Assembly (NCBI GenBank): GCA_036852015.1
Contig: JAANDG010000536.1
Location: forward strand, 37,940 to 101,939
DNA: 64,000 bases
Origin: Pelodera strongyloides
Taxonomy: Eukaryota > Nematoda > Chromadorea > Rhabditida > Rhabditidae
Direction of reading: 5' to 3'
Below are positions 1-64,000 of this stretch, piece after piece (position 1 is the first letter of the stretch; the number at the start of each line of letters is the position of its first letter). The position numbers and the translations under genes were made by a program. The notes below the pieces were generated by a model that saw only the letters and a program-made list of their open reading frames with translations, did no database searches and was not told where the DNA came from.

Positions 1-112
1 GCCGGTGTTCGTTGATGTCTCTGTCTGTCATCTAATGAGGTTCTTGGAATTTGGATTCAGTGCGCGTGTTGAATGTCGTGCTACTATTCGCCGATCTTTG
101 TCTCCAGTCAAG

Positions 113-158
113 GTTTGTATTCTGATTTTGTTATTTTGTTTGTCCTTCCCCTAATAAA
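113..158 (+). promoter_or_regulatory. Composite 5' splice site plus poly(A) signal, copy 1
   Basis: A donor-like AAG|GTTTGTATT at 113 is followed 40 nt later by AATAAA (153-158). A G/T-rich stretch of the kind that marks cleavage sites comes next. Three diverged copies with the same order of parts lie at 6482, 8304 and 11950. The upstream exon-like sequence has stop codons in the frames checked. I infer the 3' module of a duplicated non-coding transcript that can either splice onward or be cleaved and polyadenylated. Confidence 0.4.
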
Positions 159-443
159 GGTTTCATGGGAAGTGATGGTGTATTCTTTGTTGTTCATTGG
201 ACCTTGCGTTATACGATAGGTTCGTTCAGTCTCCCAATCAGTTATGTGTTGCGCAGTACTTGCACGTTTTCGATTTTATTTCTTGCTCATGAGTGTGATT
301 ACACGAGTGCAGGCGACTGTTAGACTTGTCGAGAATGGGACTAAGACTAATCATTTTCCAATAAATCTACAAGATATGGGCACAAAAACATAGAATTCAA
401 ATTCACGTTACACTACAATTGACAAGACGGAGGGAGGTAGAAA

Positions 444-634
444 TTAAAGCGAAATAACGGCCTGTTCTTGAAACGCATTGTGGTCAGCCGCATTTTGTGC
501 ATCATTTGCAAATAAGCACAATTTAGAATAAAAAAATCGACCCTAACTCCCCAACTCGACCTCACTCATCATAAATAGATAAGAATGCAGTTGTCCACGG
601 TGTGTTTCAAAATCCGGTGGCTATTTTTCTTTAA
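444..634. mobile_element. MITE family A, copy 1 (degenerate)
   Basis: A TTAA at the left edge is followed by AGCGAAATAACGGCC, and the right end carries a decayed inverted match ending TTTAAA. The interior has the family's typical CATTTGCAAATAAGC and AAGAATGCAGTTGTCC stretches. It is about 190 bp long with no coding capacity. TTAA target duplications are the hallmark of the piggyBac superfamily, so this is probably a non-autonomous relative; no transposase is present. Confidence 0.6.
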
Positions 635-1491
635 ATTAAACGTGAAGATCTCGATGTTTCAGTACGTGTACAAGGCGCGGCTCATTTACAACTTGGACGA
701 TGAGATTTTTGGGATCGTTTTGTTCAAAGGACTTATTCTGAAATCGGATGGGGTGGTCATGATATTCATCACGTTCTTTTGTTAATCAGGCATTGTTCTT
801 TCTTATTCTTATTCAGTCATATCTGTGCTTTTGTGTGAAGTAACTAGCCGCAGTAAATAAAAAAAAATGTGTGATGTTTGTATGTATAAATGGTGTTTCT
901 AGAGTGGGTCATTCACACACAGAATTGAAGTTATAATGAGAAGTCAAAGTTTTTTTGGGAGTTTTTGTAGTTTGAGGCCTTTGTAACACTGTAATTTGTT
1001 CATGATACGGTAATTATGGGGATTTAGCTTACAGTAGTATGTGTGATGTTTGATCATGTTTCAGAAACGATGATTGAAGCTGTACTTATGGATGGTTCAT
1101 GGTTTGCGTTTTGAAGCGCCATTAATTGGTAAGTACATAATGCGGTTTGATGTTTTGTTTGTTATACTCTGTTGTGCCGAAGTTCAATTGTTAGGTAATT
1201 TTAAGAGCTCTTTTGTTATAACAGAATGAAAGTTTATTGCCTTCCATGATGATGATACTTGTTTTTTTTTAACTTTAAATTGTTCTGTTAATTCAGTTCA
1301 AGTTCACTTAGTTTTTGTGTAACTACCAATATTCCCAAGTTACTAAGCAACTTACAATGGATTCTCATTTATGTATGCAACTTTTTACCAGTCGTGAGCT
1401 CTTATATTGCACAAGAGTTAAGTACAGTGTTTGAAGACCCGGTGGCTCAAAATCACAAAAAAAAAATTTGTCGTATTGCGCCATGTTTCAG

Positions 1492-1570
1492 AGACGATGT
1501 AAGAGGAGAAGCCACTGAATATAAACTGCTCAACGAGTTGAATTCCGACTAAATCGGGTACCAAGTAACG
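1492..1570 (+). ncRNA. Exon family I, copy a (putative lncRNA exon)
   Basis: This candidate exon begins after the acceptor CATGTTTCAG and ends before the donor GTAGGTGTAA. It belongs to a set of related exons at 2107, 3654, 8871, 9807 and 11282, most preceded by CCGCCATGTTTCAG-like sequence. It contains stop codons, and lengths vary among copies without keeping a frame, so it is read as non-coding. No transcript data are available. Confidence 0.4.
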
Positions 1571-2106
1571 GTAGGTGTAATTTCGTACGACGAAATGTGC
1601 TTCTTGTCTGTCTTGTACTATATAAAGAGAATAATAATTATAAGTGTTGCATATGCATTGTATATTTGTTGCCATGAACTTGGCATAGTATAATTTTTGT
1701 TTTGCCCCACGGGCATTTTGTTTGTTATACTTGTTTGGACTACGTGCAGATTTCAGATTCAAATACGAAGGGCGAAGTTTTTGGCTTGCCGGTCGATCAA
1801 GGTTTCTTGACTTCTTGACAGAGTGACTACTGGATACTGATTGAGGGTCAGCTTTGGCGGTTAGTTAGTAATTTGTTAATTTGAAGTTGTTTTTAGCCTT
1901 TGTACCATCGTACCATGTAACCAATGTGTTGTGGGATAGTGTTGAATTAACAAATTCCTAATAGAGCAAACGCGGGTCGATGGAACATTTTTTGAAAGGG
2001 GAGGGATGTGTTATTATATTGTTGAAGCGACATGTACGTTGTACGTATTTAAAGACCTCAAAATCAGCGAATGAGAAAAAAAATTGCCGCATAGTGCCAT
2101 TTTCAG

Positions 2107-2220
2107 ATGCTGTGTAAGAGGTGGGAAGAGTAGCCACGTGAATCTTTGGATCTCAGTCTCATGTGGTCTGCAAATTCAGTTGGAACGTTTCCGCTGCATC
2201 TACCGCAATACCAGGTAACG
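2107..2220 (+). ncRNA. Exon family I, copy b
   Basis: The acceptor is CCATTTTCAG and the donor GTAAGCGTAT. It matches copy a at the start (ATGCTGTGTAAGAGGTGG against AGACGATGTAAGAGGAGA) and at the end (ACCAGGTAACG against ACCAAGTAACG), with a longer middle. Upstream A-runs also match copy a, so the two arose by duplication. The same caveats apply: the splice sites are predicted by eye. Confidence 0.42.
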
Positions 2221-3653
2221 GTAAGCGTATGCTTTCATTTGGTTTGTATGTTTGTTATTGTGTACTACAATTTGTATGTTGGGTTTATTTATAATTGCCT
2301 ACACCTTGCATAAGTAGTGTGTACTTTTTGTCATATATGTTGAGCTAGTGACCTTGCAGGTCATCGCTTTGTGGGTCCGGAAATAGTTCTCGTTATTTGT
2401 TATAAACGTTTTGTACATTCAGCTTAAAGTACGGAGAGATTTTGGCTGCCCATTTCTCTTGCTGTCCGGTTGATCAAGGGTGACTAAACTGAGTGAGGAT
2501 TCAGGATCACCTTTGTCGGTTAGTTTATTTAATATATATCCGTTCATTCGATGTTGTTTTTTGTATTTGTACTGACATGACACCGACTTGTGGTGCAAGT
2601 CCTTTTTCTATCTGTAGACGTTCGTGTGGTCAACCTTACGGGTTTGAATTTTACGGGCCATGTGTTACGTAACACGAGTACAGCGCGAGACTCACTTCTT
2701 TGTCTTTTGTTTCGTAATTCCGATCTCAGTTCGAGTTCTAACTATATGTATTTTAACTTGTGTTCTGTTATTAGCCCTTTTTGCATTAATATTTAATTTC
2801 AAGTTGGGTTTTCCTGAGTGTTAAACCGTAGACCGTAACTCAAAGTAAACTTGACTTCAGAGTTGTGCTTGTTTGGATCACGTCTGGGTTCAAATGCAAC
2901 CGAAATTCAATTCGAAGTAGTCGCTCACGTGACCATGCAATACGTTCACTCGAATGTAAGTCCTTCTAAAATGTATAACTTTTTTACTCTTTGTAATACC
3001 GCGGATGTACCTGTTACTTAGACTGTTGGCTGGTTCCTTTTGTACGGGTAATTTTCTAATATCCTAATAAGTTCCGGGTTGTGGTAATAACTTCGCGTTT
3101 TGCTACTGTAAGCGCTGTGGTGTTTTGGTGAAACAACTTGTTGGTAGGTATTTAGATGTGATATGATTTCTTATTGTGGTTTAGTTTATACGTGTATTTG
3201 ATGATCGCCTTTTTTCAGAAGCTACATGAGATGAGAGTTATTCAATACGTTAGAAAAAGGAAAAGGACTCCGCATCCATTGTTCTGAATTTTCAAGTTAC
3301 CTGTTTATGTATGTGGTCTCGGTCTCTTCCGTGTCGTGGTTTATCTTTCACGGTAAGTATTTTCAAATTCCTATTGGATAAACAAAGTAACAACGAGGAA
3401 CCAAATATGGTCGTTTTCACGAGGGCCGGATAACCACTGCGCTTCTTTTTACATAGCGTAAGGGTAGTTGTTTTCAGAGTAATATTGTAATTTAGGCCAG
3501 TTATGCCACATATGATGTGTCATTATACCTTTAACTGTTCTTACTTATTCTTAACATATGTTGGTAACAGTAACAGTGTGTTTTCAGCGCTGGCGTGCAT
3601 CATCTATTAGCGTCAGCTAAGTACCTCGATGTTCGAAGACCGCAATGTTTCAG

Positions 3654-3757
3654 CAGTTCGACATTAGAAGGCACATTTGAGGGACACTGTTCGGTACTTG
3701 GCACTGATGATGAGGAGGTCATACAACGCCATCGTTGTTCATTACCACCCACGTTTG
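3654..3757 (+). ncRNA. Exon family I, copy f
   Basis: It is preceded by GAAGACCGCAATGTTTCAG, the family acceptor context, and followed by the donor GTAGGTGTC. Unlike its relatives it is open in one frame, joined to upstream sequence starting at ATG 3595 (about 54 codons up to the donor). Because related copies are full of stops, I treat the open frame as chance. An alternative acceptor just before 3590 would give a longer exon. Confidence 0.35.
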
Positions 3758-4505
3758 GTAGGTGTCTACGTAATTTCAATGCAAACCACTTGTGTCTTGC
3801 AATTAGGTAAATGTCGACTAAGTTTTCTTTCGATTATGACACAACTTTATTCACCTACTTGGGTCACATGGTTACATTGCGGGGGTCTTATTGTGAACAT
3901 CGTTATCGTGCTGGTGTCTTCTCCAATTCAAATCATAATAAGTGGGATAATCAAAGTGTTTTGTATCACTTTTACGCCAAGATATGATGTTTGAACACTA
4001 CCTGGGATTATTATCGCAGTACGCGTTTATATAAGTAATTTACAGTGCGGACTGCTTCTATCGGGATCGGTTTGGTGCGCTGCGAAAGTGCGAACTCGAG
4101 GATGGAGTTCTGTAGTATGGATTTGCGTGGCATGTCGCCGACGAATAGAAGAGCCCATTTGGAAGCCATAGTAGAAAGGTAATTGTTTCAAGTTATCATT
4201 GTTTGTGATATGTTGGCAGATTTCTTTCTTACTCATTTATTAAGTATTCATTCTTTGTGTACTTGCCAGTTTCATGCATGATGAGGTTGAGTTGTCTTGT
4301 TACACATTTTGTAGAATAATCTTATTATATAAAGTTGGGAGCTTTGTTTGTTTGTTTGTTCGTTTGTTTGAGTGTACGTTTGGATGATGTGCGTTACGCT
4401 CAGGTTGTAGGATTGGTTCAGTAGTTCACGTTCCCGTGCACTGAGCCATCTCACTTCCCGAGCGCCCCTCTCACAAATGTCCAAAAAAGGCTGCATATGT
4501 GGAAT

Positions 4506-5105
4506 ATGTGTGGTGTATCGTTCGGGCGTTTCTGCGGCACAAAGGGTTCAAAGAACACTCACGGCACAAAATTCAAAGAACGACCAATTTTGAAAACTTG
4601 AAATCACGCTTTTCAATGCTTTATTTACTCTTATTTTACAAAAATTTTCCATTGCCTTTCAACGTGAGAATTATCCTCACCTTGAGCTACCTACGAGAAT
4701 CCAGCCCTGAGCTACGCACTCGCAGACTGCATATACTCACCAAGGGTCAGAGGCGTATGAGCAGAGAGTTTAAAGAACACCCCCACTCCATCAGCAACGC
4801 CATTGCGGATGGCTCACACGAATGCCACACAAAAGGTTGCATTATACTCCAAGGAAGCGGAGTATCGGCCGAGCGATAATGTTCAAGGAACATCCACTTG
4901 CTGTGCAACGCCATTGTGGAGCGCTCACATGAGCACCACACAAAAGTTTGCATGTACACCAAGGGCGCGGAGTACATGCCGAGCGATAGAGTTCAAAGAA
5001 CACCTACTGCAGGGCACCTCCCCTGCGGAACGCCCAGTGAACGCTACAAAGGCTGCCATATACAGAATGCTTGCGGGGTATCGTTCGAGCGATTGTGCGG
5101 CAAGT
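4506..5105 (+). repeat. GC-richer tandem repeat, unit about 112 bp
   Basis: The phrase GTTCAAAGAACAC (with variants) recurs near 4550, 4768, 4879 and 4990. CCACACAAAAG occurs at about 4825 and 4936, and GAGCGATA-like ends recur too. GTATCGTTCGGGCG near 4520 and GTATCGTTCGAGCG near 5080 mark both edges. Several overlapping frames on both strands are open across it, as expected of a GC-richer repeat. I see no recognisable protein in any of them. Confidence 0.6.
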
Positions 5106-5220
5106 AGGCCGAGATCCCTGTTCCATGCAATTCAAGAAGCATATTCGCAATTATAATAATTCCCTGTCAATGGCATCGATGTGTGCTCAACTTGATGTTC
5201 CCCGTGGCGCCGGTCCTTAT

Positions 5221-6240
5221 TTAGGAGGAATATAGTCAACAGAAACTAAGTTCTATCCCCGTGTTTGATATTGGTGTAGGTTTCAAAAGGAAAATAACAA
5301 AAGTGAAACCATTTCCTTCAGACAAATGTTTGCTTCTAACTTATATAGCCCAGCGAAACATTGCGACGTATCATCCAGGCACATTCCTTTTTTTTTAGGA
5401 TTTGAAATTTTTTCGATATTGTAGAGTCCAGCAAGTTGCAGACAATTTAGGAGAAATATAGTCAACAGAAACTAAGTTCTATCCCCGTGTTTGATATTGG
5501 TGTAGGTTTCAAAAGGAAAATAACAAAAGTGAAACCATTTCCTTCGAATAAATGTTTGCTTCTAACTTATATAGCCCAGCGAAATATTGCGACGGATCAT
5601 CCAGGCACATTCCTTTTTTTAGGTTTTGAAATTTTTTCGATATTGTAGAGTCCAGCAAGTTGCAGACAATTTAGGAGAAATATAGTCAACAGAAACTAAG
5701 TTCTATCCCCGTGTTTGATATTGGTGTAGATTTCAAAAGGAAAATAACAAAAGCGAAACCATTTCCTTCGGATAAATGTTTGCTTCTAACTTATATAGCC
5801 CAGCGAAACATTGCGACGTATCATCCAGGCACTTATTCCTTTTTTTTAGGATTTGAAATTTTTTCGATATTGTAGAGTCCAGCAAGTTGCAGACAATTTA
5901 GGAGGAATATAGTCAACAGAAACTAAGTTCTAACCCGTGTTCAATATTGGTATGGGTTTCAAAAAGAAAAAGAAAGACTGGAGACTCTTTGGATAGAAAT
6001 GTTTCCTCCTAACTTATATAGCCCAGAGAAACATTGCGGCGTATCAGCCACGCGATATTAAGCTGCTTTTAGGCTTTGGCAATTTTTTCGATGTCCTAGA
6101 GTAGAGCAAGTTGCAGACAATTTAGGAGAAATATAGTCAACAGAAACTAAGTTCTTTCCCCAGGAAACTATTCTTGCGAGAAAGAGTTGCCTCTACTTAT
6201 AGATATAGCCCAGTGAAACATAGCGACCATCAGCGAATAT
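5221..6240 (+). repeat. Tandem satellite, unit about 225 bp, about 4.5 copies
   Basis: Units start with TTAGGAGGAATATAGTCAAC or a close variant at 5221, 5447, 5671, 5898 and 6122, spacing 226, 224, 227 and 224 bp. Each carries AAGTTCTATCCCCGTGTTTG, TTATATAGCCCAGCGAAA and TTGTAGAGTCCAGCAAGTTGC. The first three are nearly identical, the fourth is diverged and the fifth is truncated near 6240. No coding signal is seen. Confidence 0.9.
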
Positions 6241-6481
6241 TGGAAAGACGCCTCAGGCGGCGGTAGCCGACTGGTACAGTATAAAGATGTAGATCTAGGC
6301 TTTTGGAGAGTGTTCGGAATAGGAAATGGGAATTGGAGTGTTTTGATTTAGTTAGGTTGGATTATATGCCATATTATTCAGACTATCTGACTATCGAATG
6401 GAACTGGCTGTCATCTTATTGCAAAATTTGGACCTCAGTGCCCTGTGGCCGTGCGTCGATGTCACCGTCAGACAAAGCAAG

Positions 6482-6523
6482 GTTTGTATTATCTTTATCT
6501 GTCTACAACTTCCCCCGAATAAA
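6482..6523 (+). promoter_or_regulatory. Composite 5' splice site plus poly(A) signal, copy 2
   Basis: GCAAG|GTTTGTATT at 6482 is followed by CTACAACTTCCCCCG and AATAAA at 6518-6523. TTTACTGGGAAGTTGGTGTTG then matches copy 1 (TTTCATGGGAAGTGATGGTG). The preceding exon-like stretch includes GTGCGTCGATGTCACCGTCA, which resembles the sequence before copy 3. The interpretation is the same as for copy 1. Confidence 0.4.
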
Positions 6524-6559
6524 TGTTTACTGGGAAGTTGGTGTTGATACGTGTCTTGT

Positions 6560-8210
6560 TTTTTGTCCATTTGTACATTTCACCTTTCACCACAGCACTA
6601 CCTTACACCATAGTACACCGTTGTGCACATTTGACCATGCACCACTTGACCGCCACGTTTAACCGAATTTGTATCATGTAGGGTGTCCAAGTATTGATTC
6701 TCCGAGCAATTTATGTGTAATCAAAAGGTTACCCCCAAGAAACCATCCACAACGGTTCTGATTAGCGTATGAATGCTATGTAGGAAGGGTTGGGGGAACG
6801 GCGTTCCTGTTTTGTATTTCTTGTTGGATATGTATACAACTTGTATTTTGCATAGTGTCTTTCGATTATTGTCCTAGGGTATTCGCCGTGCGGTGAGCTG
6901 TTTCATTTGACTTCCATATAGCTAGTCGCATATGAGTTGTAATGACTTCTATACGGGATGTCCTTTTTCTCGGAGCTTGTGAAGTTGTTGTGTATGTGAT
7001 ATTTTCAAAAGCATAAAGGTGGTATATTACGTAATGGTAGAAATCACATTAAACTTTGTTTTATTTTATAACGCAATTGCATTTTAGTACTGTCTTTTGG
7101 TTTATTCATACATTTACTTGGGGGAGTCCGTTCGTGTTTCCAAAGAGACGGCAACTTTGTTTTTTACAGTACCTTCTGCCATAACGTCGTTAGCGGTTTG
7201 AAGGATTAGAAAGTCTGCATCTCTTTTCTGGAATCGGAATGTAAGCTCTTACTTCTTACACGTGATCTTGAATGTACAGCCAACGTTCTTTGTCATTGTC
7301 ATTGCTTTTGTTGTTTGTTCGACTGGATATTTGACTTGCATAATAGTTATAGTACGCATGCCACGTTTCCGTACTGTTGTGAAGTGTTGATAGTTGGGAT
7401 GAAGTGTGTTATGTCACATTGTTGCTCAACAACGAGAAATTTATTACCAAATGGGTGTTTTATACAAGTGCTGTGGATACATACTGTATTTGAATATCGG
7501 CAAATTGTCATGTTTCAGAAGAAGCTACACATGAGATGATAGGACGAGTGTTTGTGCTATGATTGAACTATGTTCAGTTGTTCAGTCAGGATGATGCATC
7601 CTCTTCAAATGGCCCGTTCAATATTGTCGTCACTGGAACCCACATGTGTTCTATGTATGAATGGTGGGTATTTTCACTTATAAATTTGGTGCGATATTTG
7701 CCACATGTGCTCAAGTTATCTATTTCAAGATTTGCGAAATAATGTAAGCAGGAAGCAAGGTTCAGAAAAGTTTGTTGATGTCTTCTGGACGCAGGCAAAC
7801 TGCGTGCAGCATGCTTTTAATCTGTGTTTTTGTCTTAGCAGTTACTCGAATATATGATTAATTTTAGTTAGGATCAACCTGTAAGCAATATAAGGAATTG
7901 TAAATGTAGAGAGTGTAAAAATAAAATAAAAAGGTTCATTTCATTGTGTTTTACTGTGTTTATTATCCTCAAGGAGGCGGCATGTCAGATTTTCCATAAC
8001 TTTCTGTATGTTCTTGTTGAAGCAGTTGGCCTATCTGTATATGAGTAATGATCCAGACTTGGCCTAACTTGTGATAAATTGCGACTGTATAACTTGAGGC
8101 ATGACTTATTTGAAGTTAGAGTGTTATCAGCAAACACCATTGTAGCCACTAAGTAAGGAATTTGAAGAACGGCTTGTTTCAGTTCAAGGACAATATAAGT
8201 CGCTGTGCAC
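6560..8210. other. Non-coding stretch, G/T-rich plus strand
   Basis: No supportable coding exon is seen. One exon-like stretch begins after CATGTTTCAG near 7520 (AAGAAGCTACACATGAGATG), resembling TTTTTTCAG|AAGCTACATGAGATGAGAG near 3218. This suggests another relic of the family I duplication. An AATAAA-like AAATAAAATAAAAAGG lies near 7920. Confidence 0.35.
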
Positions 8211-8303
8211 TTTTGGTTTGATGAAGATCTCGAGGAGGAGTTGTCGAACAGTGATGGTGAGGCGCATTGCATTGGATCTTGGAACGTCGCTGTCACAGTC
8301 AAG

Positions 8304-8343
8304 GTTTGCACTCGGATATTTTTGTACAACTTTCCCCAATAAA
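8304..8343 (+). promoter_or_regulatory. Composite 5' splice site plus poly(A) signal, copy 3
   Basis: CAGTCAAG|GTTTGCACTC at 8304, then TACAACTTTCCCC and AATAAA at 8338-8343, then GGTTTTCTGGAAAGTTTCGC and the G/T-rich GGTGTGTTGTTGTTCAC. The match to copies 1, 2 and 4 covers both sides of the AATAAA, so the whole module was duplicated and not just the hexamer. Confidence 0.42.
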
Positions 8344-8870
8344 GGTTTTCTGGAAAGTTTCGCTTGGTGTGTTGTTGTTCACTTGTTGTTGTGTCATTTT
8401 TATGTAAAGGAGCTAAGGCTATGTATATGGGACGTTCCCGTTTTTGTAAATGTTCAATTTATGTGTAGCTACCGTTTCTTATCCATCCCTCTAGACTGGC
8501 CGTTCACCGTCTAAGTTTTGCTCCATTCAATGTTTGACCGAGTAGTTATGCGGCAAACTGTCATACCATGTGGCGGCTCGTGGTGATCTAGCACGTCATA
8601 GTTTTCTAGTTAGCTAACTTTAAGGAAGATTAATTGAAGTTATGTTATAGATTTATAATTTTTTTATGTCGCTTTTTGCTTCGCCCTTATCTTCTCAGTT
8701 GTACTCTTAATTTCGTAAGGTACTTCATTGAAGAGCGTATACCGTACGCCCCAGTTGGTGGCATAGTGTGTGTTACTTTTTAGCTGTATTATATTTATAG
8801 CTGTTGGGAGTTGGGATGTATTGCTTAATATTATTGGTTCGTGCTGGGTAGATAAACCGCCATGTTTCAG

Positions 8871-8967
8871 AAACTATAGAAGGGGCAGCTCGCTTGCGGG
8901 CGATTACTCTTGCTCTTTTATTTGGTCCTGAAATCAACGATTCGAAGTCGCGTGGCATCGGGATTTG
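8871..8967 (+). ncRNA. Exon family I, copy c
   Basis: It is preceded by AACCGCCATGTTTCAG and followed by GTAGGTGTATTTG, the same donor context as copy a. An opposite-strand open frame overlaps it but has no supporting feature. The plus-strand exon contains an early stop (AAACTATAG). It is classified as a non-coding exon by family membership. Confidence 0.4.
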
Positions 8968-9806
8968 GTAGGTGTATTTGATATCCTTTTATTTCGGTTT
9001 TTCGTTTGTTTGTTATGTGCTATTCACTAACGTTACTATTCACTTATTCACTAACGTTCATTTATTGTTTACCTTAACACCGCTATTGAGCGTTGTGGTG
9101 CCCAATACTGCCCCACATTTTGAGATTGCACATAGGGCGAAATTCATATTCTATGCAGTGTGTTAATGAATCTATTGCAATACTGGTCTTCAGTTTGTTT
9201 ATGTTGTACTATATTGTGGGGTTTATTGTGTAAGTAGCAAGTGCCATATTTACGTAAGGAACTTGAAGGTTGTCATATTTCAGGTGCAATAGACTACAAG
9301 GAACTGTAGTGTCATGCCGGTACGCTTTAATTTCAATGTGTTATTTGCTTGCATTCTTTACTTCTTTTTCATTCGTGTTATGCGCATCACTGTATATGGT
9401 GAAACTGACAATATAATGTTATGGGTTGACTGTTGTGTTGTGCCATTTCATGTATTGAACAAATGTAGATCTATCACCTTGATACCATGGAATATTTCAG
9501 ATTTTGGATGTCATACGAAGGAGACGTCATATGATTGGATCTATGCTTTGAACGGAACCAGTGTACAATTGAATCACCAATTTTCGTGGACGCGCATACA
9601 GGTTTGTATGTTACGTATATGTGGCAACTTATAGTTAGCCCCAGGTATACCTGCGAAGTGTGTTAACTACCCAGTATGTGTGTCGGTTTGTAGAATCATA
9701 TTAGCGTATCCTTGTGTTGATGTGTTTGTTCTTCGAAAAATGAAAGGGATTGAAAGTTGGTGTTTAGGATGTGTAGTAATCGAGTTTGAAAACCGCCGTG
9801 TTTCAG

Positions 9807-9920
9807 AACCGGGACAAGAATAAACAAACTTGGACAACATGTTGGATTTTACCTAGGCAGAGTTTTCTACTCCATCAAATTCAGCAATTTCGTCTCATTT
9901 CGGACCGTGCCCCTGCTATC
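9807..9920 (+). ncRNA. Exon family I, copy d
   Basis: The acceptor context is AAAACCGCCGTGTTTCAG and the donor GTAAATGTATGTTGTTTGC. It aligns over its length with copy e at 11282: shared AGCTTGG/AACTTGG, CAAATTCAGCAATTTCGTC against CAAATGCAGCACAATTTCATC, and the shared donor GTAWATGTATGTTGTTTGC. Indels between the copies are not multiples of three, which argues against protein coding. Confidence 0.45.
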
Positions 9921-11281
9921 GTAAATGTATGTTGTTTGCTTGTTTCCCGCATATTCTTATGAGTTATTATAATTCTTCTTTATGTCTTGAAGGAACACAC
10001 AAACAGTCAGTTGGATTACGCATTTTGAGAACGCATAGTTTGTTTCTATTGTGAAAATTTGGAAAGAAAGACTAGTATTCGGATTATTTTGGTAAAAGTA
10101 TTTTGACACACGCCGCCATGTAGTAAATCGCTTTCTCGTTGTTTGTTTATGTATTTACGTAATGTTCTAGAGTTGAGAGTTGAGACTGCAAACAAACACC
10201 ATTATAAATTTAGTTTATAGGCAAAACGCTATCTTCACTGATCATCATATTAACTATTTTGTTGGATTTCGTGATATGATGCAAAGTGTATTCAGTTTGT
10301 AGTTTATATCACATTTAGTCATGTAGTATACGCGTGGGTTTTGTAGGGATCGATTTCGCAAAACATAACTCCAACATCGAAACATACGTGTTCGTCATTG
10401 TTGATATACTTCGAAGATGAATGGTGATGGGAAGTTGTGAATTTGACCTGTGTTGTCAAGTAAGGGTGACCGTAATTCGTATTGTCTTATATTTATCTGA
10501 AATGTTATCTTATTTAGGCCGTATGTCGTTCGCGTGTGATGGCGAGTTGGCTGTTCTCGCAGCTGTGTAGTTTCGTGGATCCTCGCTGAGTTACAACACG
10601 AATATATCTTTTCGTCTGGAAAGGTTCGTGTTTTTGTTATCGTGAGTCAGTGAGTCTAAATTCAAATAACTGAAGGGCGATCTTTGGACGGTGTGAAACT
10701 AAACTGTACGTTTCAAATGCTTGTTCCATTTCCATAGTTCCATTACCAAACCATCTTACAACTAGTTATTGTTGATGTTAACTGACGTAGTGACGTTCTT
10801 GCTTAATTAACTAGGATATTCATCTTAATAGCTAACTTATGCCTTGTTAGAGTTGAAGGGTCTATGTGCCCCGTAGTGTAGTCAGCGTCGTAATGTTTGT
10901 TTCAGTTTCGTAATTTATGACACTACTTGGACACCATTTGAAGACTTTGTTCATTAGGTAAGTGTTACGTGAATTGTTGAGTTATGATCGAAGACACTGC
11001 AGAATAAGATGATTTTGTCATTTTGAGCGGAAATTTTTCCATATCTCAAAATGTAATTGTTTGGTAGATTGCGCGTATTTTCACTGCCTTGTCATTTATC
11101 TAGAGTTTAGTGAAGCCTGTCTACTTTATCATGGTTGATTATCACTGTGGAACGTTTAATTATAAAATAGCGTAGTAAGTGCTTATGACTTGGTGTAGAA
11201 GCGAAACAAGCACATTTGTGTGTGTCAGTTTTGGCTTTTGGTAATGTGGAAATGTAGCGTTTGAAGACCGCCGTGTTTCAG

Positions 11282-11395
11282 AAGTGAGACAATATGACAG
11301 AAGCTTGGTTCATGTGTTATTGCCAGTGTACCAGTGTTGAATTCTATACTCGGACAAATGCAGCACAATTTCATCTCCTTTCGAATGATGTTATC
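11282..11395 (+). ncRNA. Exon family I, copy e
   Basis: It is preceded by TTTGAAGACCGCCGTGTTTCAG-like context and followed by the donor GTATATGTATGTTGTTTGC. It is the closest relative of copy d, 1.5 kb upstream, with homology continuing into the intron. In-frame stops (for example AAGTGAGACAATATGA) make coding unlikely. Confidence 0.45.
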
Positions 11396-11949
11396 GTATA
11401 TGTATGTTGTTTGCATCACATTATTATCTTTTTATAGGTGATGATAATTGCTTCTTTATATATCGAAGGAACAAACAATCAGTTGGATGACCTACAACAA
11501 ACACGATTATGCTCGGCATGCCGTGTGGTATTTATTTTGTGTAAACTGACAAGAAATATGAGATGTGCATACCGCACCAACCCGGTACATAGGGTTCCGT
11601 CCAAGTTAGATGTTTTGTGTAATACCGTAATTCTTTTTGTATAATTTCATTTGTTCGTTCTCAAGTTCTCGTGCAACAACAGTATGATGTTGGGTATACT
11701 TTTCCTGCATATATAGGGTTAGGTCCATCATGGTTAAAGCAAGTATAGACACTTTTTATTTGAGAACGTCCTTTATCATGCTCAATTTCTTTTCTTTTTT
11801 TTTGCTAAAAAAAAGGTATTTCAGCGCTTTTCATCTTCTACTGTATCCTGTGGCTACCGAGGGGTTGTTTGGAAACGACATAAGGCAAGCTGGCTAGTCG
11901 CTGGTGTGTCTTTTCCATAGAGTCGTCGCTTCGCCCGGCAACATCCGAG

Positions 11950-11979
11950 GTTTGTTCTTTTACAACTTTCTCCAATAAA
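11950..11979 (+). promoter_or_regulatory. Composite 5' splice site plus poly(A) signal, copy 4
   Basis: CGAG|GTTTGTTCTTTTACAAC at 11950 is followed by TTTCTCC and AATAAA at 11974-11979, only 24 nt from the donor. GGTTTTTCTAGTTTATTTTG comes next. It is a shortened version of the module at 8304. Confidence 0.4.
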
Positions 11980-12497
11980 GGTTTTTCTAGTTTATTTTGT
12001 TGTCGCGCTGTTTTGCTCACTGTTATTCCAATGAGTAAATGTTTATAAGACCATTAGAAAGAGTTCAACACCGGATTACTTCTATACGGTGTTTTGCTCT
12101 TTTTGAGTAACTTATAAACATTAAGACTTTAATACACTGTTGTGGTATCCGTTTTGAGGCTAATCCATGTGTTGAGCATCGTTTTTGTTTAAACAGTAAC
12201 CCGTAGCAGATTGATATATGAAGGGTACCACGTACCACCGTCGAATTCCTCATGTTCAATATTCTAATCGGAAGTGGTTCAGACGTTAGCCGTCCACATT
12301 ATGTAATTCTAATTCTGCACTCTGCAGGTGGTTCGCCAGTGAACTCACCGGTGGGCTAAGGTTGTGGACCAGCCACCCCACTTTGTCATTGAAAGTTTAG
12401 TGTTCCACCTGTCGTGTCAACCACGGATGGCATTAATCACGGTAATGGGTTACCAACCCAACCCGTATTTGGCGCCAGTACCTTGTTTACCATTTAG

Positions 12498-12619
12498 GGA
12501 GATTGCGTCGTTCGTTTGTGATGAGAAGTGAAAAATGGTCTTCTTCTTCATTACGATCGAGTTGCTGAGTGGATAACATAGGCAGATTCGTATCTAAAAG
12601 AAATGTTCGTTTACTGAAG
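12498..12619 (+). ncRNA. Exon family II, member 1
   Basis: The acceptor is CCATTTAG and the donor ACTGAAG|GTTTGTATTTTGG. It is the first of six exons of 90-160 nt, each ending at a GTTTGTATT-type donor (the later ones at 13141, 13810, 14490, 15439 and 15938). It contains GCGTCGTTCGTTTGTGATGA, like GTGCCGTTCGTACTTCTAAC in member 5. Stops occur in the frames checked, so it is read as non-coding. Confidence 0.45.
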
Positions 12620-12983
12620 GTTTGTATTTTGGATGATTATTCTAATTTGTACCACGATTGACTTCTTTAGATTGTTGGTTAATACATGGGAATTTGTGAA
12701 TTTATGTCATTGATTGCACTTTTTATTGTAGTTCTCGCGTAGTTGATTTAATTGGGAGGGATTGGTGACTATGACTCTAATATTGTTATGTAGAGGTTTT
12801 TTAACGAGTATGTTACATTGAGGTTAATTTGTAAGTCTGTCACTGTATGCGTATTGTGTATTCCTGCGGTTAAACGTTTGTATCGTAATTGAGTTCAGGG
12901 TTTATGATTCATAATGTTATAGTAAGGCATCATCTACAATAGGTACGGTATCGTGCTGTTTTTACTTAATTTTCTTAGTTTAG

Positions 12984-13141
12984 GTACTGTGGATTGGTGT
13001 GTGACGCGGAGATGCATTGCTGAAGGATTCACTTGCGTTCTTCTACTTCACAATGGAGTTTGGATCATTCGGTTGACTTCCTATTGTGACGACATCGTTT
13101 TTTGCCAATAGAGCAATGACTGTTTCGGAGCGATATGCGAG
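12984..13141 (+). ncRNA. Exon family II, member 2
   Basis: The acceptor is TTTCTTAGTTTAG and the donor ATGCGAG|GTTTGTTTTTC. At 158 nt it is the longest member. TTGCGTTCTTCTACTTCACA aligns with the TCGTTCTT..CTTCTTC core of members 1, 3 and 6. No continuous reading frame is shared with the others. Confidence 0.4.
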
Positions 13142-13678
13142 GTTTGTTTTTCTATTTCTTTGACCCATGTTTTTTTACTCTGTTATTTCGTATTATGTGT
13201 TTGTTGTTCACTGAGTTGTGCAGTTCGTGCTAGTCGCAAAATGTGCCCATCAATATGATGAAAGATATTTAGTAACCATTGAATGACCGCAGTTTTAATT
13301 ATTATTATTGAATACATATCCAAGATATTCCCGCATGTTTCTGCCTTCCTTCAACTAAGCGTGTTTCATTGAAGTTTCCTGACATTTTGTGGGTGAATGG
13401 GTCCGAAGGGGGTTGACTTTATTGGAGGACTGGTTCTGGTTTCGTCTTCAAGATTATAAAGTCAGGTTTTTTTTGTGAAATGGTGCACACCCTTTAGCAC
13501 TTCGTCTCGTTTTTTAGGTTTGCAACTGACCGTTCCCGTTCGTGTTTCACAAGCGTTTTTGCGCACCTTGTGTGTGATTTGCATAGCTTTATCGTTTAGG
13601 ATTTCACGAATAAAGCTGATCCACACCAGTGTACCATTTCCGCACCAGTGTATGTTAAATGTTTTTTTTCTCATTTAG

Positions 13679-13810
13679 ATCTATACGTGCCGAATAACGA
13701 CTTGCTTTCTTGCCCTCTCCAACTGTGCGGAGCTTGTGAGAATCCTTGACTCGAGTTCGATGGTTCGATTTAACAGAATTCAGAATCGTGGGATGCTTTT
13801 AACCTGCGAG
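13679..13810 (+). ncRNA. Exon family II, member 3
   Basis: The acceptor is TTTTCTCATTTAG and the donor CTGCGAG|GTTTGTAGTC. It contains GAATCCTTGACTCGAGTTCG and CAGAATTCAGAATCGTGGGA, the counterparts of the CGAGTG and TATTCA..ATGG blocks in members 4-6. It is more diverged than those three. Confidence 0.4.
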
Positions 13811-14375
13811 GTTTGTAGTCTATTCTGTATTTTCTTAGTCCATACTCGTTTCCATACGAACCTGATTTTTACCGCGTGTGTATTTCCGTGGTTGAATCGC
13901 TTGTTGTAAACGTTTATGAACGGTTTACCTTTACCATAGACGTTTTATGCGTGTTGAAAGAAGTTTATGTGTAATTTACGTCACGTTCCCGGTCCTTCTA
14001 CTACAATACTATGGCATACGTGTAAATTTGTGAATTAATGCGTACTGTATTACCTTTCAATACAACAAGTGATGTTTGGGAGTGACACGTGACACGTGAC
14101 ACGCTCCATTAAATTGGAAAGGTGGTAGATATCTGGAAAGGTGGTTGGTATTGTTAACTAGACACCTGTTCAAGTCTCTTTTGCATTGGCAGCTGATTGT
14201 GATCGAAAATTGGTGACAAGTATTTGAGGTGTACGTTAGGTGAATGGGGAATGCGTCCAAAGAAGCAACACAACCCAAGGGGTGGTGATGTGATGTTTAC
14301 CTTGCTGCACCGTGTATTGATGCCAAGAATCCTTAACGAATTAAAAGAAACACAACATGTTCGAATCTCATTTAG

Positions 14376-14490
14376 GATGTTGTCGTTCTTATGTAACGAG
14401 GAATGATGTGCTACCCCATCCCATAACGCAGCGCTGTTCCATTGATCGAGTGTGCCTATTCAACATGGGAAGGATTGTTATGTGACCAAG
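14376..14490 (+). ncRNA. Exon family II, member 4
   Basis: The acceptor is TCTCATTTAG and the donor TGACCAAG|GTTTGTATTTTCC. It shares GATGTTGTCGTTCTT, CGAGTGTGCCTATTCAACAT and TGTGACCAAG with members 5 and 6. Both this unit and the next carry matching intron sequence (TTTCGTTGATGTTTTG at about 14602 and 14945, then GGCACATTGTTT), so whole exon-intron units were duplicated. Confidence 0.5.
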
Positions 14491-14750
14491 GTTTGTATTT
14501 TCCGTTATCACTTAATTCTAATTTCTGCCCGTCGTGACGATTTGTTTGACGTTTCGTTTTTTACTGCATGTATGTGTATTTCCGTGTATTCATTTGATTC
14601 CTAGCTTCGTTGATGTTTTGAAAATGAGCAACCCCTCAATAATTACAGTGCGTTACAGTGCGGCACATTGTTTATAATATGGACTTAGTATCCTATATCG
14701 TAATCGTAGTGAACAAAATGTAATTTGATTGTTATATTATATTGTTTTTT

Positions 14751-14765
14751 CCCCCCCCCCCCCCC
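14751..14765 (+). repeat. Poly(C) tract, 15 C
   Basis: An uninterrupted run of 15 C follows a T-run, inside the intron between members 4 and 5 of exon family II. Such runs are prone to sequencing and replication slippage, so the true length may differ. Confidence 0.9.
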
Positions 14766-15324
14766 AACGACCTGTTGTGTTCAAGCTCCTTTTGTATTGA
14801 CAGCGGGTTGGGTTGGTAACCCATTACCGTGATTTTACGTGAACATTTCAAGTCCTGTAATTTCTGCTGATAACAACTTATTTGGGGTTGAATGCTTAGT
14901 TCACTACATGTGTATTTCAGTGATTCAACCATTTGATTCCTAGTTTCGTTGATGTTTTGGCTGGAGATGAGAGGTTTTCATAATGTCTCAGTAAGGCACA
15001 TTGTTTTAGGGGTTTAGTTTTTGTGCCATATATCGCAGTCGTAGTGTAGTAAACAAACTTGGAATTTGCTAGCTCTTCATGCATGATAGATTAGCTAGAT
15101 GTTAGAGATTGTCCTCTGCCGCTCTGCCCCATGAGCTTTTGTTCAAGTCCATTTTGTAGTTCCAGCTGATGGTGGGCGGGGGTACTTTTTATTATATACT
15201 TCCATTTTTGAAAATCACAATATAAAGCAGGCCATGCTTCCCGCACCAACCAAGAATTGTTGTCCAAAATATTGTTAAGTATGTTTATGTATGTTGTGTT
15301 GTATGTTAAATTGCTCTAATTTAG

Positions 15325-15439
15325 GACTGTGCCGTTCGTACTTCTAACTTCTTCTCCATATTGCACAGGCTATTCGAGTGACCGTGGATGGACCCAGCAA
15401 GCTTATTCAGTGTGGGCACGAATGTGTTTAGTGAACAAG
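15325..15439 (+). ncRNA. Exon family II, member 5
   Basis: The acceptor is TCTAATTTAG and the donor TGAACAAG|GTTTGTATTTTG. Its second frame is fully open (38 codons), but the same frame is interrupted in members 4 and 6 by TGA and by frame-shifting indels. The family therefore does not evolve like protein-coding sequence. It is the best-preserved example for a covariance or alignment seed. Confidence 0.5.
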
Positions 15440-15498
15440 GTTTGTATTTTGTATTATTATTTTGAGTCCTATATCTAATTTTCACCAGGAACTACTTC

Positions 15499-15684
15499 TT
15501 TAAAGCGAAATACCGGCCGGTTTTTGAAACGCATTGAGTACTCCCTGCTTTCCTATGCTTCATATGCAAATGAGCTTAAATTTGAATAAAAAATAGACCC
15601 CAGTTGACCCCTTTTAGAATAACTTCCTAAGAATGCTGATATTTGAAGTGCGTTTCAAAAACCGGCCGGTATTTCGCTTTAAAG
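15499..15684. mobile_element. MITE family A, copy 2 (intact ends)
   Basis: Both ends are preserved: TTTAAAGCGAAATACCGGCC on the left and its inverse, GGCCGGTATTTCGCTTTAAA, on the right, with TTTTTGAAACGCA continuing the terminal repeat to about 30 bp. It is flanked by TTAA and about 185 bp long with an AT-rich middle. It is the best reference copy of the family in the window, and sits between exon family II members 5 and 6. Confidence 0.85.
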
Positions 15685-15847
15685 TTAAATGTTACTGTAT
15701 GCGTACATAACACGCGTTTTTGCTTCGTAGTTTCGTTGACGCATTGCGCGTCTTGGGTTCCTGCACCGCACCATTAGTTGTTGTCACCGCACCATGAGTA
15801 ATGCTTGACATTGTAATGTATCCTAGGCTTAATGGTTTCTCATTCAG

Positions 15848-15938
15848 AAGAGCGTCGTTTGTTCTTCTTCTTCTTCTTAATGCACTGGATTCCGAGTGAC
15901 CATGTATGCTTATTCACAATGGATCTTGTGTGATCAAG
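15848..15938 (+). ncRNA. Exon family II, member 6
   Basis: The acceptor is TCTCATTCAG and the donor TGATCAAG|GTTTGTATTTG. It shares AGCGTCGTTTGTTCTTC, TTCCGAGTGACCATGTATG, CTTATTCACAATGGATC and TGTGTGATCAAG with member 5. At 91 nt it is the shortest member; the difference from 115 nt is not a clean codon multiple. Confidence 0.5.
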
Positions 15939-15999
15939 GTTTGTATTTGAATCATTTTTGAGTCTAAACTTTTTACCTTTTTAACTTTGAAGTTGAATG

Positions 16000-17390
16000 T
16001 TGTGTATTTCTGTAGTTATTTTTGACAATGTCATCGGGCCAGTATTTTGCTTCATTTTCATAATTTAGGTGTTGTGATGTGTTCGCTATCGTCTCCCGTT
16101 CCGGATACTTCAATTCAAGCTACAAATAACCATTTAATTTTGTGTATTTGTATTGTTTAGAAAGCTGAGAGATAATTTTATGCGTTTGTTTGTAAATGTA
16201 TTATAAACGGCGTAGTATCCAGTGGAGGAAAGTTGAAGATCAAAGTTCTAAGCTGACGGTATACCGGTTTAATTGCTTGATCAAGTAATGTTGCGTAGTT
16301 ATGTTTTGGGAAGTTTATGAGATGTGATTGTTGGTACGAACAGAAAAATAATGTAAGATCTTTTCAAGATTGTCGCTTCAGGTTCAGAAGTTTACGGATT
16401 TTTATCTTCAATAAAGATTTTTTTATTGAGTGAGCTTATGTGATTCAAGGTAGAGAAATTGCCGAAAGTTTATAATTTATCGCAGTGGCCTACAGAGACT
16501 ATAAACGAGTTTCAGGAGGAGAGTGAAGCTCCTTGTAAGTTGGGTTATTGATTTGTGCTGATTTTGTTAAAGCGTATTGATCGCACTGTGCGGTAGAGTT
16601 GATTCGTATTTTCTCATTGAATTTCGTCCGCATTGTGATTTTCTGTGAACGTCAGTCAGTGTAAGTAGTAACTTGGCACGCTAGTCAGAAAGTACGTTGC
16701 CGCCCAGAATCATTAGGTACGTATTTATTGACGGCTACCGGGCTAGTATTGTCGCATTGTCTTCAATTACACATGTTTTCCAAAGTTGATGATTGTTATT
16801 TGTGAAGGTGCATGTTCGATCTCCAAGTTATATGGAGCAGGAGATCTAAGCCCGTGAATGATTGCATGTGAATAAAGTATTTATCAAAACAAATTTACAA
16901 TAAGTTACTAGACAGTATGCGAGCGAGGTGTGTCACGAATGGTGCTGCTGATGAGTCGAAGTAAACGGAATTGTTGCGAAGTTTCCTAAACGCCTCATGT
17001 TGACAGTAATAACAAATGAAATCACGGTTGTAGTATATTATCAATTCTTAGTATAGTATTCTTATTCTTGTTGAAATGAGGCGGAATTTTGCTTGCGGGG
17101 TACTTTGTAAATTGTTGGTTTAGGGACCTCAAACATGGAAGAGCATTGAGAATTGCAGCTGTTGAACAATGGGGAATGCCTATCCGATTTAAAATGTATA
17201 TGATTTAAGTCGTAAACGAATAGAAATGTTTGACTCTAAGCAAAAACATTGGTGGACACAAGCTTCGTTTGGTGGAAATCCGGCAAATTTTACCATATAA
17301 ATGCCAACATGTGCACAAATTCACTCATTTATACGTTATTTCGTGATAAACAGTTGTATATTTCATTGTTTAGTACAAAACAATAAACAA
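16000..17390. other. Intergenic or intronic stretch without a clear gene
   Basis: No supportable exon is seen. A candidate poly(A) signal AATAAA lies near 16410 within CTTCAATAAAGATTTTTTTATTGAGTG. Composition remains A+T-rich with excess T and G on the plus strand. Confidence 0.3.
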
Positions 17391-17439
17391 TATTTCAAAT
17401 TATGTTGAATATTCGGTACTTTTGGAAATTCTTTTGTCG

Positions 17440-17600
17440 CGGGACGATACAGACCGAGCGCCCCTGTGTAAAAGATGCAATATCGATCGGGCCACCCAGG
17501 TGCAGACAGACCCCCGTGAAGCGACGCTTTGGCGGAAAAAGCAGACAGCTTACGTCACTGACTGATGGATTTTGTTGTTTTGCTTCGTATTTTGCTTTGT
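17440..17600 (+). promoter_or_regulatory. GC-richer candidate transcription start region
   Basis: A GC-rich island (GGGACGATACAGACCGAGCG, then CACCCAGGTGCAGACAGACC) contrasts with AT-rich flanks. It ends with TTACGTCA at 17550-17557, an ATF/CRE-type site, next to ACTGACTGATGG. It lies upstream of a run of exon candidates from 18344 to 24018. TSS activity is inferred only from composition and position. Confidence 0.25.
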
Positions 17601-18343
17601 TTTACGTTGTAGATGCTTTATTTAGCGAATTATGATTGTATGAAGCTTATTGTCCCGAAAACTAGGATTATTTGCGTTATTTTGACCCGAAAATTGCTCG
17701 TAAACGAAAATTTTGCGGCTCAAAGAGCTTTTTTGCCTTCACTCTCCTTGTATGCTGCTTTTTTGGACTCCAGAACCTATCCACGAAGTTTTGACGCTTC
17801 TGGCGAGTAAATTGAGCCGTTGAGTTGTCATTTTTGACCCAAAAACAGCTTTTGGTGGATTTTTTTTGCTCTGGAAACCCTTCTTTGTCGTTTATTACTT
17901 CTGTTTTGCTTCCTTTAAGCCCTTAACATGTTTGACGCTTCTATAATTCGTTTTTTTGTGACCAAAATCTGCGTTTAAAGCATGCTTAGACTTGGCTCTG
18001 GATTCTGCCTTTGTTCCCCGTTTTGTGCCACTTAACTTCCTAGCTTCCAGCCAAACAAATTTGACGCTTTAGATTCGTTTGACTCATAGTCTGAAGCATT
18101 GTTTGCCTAAAAACTGCGTTAGAGTGAGTATATGCCCCTCAAACGCTTTATAACGAACTGATTCTGCTGGATAGGTTTCCCTCATTTGTCCCTTCGCGAC
18201 GAGCTCTATGCCGGTTTTAGATGCGTTGCTGAATTTAGCCTTATGTTTTGCTTCTATTTTCTATTTTTGGCGTTGGAATGATTGGCTAATGGCTATCTAT
18301 TTTACCAGTTTGTCGTGCTTTCTCATTTCTTATTTTCTTTCAG

Positions 18344-18435
18344 GGTAAGACCACTGGCGTGGCATTTGACTCGTGGATTGCTGGATTGCCGCTCCGTCCA
18401 AGGACCCCAATGAAGACCCATTTTCGACGAATTGG
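18344..18435 (+). other. Exon candidate (18.3 kb)
   Basis: The acceptor is TTTTCTTTCAG and the donor GTCAGTATTTC. The first frame is open across all 92 nt (30 codons, ending in phase 2), the other two contain stops. Joined to the next exon (18850) it continues 19 codons to a TGA. Exon GC content is visibly higher than the flanks. The product is not recognised. Confidence 0.35.
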
Positions 18436-18849
18436 GTCAGTATTTCGCCGCGCTAAGCTAAATCAACCTTGTCATTTCTTGATGGAATCGGATGAATTTC
18501 ACCCTCCTTTGTTTCCCTGCCACCTTGACTAAAACTCGAAGTCTTTGCTTGATCGGACACATTGTTTGTTCTGCAACCTCTCTCCTTTGAATTGAATAAT
18601 GTTTCTTGTGAACGCGCCTATTTTCACCTTCCTTTCCATTGGGGCTCTACACCGTGTCTTGCACACATCCATTAGCTATTTGTGTAATTATTGAACCTGA
18701 AGGCTTTTTTATTTCGCTGAAGTCTTAATTTGCGTTGAATGTCGCTTGAACATTCCGTGTATGGTCTCAGTTTCCGTTTCCGGTTCCCTGGCTCCGCCAT
18801 TATTGTCAAATAAAGGTGTTGTTTCTAATTCTAATTCTAATTCTTTCAG

Positions 18850-18920
18850 GGTTTCCTGTGACTGGAGGCTGGAGGCTCGCGTGTTTCTCGCATCGTCGAG
18901 CATTTGAAGTAAACGAAAAG
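18850..18920 (+). other. Exon candidate (18.85 kb)
   Basis: The acceptor TTCTTTCAG follows a small ATTCTA repeat; the donor is GTGTGTATTTTG. It contains TGGAGGCTGGAGGCTCGC, an internal duplication. In phase with the 18344 exon it is open until TGA near its 3' end, so the pair could be a terminal coding exon or non-coding. Confidence 0.3.
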
Positions 18921-19469
18921 GTGTGTATTTTGTGAAGAATTCAACTTTTTATCGCTGATTTTTTGGATTTTGGATGCTTTGCTTCCTATCGATACGTGGC
19001 TTCTTGCCATGCAGAACCTCTGCACATGGATTATTCATATTCTATTCGCTGTACTATTCACTGCTTAAATTATCGCTTTTTGTTTACAATGTTTATTAGC
19101 ATCATCCGAGAAACTTTTCCCATCTCTTTCTCTTTTATAGTTTTTTGTTGAAATCTCTCGTGCATGTGCATACAGTACACTGGTAGTTTGCTAATTGTTG
19201 AATCTTGGGCATGGGTGGATTATTTACTGTTATCCAACGACCAATGATCATTACTGAATTAAACTTTGTCCTACTCATTGCACGTGAAAATTTATTTTTA
19301 TTTGGTATTGGTGAACCGTGAACCTTGGACCTGGCTGATTATGTTACTTATATCACGCTTGCCTTGGACAATGGCTGATTTGATTCTTTCACATTTTACT
19401 GATATCAATCTGCTTGCAGACTTCGGACTTTGTTCCATTATTATTTGATCTAATTGTGCTTATTTTTAG

Positions 19470-19583
19470 AGTGCACGAAGTCCGATCCGCCGAGCAAATC
19501 GGAATCGCAGCGGAGTCTTGAACTTTGATGATGTTCGAGTGTGCGATTCTTGGTGACCAGCGTCCAAAGCTGTACCATTTGAG
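19470..19583 (+). other. Exon candidate (19.5 kb)
   Basis: The acceptor is TATTTTTAG and the donor TTTGAG|GTGGGAAAAG. All frames carry a stop. The donor context is nearly the same as that of the next exon (TTTGAG|GTGGGAAAAAC at 20415), hinting at duplication of this exon end. Confidence 0.3.
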
Positions 19584-19682
19584 GTGGGAAAAGTTTTCGA
19601 TCGTGATTGATTGAGACTTGAAATCCTTTTATATTCATATGCCATGTGTGATTTCCTTGCGTTTCCCGTTGCTAGCATCATT

Positions 19683-19981
19683 CAGTGCCCGTATTCACTG
19701 CTGTGCACCGGAAGAATCTTTGTTTCCTACTGTGTGTCTTTTTCGCTCCTGCGGACTTATGTGGCTTATTGTTAGGCCTTCGCCGCAGCACCTTGATATG
19801 ATATCCATCCATGTGTCTACCGGTTACGTTTCAGTTTCAGTATTCATTGCTGACTGTGCACCGGAAGTTCTCTCAATTGGGGAATCTTTGTTTCCTATTC
19901 CTACTGTATTAAGAGGCATATTGTTAGGCCGTCGCCGCAGCACCTTGATGTGATATCCATCCATGTGTCTACCGTATACGT
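19683..19981 (+). repeat. Tandem duplication, about 150 bp, two copies
   Basis: 19683-19830 and 19837-19981 share TGTGCACCGGAAG, GAATCTTTGTTTCCTA, TTGTTAGGCC.TCGCCGCAGC and GATATCCATCCATGTGTCTA. Copy two has small insertions in its first half. It is intronic between exon candidates, with no coding role evident. Confidence 0.8.
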
Positions 19982-20325
19982 TTGTAGTATCATTGTCTTT
20001 GCTTTCGCCTTTATTCTATTCTTTTCTCTCGTGATCTCTCGCGGACCGATTATCCGTGAGTGGTGATATCAATAGGTTCCTGCTACCGTATGCGAAGTAC
20101 TATTCAGAATCTGTCCTTCATACATCCTCATTGTAAGAGTTGTTTCTCATAATCTTTTCCTTTGACTACTTGGACTTGAACTATGATGAATTTCGATCGT
20201 AGATAGAGTGGGATTTACACTTGCACAGTGTGTTACTGTAAACAAGACCACTGTTCCAGCCAGATATGCGGGCAGAGGGTGAGGGTGCTCCGGGTATTCT
20301 GTTGTCTAATTGTCCGTATTTTCAG

Positions 20326-20414
20326 GGTTCCCGCCTTGGCTTCCCCCGGTCAGCGAAGGTCCGTCCGTCTCGTCCTCCTCGCTCTTCCGCCCATTTTCAA
20401 CAAGCGGATTTGAG
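20326..20414 (+). other. Exon candidate (20.3 kb)
   Basis: The acceptor is TATTTTCAG and the donor TTTGAG|GTGGGAAAAAC. It is GC-rich and Pro/Ser/Arg-rich in two open frames. Read with two leading bases it ends in phase 0 and joins the frame that stays open through the exons at 20943, 22088, 22636 and 22988. No start codon was found upstream in that frame. Confidence 0.35.
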
Positions 20415-20543
20415 GTGGGAAAAACTTTGGGTGGTTTTCAGGATTCAGTTGATTCGGCGCGAGGTCGAGAAGGGTTGTGTTCATTTTAGCGCTCTGACCT
20501 CTGACTGTTCACCATTGAGCATTGAGTGGCCGTATTCTCGTGT

Positions 20544-20548
<5 letters not shown>

Positions 20549-20592
<44 letters not shown>
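20549..20592 (+). repeat. (CT)22 microsatellite
   Basis: 44 nt of uninterrupted CT. It generates overlapping serine-leucine open frames that are artefacts of the repeat. Confidence 0.95.
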
Positions 20593-20594
<2 letters not shown>

Positions 20595-20942
20595 GTTACC
20601 CTTTTTATATATATAACCCTTTGCGCGGCTCAGGATGGGCCCGCACATATCCATGCATGGTTATTATTGGTATTCGTGTCTTGTTGTCCCACGAATATGT
20701 TGATAGTATAGATTATCTCTGGGGCCGGCGGCTTGCTTTTCTGGAACTTTTGTGGATCAGTGTCATGGTGGTACTGTAAGTGATGATTTTGGTCTAACAA
20801 GGCCAATTGCTGCCCTCAGAGGTAAGGTAATCGTGGTAGTGGTATCCTTAGAGGTAAGGGATCGTGGTAGTGGTAACAATCAGATTCAGATATATTAGTG
20901 ACTGTTCTGAGTTTTGTGATTTAACTTTTTATTCATTTGCAG

Positions 20943-21019
20943 GAGTTCGTGTTCGAGTTCGAGATACGAATTCAAGGACGCGGTGAAGCGCGGAACCGAC
21001 AATCGGCCTGGCCAACGAG
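20943..21019 (+). other. Exon candidate (20.9 kb)
   Basis: The acceptor is TTCATTTGCAG and the donor CGAG|GTGAGAAAG. It starts with a GTTCGAGTTCGAG repeat. It is open in two frames; the phase 0 reading continues without a stop into the next four exons via a phase 2 junction. Confidence 0.35.
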
Positions 21020-21189
21020 GTGAGAAAGACTTTATTTTGTTTTGGTTCGATTTGCAAGTTTCAGTTTCGGTATATGTACACGATGCACGATATTGTCGTC
21101 TCCCGACATGATTATTCAGTGACCGTTTGCTCGTGCACGGGTTATTGTCGGGTTATCTCTTGGGTGAATATGTCGGTTATGGCCTACAA

Positions 21190-21507
21190 CGTGAAACTTG
21201 GCGACATCGCCGCGCCAAAAATGAAGGTCCGCCACAGCGGTGCCGCGCACTCCGCCTAAGGTGCGCCGGTGTGCGCGAATGGTAAATGGCGCATTTACGG
21301 CGGTCTCAGCGCGCATCTGGAGCGCACCTACGGCGGAATTGCAGCGGAACCTACGAAAAGTTCGCCGCAGGTTCGCCGAACTGAGTTGAATATCCTTTTG
21401 CGCACCTGTGGCGCGCCTACCGCGCGCTCTAGGCGCAGTGCGCCGCCCCGCTGTGGCGGACCCTCATTTTTGGCGCGGCGATGTCCTCAAGTTTCCCCAG
21501 TGTATGT
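21190..21507. mobile_element. GC-rich inverted-repeat element G, copy 1
   Basis: The left arm GAAACTTGGCGACATCGCCG.. continues through CGCCAAAAATGAAGGTCCGC. The right arm is its inverse (GCGGACCCTCATTTTTGGCG, then CGGCGATGTCCTCAAGTTTC), giving terminal inverted repeats of about 50 bp. The interior is a dense GCGC/GGCGCACCT mosaic. The arms have no transposase between them. Related copies are at 29555 and 30538. It is a foldback-type MITE of unknown superfamily. Confidence 0.7.
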
Positions 21508-21860
21508 GCGACCTTGCGCATCTTACCTGCTGGAGGTATAGGTGCGGTGCCCGCCTCCCCAACTTCATGCTTATGGTTGCTAGTTGCTATTACACTTACT
21601 GTTGTGTCTTGCTTTCTGTAACCATCTGTATGAGTGGGAGTGCTTGTGTGTGATGCATTACGGATTTTTTTTGCATACTTTGTACTTTCCAAATTGCCTT
21701 CTCCGCTCAACCCTCCACTATGCTTATGCCGTAAATCGTAACCACGGGATAAGCGTGGTCTGCTTTGTTGTGAATCAATATGTTTCACATTCGTCATTCT
21801 AAAATGCGAAGATGAAACATACTGTGCTATGGGCTAGAGTAGGGTTGATAAAGCACTATT

Positions 21861-21942
21861 GTACCACGTTTGTGAAACGTACATAGTGCATTTCAAAAAC
21901 GTGGTACAAGACCATACCAACATATGATATGTTGGTATGGTC
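21861..21942. repeat. Nested palindromes
   Basis: TGTACCACGTTT near 21862 pairs with AAACGTGGTACA ending near 21908. Directly after it, 21910-21942 is a perfect 16-bp inverted repeat around a single central G (GACCATACCAACATAT and its inverse). The two hairpins abut. No gene is nearby; it may be the edge of a small foldback element. Confidence 0.85.
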
Positions 21943-22087
21943 GGTGCCCTTCCGTCACACATTTTGCATATCATATATTGAGACCCAAGTATCAACGATA
22001 TGTTTCACAAACTAGGTACATTGGATATGAGTGCTACCATTATCTATCATATGACTAGTTCCGGTTATCATTTTTCTTTCTTTTCAG

Positions 22088-22175
22088 GCTTGCTGACGCG
22101 CGGTGCTGTTTCGAACCTTGGACGACTTGTCCAGCTCCGGTGCATGACGTCTGTGGATCAACGGTATTATTGGAG
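22088..22175 (+). other. Exon candidate (22.1 kb)
   Basis: The acceptor is TTTCTTTTCAG and the donor TTGGAG|GTGAGAG. In the frame entered from the 20943 exon it codes 29 residues with four cysteines and no stop, and ends in phase 0. A second frame is open too, so openness alone is weak evidence. Confidence 0.35.
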
Positions 22176-22635
22176 GTGAGAGATACTTTAAAACGGGATT
22201 GTTTTGCAACGTTTGCGCACTAGAACAGCGCGCAGAAGGTAGATCCACCATAGCGGCGCGCCACCTCTAGTGTGCCCGTTGAGCGCCAAAGGTGTGCGAA
22301 GCGTTCACACATTTGACACCCGCGCGCATTCCAAAGCAAAGAGTGTGCCGCAGGTGCGCCAAGTGAAAATCGCCAACTCACTGTTTCATGCTCAATTGCT
22401 CATTGCTTGTGGTGGTTTTTCCATTCCGTGTGTTGTTACTAGTGTGCAACGTGTGTAATTATACCATATTAGGTGGTTGGAACTTTGATAGACCAGTACC
22501 GACTCTGTGCTGGTGTAATACGCACCTGGTGTACCCAGGTTTACCACCCTCAATCTCAATGATGAGGTCATCGTTTCAACCGGGTGTTATTGACTGTTTT
22601 GTGTATTTGCGAAATGATTTTTTGTTGGTTTTCAG

Positions 22636-22752
22636 GTTTCGAGTTTCGAGAAGACCGAAATACCGAAACGAAGGCGAGAAGGGCAAGGACCGCTGAGCCG
22701 ACCTCGAAACCGACAGTCGACCGCTCCTGATGTGGTTACCAAAGGCATGGAG
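22636..22752 (+). other. Exon candidate (22.6 kb)
   Basis: The acceptor is TTGGTTTTCAG and the donor CATGGAG|GTGAGTAAG. It is exactly 39 codons in phase 0-0 and open, giving a basic peptide (for example EIPKRRREGQGPLSRPRNRQ). The other two frames each carry a TGA. It is the most coding-like exon of this series. Confidence 0.4.
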
Positions 22753-22987
22753 GTGAGTAAGAGTTTCAGTTGTCGTTGACTTGTGTTAGGGCTCATCTCG
22801 CTACTGCTACTGTTTTATTGATTAAACCTTAACCTTATTGTTTGCATCATTGTCTTTGCCTTTTCTACACAAGATAATAGTGTCATTTTGATGCGTCAAA
22901 TCTTATCATCATTGTTACGTGTTACCATCATGAATCATGCCATGTGCCGGACGTTTGATGTTTGATCTCAATTTGCTTTGTTTTCAG

Positions 22988-23082
22988 GGGTTGATGATGC
23001 GGTTACTGTGGGAGTGGAGATATTCTCCCGTGTCGTGTGGATGTGTGGTGTTGTGTGGTGACTGGAGCTCTAGAGGGATTAG
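22988..23082 (+). other. Exon candidate (23.0 kb)
   Basis: The acceptor is TTGTTTTCAG and the donor GATTAG|GTAAGAAAT. It is open in phase 0 (31 codons, ending in phase 2). Joined to the GAGGAGGCTTCG exon after TCATAG at about 23357 it would end at TAA after a short basic tail. Confidence 0.35.
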
Positions 23083-23918
23083 GTAAGAAATATTTTCGAC
23101 CCAGCTTGATTCAGAATGGTTGCTTCATATGCTGCGAATTAAAGCGCGCCACCACCGCTACAGTACCCCTGGAGTGCGACAAAGGTGGGCGATCTGCGGC
23201 ACTCATTCCAAAAAGTGTGCCACAGGTGCGCCATCTGAAAATTAACACTTTTGCTACTCCGGCGCATTCTAGTGGGAGTGCGCTAGGCAGTCCCTCTCCT
23301 TTTTAGGAAGAATGTTTCTCATCTGTAATATTTTATTTTCCTTCTTCTTTTCATAGGAGGAGGCTTCGTATGGCTTAATTTGCTATTGCATTTTGGTTTC
23401 AATGTGTTACGGGTTACGGTATGCATACGCCGCGGGGGTAATACACGTGACGTGATATAGTTGATCCACTTAATGAAGTTGTTCGATGTCTATTTTATGA
23501 AATGAAAGCTTTCTTTTGCAAGGCTGCCAGCTTTTTGCGTATGGTTATTGAGATAGTGAAGACATGAAGGGAATAAAGTAACACTGTCTTCGGTCTTATG
23601 CTATGCTAATGCTCCTACTCAACCCTAATGTATGATCAACCATAATGTCCTAATGTAGTCAACCATAATGTTTGCAATAACATAGAGGGCTGTGTTTGAT
23701 CTGATGAATTCTCGAACGGTTATAGACTAGCTGGGAATAGACATGCGGCATATGCGTTCCACAAGGGCGAGGCCGCGGCGCCGCACCACCTCTACAGTGC
23801 GCGGGGTGTGCGCCGCGAGTACGCGAGACGTGGACAGTGCTCATAGTAGCATATGTGTTTGTGAGCAGCAAATCTAGAATTAAGAAAACTTACGTCTATC
23901 ACTATGTTCAATTTTCAG

Positions 23919-24018
23919 CTGTTCAATGAGTCAACAATCGATGTGACCACAATCGCGACGGCCATATTCGATTCGATTTGCAACTTCGATTCAATGACAC
24001 ACTAGGACAAGGAATACG
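23919..24018 (+). other. Exon candidate (23.9 kb)
   Basis: The acceptor is CAATTTTCAG and the donor ATACG|GTAGGTATG. It contains GATTCGATTTGCAACTTCGA, internally repetitive. Stops are present. It may be the last spliced exon before the structured AT-rich region, whose nearest downstream AATAAA on this strand is at 28151. Confidence 0.3.
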
Positions 24019-24091
24019 GTAGGTATGGGCGAATCAGGTCGGTTCCTCTTTTCGAGTCTTTCTTTTAGGTAGTTAGGTAGGTGAGATGACG

Positions 24092-24314
24092 TTCCCTCCC
24101 CCGAGGTGTACGGAGGGAAATCACTTTCGGCCAGGCCCGCGGTCTTTAGTCCTCGCCGTGATGGCGTTATCGCCCGGCGCTATCAGCCCAGATCGGTGGT
24201 CCGGGCCTGAAAACCTGAGGCTACGTGGAAATCTGTGCCTGGGTTTTCTCTCACTGGTAGGTCGCCGCTTTGTATATGGAATAGTTGTAATACGGCGATT
24301 TTTACTGGTGAGAG
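24092..24314 (+). ncRNA. Cluster of stable hairpins
   Basis: Three folds lie side by side. TTCCCTCC (24092) pairs with GGAGGGAA (24112). CAGGCCCG (24132) pairs with CGGGCCTG (24202) and encloses CGCCG/CGGCG (24154/24175). CTCTCACTGGTAG (24248) pairs with the strand ending GTGAGAG (24314) through 13 contiguous pairs including G-U wobbles, then TCGCCG/CGGCGA. Wobble pairs favour an RNA over a DNA palindrome. No known RNA family is recognised. Confidence 0.4.
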
Positions 24315-24625
24315 GGAAGCTGGGCACGTAAGGTTAGAGGTTAAGGCGCGTCCGTGTGTTAGAAGTAGCTGCTACATTTGTATAAGCCCTATGTCTTCTC
24401 ACTCGTGTACATATTATTCTTAACTGTGACATGCCTTTTTGATATATTTTGTATTATCATTTGTACTTATACATATCTTAGTTTTACCACCTTGCTATAC
24501 AGCTGTACATTGTACATATATTTTTTGATATACATTTTGCATTACACTCTTGATATACACAGTTTTACCTTCTTTAGTTTTATACGTTTCTGTACATACT
24601 TCTTGATATATTACTTATACATACA

Positions 24626-24730
24626 CCTCTGTGATATAACCTTCTGTGATATAATCTTCTGTGATATAACCTTCTGTGATATAATCTTCTGTGATATTTC
24701 TGTGATAATTACTTTACTGTGATACCCTTT
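24626..24730 (+). repeat. 15-bp tandem repeat, CTTCTGTGATATAAY
   Basis: About five direct repeats with alternating final C or T, then decayed TTCTGTGATA units. The hydrophobic open frame across it is a product of the T-rich composition. Confidence 0.85.
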
Positions 24731-25081
24731 CTTTCTGTGATACCTTATTAGTATTATATTTAGCATTTTTCTTATTGTACATACTGTAGTTTTGTGAATT
24801 TATCGTATGCGTCAATGTGTATTTTGCATAACGACGAATTCACATTATTACAGTATGCTTTTTTCTTCTTCTTGCGCTTTACGCAAGTTTTCTTTGTGTT
24901 AACCCCTTTCCATTGGGGTAAAGGTTACCAGAAGAGCAGTCTTCGGCACTGCTGTGTAGCCTGGGATTTCTATACTTACATTTGGTTCTTTTGGTGTTTG
25001 AAGAGTTACCAGAACCAATGTAACGTATGTATTGTCCGTTCCGTTTGTTGCTAAGTTTGTGTAACCGTTCTTAAGGATGTG

Positions 25082-25164
25082 ATGGCTAGGCTTTTCTGGT
25101 TCACACCGCAAATGTGGACCAGAACCTGTCTTGTAGATGTTTATATCAGGTCCAGCTTAGCCAT
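25082..25164 (+). ncRNA. Three-way-junction RNA element J, copy 1
   Basis: The outer stem ATGGCTAGGC (25082-25091) pairs with GCTTAGCCAT (25155-25164). Hairpin 1 is TCTGGTTCACA (25095-25105), a 7-nt loop, and TGTGGACCAGA (25113-25123). Hairpin 2 starts at the very next base: ACCTG (25124-25128), a loop containing TAGATGTTTATA, and CAGGT (25147-25151). Copies 2 and 3 have the same architecture with different paired bases. The RNA class is unknown; the strand was chosen from wobble pairs and PUF sites, and the fold is formally possible on either strand. Confidence 0.5.
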
Positions 25165-25389
25165 TTGTGTTCTTATTGATTGTAGTTACACTCACCGGGC
25201 ACAAACAAGGACAGAATACCTGTACATAATACTATTAATACATAACCTGTACATACTAATAATATTCATTCTACTGTTGATACATAATAACATTCAATCT
25301 TTGAGGGTGACTTTTTTTGGTTGAAGACCAAAGTTTTGTTTTTGTGTGGCTTGCTCGCATATGGTTTGGTTAGTCTCCTTGCTAGGCGG

Positions 25390-25471
25390 TGCGTGGCTGA
25401 CTTTTCTGGCACGTATTACTAGTACGGGCCAGACCTGCGTTCTAGATGATTATAGCAGGGTTCTCCACGCA
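25390..25471 (+). ncRNA. Three-way-junction RNA element J, copy 2
   Basis: The outer stem is TGCGTGG (25390-25396) with CCACGCA (25465-25471). Hairpin 1 is TCTGGCACGTA (25405-25415), a 7-nt loop, TACGGGCCAGA (25423-25433). Hairpin 2 again starts without a gap: CCTGC (25434-25438), a loop with TAGATGATTATA, GCAGG (25455-25459). Compared with copy 1, both strands of the stems have changed together while the TAGATG.TTATA loop is kept. Confidence 0.5.
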
Positions 25472-25774
25472 TTTGCTTGTCAATTGACTTCCCATTCCTT
25501 AAAAGCAAGCTATGCTTAGTGAAACAAAGTCTACTCATTATTGATACTTTAAGCACAGAACAACATTATGATTTGAATGTGGGTTTCGAGTTTGCAGTAA
25601 GCAACATACTCATACACACTATATGTAAATACAGTTTAAACCTTATATAGATGGAAAAGAATGCTTTGAATGACCATATATACATATATATTCGATACCA
25701 ATACATATACTCATGTACTATACACACACATTAAAATTTGAAAACTCAATTTGCTATACTACGGTTTACATGAA

Positions 25775-25861
25775 GGTTGACTAAGTTCTTTGTTGAGTCC
25801 CGTCACTACTCAACAAAGACGTCTATATAGATTGTTTAAGACGCCTACTTAGTCAATCCTT
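25775..25861 (+). ncRNA. Three-way-junction RNA element J, copy 3
   Basis: The outer stem AGGTTGACTAAGT (25775-25787) pairs with ACTTAGTCAATCCT (25848-25861) with a single bulge. Hairpin 1 is TCTTTGTTGAGT (25788-25799), a 9-nt loop, and ACTCAACAAAGA (25809-25820), perfect over 12 bp. Hairpin 2 follows directly: CGTCT (25821-25825), a loop with TAGATTGTTTA, AGACG (25840-25844). The stem sequences are unrelated to copies 1 and 2 but the layout is the same. Confidence 0.5.
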
Positions 25862-26207
25862 TTATGTATCCTGTTCTGTAGTTAGCCAGCCTCTCTCAGT
25901 ACTTAGATCTGGTCTGATTGACCGATCGTTAAAAAGTCCTGATTTTGGTCGAATGTCTAGTTCTTGAAACAATTCAATGAGAAGATGAAAGAAGTGAGCG
26001 GTTGGAAAGAGTCCTTGTAGGCCTTTTCAATTCGAAACGCTCGGAATAGTGGGTGGTAGGGCGGGTTTCGACGTAGCTTCGGCTACAAGAGAAACATATG
26101 ACATTATGCACCCACTCAAGTCCTGGTACGAGTGCGGTTGCATACTGTCAAGAAATAAAATAACAATGAGTACCACTAAGTGGTCTCATGCGTTGATTGA
26201 GTTGATT

Positions 26208-27058
26208 CATTTAAAAACAATTAGGGCGGCCGGCCGGCTATCAGCTTGTCCGTCCAGGTCGAACTTGGTGACCTTGGACGCGAACAAGACGGCCCGCCGT
26301 CGAATACTATCAAGCTATGATGCTTGTTTTGAGATACTGCAATAGAACACATTTAAAAACAATTAGGGCGGCCGGCCGGCTATCTGCTTGTCCGTCCAGG
26401 TCGAACTTGGTGACCTTGGACGCGAACAAGACGGCCCGCCGTCGAATACTATCAAGCTATGATGCTTGTTTTGAGACACTGCAATAGAACACATTTAAAA
26501 ACAATTAGGGCGGCCGGCCGGCTATCTGCTTGTCCGTCCAGGTCGAACTTGGTGACCTTGGACGCGAACAAGACGGCCCGCCGTCGAATACTATCAAGCT
26601 ATGATGCTTGTTTTGAGACACTACAATAGAATACATTTAAAAACAATTAGGGCGGCCGGCCGGCTATCAGCTTGTCCGTCCAGGTCGAACTTGGTGACCT
26701 TGGACGCGAACAAGACGGCCCGCCGTCGAATACTATCAAGCTATGATGCTTGTTTTGAGATACTGCAATAGAACACATTTAAAAACAATTAGGGCGGCCG
26801 GCCGGCTATCTGCTTGTCCGTCCAGGTCGAACTTGGTGACCTTGGACGCGAACAAGACGGCCCGCCGTCGAATACTATCAAGCTATGATGCTTGTTTTGA
26901 GACACTGCAATAGAACACATTTAAAAACAATTAGGGCGGCCGGCCGGCTATCTGCTTGTCCGTCCAGGTCGAACTTGGTGACCTTGGACGCGAACAAGAC
27001 GGCCCGCCGTCGAATACTATCAAGCTATGATGCTTGTTTTGAGATACTTAGTTGAATA
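26208..27058 (+). repeat. 142-bp tandem array, six copies
   Basis: Units begin at CATTTAAAAACAATTAGGGC: 26208, 26350, 26492, 26634, 26776 and 26918, spacing exactly 142 bp (141 to the next, degenerate unit). They are nearly identical, differing at a few sites (CAGCTTG/CTGCTTG, GATACT/GACACT). Each contains GGCCGGCCGG, a hairpin CTTGT..GTCC.AGGTC / GACCTTGGAC..ACAAG, GACGGCCCGCCGTC and CAAGCTATGATGCTTG. Copy similarity implies recent expansion or homogenisation. Not CRISPR: there are no unique spacers. Confidence 0.95.
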
Positions 27059-27190
27059 CATTTAAAAATAAACGGGGCGTCCGGCCGACTATCTGCTTGG
27101 TCGCCTGAGATCGTGGTGACGATCTCGGCGCACCAAGACGGCCCGGCGCCGATTTTCCGCCATTTATAACGCTTTCGGCGCGTTATAAAA
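27059..27190 (+). repeat. Degenerate seventh unit of the 142-bp array
   Basis: It begins CATTTAAAAATAAACGGGGC. The hairpin is retained with altered sequence on both arms: CTTGGTCGCCTGAGATCG (27096) against CGATCTCGGCGCACCAAG (to 27137). The following AGACGGCCCG is kept. It ends with another hairpin, TTTATAACGC/GCGTTATAAA around 27162-27188. The sequence then leaves the repeat. Confidence 0.7.
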
Positions 27191-27359
27191 GATATTGCAT
27201 ATGAGAAAGATTCTTGATTTTCTCCTCTAGATGCGCTTTTTAACGTTGGCGCTCGGTACTGCTTGCTTTTGTTGTTTCCCTGTTGATATTTTGCTCTTTT
27301 TTCAAAGAGCGCGCGCACATATATATTTTTTCAGGTTATATGGTTCGTTTTCAGTTGAA

Positions 27360-28160
27360 AGGTGTGTGAGAGAGAGAGTGTAAAGTTGTTGTTTTTAATG
27401 ATTTGCACGATTTTTGTTGATGATATTTAACTTTTTAAAGGTTTTCAAGTTGGTCTTATGTAGTCTTTGTACACTTTGTAGCAATAGGATGTAGGTTAGA
27501 TTTTTATGTAAGGTACCCCTTCCCCCCTGGTCCTGCGCCCTATCTTGAGGCACCATCCAACTCCACGGTAAGCCATGTAATTTCTGGAATCTTTGTAGTT
27601 TTGAGTCGTTGGCCTTAATATATTCGGTTTTGATCAGAATTTCCTGTTTTTCGGTACTTCCAGCGTTTCTATTGTTATTTATAATGGTTTCGGCCACAGT
27701 GACTGTGTTCACGTGTATTTGGTAGTTCTTTTCTGAGGTGGTATTTTTCTGTAGTGTAGTTATTTTTTTATAAGTAATACCAAATTTGTCGCTGTCAGTT
27801 TGGCAGATAGGCTTGATGCCGTTATATGACAAAATGTTGGTATTATCTGTTATTAGTTATTTGGTTTCTTTTCTCTTTTGGTTGAGAGTCATTTCCTATA
27901 GTGGTATTATTTGGCATTTACATTTTTTTTTAACTTTATTTTAAGTTAGGTTGATAGGTTTACTCATTTACTCCCGGTTCCCAGTTTATTAGTTGTCCAT
28001 ATTGGACTATTTCACCTGTCCATATTGGATTAGTTATATTAGTTAGGTATTATGATTTATCTTTATTTAAGCTACTGGTAATCTTGGCGGAGGCCCTTTA
28101 GCACCTTTTCATTATTATGTTTGTCGTATATCCGTTTTTTGTGGTTCTTTAATAAAATAA
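27360..28160 (+). other. AT-rich stretch ending in a candidate poly(A) signal
   Basis: AATAAA at 28151-28156, within CTTTAATAAAATAAAAC, could end a plus-strand transcript covering the structured region. A 145-codon open frame runs on the minus strand (27395-27832) but is Asn/Lys/Ile-rich and unrecognised, without a good start context or related copies. No firm gene. Confidence 0.3.
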
Positions 28161-29554
28161 AACAAAAAAATATAGTCGTTGTTTGTTTGTATTGTGCTGA
28201 AATATTGGAAAAAAAGCCTTGTCTAATGATGTCAAGGAATGGAATCGGCCTATGGTATCAAGAAGAATGAGGAAGAAAGCAGACAGATGTTCTGCGAAGT
28301 CTTTAATTGATAACAGGGAGTCTTTTTCTCAGTTTTATGTTTTGCTTTTGTGTCTTTATGTCAGTTTTCAATGGTATTATGGTCTTATTGGGGAGTAGCG
28401 CTCATAGATGACTGTCCGCTATTTAATAACGTAGTTTGCTCATGTATGTGGGTTGGTATTGGTTCTTTAGTTTCGTTGGAAATCGTACTCTTGCCAGGGC
28501 AAGCTATGGACAAACTAAATTATTAGTGGGTAAGCAGTTAAGATACGCAAGGAGCTGACAGGAATATTTCCCGACAAAAACTCTGTATTCTCGCGCTTAA
28601 TTAACGTTTTTGCTGTTTTACGACCATTACGGCGTATCTAGTTGTTCAGCTAATTGCAGGGGTAGCGTAGGTTCAGGTTTAGTGGCGGAAAACTCGTTGT
28701 TTTGGCATAAATTAAAGATCGAATATGTATCCAGAATATTTCCTGATAAAAGCCCTATTCATCTATGTACGGGCGCGTGAGTGAATTTAGTGTCCTCTGG
28801 ATAACGCCTGTGTAGAAAGGCAAGGGTTTTCAGGGCTTCATCAGTTAGTACAAGGAAAACAGCGCGTGGAAATCCACAATATTATAGTTCTATTTGGTCT
28901 GTTTCCAATTACCAACTAGTATTCGCTCAATATTGACGGATTTAGTGTATTCCGCTAGAAAGTTTTGTTTACTCGCGCAAGCGTTAGCTACAGTACGCGT
29001 GACTTTCCGAAGTACCTAATTTGAGTGAGGAAAGACTTGCGTTGGCTTTATTATGTGTGTTAGTGATCTATGGTAGCGTAGTTTTCTGGTACGGGTTAAT
29101 TAGCTGCCATGTGGTCGTCACTACCGCTCGGTAAGCTAGGGTTGAGGAAGGCCAATCATGGACAACTAAAAACGGTGCCGTAATTTTGTGGTATAGATGT
29201 CGAAACTTGTTCCAAAATTGTCTCCTACAATAGATCTATGTTCGCACTAGTAGCAATCAGTTCGTTTGCAGGTAAAGTGTCAAACAAAGCGCACAACAAT
29301 GTCTTTTTGAACTTTAGTATTTAGTACGTTACGTACTTGGCTTGGATGTGGTGGTTTAGTTAGCATTTTTAGCTTCATTTTACATCCTTGGTAATGTAGA
29401 TGGATGGTACAGTCGTCAGTAGCTGCATTGCGTTCCTGACTACGCGAGTTGGAATTGCGTCACTCGGCCAGGTATTGAAAAAAAAAAGATTTTTAAGTGC
29501 ATGAAGAACAGAAGAACTTGGCGAACTGAAATTTGGCCACTATTTAAAAAGATT

Positions 29555-29823
29555 GGGGTGAAACTTGGCCACATCGCGGCTCCGAAAATGACGGTTTGCC
29601 ACAGGTGCGCACCCTGTCGGGGGTGCGTGAAAGTTAATGGCGCACCTACTGCGGTCTCAATACGCACCTGCCGCGCACCTTACAATAAGTGCGTCGCGCG
29701 TATACCAGTAGTTAAAGTAGTTAAATGTCTTTTCGCGCTTCTGTGGCCCACAAACCGTGGCGCGCCGCCCCGCCGTGGCGGTCTCTCGTTTTTGGCGCCG
29801 TTGTCGTCAAGTATCCCCTTTGT
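29555..29823. mobile_element. GC-rich inverted-repeat element G, copy 2
   Basis: The left arm GAAACTTGGCCACATCGCGG continues with CCGAAAATGACGGT. The right arm has GGTCTCTCGTTTTTGGCGCC then GTCGTCAAGTATCCCC, the inverse with mismatches. The interior is rich in GCGCACCT. It is more decayed than the copy at 21190 and embedded in the 28.5-33.2 kb duplication. Confidence 0.6.
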
Positions 29824-30537
29824 AAGAAATTTAGGTTAAACACTAATTTATGGTCTCGCGCACATAAAACGCGGAGCCTTTGCGCGGCGAAAAAACAAGC
29901 GCGCCTACTTCTTGCCGCACACCTCGCTCAGTCTTACGTATTTCACGAAACAGCGCATATGAGAGCGAAATAACCGGGATGTTTGTTTCTGCACGCCTTT
30001 TCGTTTTTGTTACCGTGTTTTCGTGCAAAAGTCGCGTCTTTGGTGAATAGCCTTTTGCAGTTTATAGGCGAGGTCAGAAAGTCTTATTTGTTGTAATATA
30101 ACTAATCCCAAAATGTTGTTACAATAACAGTAACTGCGCCGCTGACTACATACTGTAAGCAGGGGTGCGCGGCACACCTGGAGGTTCCGAAGGCGATGGA
30201 CAAGTGAAGGTGGTGACATGATTTACTACATAGTATATAGACGTCGAAGCTTGTTTCCAGAAATGCTTTCTTTCAAGATATATGCCTGTGCGCAATTGTA
30301 GCAAAACGGTCCTTCACAGGTGCAAAGAGTACAACAATATCGTTCTTTTTGCGGTGATTTAGCTTGTTTGCGGCGTTAGCGTGCCTTTGTAGTGTAGCTA
30401 GATGGTGCAAACGTCAGTACTGCGCTGTGGTCGTAGACGCGGTACACGTTACTCGATCAGTTACTGAAACACAGAGAATTTTATGATTAAGGAGAAGAAC
30501 TTGTTGAATTGAAGGTCGGCCTGTGTGGTGGTGACCA

Positions 30538-30806
30538 ACTGAAACTTGGCAACACTGCCGCGACAAAAATGAGACTCGCACTCCGCCTAGGATGCGCCGG
30601 GATCTGCGAATGTCAATGGCGCAAATCCGATAGTATCTTGGCGCAGCTGGACCGCACACATGTCGCTGCTGACGCGATTCCTACAAAAAGTGTGCCGCGC
30701 GTATGTCAACTGGAATTAAATGCCCCGCACCTGTAGCTCACTTGCCGACGCCCCGCTGTGGCGGTCTCTCATTTTTGGCGAGGCGATTTCGCCAAGTGTC
30801 CCTAGT
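30538..30806. mobile_element. GC-rich inverted-repeat element G, copy 3
   Basis: The left arm is GAAACTTGGCAACACTGCCG then GACAAAAATGAGACTCGC; the right arm is GTGGCGGTCTCTCATTTTTG then GCGAGGCGATTTCGCCAAGT. It sits at the same place in its tandem unit as copy 2, so it was probably present before the duplication. Confidence 0.6.
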
Positions 30807-33800
30807 ATAGGAAATTTTAGGTTAAACACCAATTTATAGTCTTGCATACTTGCAACAACGCGAAGCATTGGTGGTGCGTGGCAAAAAACCTGCCCGTCTA
30901 CTTCTCGCCGCACGTCTCGCCCATCATATTTTCGTACAAAAGCCGCGTCTTAGCCTTTTTGGTTGATGTTCGGGGAGTGACATTTTGGTTGTTGTAATAT
31001 AGCAGATAGCAACATTTTATTACGATAGCCGTTGCTTCGCCGGGGACTAAATAATGTATGCATGTAAGCTTGGTGAGAATAGCTGAAATTGTAAAATGTT
31101 GTTTCATATGCTAGTTTTCTGATACTATGCCTGGGCTATCACTAATAAAACATTAGGCCATCGCCGAGCACAAAATATATTCCGCCACATCGATGCAGCG
31201 CGGCTGTTTTAGGTTGCACGCAAACCTGTTCAATACAAGCATGCGCGGCCTGTTTGCCATAGGTGAGCGTCAGATGCACTACTAACAGGTATTTGCGCAT
31301 TCTGCGTTGGGATAAACCGCACCGCTAATGTTCAAGTTCCTTCATGCGCGGCGTGTAGCAATTGTTTTTTTTTACAAGAAAGAAGGGTGTGCCACTGAGG
31401 CGCGGCGCACCTCCTCGACGTTCCGAAGGCGATCAAATTCATTATTTACCGGGTAGGGCATACCTACAGGGAATGGAACACCTTTCCGCGAATCTGTGGC
31501 GCTTACGAAACTCTTTACAACGGGTGGGATTTAAGCCCTCTACATCGGCTTCCCTTTTTTTGTGCGCGGCGATGGCGCGGTTTTTCAAACCTTGTGGGAA
31601 AATTATTGTGAGCATTATCGTTTTCGGGAAAGAGCTCGTTTTTCTCCTGGAGCTTGCCGTATTGCCTCACACCACAATAGCTCTCCTAATTGGAAGCAAA
31701 GTTTTACATGTGTTACAGATTAGTTGTTTTTTAAACTTAAGAGTATAAGTACACTTGTCTTTTAAATGTTTTCTTTGCAACTTACAAAGGAAAAGCATAC
31801 AGTGTCTCGATAGCGTTTATGGTAGATATGTTAGATTAGTTGGATCCCGCACACAAATAGCCGCGCACAAAAGAGGGCCTCCCAACAACTTTTACTGATT
31901 ATTCTAGAGACGCATACGTTGATGTAAGGAAGACATTCTGCTATACATCAGTAAATCGCGGAGTAAACCGGCGTATGTGGGGCGAAGTAATCTGGCTGTC
32001 TGGTTGTGAAATAATCTTACTAGATTTCGGTACACACAACGCATTACCCAAGTTAGTTGGTACACCGGGTATGGTTCTTTTACCCCTAATCCTTGTTTAT
32101 TTAATTTACACATTAACACCAATTATTTTCTACCTTACATATAACCTTTTGCAGTTCATGGTGGCTGTTGTTGGGTCAGAAACATGCATGGTTAGGTTTT
32201 TAATCTAGCTAGTTGTAAAATTGTGTTACAATAGTAGGTAGTAGTAGTAACTGCGCTGGGATCTACATACGGTATACAAGTAAGCTTAGTGCGAGCAGCT
32301 GAAACAACTTGAACGAATAAAAAAATGTTTCATCCACTTTTGTGCTGTTGTAGTTGTGTCATCACTGCTGAAACATGGGATACAAATAAAATAGGGACCG
32401 CCACGTCGGAACGATTTGTCTAGGGTGCGCGGAATACTGTTGAATTCAAATTGTACCTGGAATATGCGCGTTTTTTTGCCACAGGTGGCCATTAGGTGCG
32501 CTTCAAACAGACGTTCGCGCACACTACTGGGTCTGGGTCTAAGGTGCACATCCTTTTCTTGCGAGCGGCGCGTTGCGGTGCTGCCCATTGCTAAGCAACT
32601 CGAACGGAACACCTTTCAGCGTAAGTGTGGCGCTCGCACCGCTCCCTAGGGACGGAGTTCGCGAATTCCGCCCTCTACGGCAACCTCTCTTTTTGTGCGC
32701 GGCAATTGCGCGATGTTTCAATCCTTGTGAAAAATTACTGTGCGCATTATCGTTTTCGGAAGAGATCATATTTGTCGCAAACGTAGGTTATTGCGTCACA
32801 CCAGGATGCGCCATTTGCTTTTCGTGTGCGGCGCTGACGCGGTTTTGTGTTTTTTCTTTGCAGCACCCGAAACCCTTTAGTGACATCGGTGTGCGGCGCG
32901 CGAGCACCGGTATTTTCATAGTAATAGCCTTTTGCAGTTTATAGGCGGTTGATTCAGGAAGACTTATTTGTTGTAATATAGCTAATCGCAACATTTTGTT
33001 ACAGTGGCAGTAACTGCGACAAGTTATTGCCTGCTGGTCCACCACCTAACTCGAAAGGAACACCTTTCAGCGTAAGTGGCGCTCGCACCGCACTCTCGGG
33101 AGGGAGCTTCACGGCTTCCCGTCTACGGCAACCTCTCTTTTTGTGCGTGGCAATTGCGCGGTGTTTCAATCCTTAGGAAAAAATTAATTTGCGCATCATC
33201 GTTTTCGGAAGAGCATTTTTTGCCCGATATTTTCATAGTAGATGCACCAGTATGACAGCATTACAGGCAGTTGGATCGAAACCGGAGATTTTGTAATAGT
33301 TTTCATTGCATTTACTTTGTAATTGCAGTAAACGAACAATTCAAGTTAAACTTTGCCACAAAACACAATCCCGTCAGTTTTCATTGCGTTATGCAAATTT
33401 GTTCAATATATAAGTCAGGAGCAATCATTTTTAATCACTGTATTCAGCTGATAAGGTGAGTCCGTTTTTTCATTAAATTTGCAGCTATGTGAAATTTGCG
33501 ACTATGTTAACGCAACACCCAGTCTACAGTTCGAGAGATAAAACATTGGCTATCCAGTTTTTTAGCTACGAATACCAATAGTAATTTGTTTTATGTCATG
33601 CAAAAAGAAAAATTACAACGTGTAATGCTGATGGTGCGCAGCAAATGTCACCACAAATTGCGGCGAAAATGCTGCTTCCTTATAAATTTCACAATTTCGC
33701 CTATGTTTTGTTGCGCGCAATTTTCGCGCCAGTGTTTCGCCGCACAATCCTTGTTCTATAATCGACAAGAGTCATTATTATAAACAATCAATTGTTCATG

Positions 33801-33896
33801 CCCAGGGCATTCGCGAGAATTTGGCGAACAAGGTCTGCTGCGCGGCGAGATCTGGGCTCACAAAGTTTCATCAGAGTTTCACGGTGTCCGGCCGGT

Positions 33897-33903
33897 TATA
33901 AAG
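33897..33903 (+). promoter_or_regulatory. TATA-like element of the coiled-coil gene
   Basis: TATAAAG lies 44 nt upstream of the ATG at 33947, following CCGGCCGGT. Initiation about 25-30 nt downstream would leave a 5' leader of about 20 nt. It is the only TATA-like site in the immediate upstream region, but its use is inferred. Confidence 0.35.
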
Positions 33904-33946
33904 GTTTCTGACCTTAATTTTAAGACTCAGTTTCAGTGGTTCCATA

Positions 33947-36900
33947 ATGGCGGCCAATCTGATAACGGAATTTGATGGTTTCTTGGGAGAAGTAAGTTAT
34001 TATCGCTTTATATTGATTCAATTATTCCGATTGCGATTATTTTCTTGCTGCTCATCAGAATAACCGCACCAACTCACTCAATGCACATGAGTACTTTATT
34101 CCATAGAACAGTACTGCTGGATTTTTGATGTCTGCTCCGTTCACGAAATGAAAAACGCAAAACGCCAATTTGAGCCAATTAGAAGAGGAATTACTTTGTC
34201 CATAATATATCGATTCAAATATCGCTTTAAACCTGAGGCTCAATTTCAGCTCGACTGCTATGGCCGTGCAGTCGCTGTGCTCCCGAAGGCCTACATGCAC
34301 TCTTGTTTGATCCTTGTGCAACATTGTTTTTCTGTGATATTTGATGCAGGCGAATCACTGGGCACGCAGGTATTACATAAAGTTAACCATGTGTCTTTTC
34401 TCTATTTCCAGACATTGCGCTGCCCGCTCAACTATCGTAAATGTCACATGTCAGAATTCACATGCAAATTAGCATCATTGGAAAAAATTCGACGCACGTT
34501 GCATAAAAACGCTCTTCATCCAGTCGTAAATGCTGTCGTTCACGATACGTTTCAAAATAAATGCCCCTTCTTTAGCTTTAAACATAATTATTTTTCAGAG
34601 GACCGCGGTGGAGCTTATGTCGAAAGGGATCAGAGGATTTAGGGGCGCGATAGATGGTTTGAATCCAAAAACCAGGAACGTTTTGCCGCTCAAAGGATTT
34701 TTGACGAAATGCACCGAGGTAAGTCACAAGTTGCTTGCCTTCATTGGAGGGTAAACGCATCTCAAGTACTTGCATTCCTATGCATTTATGCAGCGTGGGG
34801 TCTAATTGGGGTCTAGTTTTTATTCTATTCGTTGCTCATTTGCATATGCTGCATAAGAAAGCAGGTGTACGCAATGCGTTTCAAAAACCGCCCGGTATTT
34901 CGCTTTAAAGTGTTTTGCGGCTTTCAAGTTTATTTCCCTGAAATTTGCTTATCGGTTATTGTAGCTATAGAATTTATGAAAGCGATTTGTAGCCTACCTA
35001 TGGTTTATTTATTATCTACTAAACTTCTACGTTGTGATTTTTCAGTTCTCTAAGGACAATTCACCTGAGAATCTCGAGAAGCTCAAAGTTGAGTTGAGGG
35101 CACTCAATCTCATCACCAAAATGAGAGATTCGTGCGGGCAGATGAAAGATTTTGCTGACACCCTTATCAATTTCGTTAGTTTTCCTTTATCTTGCATGAT
35201 GTTTTGTGAATGTATACTCGCTTGCCGTCTAGGTGAAATTTGCTAGTTCCATCAAATGAGTATGCCTTGGAAAGAAATCGCAACTCTCCAAGACTCTCTT
35301 CCACTTTTCTCTAGTAAATAGTAGCTTTGTTACTCGAACTTACTGCCTTATTTTACAGCTACCGAGAGGCGCAGCAAGGCCTGGAGCACAGCTAAATGGT
35401 ATTGTTTTATTGTTTTTCCATGTATACACACACCTCTGTGTTGAGAGCTTTTGGTCGTGTTGTGAAACAAGTGGCTTACATTACCTAAACTTGAATTGCA
35501 GACCAAGTGAACGAGTTGAGCCAGAGACTCACGGCGATGAACCAAAGATTCGTGGTGGAGACGGCTGAGAAAACAACGATGTCTTCCGAGCTGCTAGAAA
35601 AAAGTCGACAAATTGCCGAACTCGAACGCGAAGTGATGCAGTAAGTCGCTTGATTTAGTAGTTTTTTTTGTGCGCGGCACATTCCAGTTGGCGCATACGT
35701 GGCACTCCTCCGGCCCAACCGCCGCTCTCCTCTAAAAAATTCCAATATGCGGCGGCAACTACTCGGCTGCTAGCCAAACTAACAAGTTGTGTTTCCACAA
35801 AAGAGATTCACAAGCTCGTGAATCTTATGGATTGACATTTTTTTGCCTATTAATAATTCTTTTGCAGGATGCGAAGCCGTTGGTCGTCTCATTCACTTGG
35901 ACCCGCTCCCGCACTCACATCAGCTTCAGCTGTCGGATACCAGTGCAGCTGCAGTGAAGGTTTGTGTCATTCTACCCCACTTCCCCATAGATAATACAAA
36001 GGAGTTGCATTTTGTGTCTTTAGAAACCAGAATATACCACTTAGCGGAAGGGGGATGTGTCACGTATGTTCGTATGCGAGCGCTCGCGATTACTACGTGC
36101 ATTCTGCTGGCTGACTTGCATGTTGGCAAGTTGATATGATCAGTGCGCGAAAGAAACAAACACCCAGAGTGAGCCTTTTTGGGCGTGGCTTCTTAGTTCC
36201 ATTACTATCTATTTTTAGAAATCGCCAAATTAAACGCCGACCTCAATAATTCGCGTGAAAGATGTGCCGTTTCCGTGGCAGAACAGGAAATTTTAACACG
36301 CAAGCTCGTGGAAACCACCAAGCGGTTAGTTCAATTGTCAAATGCCTAATTGGCATTGCTCTGAAACAGTTAGCTTTGTGCTCTGTACACTTTACAGCAT
36401 ATTCTTTTCAATTCTCTTTTTGTGCATGAGTTCTCAGGTCCTTTAAAAAACAGTGTTAGGCTACAAACTATGAATCGTTTAGTCTGGAAGATTGTGAGGA
36501 CCAAGTTCGGCAACTTGCTTATGAAGGCGTCGCTAATATGTGTGGGTTTTCAGCTCTGTATTACATCTTAATGTTCATGGAAGCCTTGGTCTGTGAAATG
36601 CGCAGTTGTATGAATATCGGGAGGTCATCAATACATCTTGATGTGGTTCCAGATCGATGCCACTGTTTTTCCTTAGAATTATGCAAATTTCTATTCATAT
36701 TGTAGGGGCAGCATGCGTTCTTCCAGCATCAGGTTTCACTTGTATTTTAGTTGAGCATAGAGACGAAAATGCGAAACTGACTGCAGCGTTTGACGAACTG
36801 CAGGTAAAATGTGCTAGACTCGAACACGAGCTTACCTTGGCAGCTAAGGAAATTAGCAAGTGGGTCCATTTAAAAATAATAACAATAATACCATACTGCA

Positions 36901-39900
36901 TACTGATGTCGTACATTTTCCTTGGGTGGTGCTCAATTCTGGCAACATGCCTCAATTGCTCAATCCACTGAATTGCTATACGCTAAAGCGTATATGAACC
37001 CCATGTTCATTTGCGAATCTTTGTATACATATGCATTTAGGGAGAATACAGGCCGAAACACACATTTGCCACCAAAGCCTCTTCCCGACGTAACGCCGGA
37101 AATCCGCAGTAAGTGTTGACCTACACGATCCAAAAAAAATTGTCATTTAGAAGTTTACGGCAAATATTTAGTCGAAACTGCATACAGTGCGTCTCATAAG
37201 TTTAGGTGCACCCCTAATTTGGCTCTTATTTGACGTTTTTGGGAAAAACAAATCATTCTAGCAAATCGAGCATGGCGAAAAACCCTAGAATAATGGAAAT
37301 TAGAAAAAATTACGATTTTATAAGTATTTGACGGTTTTAAAACCGAAAAACGGCCGTCTCTTAAGTTTAGAAAGTCAATATTTTGTTGCCGAAAAAGAAA
37401 TTTTTTCGACCGTACTCCAAAAAAAAAGTGAACAAAACTCGGCTCACAATTTGGTAAAACAAGCGGAAATTACCGTACTTAAAAGAGAAATTGTGCACTA
37501 TGCTACAGTAATAAGACACAATTTGACGGGTATTTTTTATGTGCGGTCGCCGCCGCGCCGGTCGCGGGGGCTGGCGATTTTTTGGTTGTTGTAGTGTTAG
37601 AATGTTTTTATTTCTTTTATTTTTTTTATATAAAACATCTGCCTTAAAAAACTCGATGGGGTAATTTATGTACTTGATCCTTGTTTTTGCTTGTGTAGTG
37701 GGCTTACAATGTGTATTTACAGGTTCCGGAGTTTCTTTGAGGAATGTTGGTGCCGCCACCCTATGTCGTAAAAGATCAGGTTGGCTTTATGTTTAGTTCT
37801 AAAAGTTTTCCCTTGGGGCATTTAGATTAATTTAGAATTTAGAATAAAGTGTAATGTTTTTGTCCTTGTTATTAGGCTTAATTGTCTTCGTCGTCATCAT
37901 GTGAATTGTGCCTTATACGAATGTTTCATTTCTCAACCAACGTTCAAGTAGATGTCCACCAAAACAGCAGACCGCATTTTGTTCCGAAAATCGCTCGACG
38001 CTTCCGGTCGTTGGTCCCTGCTTATTTGCCTTGTCAACACTTATTTTACTGTGAGGTAATTTCTGCATTTTCAGCGTCCTGGTCGACTGGTGGACAGCCA
38101 GCTATCAAGAGGCAGTGGGGCGGAGGAACGGTTCCGTATCCGTTTGCCGACCCCAAGAAACATAACAGCACTGAGGTCTCAGAGCAGGATCTTTCAAGAA
38201 AAGTTGTACCAATCAGCAACATTTTAGCTTTGGTCAGTCTTCTTCTTTTAAGCCACAACAGTTCTGTACTCAATTTACTGGCATTGATTACTGTGCTTCA
38301 ATACCTATGAAATAGACCTGCCTTGTTATTCTAACTGCGTCAAAGTTTTTTGTGTCTCTGGCAACTTTACGAACCCACAGCCCCTTCATTAACTTCTGTC
38401 GATCACGTTATTCTCTTGAAGTCTTATTTCTCTGTCTTACTTGTATTCTTGTCTAAACTATGAAGATACTTAGCTCTTCGCGATCTCTACGATACGAACT
38501 AAACAACTAAACGAAGAAGATACGCGCTTTTTTTGTCATGAAATTGTTTTGTATTTTTGTACAGGTGCCAGTCAGCCGTCATTCAGAAGTTTCCGTGGAA
38601 TTCCCAGACCAGGTGTGTACTGTTTCTCTTGCGTTGCCTTTATCACTCACACTCTCTTTAGCACGGTTGAACATAGTAAGATTGCACATGTACTTCGCAT
38701 TCCACTAGTTGTGGGTAATTGTGGGTAATATTTTGTTCTAATTTATTTTCCTGAAGTAGCATCAAATATCAGAAATTTTTCCTAAATAGGTGTACGCAAT
38801 ATCTATTTTAGGCAAGAGGGCAGAGCGGTCAAGGCAAACATTTGATCCAGGACAGCGGGGACAAGGTGAGCTTAAAATATTTCGATTTGTCGGTTCGTGC
38901 GTTATGTTCTGCTCCCCCCCCCCCCTTCCCCCTTCAGGGATGAGCCCCTGAGAGCCGTCATAGGCCTGGCTCCTTGATCTGCAAGTCTGCAAGCGGCTGT
39001 CACTTCAGTTCTTCATATGGTTAACGTTCACCTTTAAGGTATCATAATTAACGAGGGTAGCATTGGCTTCCGCGATGTGTAGGCACGTTGTGTGCAGTCG
39101 AATTTCTTATCCGAATTAGAGCGCGCAAGAAGTTTCGCATATTTCACACTGAACGGGATGAAAACAAAACTATAACGTTTCCATTATTTTGTTTTCAGGG
39201 CCGCTTGGAGAGGAACAGCGACGACGGGTTCGCCGAGGCACAGTTTTCCATCCGTGAGAAACGGTCGGCTGCCAAGGTTGGTCCTCATACTTTCTACGTT
39301 CGTATTTAGTCTTAAAAAGTTAAAAAGTTTGCCTGGATTTGGATTTGGCCACATTTTTATGCACCAATTGCAAATGAGCATTCTTTGTCTCCAATTTGAT
39401 CGCACTAATTGTAAGTAAATAGATTAGATAAGAATGCAGTTGCCCACGATGCGTTTCAAAAAAAAATCCGGCCGGTATTCCTATTGCTCTATTTCACTAT
39501 AGGCTATATACGGGCATGCATGCTGCCTGATGCACCACCTCGAAACATACTTTCTTAAATGATGAACTAGAATAGCACGACGCACGACGCATTCGTCGCT
39601 TCTATGTAAAAGTACTATTCGACATACGACAATTAATCTAGTTTTCCAAATCTCTTAGTGAGGGATTCGATTACGGCAGGCTGCTCTTTCTGCCAACTTT
39701 TGTCAAATTCCGTATGCTTGCTAATTGCCGCGTGGAACATAAATGGCGAATGATTCGCGAAGAAGGTTGCTCAAGTCTGGGTTTCGGTTTAGTTTTAATA
39801 TAGTTTCATTTCAGAGCCCGATTACTGAACACCCGAAGGACAAGACTTCCGCCTCCGCTACCACATCGATGCCTACCGCGACGGGGACCGCACCTCCTAC

Positions 39901-40262
39901 TCCACGCAAACCAAGATCGGGACAGCATCAGGCTATAGAAGATGAGCAAGTGTGTCATTTTTTTGTCAGCAAATTAACTGCCGGTTTTTGATTTTATTGG
40001 ATTCCTGCTATTCCTGCATCTTTTATTCAAATGAAGATAATTTGACTAAAAATCGCGCAGTTATTTGCGTGTACCAAATGAGATTTATATATAGTATTTC
40101 GAACTCGCCTTCGGTTGTAATAGCGCTTTAAAGGAATATTATTGTTTACTGTTTGAAGCTTTTTAGCTTTCAGTTGACTAGCTGTTTATATAATTAATGT
40201 TCAATTCCTTTACGTTTCAGTGCAAACTTATTGATGAAGTTTTTGATGAGGAGGAAGATTAA
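33947..40262 (+). CDS. 16-exon gene for a coiled-coil protein (469 aa), family not recognised
   Basis: Exons: 33947-33991, 34599-34718, 35046-35174, 35359-35398, 35502-35640, 35868-35959, 36219-36324, 36761-36859, 37041-37108, 37723-37779, 38075-38232, 38565-38612, 38812-38865, 39199-39276, 39815-39949, 40221-40262. Every junction keeps phase with GT-AG sites, giving 1410 nt ending in TAA; exons are GC-richer than introns. The start ATGG has good context (ATAATGGC). Protein: a Lys/Leu-rich N-terminus (about 1-98), predicted coiled coils near 112-157 and 188-257 (for example QVNELSQRLTAMNQRF), a KEN motif at 257-259 spanning exons 8/9, then a low-complexity basic Ser/Pro/Gly part with TPRK at 440-443, and an acidic tail DEVFDEEED. 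There are no membrane segments or signal peptide. KEN (APC/C degron) and TPRK (CDK site) are known motif types; a cell-cycle role is only inference. Exon 8 uses the acceptor GAGCATAG; an upstream TTTTAG would break the frame. Confidence 0.85.
34753..34908. mobile_element. MITE family A, truncated copy in intron 2
   Basis: The left terminal repeat is missing: similarity starts at AAACGCATCTCAAGTACTTG. The right end is complete (GCGTTTCAAAAACCGCCCGG then TATTTCGCTTTAAA). The interior is nearly identical to the copies at 55953 and 63226 (GCATATGCTGCATAAGAAAG), so it inserted or decayed fairly recently. It lies within intron 2 of the coiled-coil gene. Confidence 0.8.
37185..37215 (+). mobile_element. 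Solo Tc1/mariner-like terminal repeat
   Basis: A TA dinucleotide is followed by CAGTGCGTCTCATAAGTTTA and GGTGCACCCC, which has the typical form of Tc1/mariner ends (CAGTG..CANAAGTTT.GGTGCACC). A weak inner echo, GTCTCTTAAGTTTAGAAAG, occurs near 37360. No transposase frame or second intact end is seen in this intron, so it is a remnant. Confidence 0.5.
38914..38925 (+). repeat. Poly(C) tract, 12 C, in an intron
   Basis: Twelve C followed by TTCCCCC, in intron 13 of the coiled-coil gene. A slippage-prone tract; no function is assigned. Confidence 0.9.
39310..39485. mobile_element. MITE family A, degenerate copy in intron 14
   Basis: AAGAATGCAGTTGCCCACGA, then GCGTTTC and CCGGCCGGTATT, match the right half of the copy at 444. 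The left end is barely recognisable. It shows that the family was inserted in this gene more than once. Confidence 0.55.
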
Positions 40263-42240
40263 GGGCATTTAATGGGCTTAGGGCATTTTGGTCACCTTTC
40301 TTTATTGTTGTTTATGACTCTTTCCATTTTACTTTCATTTATAATAGAGCAAACGGGAGATTTCTAGTTCTGTTCATGGCGGGATAATGTTTGTGTTTTA
40401 GAGAGAGGGAGATCAGTGAATAGCATGTGGCGCGGTTTTTATTTGAATTTTGTCTATGTGCATAATATAATGTGTTGTGTATGTGGAGCGGTATATGCAG
40501 TTCTTACGGTATTTTGGTAGAGATGAGGGCATTATTAAGCGGTTTATTCCCTTGCCGGCTAACGGTTCATGGCCTTCAGAGTACAAAAAATCCTCCCTTT
40601 TTATGGTAATTCTGAGGGGTTAATTGGCTTTAGGCAGGCTGGCTACACTTAACCTTTGGCACATTCATACCCTACTACTTTGTACATTTGACAACCCTTG
40701 ACATATTTATATTTTCCCTGAAACCCTGTGATATTTTGGACAACCTATGACACCCTTTAACCCCGGTGGCTCCCTTCTCCCAATTACCCATGAGTATATC
40801 ACTTTTCAAGCTTGATATTGACAGTTTCTAATCAATTGACATTTACACTTACCCGATCACGCTACATTCTCGAATACCATTTTGACAGCGTGCGGTTTGC
40901 GTGCCCGCAAGCCGGTTCACACCCTTTTTTAAACCTTTTGATACTGTATTGGCATGTCGAGTGTCGAGGATGGACAGGAATTTCTGAATACGGTAGAGAA
41001 AATCCTATTCTTGAGATAATGCATACTGTTACCCAACATTTTGTTTTACCCCTGCCTTCTTACCTCTTTACCCCCTTATGCACTTTCCCAAATCCCGAAC
41101 AGTGCGAACATGCTGTACTGTTCGTATTTTGTTGATTGAAAATCAAAAGTTTACTTTTTTTGTCGGAACTTTTGGCATATGTCGAGGATGGACAGGGTGT
41201 CGTATCCCAACCTTGAGATTATGCTAATTGTATGGCGCTCTAGGAGTGCTGAAAAGTTTGGAGATAGTTGAGAGTTGAGACTTGAAATATAAATAGACTG
41301 TGATTGATTTGATTTCGCCCTGATTTGGCATTACCATGCAATGGCAATTTAGACGTTCTGCCGGTTCTGCGGTGCGGATGCAAAATTCTTCCTTTTCATG
41401 ACTTTGGTGAACATAATGAGCGGAGTAGGGTGCTTTCTCTTTTTTTAAATGCCCTGTGTTGGTGTTGATTAGCGGCGTGAGGTGCGCTAAACTTTGGCGA
41501 TATATAACTGTGATTTTACTGTGAAAACACTCTTGATCAGTGCGGTTGATTTCCGCTACTTTTGCTTGCATAGAAGTGCAGCAGAAAACCCGACTACATT
41601 ACAACTTTTCGTGTTAACTCTCGTACATTCAGTTTCTGTCTCTGTCTTGTGTTTTCTCTCTCTCTCTCTCTCTCTCTTTTCTCTCTCTGACTTCAATTTT
41701 GAATCTATCTCTCTTTGAGTCTCCCTCTCTATCTTACCTTATTGTGATTTGGCGGCGAAAACTGCGTCTTTTTCTTTTTTTTCCGGTACCAACCCAGTGA
41801 AAAGCGTCTTTTTGAACACATATGAATAAAAAAAAATTGAAACTAATGGTTGAGCGCGCGGTGACTTCATTCAACTTATTCTTCACTCTGTTTGTGAAAT
41901 GTGATCAAATCAGCTTGTATTTGCTCTTGTTTGATTCTTTTTTATATTGGCATATCGAGGGAGATCGGGATTTATCAGTTTCGCTGTTGAAATCAACTTT
42001 GAGATGATGTGAGTACTGAAAGCGTTCCTTCATACTTATGTATTCCGTTTGTCAGGCTTATCGTTTTTTTACTCTTTTACTATCAGCGCTAATGTTTTTT
42101 ACTGCGTTCTAACTAATCAATAGTCCGTAAGCCGTTACACTGCTATGAGCTTGGCGGGGAAAGATACGTTCTTTTTTATTACTGAGATTTGAGCGTTACG
42201 ACTGTTACGAGATACGGTCAATACGGTGCTCATGTTTTTC
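40263..42240. other. Downstream flank without a clear gene
   Basis: The 3' UTR of the coiled-coil gene must start here, but no canonical AATAAA was found within the first 300 nt; ATAATAGAGC near 40340 is a weak variant. A CT microsatellite lies at 41655-41677. The short open frames are Phe/Leu-rich products of T-rich sequence. Confidence 0.4.
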
Positions 42241-42248
42241 TGACGGTG

Positions 42249-42690
42249 TCTTACTTCTATAAAAATCCATGTATTCAAAAGTGGCTACTGATATTTTCAA
42301 TGCATACGAAGTGATAGTTGGGCGCGACGGCTTGTTTTATGTTGTATGCGCTTTGAAAAAATGCGAAGCGCGATTTTGCTTTGGAATTTATGTTTTAAAC
42401 CTGGTCTGGTTTGTTTATAAGTTTATAGATACAAATAAATCAGAAGAAATGTCTAAATGACAAGTATCCAACTTTCTTCCACCTTTATGAATGTTGCTGT
42501 TTGGTTTGCGCGTTACTGTGTTTATATTTCACCTGTGGTGGTACCTTATGTCTATAAAAATCCATTCTGCGTACAGTGGCTACTGCTTTTTCAAATGCGA
42601 AGTGTTTTGCGTTTTTGGCGCGTCGACTTTATATAGTTATGTTGTATATTCGCGCACCATTTTTTTTTGAAAATATCCTAAGCGCGAATT
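42249..42690 (+). repeat. Direct duplication, about 130 bp, spaced 300 bp
   Basis: 42249-42380 and 42547-42690 share TCTATAAAAATCCAT, AGTGGCTACTG, TTTTCAA.GC..ACGAAGTG, GGCGCGWCG and TATGTTGTAT. The second copy is shorter in the middle. Each starts with a TATAAAAA stretch. No coding role is apparent. Confidence 0.6.
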
Positions 42691-43120
42691 CCTTTATGGC
42701 GCAACAAATATATTGATGTTGGTGTGTTGAAAAGCTGACTGTATACCTACCTGATGATCGCTCAAAATCACGTTTGTTTATACCGTTTCGAATTCCTGGA
42801 TTGAAATGTGCTACAAGTCAACAGTTCTCTAATTCATTTAAAATGCAAAATGCAGCTACGTTGTGTTATGTTGTTCCTGACGTGTTCGGTCAGAAAAGTT
42901 CTTTCGCTCAGAAAATTGTCGTTTAATGAAGTGCTAGTGCTTGGTGAGCAAAAAAACAACTTGTGTATCTTGTGAATCCTTTGCGTGGAACTTGGAAGCC
43001 ACTTCTTTGGCGGCGCACTATTTGTACATTAATAGTGATGCGTAGTGCGTAGTGATTGGAGGACAGTTATTCCCCAATTGGTCACTTTTTGCCTTAAAAT
43101 CCAAAAATTCACTTTTTACT

Positions 43121-43300
43121 TTAAAGCGAAATACCGGCCGTTTTTTGAAACACCGTGTAGACCAGCATTCTTATGCAATTGAGCCTATTGAGCATAAATT
43201 AGAACTAAAAATTGAGCTAAATTCGAGCTAATTGGCATAGATACGTAAGAAGTCAGTTGTCCACGATGTGTTTCAAAAACCTGCCGGTATTTCGCTTTAA
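43121..43300. mobile_element. MITE family A, copy at 43.1 kb
   Basis: TTAAAGCGAAATACCGGCCG on the left and CCTGCCGGTATTTCGCTTTA on the right, each preceded by or followed by TTAA; about 180 bp. The interior keeps AGAAGTCAGTTGTCCACGAT, close to the copy at 444, marking a subfamily distinct from the 34.75/55.95/63.2 kb copies. Confidence 0.8.
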
Positions 43301-43519
43301 AAATATTGGTGTGCTTATGCAAGTGTGAAAAAGACTTGCTACGTCGCGCAGCAGGCATAAAGTGACGCCTTGTGCCTTGGTTACCGCTCTGCTGTAACTG
43401 GTGTCAGGGCCCTTCAAAACTAAACCAAACCTGTTGTTTTCAAAACATATTATGTTGAAACCGATTGGCTCGGATCGGACTTGTCGTTCCATAGTTACAG
43501 CCCGCACTCCACACTCCAT

Positions 43520-44650
43520 TAGATGTGAGGTCTTATTGAAATGGTAAAAAATCTGAATTTACGCTACGTGTGATTGTGATAGCTGCGGCTCTAGGTTTCT
43601 CTGATATAATGGTCACTGGCGGCATGCTGCTGATGATGCATGGGTGCACTCTCTTGATTCAGTATTGAAAACTTTGCTAAAAATACAAATCCATTAACCT
43701 GCATTCATGAGGCTAATACTCTTAACTCGGTCATGGTATAGTGTAGTCTTGGTACGATTACCAACGGCAGATATTTTGATGTTGGAAATAATGTAAATCC
43801 AGTACCTAAAGCCACAGAGCATTGGCATGTGCCTGCGCAAAAACACGCATGTAACAACTCCTGATTGTCTGAACAAGAAACAAGTCCGTTGATGTGATTC
43901 AAATCACTCACAAATCCAATCCCATTCCATATTGGCTGAATCCAAAAGCGGATGTCTACCTACTGCTTAGCTTCAAATGGCAACCACCACTGAATTATGT
44001 GGATGCTTGACCTCAACTTTTATAATGAAGAGAAGAGAGGCCACACCGCTCTGGACTAGACTTCCCTTGAAAGAATGCCACTGGCTTGGTTTCGAAAACC
44101 TCCTTCTTGCTGAGATAATGTTTGCATGAGAACTTGTTTCGTTGAAGTATCAACAGATCATCTGTGAAAACAGTTCCCTGCAAACAAGACAAAATTCTGC
44201 AATGCAGAAATCCGATCAAATCAAATCTGACGAATGTCAGAAGTCCGGTTGCTACGAAAACGGAAGTAGTATAGTGTATCGGAATCGGTTGAGAAGCACT
44301 TCCTTGTTTGGAACGTTCAATGCTAACCTTGGTTATAGTTATATAAAAGTAACACAGAACTGCCCGACTGTCTTCTTCTGATCTTCTGTAAGATCCATTT
44401 CAACACTGTTGAAATGGAACACACACAACACGCACATACGCACACACAACATATACGCATCGGCAGAAAAACTCCGATTAAAGAGTCGTTGCGCGAAAGC
44501 AGTTACTCACACGGATGCAGTTGTCCGTTGCGACGAAAGTAGTGCATCGGACTGTATTGTTGCATTCGCAGTTCACGACCTTATTTGTAAGGATCTGTGT
44601 TAACTAACTCCTTTGTGAAAGCGATAATTCTGTCGTGGATAACTAGCTTC
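43520..44650. other. Unassigned stretch, possibly antisense-oriented
   Basis: Composition shifts here to C/A-rich on the plus strand, unlike the surrounding T/G-rich DNA. Several short minus-strand open frames overlap (43694-44219). None is recognised; a DDLLIL string in one is not enough for a reverse transcriptase. It could be an insertion or a minus-strand gene fragment. Confidence 0.25.
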
Positions 44651-44775
44651 CAAGCTTCCAAATAACGAAAAACGCAGATTGTTCTGACGTTTATTGATTT
44701 TTGACCAATTTGACCAATTTTGATACGCAAAGCTTTTTTGAAAGCACTTTGTTATTTGGAAGTTAGTTCACCGCC
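44645..44775. repeat. Short inverted repeat, about 13 bp arms
   Basis: CTTCCAAATAAC near 44655 is repeated inverted as GTTATTTGGAAG near 44750, with AACTAGC..GTTAGTT extending the match. Spacing is about 90 bp. It may be a tiny MITE. An A-rich tract with repeated AAATAAACAAAGAAA follows. Confidence 0.5.
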
Positions 44776-45644
44776 CACAGGCCACATCCTTTGGAAATAA
44801 TACAAAGAAACAGAAAAAAAGAAAATAAACAAAGAAAGATTAGAAAAATAAACAAAGAAAAAAAAATACTAAAAAGCTATAAAAAAATACATCGCCCAGT
44901 AAGGGCGGTTGGGTGGGTGGGGGTTTCATAAGCATTTCGAAAGAGTTTACCGAACCTTACTCAATTTAACTAGGGTAAACAGTTAGTGAACCGGGAAAAT
45001 AAACATGTAGGTCTTGCTGGATGGTTGTAGGGGCTAAGTGCCCTTAGGGCTTTCACATCGGCCTCACCCTTCCCATACGGTTGTCTGTCTGCTAGCGTTG
45101 TGTGGGCGAAGGGATGGAATTTTCTGTCCTGTAGCTGTACGAAGATGCAGACCTGAGTTTAGGTAGGGTGTGATAGAGAGGGATTCAAGAGCGAGTTAGA
45201 GTGTGTGAGAGAGTAAACTAGCCTGTTTACTTGGTTACCTCCAAGGGAGGTCCCTTGTTAGGACATTAATTCTACTTTCAGATTCCGCCTTGGGTCTACT
45301 CCAGATTGCCTTGGTACATGATATGTAGAGGTCCCTCGTGGTACCATCTACATATTGAAGTGCCAAGCTTATTTTGAGCATTAATCTTTTCAGATCACTA
45401 TGGGATGACCAATTTCGTTAGTCTTTGTATGATTTGTTGATTTTGTATGAAACTAATCCTCTTTTCAGGTGCAAGTCAATTTGAAATGTCTTTTGACTTT
45501 CCTTGTGAATTTGTATTCTAATATGATTGTTTCAGTTTCAGCTTTTACATACTTATAACTATTTTCATTGTCTGTTTCCGAGTTTTGTTGTCGTTTTGTT
45601 CAAAGCTAGGCTGTTTCAGTATGAATTAATCTTTGTATCTGCAG

Positions 45645-46150
45645 GTATATGTCACCGGGCGGTATCGCGAGACTCGGTTGGTTGGTAATATTCACTGCTA
45701 GGTATTCTGAGCTACGAGGCAGGAAGCTGTATCTTTTGGACTTACGGTGGGACATGCAGGTTGGTTCACTTACATTCTTCCACGCTAACTTGGTTTCGAT
45801 CGAATGTATTTTGAGAAATTAGTCTGATACTTTCGTCTCCCGTGTTTCAACGGTTACACGTTACACGCCGTAAAGTTGCACGCTTTATCGTTGAAAGTAA
45901 GTGGTAAAAGTGTAAATATGATCGAGTTTGAGTTTAGCGCCGGCATCTCGCAGTATGGCACGATCTAGTTTCCGGGAGGAACAAACAACACAACGTTATG
46001 ATGGACTATATAATAATCATTTCAGCTAATGCCGGGAAGAAATGAGAGTGCCGTGACTTGAGGCTGAGACTGAAGAGCCTCGTCCTCGTTGTTGTTAGGA
46101 TGTAGGATCTGACGGGTTCTCACCCCCGCTTCCAAATTCCAACTTCCAAC
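45645..46150 (+). other. Two exon candidates (45645-45759 and 46026-46150)
   Basis: The first has acceptor TATCTGCAG and donor GCAG|GTTGGTTC and is open in one frame with an internal ATG (37 codons). The second has acceptor CATTTCAG and donor CCAAC|GTAAGTAC, with a TGA after 12 codons in that frame. This gives a 49-codon spliced frame that is easily explained by chance. Most likely non-coding exons. Confidence 0.3.
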
Positions 46151-47505
46151 GTAAGTACATTTGTGTTGAGTTGTAAGTTGTAATGTTTTGTAATGTTAAG
46201 GTATTAGAGAAAGACCCTCGCCCCAGAAATAATTAGAAAAACACTTTTAAATCCTGGCAGTTTAGTGCAATTGCCAGGATTTGATTCCAAAGTTTTTGCC
46301 TTGACTGTAGTTGACCGCTCTAGCTTAATTGTGGTTAGCACTGGATGGTAACACAATTACCGTAGTTGGTACAAACGTGGCATCCTTGTAAAAAATCGAT
46401 AATCATTCGTAGCCTGGGATTTTGCTGGTTGAGTTGAGTTGATGATGATTTTTTTTCTGTTTGTTTTGTGCTTTTCTCTTTTGTATGTAAACATCGCTTA
46501 ATGTTATTGCTTTAAGTCTGCGTTAATGAACGTTAATGGCGATGCATTGTGGACTCCTCACGCGGGTCCGTGCCTCTCCGTCCGTGCCAAAGAAAAATAT
46601 ACTGAATGGTACGTTTGTTGAATTGAATGACTTGTTCCTTATGCTGCTTTGTAGTATGGCTTGCTTATCGCTTCAGTGTCGCTTATCGTGTATTGTCTTA
46701 TGCTAGCATTTACTGGTTCTATATGACGTGTTCCAGAAAACAAGTTTTGTCTGAATGCTCACATTTTGATTGGCTGGCCCCCTACCTGCAAGTAGTATAT
46801 TATAGGACAGGACATTGGACGTTAGTCATCGCTCGATGTAAGGCTAGTCGACGTCGCCGTCACCTATATACTGACACTGGCCATCACTGCACTACGATTA
46901 CGATGAGAAGAGGAGGAGAACGTACTCAGATGTAGTATTTTATACTTTTTTAACATTGGTAATTTGGTCCATACATGTTGTTCACTTCAATGCAACTTTG
47001 CTTTGTTCAGCAGTGTCTTACATATAGACATCGATATCAATATTCTATTAGTTACGACCCGATGTACGCTACTGTACTAATTTCAGTGATAGCCGATAGC
47101 GGACCTTACGTCCTTTACTGTCGTACATTTAGGCTGTGCAGTGTCCAGTCTGTCTCTTCTAAGAGATATAATGAAGGTACAACGAGGATTCGTGATTCGT
47201 GCTATTTGACAATTCGAAGTTTGAGACTGTGATTGCATGGTTAGTTTCATATCGATATAGTATTGTCAGTTAACTTATAGGCGGAATAGTAGCTTTGCTT
47301 TTTTCTCGCAGGCCGCAGGTTTTCTTCTCCTTAACACCTAACACCCAATTATCATAGCTATCTTAGAATTGGATGTGTATCGAATTGCCGGAATTGCTTA
47401 GCTTGATTCTCGAGTTTATTTACGGTCAAATGCAGCGTCTGTCAGTTTGCCTGTAAATAGTTAATGTTTGATTGTGATTACTTTTAGTTTCAGTCATCGA
47501 ATCCA

Positions 47506-48311
47506 ATGAAGAAAGGGAAAGGAACAATACCTTCATCTTCAACGTGTCCCCTGTTCCAAAGCCTTCCAGGTGTCCTGCCAGAGCGACCTCCAGATCGAGC
47601 GACCCTTATGTGTAAGTCGCTAATCTGCTCATTATTGTACTGTTGTTATCATGGAGGAGTTGTGTACATTGCGTTAGTTGGCTGTATTTTGAGACGTTGT
47701 GTTGTTATTGCCAGTCGCCAGACGCACTTTGCATCCTAGCATCTTGAGCGTAAGTATAATCAGTCCCTTGTCAATGTGCCAATTGTGTTTCTGTTGTTAA
47801 GTTCGTCATGTTCCACTGCGTTCCCCACACTCGTTTGTACTCTTTAGGATACTTTTTAGTTCGTAACATATCCGCGGAAAGTGCCTTGGTTTGTAAGACT
47901 ATTAACATCAGAAAACGACAGATCTAGAGTGAAATTAAAACTATGCCACTAGTCATCTTGGTTTGAAACGTTTTATTGATGACGATAACTAGCTAAGGTC
48001 GTATTATCGAGCGTGAACATGTGATTTTGTGAATACTACATTACTTAACACGTGTATATAGGCTGAGTGTGAGTGCGAAGTTTTACTTTTCTTTAATTGT
48101 TCCGTTTCAACTATTCATTCCTTTAGCGACGGAAAGCCGATCAGCGGTGGTTGTGGCCGGCTGGATTGCTGGATTCTATGTTGTCCTATCTGAATCTACA
48201 TCAGATAGTTGCCGTTACTATGCTATTCGAAGTTCGAATGCGCTCAACAAGTGTGCCAGTGCCTCACAACCAAGTCCTCAGTGTCTGTCTCGTTTGCGGC
48301 CCGTCGCTTGA
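47506..48311 (+). CDS. Short spliced open frame, 96 aa, product unknown
   Basis: Exons 47494-47611 (CDS from ATG 47506) and from 48127 (stop TGA 48309-48311) join T|CG in phase. The splice sites are TTTCAG, ATGT|GTAAGT and CCTTTAG, and a further GTATGT donor lies after the stop near 48319. Both exons are GC-richer than the intron and open in the shared frame. Protein: a basic Ser/Pro N-terminus (MKKGKGTIPSSST), then a short hydrophobic stretch AVVVAGWIAGFYVV (about 42-55) that could be a membrane segment, then a Ser/Cys-rich tail. No homology is recognised. It could be chance. Confidence 0.3.
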
Positions 48312-48366
48312 ACTGAACGTATGTTGCTTTTGATGTATACTTCTGTTTACTTGTATGAGGTTCAGC

Positions 48367-48760
48367 TTAAAGCGAACTATCACCCGGTTTGGGTTTTTTT
48401 CATCAAAAATAGTTTGAAAAAAGTTATAAACGAAAATAAACATAAAAACACAAACAAATAAGTGCATCTTGCACAAAAATGTACTCAAACAACCGTATTT
48501 TGCGATTTTGTATGGGAAAATTCGCTTTAGGCGATTTGCCGATTTTAATACTAGCACGGCCCTGGAAAAATCGAGGGATGGCCTTTTCAAATTATCACGC
48601 ACTCCGCAGCATCCAAATGACGAAATGTTGACAAAATATTTTGAATTTGGCTAGTAAAAGTCCAAAAAGACACGGTTTGAAAACGATGGTCAGCGCACGG
48701 TTGTTTACTCCTCCTCTTTTTGTATTTTTTTTGTTGAGACCGACCGCTAATTCGCTTTAA
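48367..48760. mobile_element. MITE family B, copy 1
   Basis: TTAA at both ends. The left end reads TTAAAGCGAACTATCACCCG and the right, inverted, TTAAAGCGAATTAGCGGTCG; about 394 bp. The outer AGCGAA is the same as in family A, but the rest differs and the two ends differ from each other after 10 bp. The interior has TGTGATCATTTG/TATCACGC and CTCGATTTTTCC blocks shared with the inverted copy at 54970. Non-coding. Confidence 0.8.
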
Positions 48761-49211
48761 TCCCGCATCTAAGAAGTGATGTGCGATATTGTTTCTTTAA
48801 TTGTGAGAAAGTGTCGCAAAGTATTTTCATTTCATTTTTCTCTACTGAATTAGCAGAATGATTTCTTGTTATTCTTCAATCTTCGGTGTATAGTGAGTGA
48901 CATGTATGGGTAATTCTATACCGCTGAACGCTATGCTAAGCTAAGTTTGAATCGGGAAATATACCGTTAGTCTGCAGTATTATCATATTTGAATATCAGT
49001 CGAACATGTTCATTATTACGGGTAGTAATGTCAATGTGTGCATGCCCCAGTCCCCAATTTGCAAATTTGCATTGAATCTTGATCGTGAATATGATCTCAT
49101 GATCTGTGATCTAAGAATCTTTCGACGTTTATAGTTACTATTTTTTTTGCATTTATGTATTATGTGTAGCTGTGATTTGATAGTATATTTTGATATTAAA
49201 AATGTTTGCAG

Positions 49212-49658
49212 GAGGCGCGAAATCCTGTGACTTAGGAGTTGACAAGCCATGTGCCAGCGCCGTTTTGAAGTGAGGAGGACCGGAGGACGAGAAAGTACTT
49301 CTCTCTTTGGTAATAACTTTACACACATTGTTTTTATAAAGTGTCCAGTACTTACATACTTATTAGCTTTTATTACTTTTAAGGTCTGTAATGTATTTAT
49401 TTATTGAATGATGTATTTCAATTTTTTGTTCCGTGCTGTCTTAACGCACAGTGACAATGAGCTGACAATCTATTGGTATTTGAGCTATGCGTGTATCGTG
49501 TTTGGCTGCGCGGCTTTACTGTAAGACACATTTAGAGACGATCTGACCAGTTTTACCTAATTTCCTTTATCTTCAGGCAGGGTGTGCAATCGGAAGGAGA
49601 TCTGACATCTGACCTGCTGCAGTCGCTTCTATGCGCAGCTTCCGACAAATACATGAAC
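49212..49658 (+). other. Two exon candidates (49212-49309 and 49577-49658)
   Basis: Acceptors TTTGCAG and TTATCTTCAG; donors TTTG|GTAATAAC and GAAC|GTAGGCCC. Both are GC-richer than the flanks and contain stops (GTGACTTAGG; ATCTGACATCTGA). They are read as non-coding exons of an otherwise unseen plus-strand transcript. Confidence 0.3.
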
Positions 49659-49789
49659 GTAGGCCCCATTTGTTCTGCCTCGAGGCAACTGAACTGGATG
49701 CAGAACTGAGAACCACTTCTTGGCTGCAGGTATGTGTTGAATAGTTGAATGGCTTGTTATTTAGTATCCTTTATCTTTTGTGAGCTAGA

Positions 49790-51170
49790 TTGAATAATAT
49801 ATAATAATATAATATTTATTACGCACACAAAAATGTACACGCACAGTTTGTCGATAAAGGATAAAATACACAAAGACATAAAAAGCGAACAAAAAAGAAG
49901 TACAACAATATACAGGGAAGCCTACGAATGGGAAAATATTGTCGGATTGCTCTCAATCAAATTCCATTGAATGTATTATGCAACATAAAATTTCATTGAA
50001 TCGGTAACCGACGAGCTTGCATTATCTTTAAATTTAAAAGATAACGCTTTAAATTAAATTGTCTAATATCAATTGTTCCTATTAATTACGTATTACTAAT
50101 TAAGAATTTATTCTAGATCGATCTGGTCATCTCTCGTCTCTCGCAATCGGTTGCTATCTCACAGTCTCACCATTAAACAGAAGCGCGTTCGGAATTGCTA
50201 TGCGAATCGAATGAGTGATAAGTGACCGAACTTCCAACTCTTGAGCGGTACGTTGTTCTTGCCAGTTTAACTTTTGTTATTTTGGGCTCTCGACTGGAAA
50301 TTGCTGGTTGCTTTTTGTAGTAAGACGAATTAGTATAAATGTGTTTCACCCTAGACATAACTATCTGTGGAATGTTTCAAGATTGATATCGCTTTGCAAC
50401 CATCGGACTATAGTCGTTACCTCAATTTCGCAATTATGAATTTCACTTTTACTGTCGTGAGCGAATCTAATCAGTTATTCTTTGACTTACGGACTTAATG
50501 ATTTTTCAACGTTGCAGCACGTTCCTGTTTTGGCCATTAAAAAAGGTTAAGGTTAGACCCTTGCTCTAATTCGAGGAATTGAAATGTGTGATTCTTTTCA
50601 GATGCTCGAATACGGTGACCAGTTCCAGTAGCATGATTTTTCTACAGACATCTGCCGATCTACCGTACTATATACTGTATTCGACGATTTTCGGGCCGGA
50701 ATTGAGGTTAGTATTTGTACAGTACACAGTACACTGTTCATTGTCGCAGATGATGCGTAGGGGTTGATTCCGATGCGCTTTCCGACTTTTTTTCTTTTAT
50801 TATAATTTGGGAGACGTAAGAATCTGCAATTTTGACTACGATAATGATGCGTCGTCGTCCGGTGTTCCCTTCATTTTTCTGCTAGCTGCGTTTGCCATAG
50901 GATGTTGTTAACTAAACACGTGAAAAAAAATCAACAGCTAGAGTTGTGACTTTGACTTAGAACTCTTTAGATGCAGCATTATTTTAATTTGCCAGCGGTA
51001 GTTAGAGACAGTTAGAGTTTTCGGTAATCAGCACACTCGGAAGGTTAGTTATGGGTTTGAGAAATTGGAAGCGGTATCTTGTGGTTAGAAAAGTAAGTCA
51101 ACTTGTAAACGAATAAGGGGATTACCGAAAAATCATGTTTTCGTTGTTTTTCAAATTTTTAGTAAGGATG
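49790..51170. other. AT-rich stretch without a clear gene
   Basis: TATATAATAATATAATATTT near 49800 and A-rich sequence to 50100. A TTTTCAG acceptor near 50601 starts a possible exon (ATGCTCGAATACGG) ending at TTGAG|GTTAGTA near 50706. No protein gene is supportable. Confidence 0.3.
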
Positions 51171-51178
51171 GGTAAGGA

Positions 51179-51346
51179 AACAAATTATTGCGTCTTTTCG
51201 CTCTTGTTTCCTATTTGAGTAACAAATTATTGCGTCTTTTCGCTCTTGTTTCCTATTTGAGTAACAAATTATTGCGTCTTTTCGCTCTTGTTTCCTATTT
51301 GAGTAACAAATTATTGCGTCTTTTCGCTCTTGTTTCCTATTTGAGT
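51179..51346 (+). repeat. 42-bp tandem repeat, four identical copies
   Basis: The unit begins AACAAATTATTGCGTCTTTT and ends TCCTATTTGAGT; starts at 51179, 51221, 51263 and 51305. The copies are identical. As 42 is a multiple of three, both strands show repetitive open frames, which are artefacts. It directly abuts the foldback at 51347. Confidence 0.95.
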
Positions 51347-51586
51347 AGTATTGCAAGCTTCGTGACAACTCAGTCACGGTAGACACGAAACCTTCTTTTT
51401 GACGATGTGCTGAAACATTAGAGATTGAAAGTTTGAAAATTGAAGAAAGAAAGAAAAAGAAAATTGAAAGAAGGAAAAAAGTTTTTTTTTTTGCTTTAAA
51501 ACTTTCAATATCTAATGTTTCAGCACATCTTCAAAAAGAAGGTTTCGTGTCTACCGTGACTGAGTTGTCACGAAGCTTGCAATACT
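51347..51586. mobile_element. Foldback element with about 88-bp arms
   Basis: The left arm 51347-51434 (AGTATTGCAAGCTTCGTGAC ... ATTGAAAGTTT) is repeated inverted at 51498-51586 (AAACTTTCAAT ... GTCACGAAGCTTGCAATACT) with only a few mismatches. The spacer of about 60 bp is purine-rich (GAAAGAAAGAAAAAG) with a T-run. Transcribed, it would form a long double-stranded hairpin. No transposase. Confidence 0.85.
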
Positions 51587-52350
51587 GTGCAGCGAATACT
51601 TACACATACGGTAATTGCGACTGCGCTGTAGCTTAGTGTACATCATTTTAACTCTTTTAGTTAATTTTTAGATTTTGCTTTTAGCTTCAATTACGGCGGT
51701 CAATTTGTAATGGTTTTTTTGTTTGCAGTGTGTGGATGGCGAGGCTTCAGGACATCTGCATATGGAGTGTATTTCCTTTATGCAAATCACGGCTTGAAGA
51801 TCGAGCTCAACATCACTTGTTGAGTGGATTCGACTGTTTTCATCTCCGGTATGTTTATTTATTAATTAACTTATTTATTAAATACGCCGAAAGGTGTGCA
51901 CCCGAGGATGAAAAACATGTAAACGCAAACAGATGACCGATAAGATTAGCATTGAATTCTGATTTAGTATTGAAAACAGGAAACCAGGCTTTCGATTGGA
52001 CGGACCTTGAGTCAATGCAGTTGTAGTATACATTGTTCTTGGTTGAACGAAATTTCATGTACTGTATTGATGGAGTATTTAATGAAATATGTTTTAAGTA
52101 CTGTTTGCCCTCTTGTCTCGAGTCTCGAAGAGCGGATCATTGAAATGCTTCACTTTTAACTCACTTTTCCTTCACTTTAAACTCACTTTTAACCTATAGT
52201 TCCACCATGAAACTTATACTTTGCTATAATAGCTGTAAACGCAGCGCGCTTGGTAGGTGGTTTTGTTTGCTGCGAGCTGCCGGAGATTCGGTAGCTTCTG
52301 TTAGTTAGTGCCAAACGGTAAACAAGTAATATAATTGTGTTTATTTTATA

Positions 52351-52454
52351 GGAATAGGAAACGAGGAGAGCGGAAAGCTGTGTGTGGAGGAGGACTTCAT
52401 GGTACTAGAGAGTTTGAACTAGACCTGAGAGCCTGCGATTACCTTTTACGTGGA
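52351..52454 (+). other. Exon candidate (52.35 kb)
   Basis: The acceptor is TTTTATAG and the donor CGTGGAG|GTTGGCGC. It is purine-rich (GAGGAGAGCGGAAAGC), GC-richer than the flanks, with stops in the frames checked. Isolated. Confidence 0.25.
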
Positions 52455-53613
52455 GGTTGGCGCTGTTAAATTCATTTGTTCCTTACGATGTTTAGCATGT
52501 TTAGTTTATACTTAGAATGAAATGGTCCAACTTGGGCATAATACACGAAAAGGATATTCAGAAGTTATCTTTCAAATGAACACATTTAATATCTTCTCAT
52601 GTGAGGAAACGTAGGATATGTAGGATCTCATTTTTGATGACTGGGTGAAACATTGTGCATTGAGAATAAGGCGTTTTGTACCCGAGGAGGTGACCCGGCG
52701 CACGGCACAGTATATTTATGTATACAGGGAGTCAGCACATTAGACCACTGCGCCACATCGCACAATGTCTAGTTGTTCCGCAGAAATTTATTTCGATACC
52801 TACGGCAGGTGCCCAATAGTGCATACGAGACCACGAGAATGAAGAAAGCTCTGTGTGGTTATGTATGTGTGATTGGTAGTGTCATGATCATTTTTGTTTC
52901 AGGCGTGTGCTTGTACGTATAACGATCACATACGTTGACGTGTTACGTTGTGGAATACGGGGAACCAGATTGCCGACACCACTCATATACCCTGGCCGTG
53001 GTACACATCCGAGATTAATGGTGTGTGTGGTATATCATTTCGTTTAGAGCTTATACGAGTGTTATTTGTTAGCTGTATATTTCGAGTATCTGGCCGCGGT
53101 ACATCTCTACTTCAGTGTTTTGCTTGGCGACGTACCCACTTTTTGAGTTTAAGGCTGTGCGTGCATGTTCTAGCGACTAGTGCGGGTTTATTTTGTATAT
53201 GTTTTGGTTGATCAGTTGATCCGTGTAGGCTTAGCGGCATCGTCGCGGTAGCAGTGTCCACAGATTTTCGTCGTTTTCTGCGCATGTATTAGTGCACTGA
53301 CGAACGACTGACGAACGTGTATTGTTGCTAGCTGATTTGTTTATTATGCTCGGTGTTTATTGTTAGCCCGTTTAGCGTTAGGGATCATTTAATGTGTTGT
53401 GAAAGCGAATATAAATTTGTAAATATGAACACTTACGCCTTGCAGGATTTGTTCTGTGCATGTCCGGGCCATATACGCCTTACAGTGCATGACTGTGGCG
53501 CGTGGCGCGCCGATGCGCCTACCGTTCCGAGAAGGAAGTCGAGAGGTGAATACTGATATTTGACCATCAAATGGAGGTACACAAGCTTCAGGTGTGTTTG
53601 CTATATTTGATGT

Positions 53614-54059
53614 TTAAAGGGACACGGTCACCGTTTTGACCCTTATGTATACTTTGTGTTTTTATTAACTGCACAGTATGAAAAACATAGTGCTGGAATG
53701 GAAAAAAACCTACGAAAAACGCTGTTTTAAGCGAGAAACTCATTGATTTAAAAAGTTGCGTCCGATCCAAGGTCCACCAGTTAGCCATAGAAAACCAAAT
53801 GTTATAATGCCCGCGAGGTATTCGACCGATTAATTAGTGGAATAACGTTCGTCGAGTCATTATCAGCACGGCCATATGCTGGACATTTACTAGGGTTACG
53901 GTGCGTATTGGTTCGAGGACAAAATTTTTCGTCATCATTTTGCTCGCTGTCGCCGCATTTCTTGCAAAACGTTTTCCCAGCACTATGCGTTATAAATTAT
54001 GAAGATAATAAAAACACAAAGTATACATAAGGGCCAAAACGGTGACCGCGTCCCTTTAA
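53614..54059. mobile_element. MITE family C, TTAA-flanked, about 446 bp
   Basis: The left end TTAAAGGGACACGGTCACCG then TTTTGACCCTTATGTATAC is matched by the inverted right end, GTATACATAAGGGCCAAAAC then GGTGACCGCGTCCCTTTAA. The terminal repeats extend about 50 bp with TTTGTGTTTTTATTA. TTAA flanks both ends. There is no significant coding interior. Ends differ from families A and B (AGGGAC against AGCGAA). Confidence 0.85.
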
Positions 54060-54969
54060 TGTTCTCGCTGTATTTTGTGGTTAAGAAGTGCTTCCCTGTA
54101 TATCACTGAATAGAGCGGAAACGTATCCTACAGTCTGTAGCGCTCGCACAATAGCCTCTAAATTAAGTGGGAAGCCGAATAAGTCAGAGTGTCACTAGCT
54201 GTATTACAAGGGTGAATGGTAAATTATTTCATCAGCCTGTTGTTCCTAGGTCTATGTTCGGCTGATATGCCTGAATAAAATAATGTATACTAACTGTAAC
54301 TACGAGACATTTGGTTAATGTTGTTGAACAACTTTACCAGAGTTGGGCGATGTTTATGTTCTTTGATATTTGGTAATTATTAGGCGTAACGCCTTTCGAG
54401 CAAAACATGATAGTATATAACATCTTTTTACTTTTATACAACATCGAAAATCTCCAAACCAAATAAACACGCTGAACAGTCATATGCATAATAAGAATGA
54501 TGGGTTTAGGCGGGACCTCCGTTTTTTCTATACGTTCTTGCTCACGCGTTTTTAAATTTATGTTGTTGCTTTTTTTAAATTGTTCTACAGTTAAACGTTT
54601 ATGATATGATATTCTTTGTAGAAATGGTGTCTTCGTGAGTTGGACCTTGGACCTTGGAGCGGACGCACGAAAACGTGCCCACGTGTGCCAGCCAGTACAC
54701 GGGACTGATTTGCTCTGGATTCTAGGTATTCTACTATTCATTAAGGTTACTACTGTGAATATTATGCAATACATAATTTATTTCGTTCTTTCTTTGAAGC
54801 TTGCACAATCCGTCTTACACCCACCAAAATTCAAAAAATAAAGTGCGCGTTATAATAAACGGTATCCAATGTAGTAAGCTGTTTATCAAATCTGCAATAT
54901 AGATAGGGTGACTTGTTCATTTCTTCTTCGCTTGTGCTTGTGGTTGTAGTAAAGATCCTCATATGTTAC

Positions 54970-55378
54970 TTAAAGCGAATTAGCGGTCGGTCTCAACAAA
55001 AAATACAAAAAGAGGAGGAGTAGGCAGTAGGCACCCGTGCGTTGATCACCGTTTTTCAAACCGTGCGCGTTTGGAATTTTACTAGCCAAATTCAAAATAT
55101 TTTGTCAACATTTCGTCATTTGGATGCTGCGGAGTGTGTGATCATTTGAAAAGGCCATCCCTCGATTTTTCCAGGGCCGTGCTAGTATTAAAATCGGCAA
55201 ATCGCTGAAAGCGAATTTTCCCATACAAAATCGCAAAAAATGGTTGTTTGAGAACATTTGAGAACATTTTTGTGCAAGATGCACTTATTTGTTTGTGTTT
55301 TCATGTTTATTTCGTTTATAACTTTTTTCAAACTATTTTTGGTGAAAAATCCCCAAACCGGGTGGTATTTCGCTTTAA
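54970..55378. mobile_element. MITE family B, copy 2 (inverted relative to copy 1)
   Basis: Starts TTAAAGCGAATTAGCGGTCG and ends GGGTGGTATTTCGCTTTAA, the reverse orientation of 48367-48760, over about 409 bp. Differences include small insertions such as a duplicated GAGAACATTT near 55255. A 132-codon minus-strand frame partly inside it is a repeat artefact. Confidence 0.8.
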
Positions 55379-55952
55379 ATTGGATAGGTCTTAGTGCGTA
55401 TACGAAAGTGTAACTGGGGTTATGCGTGTTTGCTGTGCTTTTCTTGGTTCTGTGAAACATTGAATATTTGCTGTTCGAATTCAGCCACAATAAGACAAGA
55501 GTAGCATTAAATAAGGGTTGCGGTAGGTGCCGTAGGTACAGTACGGTATTTATGCTATGGGGCTGCCTGATCCCAAATTCATGCATGTTTTGTGTGTAGG
55601 TATGGGCTAGCGCTAGCTTTAGTTATGTTGCTTTTGACTTTTGATTAGTTCATAGTTTTAAATTCCAAATATGAAACTTGCTATTGATGTGAGTGTCAGT
55701 GCATCGGAAATTGCAATGAGCATTCGCACATATGAATCGATATAGCATAAGACATAATCAACATATTGTTATGTTATTTGTAGATTTGTTGATGGTTATA
55801 ACATATATTGCAACGGATTTATAAAAATGATTTATAAAAGTTTATCTTTCAGTGCAGTCAGATGACAAATGGACGGAAGAATGTGGACATGTACGCAGAC
55901 AAATACGCATTTAAGTTGTCAAATAGAGGTTGGTGTATTGCTGTACCATTCT

Positions 55953-56131
55953 TTAAAGCGAAATACCGGCCGGTTTTTGAAACGCATCTCAAGTACTTGC
56001 ACGTTGCACTCCCATGCATTTATGCAAAGTGGGGTGTAGTTTTTATTCTAAATTTTGCTCATTTGCATATGCTGCATAAGAAAGCAGGTGTACGCAATGC
56101 GTTTCAAAAACCGGCCGGTATTTCGCTTTAG
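55953..56131. mobile_element. MITE family A, copy at 55.95 kb
   Basis: Left TTAAAGCGAAATACCGGCCG with a matching inverted right end CCGGCCGGTATTTCGCTTTA; the right flank reads TTAG instead of TTAA. The interior (GCATATGCTGCATAAGAAAG) is almost identical to the copies at 34753 and 63226, so this subfamily was the most recently active. Confidence 0.85.
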
Positions 56132-56877
56132 CTATTGAAGTTGTGAGGTGTTTGAGTTTGATGTCATTCCGAATCACTCACTGTATGTAGTGTTTTACGA
56201 GCTACCGTATTTAACTATTTAGCTACCTTTGTAGTTTCGTAGTGTAGATGATGTGTAAAGGGGATGGGGAAACGGGCGCGCTGTTTGTGGGAAGTGTCGT
56301 TTCGCTGAACATATCACATTATGTTATAATCATTTAACTATTCGTATATTTCTGTTATGTTATCAACCAGAGAGTGATAGTAACCTTATAACGCGTTTAT
56401 TCCTGTAGAAGCGTTAGTGCGCGCATTTATTTGGCCGCGTTTGCCACGCTGTTGCATCCTTGTAGAAGAAGGCTATAGGAGTAATAGCAGTACCACTGCG
56501 TACTTTACGTTTTGGCAAAAGTACCATATAAGGCAGATGCAGTGAACATGGTAGCTTGGTATTACGTACAAATATACAACTGGTCCAAAAGTTTCCGTAT
56601 ACAGTATGCCCCACTTACAACCTACGGCTACAAGTGACCAATTATCTGTTTCCAATTATTTGTACGTAGCGTATCTTCTCATTATGCACCTAATAGAAAT
56701 GGATTCAGCCAGCAAACGAAAATTAGCCAAACACACTTTCTTGTTGCACTGTTAGACGCTAGCAAGCAAACAATTGCGTTAAGGATGTCAAGAGTTACTG
56801 AGTTACACTAAGGTTTATTGTATCGGTGATTAATGCAAACAAAAACAATCATTGTAACCGTTTGTAGTTGTTTTCAG

Positions 56878-57001
56878 CCCGTGATAAGCAATCTCCGTCT
56901 TCTGGTTGAATAGTCGACTTACGACGCGAGGAAGATCAGGACTTCATGTATGTAGAAGAGATCTTGCAGCAAAAGGATTGGACAATCGATATTTGATATC
57001 T
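56878..57001 (+). other. Exon candidate, possible leader exon
   Basis: The acceptor is GTTTTCAG and the donor ATCTG|GTAAGTG. All three frames contain stops (GAATAG, CCGTGA, GGTTGA). As the exon before 57662, it could be a 5' UTR exon of the short open frame there. Confidence 0.3.
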
Positions 57002-57691
57002 GGTAAGTGTTTAATAACCCTCCCTCTGAAGTAATTTGACTTGTGCGCAATGCGTGTTCGCTTTTTATTCCTCTGCACATGGGATCATGATCATAAAGTT
57101 AAACGTGGTGGTCTTTATGTGTCTCTACTTATATGTGTGATTTTGGCACTTGGCACTACTGTACATCCGAACCTTTTTGCCACTTGTTCTTTGTTGCAAG
57201 TTGCATTGATGCGGTGCACAGTGCAGAGTGATTTCAAATCTCCTTTACTACTTTGTCGCTTGCATTCTTGGGCGTGACTTTACTAACCACTAGAACTAGC
57301 GTAGCTTTCGAGTAACTAGATGCCTAATCAGCCTTCTTTGTGCTCAACAACTTCAAGGACATTTTGTTGAAAAAATTTTCCCGTGCGTTGACGAATATAG
57401 CAAAATTTGGTATAGAAAATTTGACCATAGCGAAGAAGCAAAGTTCCTCTGTGTGTGGTGTGCTTTTCACGATTTCCTGAAACATTGTATGTCTGACACT
57501 GCTTTAACAGCTCTACATTTATGAAAAGTCAATTATAGATCTTACTATGTCCTATTGTCCTATATAGCCTATAGCCATAGTACCGATTCTGCTCTGTTGC
57601 CTATATTAGACATTTTATCGTTATGATCGTTACATTTACCTTAACATACTTATTTATTTAGACAGTGAATCGGTCCGATTCCTACTGGTCT

Positions 57692-57966
57692 ATGGCCAAG
57701 AAGCCTGCAACAGCTGTCGGTTCTGTAGTTCTGTTGCGGGGCCAGAACTACATAGCTCCAGACTCCAGCCGTTTCATGAGGTGGGTCCCTTGTTTTCCTT
57801 GGCTTATATCGGGATGTGACGATACGAGCATCTGATTTGACGTTATAGAATGTGTATTACATGTTTTAGGTATTGTTTCGTGGTGAAGTTAAATGGTAGC
57901 AGCCGAATAGCATTGCGAAGACGAAGAGCTAGTATTAATTGGCACGATGAGAGTATATTCAAGTAA
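57692..57966 (+). CDS. Short spliced open frame, 61 aa, product unknown
   Basis: Exons 57662-57780 and 57870-57972, joined AG|G in phase. ATG 57692 has a good context (TCTATGGCC) and TAA is at 57964-57966. The first exon is open over its whole 119 nt even upstream of the ATG. Splice sites: TATTTAG, CATGAG|GTGGGTCC, GTTTTAG and AGAG|GTAGGTAG. The protein starts MAKKPATAVGSVVLLRGQNY and ends with a basic segment (ALRRRRASINWHDESIFK). No family is recognised. Length alone does not exclude chance. Confidence 0.3.
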
Positions 57967-59199
57967 ATAGAGGTAGGTAGATAAAAAGCTGGCCGTGTAT
58001 GTTACTTACAAATCACCGCGTATGTTAGTCGTTCTGTGCTGTGTCATGGGTCTATGAGGTATTATGATGGGATGTGGCAAAACATTACATTTTACATTCA
58101 ATGTACTTTAGCGAACGAGGCGACGGTGTATTTCTTCTGGACTCCCCGTACAATCAACTTTCTTTCATTGGCTACTAACGTTGAACGTGATCATGTCAGA
58201 AGCCTGTGTTTATTTTCCCTCAGATCTATCTTCAACGACAACTCTGCATAGTTTAAGGTAAGAGATGATTCGATTCCATTGTTTTATATTAACTGGCTTC
58301 TCGATGTCCTTTTGCCTAGTTCAGTTTCAAAGCGGTGGGTGCTACACATTGCCCCCGGTTCGCAACAGTATTACATGCGAAGTGAAGTTTGCTGTTTGTA
58401 CGAGTAGACCAGAATAGACTTCAGTTTTCATAACAAAACACATAGAATAAACATGATTTGCTAAGCCTCTGACAGACTCTGACTGTTTTGTTTTGTTTGG
58501 AAGAAAGAAAGAAAAAAAGAGTGTTTTGGATAACATAGCGTTTGCATCCTTATGGTAAGGGATGCATTTAATAACTTTATTGACGTCTTCATAGTTTTAC
58601 GGTACAGTTAGAATAAGCGAATTTTGTCAATGTTTTCTTTTCAGGTACGAATAGTGCACACTGCACAACATACTTGGTTCCCAAATGTGCATATTCTACC
58701 AGCTAGTGGTTCTCCTATTTTGGCTAGCAGTCTACTTTCCACTGCACCATAATCCGGTGTCGCTCAGAAGTTCAGAAGCCTGCTCTCTGATTTACATGGT
58801 GAGTATTTGAGTTCTAAGCCCATTTTTATGAGCAGTCTATTTAGACGGATTACGTACTTGTACTGTTTCTCATTATTGTTTTATTTTACTACTCTTGTCT
58901 GATGTGTCAAGGTTAACTATTTACTATGCCAAATGCGCTAACGAAGCTTTGTTCAAAGTCATTAGACAATTAGGCGTCATCTGCATGTTTGCATTCTTAC
59001 AGTAGGATTTCAATATGTATTGCGATATCAAAACTTTCCATGATTTCATTTTATCAAGAATAGTTGTAGGTCGAACAAAATCTGGCAGCTGTAATAAATA
59101 GTAGTTTGCAGATGCCCAGGATACGAAATAAGACCAAAGGAGTATCGATACAATCACAGAGACTGGATTTTGGACTGTTGGATACGGAGCCTAAACGAC

Positions 59200-59650
59200 A
59201 CCAATCTGCATGCTAGACGACAGCCGACGGCCTAAGCATTTTAAGCCTCGCTTTTTTGTGTGTCGTGTTTTTGGACTTGCTTTTGCGGGGGCGGGGAAGT
59301 CAGGGCCTTTGGCCGGGGAAGCCCAGTATTTAGACCAGCTCCCCAAAGCCCTGGCGACTTGCGGTACGGTACGACCGGGACATGATTCTTTATGAAGTGG
59401 GGAAATTGGGAATCGCGCTGGGGTAGATGCATGGTACATGGTACCATGCGACTGGGGAAGAGTTGCGGGGGAACTGGCCAGTTGGAGAAAACGCGTGGGA
59501 ACTGTAGTCCGTATCTTCCCCGTTGATATGGGACATGCTAACGGGCTCCGGGAAAAATTGGCTTGCGGGAAAGTTACGGTCTGCTTGACTTGCGGTACGA
59601 TGTTGGGAAAGGGGTTGGGCACTTGGTTGGAGGGAGCCTGGTGTAAATGA
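59200..59650. other. GC-rich patch with long open frames on both strands
   Basis: The sequence turns markedly G-rich on the plus strand (GGGGAAG, GCGGGGG repeats). GACTTGCGGTACGATGTTGG and GACTTGCGGTACGGTACGAC recur about 240 bp apart. A 143-codon minus-strand frame (59191-59622) and a 70-codon plus-strand frame coexist. Opposing open frames plus internal repetition suggest a GC-rich repeat, not a gene; the Pro/Ser-rich minus frame is unrecognised. Confidence 0.35.
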
Positions 59651-60565
59651 AAATTCGGGGAAATACCATGGCGTTTTGTTGAGGTACCAACACCCGGGTA
59701 ATCGATAAGTTATGCTCTTAAAACTGTACCAGCTTATCGAAGTAGCAAAGTAAACGAGACCATTTTCCGGAAAACGTTTGGGGATCAAACTGCTTCGTTG
59801 AGTACGTGCAGTGGGTAGAACTGAATGGTATCTAAAAGGGATCCAGATTTGGATTCAGAACTGTCGTACCCAATCTTGTTCAGGTGCTACGGTGTAAGGG
59901 AAATCTCCCTTTACCATGGCTCCTGGTGGGGTAAAAGCGAAGCTTATCAGTGTGTACGACACGCTTGTGGGAGAACTCTCCCGCTGTATACTGTTCCACT
60001 GCACGGTTTGAGCGTTTTTCACTGCACCATAGATAATATTGCGGTTTCGTAACATGCGATAGGGGGGACGCGAAACGTTAATAAATTGCAATATATGCGC
60101 AACCGCCGCAACTATACGCCACGATTACTGGGTTACGGTAGTTTACGGTTATGTAAGGTATGCCGGGCCCGGGTAGCTTGAGCGAGTCGCGTGTCATATT
60201 ACGAAATGGCAGCAGTGGGTTGTTTACAGGTATAGCGGCGGTAGGTTTTAAGTCTCTATCACAGTATAACATAGCCGGTAGGACATTTCCCTGCTTTACA
60301 TATATGGCGGTGACACTACTATATCATACACCGGTCCTTTTTACGATAAGACGTGTTCTTTCAGCTTACTTTTACAGTGACCTGCTTTAGCTGGTCATTT
60401 CATCCTTTTAATAAATTATTATCACCCTGAGTATGTTTTGTTCTTGACTTTGGACTGGTTAGTGTATTTTTATATATAAATGTTCGTGGTCCGTGATTTA
60501 AAATTTAAACGTAATCGATTCCAACTACGTTCACGGCACAGTGAATGTGAATGATGTGACCTGGC

Positions 60566-60790
60566 CACCCGCCCGCGCCCCTGTAGCGCCGAGCCATGTT
60601 CCTGAGGCAATATTCACCAACACACAGGGACTTCTCCTTAGGCTCACCAGCGCTCTGAATCACTTCTGCTCTCGCACTCTTCCTTTTTTTCTGGGGGGGG
60701 GGGGGGGGGGCAGGGAGGACTCTCTGCGTGTTGGTGAATACGGCCTCAGTGTTACCAGCGGTCCTGTAATCTCCGCGATGGTGGACCCTG
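60566..60790. repeat. Long imperfect palindrome around an 18-G run
   Basis: ATTCACCAACACACAGGGAC (about 60612) pairs with the inverse GTGTTGGTGAAT (about 60730), with GGACTTCTCC/GGAGGACTC and CTGAGGC/GCCTCAG extending the arms, and weaker pairing out to CCACC/GGTGG. Between the arms lies TTTTTTTC then 18 consecutive G (60693-60710). It may be an old foldback element whose loop became a G tract able to form a quadruplex. Confidence 0.7.
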
Positions 60791-60859
60791 TTGTCATCTA
60801 ATAGTACCCCACATCGTCTAACTTCACACGCGGCATAGTATTTAATATACACATGTCTA

Positions 60860-62000
60860 CGTCTGCAGTGTGACTGCGTAAGAAGTGGCGCACACCGCCG
60901 CTCCCAAAATGCTCTCTTTCACAAATATACAGGAAAAAAATAACAGGGAAAAGTAGAAGCACAAGGTCTTAGTAATTAGATTAGTCCTTGACGTCCATAC
61001 ACTGAATAGGCCAGTTATCTGAGTCTCCCTCCGAACAGGTACGGTAAACCTGAAATACCTGGTGTAGAATTTTTGGCTAGTTTATAGCTAGTGATAAGAA
61101 TCGTAGTTGATCCCGAAGGAAGCATCCTGTGCCGGTGCAAAACTGATATGCTTCGCTGATATGATCACAGTACGACACAGCTACGCCCAAGCGTGGTGCA
61201 TTTCCAGCAGCTACGACACTGGGGCAGGGGCACCATATGCCCGGAAGTAACTGTCGCTGCTCTTCACTGCCTAAGATATTGGAAACCATTTTCGATCGGA
61301 GCAATATCAAAGCTCCTATGAGGAAACTTGTTTACACAGTTAAGTATATCTGTTTTAAACATATCTAGGCACAGTTGTTGTATAGTGAATTTGCAGCAAC
61401 CGACGGTTTTCGCTTTAGTTGTGCACGAAACATATAAATTATATTTTCATGATTACGTTAATTCATGGTCACTTACCGTGACGGCACACACTTGCCCAGC
61501 CCTTCCTCTCTGACCTCTTACATCTGCATTCACTACGCGATACGGCGTGACAGATCCTGCGAAGTCACTGGAACGAGGAACCGTAGTCGATCGTCGTTTA
61601 TTCAATGCTTCAGCATTTCTTTCGCCTCTACAGGAAAACCGCCAATCACACGAGCGGGATCATATCCTTGAACTTTTCCTAAATACATAACGCAATCGTT
61701 GCAACTTAACGTAGGCCCTATGAATTATTATGCACGGGTATTACTAGTTACTAACTCCAATAACGAGGTTGAAGAAGTAGTTCCATTTATAGATTCTTAC
61801 AGTGTACGGTGCATAGCCAAAAAAAACTACTCAGAAGACTAGAAACTAATGAAAGAAAACAATAGGAAAAAGTGACCATATGCCAGCGGTGCAAAATAAA
61901 ACGGTTATATACAAAAATAGCTTATATGCAACTTCTATACATTCCAGCTCTACACTACACATGCCATCCGACAATCTCATTGACATTGTCCGTTTGTTAA
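60860..62000. other. Stretch without a supportable gene
   Basis: Only short open frames (77 codons or fewer) without recognisable features. The G+T bias of the plus strand seen in 1-33 kb is lost here. Confidence 0.3.
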
Positions 62001-62023
62001 ATCGTATTGCTTGAATAAAGAGT

Positions 62024-62034
62024 TATATATATAA
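62024..62034 (+). promoter_or_regulatory. TATA-like element before the 62.07 kb open frame
   Basis: TATATATATAA lies 38-48 nt upstream of ATG 62072. That fits a compact core promoter with a short leader, but TATATA runs are common in AT-rich DNA. Confidence 0.25.
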
Positions 62035-62071
62035 TTCGAAAAAAAATCTCATCGCACCGTTGTCAACTACA

Positions 62072-62371
62072 ATGGCCAAGTTCTTACACCCATTCGTGTT
62101 AGCCATATCCGTTACGGTTTCGTTCTGTTCTTCCACTTCGTTCCGCCTTTCACATAATTCATATTGGTACGTCGCTACTTGTCAGCAGTCGCATAGCTCC
62201 ATATCCGGTATATCGTGTCAGAATACCTCAATTTATGTCAAATTTACCTCTCATAGCCTCATACATTTTCAAGGTATCCAAGAAAATCCCTTATGTACAC
62301 GATACGTGTCCATCAAACTCATGGGCACGAAAAGCTCAGTCCTACTTAGAAGCACTCAAGTTATAGCTTGA
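62072..62371 (+). CDS. Possible small secreted protein, 99 aa
   Basis: A single-exon frame from ATG 62072 (context ACAATGG, favourable) to TGA at 62369-62371. The N-terminus MAKFLHPFVLAISVTVSFCS has the charge-hydrophobic-polar layout of a signal peptide, with possible cleavage near residue 23. The rest is Ser-rich with cysteines at 37, 49 and 75. No family is recognised. A TATA-like site is 38 nt upstream; no AATAAA is seen nearby downstream. A chance frame is possible at this length. Confidence 0.3.
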   Translation: MAKFLHPFVLAISVTVSFCSSTSFRLSHNSYWYVATCQQSHSSISGISCQNTSIYVKFTSHSLIHFQGIQENPLCTRYVSIKLMGTKSSVLLRSTQVIA

Positions 62372-63225
62372 TTTACCAATATTGTTCGGCGCCTGCATTA
62401 TTCGAATTGGTAGTATCCTTCCGGCCCGTCCATATTCTGGCTCTGGGAGCGTATGCAGATTTGTATGTAGTTTTGTATTTGTACGTATGTAGTTTTGCGT
62501 CCAGTTTCGACTAGTCACTTTCATGAAATTTGGTTCATTAGTAAAAAATAACAGGCGACGATGAATGTACTTCAGTGAAGTAAAGCAATCTAATCAACCA
62601 CAATACAATATCATGTTTTCCATCAGGCACAAGAAGCTAGAAACTCACCTATAATTAGAGATTACAGTCCAGTTCACGCAACTGTCTCGCACACTTGTGG
62701 CTGCATTCCCACGCAACTACTGCTACACGGATGTCTGGTTCGCTGGTGGACCCACTTTTGCGAAACGGGCAACAATACTGAAAATTAGTACATATACACT
62801 CTGAAATCTGAATAACATCGAAATATCTGAAGTGTACTATAGGGTACTTAAGAATTTTATTCAAAATATTACGGACGGTATTTTGTACGCAACATACGCA
62901 TCTATGTTTTACATAAGTGTCTCTCTTTTAAACACGCATTGTGGCAATCTCTACAGTATCCTAAGCCTAAGGGATCTCAAAAATCACGTTGTAAAATCGC
63001 ATGCGATCACGATCTTGTATCTTTTTTTTGCGAGCAGCATCGTATATCGAATACGTATCATTCAGAAAACCTAACTTTGAATGTATTCAGTGTATTTGCG
63101 TATTCTCCACTCCTTGGGGCAGCTGCCTTCTCCGTGTTTCTACGTAGTTTAGACGTTGTTTTTGTTTTGTGCGTCAGGTCAAGTAGTCAACGTCGATTCA
63201 TTCGATTCTGCAAGAAGCTGAATGA

Positions 63226-63404
63226 TTAAAGAGAAATGCCGGTTTTTGAAACGCATCTCAAGCACTTGCATTCCTATGCATTTATGCAAAGTGGGGTCTA
63301 ATTGGGGTCTAGTTTTTGTTTTAATGTTTGCTCATTTGCATATGTTGCATAAGAAAGCAGGTGTACGCAATGCATTTCAACAACCGGCCGGTATTTCGCT
63401 TTAA
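63226..63404. mobile_element. MITE family A, copy at 63.2 kb
   Basis: TTAA at both ends (63226-63229 and 63401-63404). The right terminal repeat is full length (CCGGCCGGTATTTCGCTTTA); the left has lost about 8 bp (TTAAAGAGAAATGCCGGTTT). The interior matches the 34753 and 55953 copies. A minus-to-plus frame ending in AGISL recurs in 55953 as an artefact of the shared repeat. Confidence 0.85.
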
Positions 63405-63616
63405 CTTTTTACAACCAGTTTTCTTATTCACACAAAATCACCCATACACTCTCATCACAAGGCATTCCAACACGTTCATATAATAATTGAGCTTTGCATC
63501 TAAAGCGTGACAAATGATGACTTCCCTCGGCAGGCTAGTGTTATTAGTGGAAAACAGCTGTATAAATGCTGACTAGATCCAGAGTTTGAGTAGGTTATTT
63601 TCAGAGAGAAAAAAAA

Positions 63617-63696
63617 CAAGAATCTGGCAGGAATCGAACCGTGGACCAATCGGTTGGTAGTAGCAAGATATCAAATCCACTTGACCACATGGGAAC
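63617..63696 (-). pseudogene. tRNA-like Pol III pseudogene or SINE head
   Basis: On the minus strand a perfect B box GGTTCGATTCC (63630-63640) lies downstream of an A-box-like TGGTCAAGTGG (63677-63687). Between them ACCAA/TTGGT (63645-63658) forms a five-pair arm like the long variable arm of serine or leucine tRNAs. A run of eight T (63609-63616) follows, fitting a Pol III terminator. The acceptor ends (GTTCCCA and the 3' segment) do not pair and the T stem is weak, so it is not an intact tRNA. Confidence 0.45.
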
Positions 63697-64000
63697 CAAC
63701 TCAATGGCCGCTCTTCAAGCTGATGGAAGTTCTGTTGCATCAGTACCAAATCACGGATCAGCGAATTGTTTCAAGCGGAGAACTAAAAGTAATAATTCAT
63801 AATTATCTACCATAAGCACAACTTAAAATAATCGAAAAAAATGGTAAAATCTATAAACGAAACAGAACATAGCACTCTCATCCTACTTTTTTTGTCTTTT
63901 GCAAGCATTATATATGTAAATAACTTAGCTAGCGTACTTCAGCCCTCGATAAAGTTCGCTCATTTCGTTTTTGCCTCCTAGGTCAAGCACGAATTTATTG

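What the first reader, a model, noticed from the sequence alone, without database searches (positions are those of the whole stretch)
25082..25861. Three copies of a three-way-junction fold with compensating base changes
Seen directly: three elements within 800 bp have the same plan: an outer stem, hairpin 1, hairpin 2 starting with no gap after hairpin 1, and a 3-5 nt linker to the closing strand. Hairpin 2 loops keep TAGATG.TTATA or TAGATTGTTTA. Stem sequences differ on both sides together (outer ATGGCTAGGC/GCTTAGCCAT, TGCGTGG/CCACGCA, AGGTTGACTAAGT/ACTTAGTCAATCCT). Such covariation is the classic sign of selection on RNA structure. I know of no named family with this plan. An alternative is a foldback transposon end family.
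Basis: partly seen in the sequence, partly recalled or inferred. Interest (0 to 1): 0.75.

Follow-up and report, generated by a model that had tools for sequence, protein, structure and literature searches.

The report
Nematode noncoding RNA with folded repeats
The three folds lie inside what looks like a long noncoding RNA gene, found in three diverged copies in a roundworm genome, that keeps several RNA folds and many repeated short motifs, possibly to gather regulatory RNA-binding proteins.

Summary
The folds are real: A (25082-25164), B (25390-25471) and C (25774-25860) fold as three-way junctions on the + strand better than all 200 shuffles each. They are not three copies of one element: A and B are homologous, C has no demonstrable relation to them. 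They are a small part of a larger thing. The genome is a rhabditid nematode (COX1 95% identical to Litoditis). The region is a noncoding-RNA-like locus found in three diverged copies. All three keep a splice acceptor, a structured 5' domain, a U-rich stretch with UGUACAUA and CUGUGAUA motifs, element B, a second structured domain, a GC-rich hairpin array and AAUAAA. Fold-keeping base changes occur between copies. UGUACAUA (the Pumilio/PUF-8 site) and CUGUGAUA lead the words over-represented in all three, and the CUGUGAUA stretch and hairpin array were amplified separately in different copies. Best reading: a polyadenylated lncRNA family acting as a multivalent protein scaffold, perhaps for PUF proteins as NORAD does in mammals. 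Transcription and protein binding are untested.

The parts
23919..28175 (+). Presumed last exon of the lncRNA (start and end inferred)
   Evidence: TTTTCAG acceptor ending at 23918 also present in C516 and C562, read by eye; AATAAA near the end in all three; no transcript data
24085..24360 (+). 5' structured domain, 86-87% identical between loci
   Evidence: Identity; RNAalifold consensus 85 pairs, 1 with change on both sides; windows z 1.44, -0.37, -2.94, -1.98, -8.18 across it, so only its second half beats column shuffles
24350..25330 (+). U-rich stretch with UGUACAUA (6) and CUGUGAUA (8) sites
   Evidence: tandem array 24628-24697, period 15
24780..24857 (+). Conserved long hairpin
   Evidence: single fold z -7.2; three-locus window z -9.42
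25082..25164 (+). Three-way junction A
   Evidence: homologous to B; fold kept in C516 (z -2.8), lost in C562
25390..25471 (+). Three-way junction B
   Evidence: fold kept in C516 (z -3.7) and C562 (z -5.2) with changed outer stem; three-locus window z -6.34
25774..25860 (+). Three-way junction C, not demonstrably related to A/B
   Evidence: present in C516 at 90% identity, no other copy found
26050..26200 (+). Second structured domain
   Evidence: three-locus windows z -5.54 and -7.13; fold on four rows
26224..27149 (+). Array of 7 GC-rich hairpins, period about 142
   Evidence: units in three loci aligned and counted; tree
28151..28156 (+). AATAAA polyadenylation signal
   Evidence: same place in C516 and C562

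Best explanation
The elements belong to a long noncoding RNA gene on the + strand of a rhabditid nematode, present as three diverged paralogous loci. It is most likely a spliced, polyadenylated RNA whose last exon (about 23.92-28.17 kb) is a multivalent protein-binding scaffold: conserved folds, a reiterated hairpin array, and an open U-rich stretch with many UGUACAUA and CUGUGAUA sites. The likeliest ligands of the U-rich stretch are PUF proteins (UGUACAUA fits the 8-nt PUF-8/Pumilio site; 10 of 19 CUGUGAUA sites, by eye, fit the FBF site UGUNNNAU with an upstream C), so the RNA may hold PUF proteins away from their mRNA targets. A and B would bind another factor through the kept UAGAUG loop. 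Shown: folds, their conservation, fold-preserving changes, three loci, motif over-representation. Inferred: transcription, splicing, polyadenylation, protein binding, decoy action. I put about 0.85 on a structured noncoding RNA family and about 0.35 on PUF proteins as ligands.
For: Three colinear loci. Fold-preserving changes: array 99.6% of cells paired against 93.2% in shuffles and at most 42% in slid versions, 15 cells changed on both sides against 5.0, 0 of 500 as high; A/B hairpins 6 pairs changed on both sides against 2.7, 3 of 500 as high; B outer stem differs between loci and still pairs. 9 of 57 three-locus windows have z below -3. UGUANAUA on the + strand 7, 4 and 3 times against 0.45, 0.35 and 0.30 expected. 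Unbiased word ranking puts UCUGUGAU/CUGUGAUA and UGUACAUA on top. CUGUGAUA stretch tandem-amplified with periods 15, 85 and 21 in the three loci; different hairpin subtypes amplified in C536 and C516. AATAAA in the same place in all three. PUF repeats are encoded in the genome on contigs C158, C42 and C293. NORAD as precedent; FBF binds three C. elegans lincRNAs.
Against: No RNA data. UGUNNNAU as such is not enriched over the whole RNA (8 against 6.31, 6 against 6.50, 5 against 4.91); UGURNAU is enriched in two loci but not in C562 (4 against 2.28, 202 of 1000). 9 of 19 CUGUGAUA sites do not fit the FBF site, so the motif may serve another protein. One unrelated stretch (L023, - strand) has 13 UGUANAUA in 1 kb. 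Median z over the 57 windows is only -0.54, and the first half of the 5' domain is not better than column shuffles. In one search the number of pairs changed on both sides (5 against 3.4, 45 of 500) and of pair types (9 against 8.4, 233 of 500) is not exceptional. A's fold is lost in C562. No comparison with other species was possible.
Confidence: 0.45

Rival explanations
1. Structured lncRNA scaffold for proteins other than PUF (for example a CUGUGAUA-binding protein and a hairpin-binding protein); the PUF-like sites are incidental or secondary.
For: CUGUGAUA is the more over-represented motif and 9 of its 19 sites do not fit UGUNNNAU (by eye); UGUNNNAU is not enriched over the whole RNA; the hairpin array and A/B carry no UGUANAUA (positions).
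Against: UGUACAUA is independently over-represented, on the + strand, in all three loci.
Confidence: 0.35
2. Processed structured RNA: the locus is a precursor from which hairpins are cut out (microRNA, small RNA or snoRNA-like products).
For: Several separate conserved hairpins, such as 24780-24857 and the array.
Against: No Rfam match at gathering score in the window; low-threshold hits are far below gathering (for example mir-2941 17.8 bits against 60); A/B hairpin 1 has only about 11-12 pairs.
Confidence: 0.1
3. Conserved untranslated or coding part of a protein gene.
For: An 84-aa frame at 24077-24331 is open in C536 and C516.
Against: It holds two stops in C562; its protein identity (79% and 74%) is below the DNA identity (87% and 86%); another frame over the same stretch is also open; longest frame of the + strand in 24-28.2 kb is 114 aa.
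Confidence: 0.06
4. Mobile foldback or MITE-like element family.
For: Inverted repeats; C is present in two loci and absent from the third.
Against: Found only in colinear paralogous loci, not dispersed; no terminal repeats at the ends of the duplicated unit beyond a 25-nt match (C536) and members of a dispersed repeat (C562).
Confidence: 0.03

Closest known systems
NORAD (mammalian lncRNA; PMC4947167, abstract and passages seen)
   Same: Long noncoding RNA with reiterated parts, several Pumilio-type sites, U-rich stretches and stem-loops with structure-preserving changes
   Different: NORAD's sites lie within its 12 repeat units of about 300 nt and number at least 17 functional ones; here the UGUANAUA sites (7, 4, 3) lie outside the hairpin array; three paralogs; no sequence comparison with NORAD was made
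C. elegans lincRNAs bound by FBF: linc-4, linc-7, linc-29 (PMC4911911, passages seen)
   Same: Nematode long noncoding RNAs with PUF sites; linc-7 has several
   Different: Their sequences were not compared here; the passages seen mention no conserved folds or hairpin arrays
Xist A-repeat (recalled, no call)
   Same: Array of GC-rich hairpins separated by A/U-rich linkers in a long noncoding RNA
   Different: No homology tested; different organism; no evidence of chromatin function

Membership tests
   A-B yes; A-C and B-C no; model of A/B misses C
NORAD-like PUF decoy | Several UGUANAUA-type sites above expectation on the sense strand | tested here: met
   7, 4, 3 against 0.45, 0.35, 0.30
NORAD-like PUF decoy | Sites lie inside the structured repeat units | tested here: not met
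   Site positions 24406-25624, array 26224-27149
NORAD-like PUF decoy | Stem-loops with structure-preserving changes | tested here: met
NORAD-like PUF decoy | Abundant cytoplasmic noncoding transcript that binds PUF proteins and changes their targets | not testable with these tools
   no RNA or protein data
NORAD family by descent | Sequence homology to NORAD | not tested
   NORAD sequence not fetched
Foldback transposon | Dispersed copies in the genome | tested here: not met
   three colinear loci only; C in two
Rfam families | Match at or above gathering score | tested here: not met
   0 matches in the window
microRNA precursor | Small RNAs from the arms | not testable with these tools
   no small-RNA data

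The most novel reading that the evidence does not exclude
A nematode lineage evolved, independently of mammals, a family of long noncoding RNAs that sequester PUF proteins: three paralogs that each amplified their own PUF-like sites and structured hairpins, a natural dosage series for a PUF decoy in animals where PUF proteins control germline stem cells.
Probability: 0.25. Interest if true: 0.8.

Novelty: new variant of a known kind. Interest (0 to 1): 0.58.

Why it matters
Conserved, covarying structure is rarely detectable in lncRNAs (said of NORAD's own hairpins in PMC4947167, passage). A nematode family with three paralogs, reiterated structured modules and PUF-type sites would make decoy or scaffold action testable by genetics in a short-lived animal, and would show whether multivalent PUF-binding RNAs arise more than once.

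Tried and rejected
Three-copy reading of A, B and C: rejected for C. The MAFFT alignment of A, B and C together misplaces the stems (by eye) and was not used for counts; outer stems were compared by single folds. Alignment A4 holds 5 rows: the C562 copy of A (hairpin 1 lost) and the C elements were left out before counting. In one search windows with over 25% gaps were skipped. Weak R1 matches outside the family (best L023:7744-7832, 16.5 bits, E 0.0028; L017 14.3 bits) were not followed; L011-L018 were fetched because they carry the loop pattern with one mismatch, so they are a biased set. Low-threshold Rfam hits rejected as far below gathering. A 21-base word of the 5' domain: 0 stretches in viral and in prokaryote contigs, as expected for a nematode gene. 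Paper searches listed no nematode lncRNA of this kind; I saw listings (capped) and passages of three papers only, so this does not show that none is in print. Species not determined; other nematode genomes are not held, so no orthologs were compared.

Full report
What the window is. It lies in a 159.9 Mb assembly of 1171 contigs. The mitochondrial contig encodes a COX1 95% identical to a Litoditis cluster, 92% to a Rhabditida cluster and 91% to one named for Caenorhabditis briggsae, so the organism is a rhabditid nematode; the species was not determined. The + strand has T>A in 32 of 32 2-kb bins and G>C in 27 of 32, as in intron-rich transcribed sequence; since it holds for the whole window it is weak evidence for this locus.

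The observation. A, B and C fold on the + strand as outer stem, hairpin 1, hairpin 2 with no or one base between the hairpins; each beats 200 of 200 shuffles. The - strand folds less well for A and B, equally for C. A and B are homologous by sequence (0 of 2000 shuffles reach their score); C is not demonstrably related to either (195 and 1739 of 2000). A covariance model of five A/B rows lists those five rows, the degenerate C562 copy of A weakly (10.7 bits, E 0.32) and not C.

Paralogous loci. The stretch 24200-26200 matches itself (C536), C516 and C562; the 5' domain gives the same three loci; 25990-26345 gives 15 places, all in the three. A 17-base core of the hairpin array has 30 matches with up to one mismatch: 17 exact, all in the three loci, and 13 with one mismatch elsewhere, against 17 for the reversed control pattern. 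The tool warns that its counts are lower bounds. blastn shows colinear homology from about 16.4 kb (C562) or from its contig start at 19.6 kb (C516) to about 28.4 and 28.7 kb, with patchy, repeat-rich matches to 31.2 kb. Identity peaks at 17.3-18.0 kb (C562 only), 24.0-24.4 kb and 26.0-26.2 kb.

Anatomy of the presumed last exon. A TTTTCAG acceptor ending at 23918 is present in all three loci (by eye), and AATAAA at 28151 has counterparts in C516 and C562. Between them lie: a structured 5' domain (85 consensus pairs, 1 with change on both sides since it hardly varies), a U-rich stretch, a hairpin at 24780-24857, A, B, C, a second structured domain, and an array of 7 hairpins (7 in C516, 3 in C562).

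Structure tests. In the three-way alignment of 23900-26215, 9 of 57 windows have z below -3 and 15 below -2; the median is -0.54. Structure is thus in islands: second part of the 5' domain (-8.2), hairpin 24.8 kb (-9.4), B (-6.3), second domain (-5.5, -7.1); the first part of the 5' domain (up to +1.4) is not better than shuffled columns, A is marginal (-2.1) and C near -0.7 because C562 lacks it. Array, 17 units, 11 distinct: 99.6% of cells pair (93.2% shuffled, at most 42% slid), 15 cells with both sides changed against 5.0, covariation score 0.241 against 0.122, 0 of 500 shuffles as high; but pairs with change on both sides (5 against 3.4, 45 of 500) and pair types (9 against 8.4, 233 of 500) are ordinary. 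A/B hairpins, 5 rows: 6 pairs with both sides changed against 2.7 (3 of 500), 0-1 in slid versions. These controls do not remove relatedness, as the tool states. Outer stem of B from the junction outward: C516 UA UA CG GU CG UA UG GC UG GC UA GC; C562 UA UA CG AU GU CG UG GC GC UA GU UG GC UA GU; C536 CG AU GU GC GC UA GC CG GC UA GU GU. B folds in C516 and C562 with z -3.7 and -5.2; A in C516 z -2.8 (1 of 200 shuffles as good), in C562 z -0.46 (57 of 200); C in C516 z -6.6.

Motifs. Over W 24350-25385 and the matching stretches, only 10 7-mers and 7 8-mers occur at least twice in all three loci; the leading ones are words of UUCUGUGAUA and UGUACAUAC, and one further weak word is UUUGGUU. UGUANAUA occurs 7, 4 and 3 times on the + strand and 1, 0 and 1 on the - strand; sites 24406 and 24776 align in all three loci. 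CUGUGAUA occurs 8, 7 and 4 times, of which 5, 4 and 1 are followed by U and so fit UGUNNNAU (by eye). UGUANAUA is the PUF-8/Pumilio site and UGURNNAUA the FBF site (PMC6351103, passages); FBF sites in vivo are UGUNNNAU, often with an upstream C, with a 7-mer variant UGURNAU (PMC4911911, passages). Against a PUF reading: UGUNNNAU is not enriched over the whole RNA (8 against 6.31, 6 against 6.50, 5 against 4.91); with upstream C it is enriched only in W (7 against 2.50, 26 of 1000); UGURNAU is enriched in W and C516 (12 against 3.09, 10 against 3.15) but not in C562 (4 against 2.28). In 864 overlapping windows of other held sequence 858 have two or fewer UGUANAUA... one stretch, on the - strand of L023, has 13 in 1 kb and accounts for the high windows. 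The genome encodes PUF repeats on contigs C158, C42 and C293.

Evolution. The CUGUGAUA stretch is tandem-amplified with period 15 in C536, 85 in C516 and 21 in C562. In the tree of array units, subtypes are shared between loci; C536 has six units of one subtype, C516 five of another, and the last unit of all three loci groups together (support 84/97); 2 of 8 inner branches are strongly supported and 5 are weak. Separate gains of the same parts suggest that their number matters (inference).

Coding. An 84-aa frame over the 5' domain is open in C536 and C516, has two stops in C562, and its protein identity (79%, 74%) is below the DNA identity (87%, 86%). Gaps in the alignment are often not multiples of three.

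Mechanism. I favour a scaffold with many binding sites, PUF proteins being the best candidates; NORAD is the working model. It is not filed as a NORAD member: the sites are not inside the repeat units, and homology was not tested. FBF is known to bind three C. elegans lincRNAs, so PUF binding of nematode lncRNAs is not new in itself; a conserved structured paralog family would be.

Noticed in passing
window 17300-18000: Stretch 73-88% identical per 100 bp to C562, upstream of the presumed first exons: candidate promoter or first exon of the lncRNA.
   Followed up: partly
window 21851-21950: Near-perfect adjacent inverted repeats, strongest fold of the window on both strands (E about -54).
   Followed up: no
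window 21184-21485, 29410-29738, 30540-30780: Dispersed GC-rich repeats with similar ends in both orientations, MITE-like by eye; also matched in C516.
   Followed up: no
window 5219-6161 and 51179-51347: Tandem arrays of a 224-nt unit (4.2 copies) and of a 42-nt unit (4 copies, 100% match).
   Followed up: no
L023 about 7650 (- strand) and 7744-7832 (+): Cluster of 13 UGUANAUA in 1 kb next to a weak match to the A/B model (16.5 bits, E 0.0028).
   Followed up: no
G000 contig C892: Three full-length COX1 copies on one contig in both orientations: probably concatenated mitochondrial reads in the assembly.
   Followed up: no
L019 3360-3967: 76-nt unit repeated 8 times (99% match) just upstream of the last exon in C516 only.
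   Followed up: no
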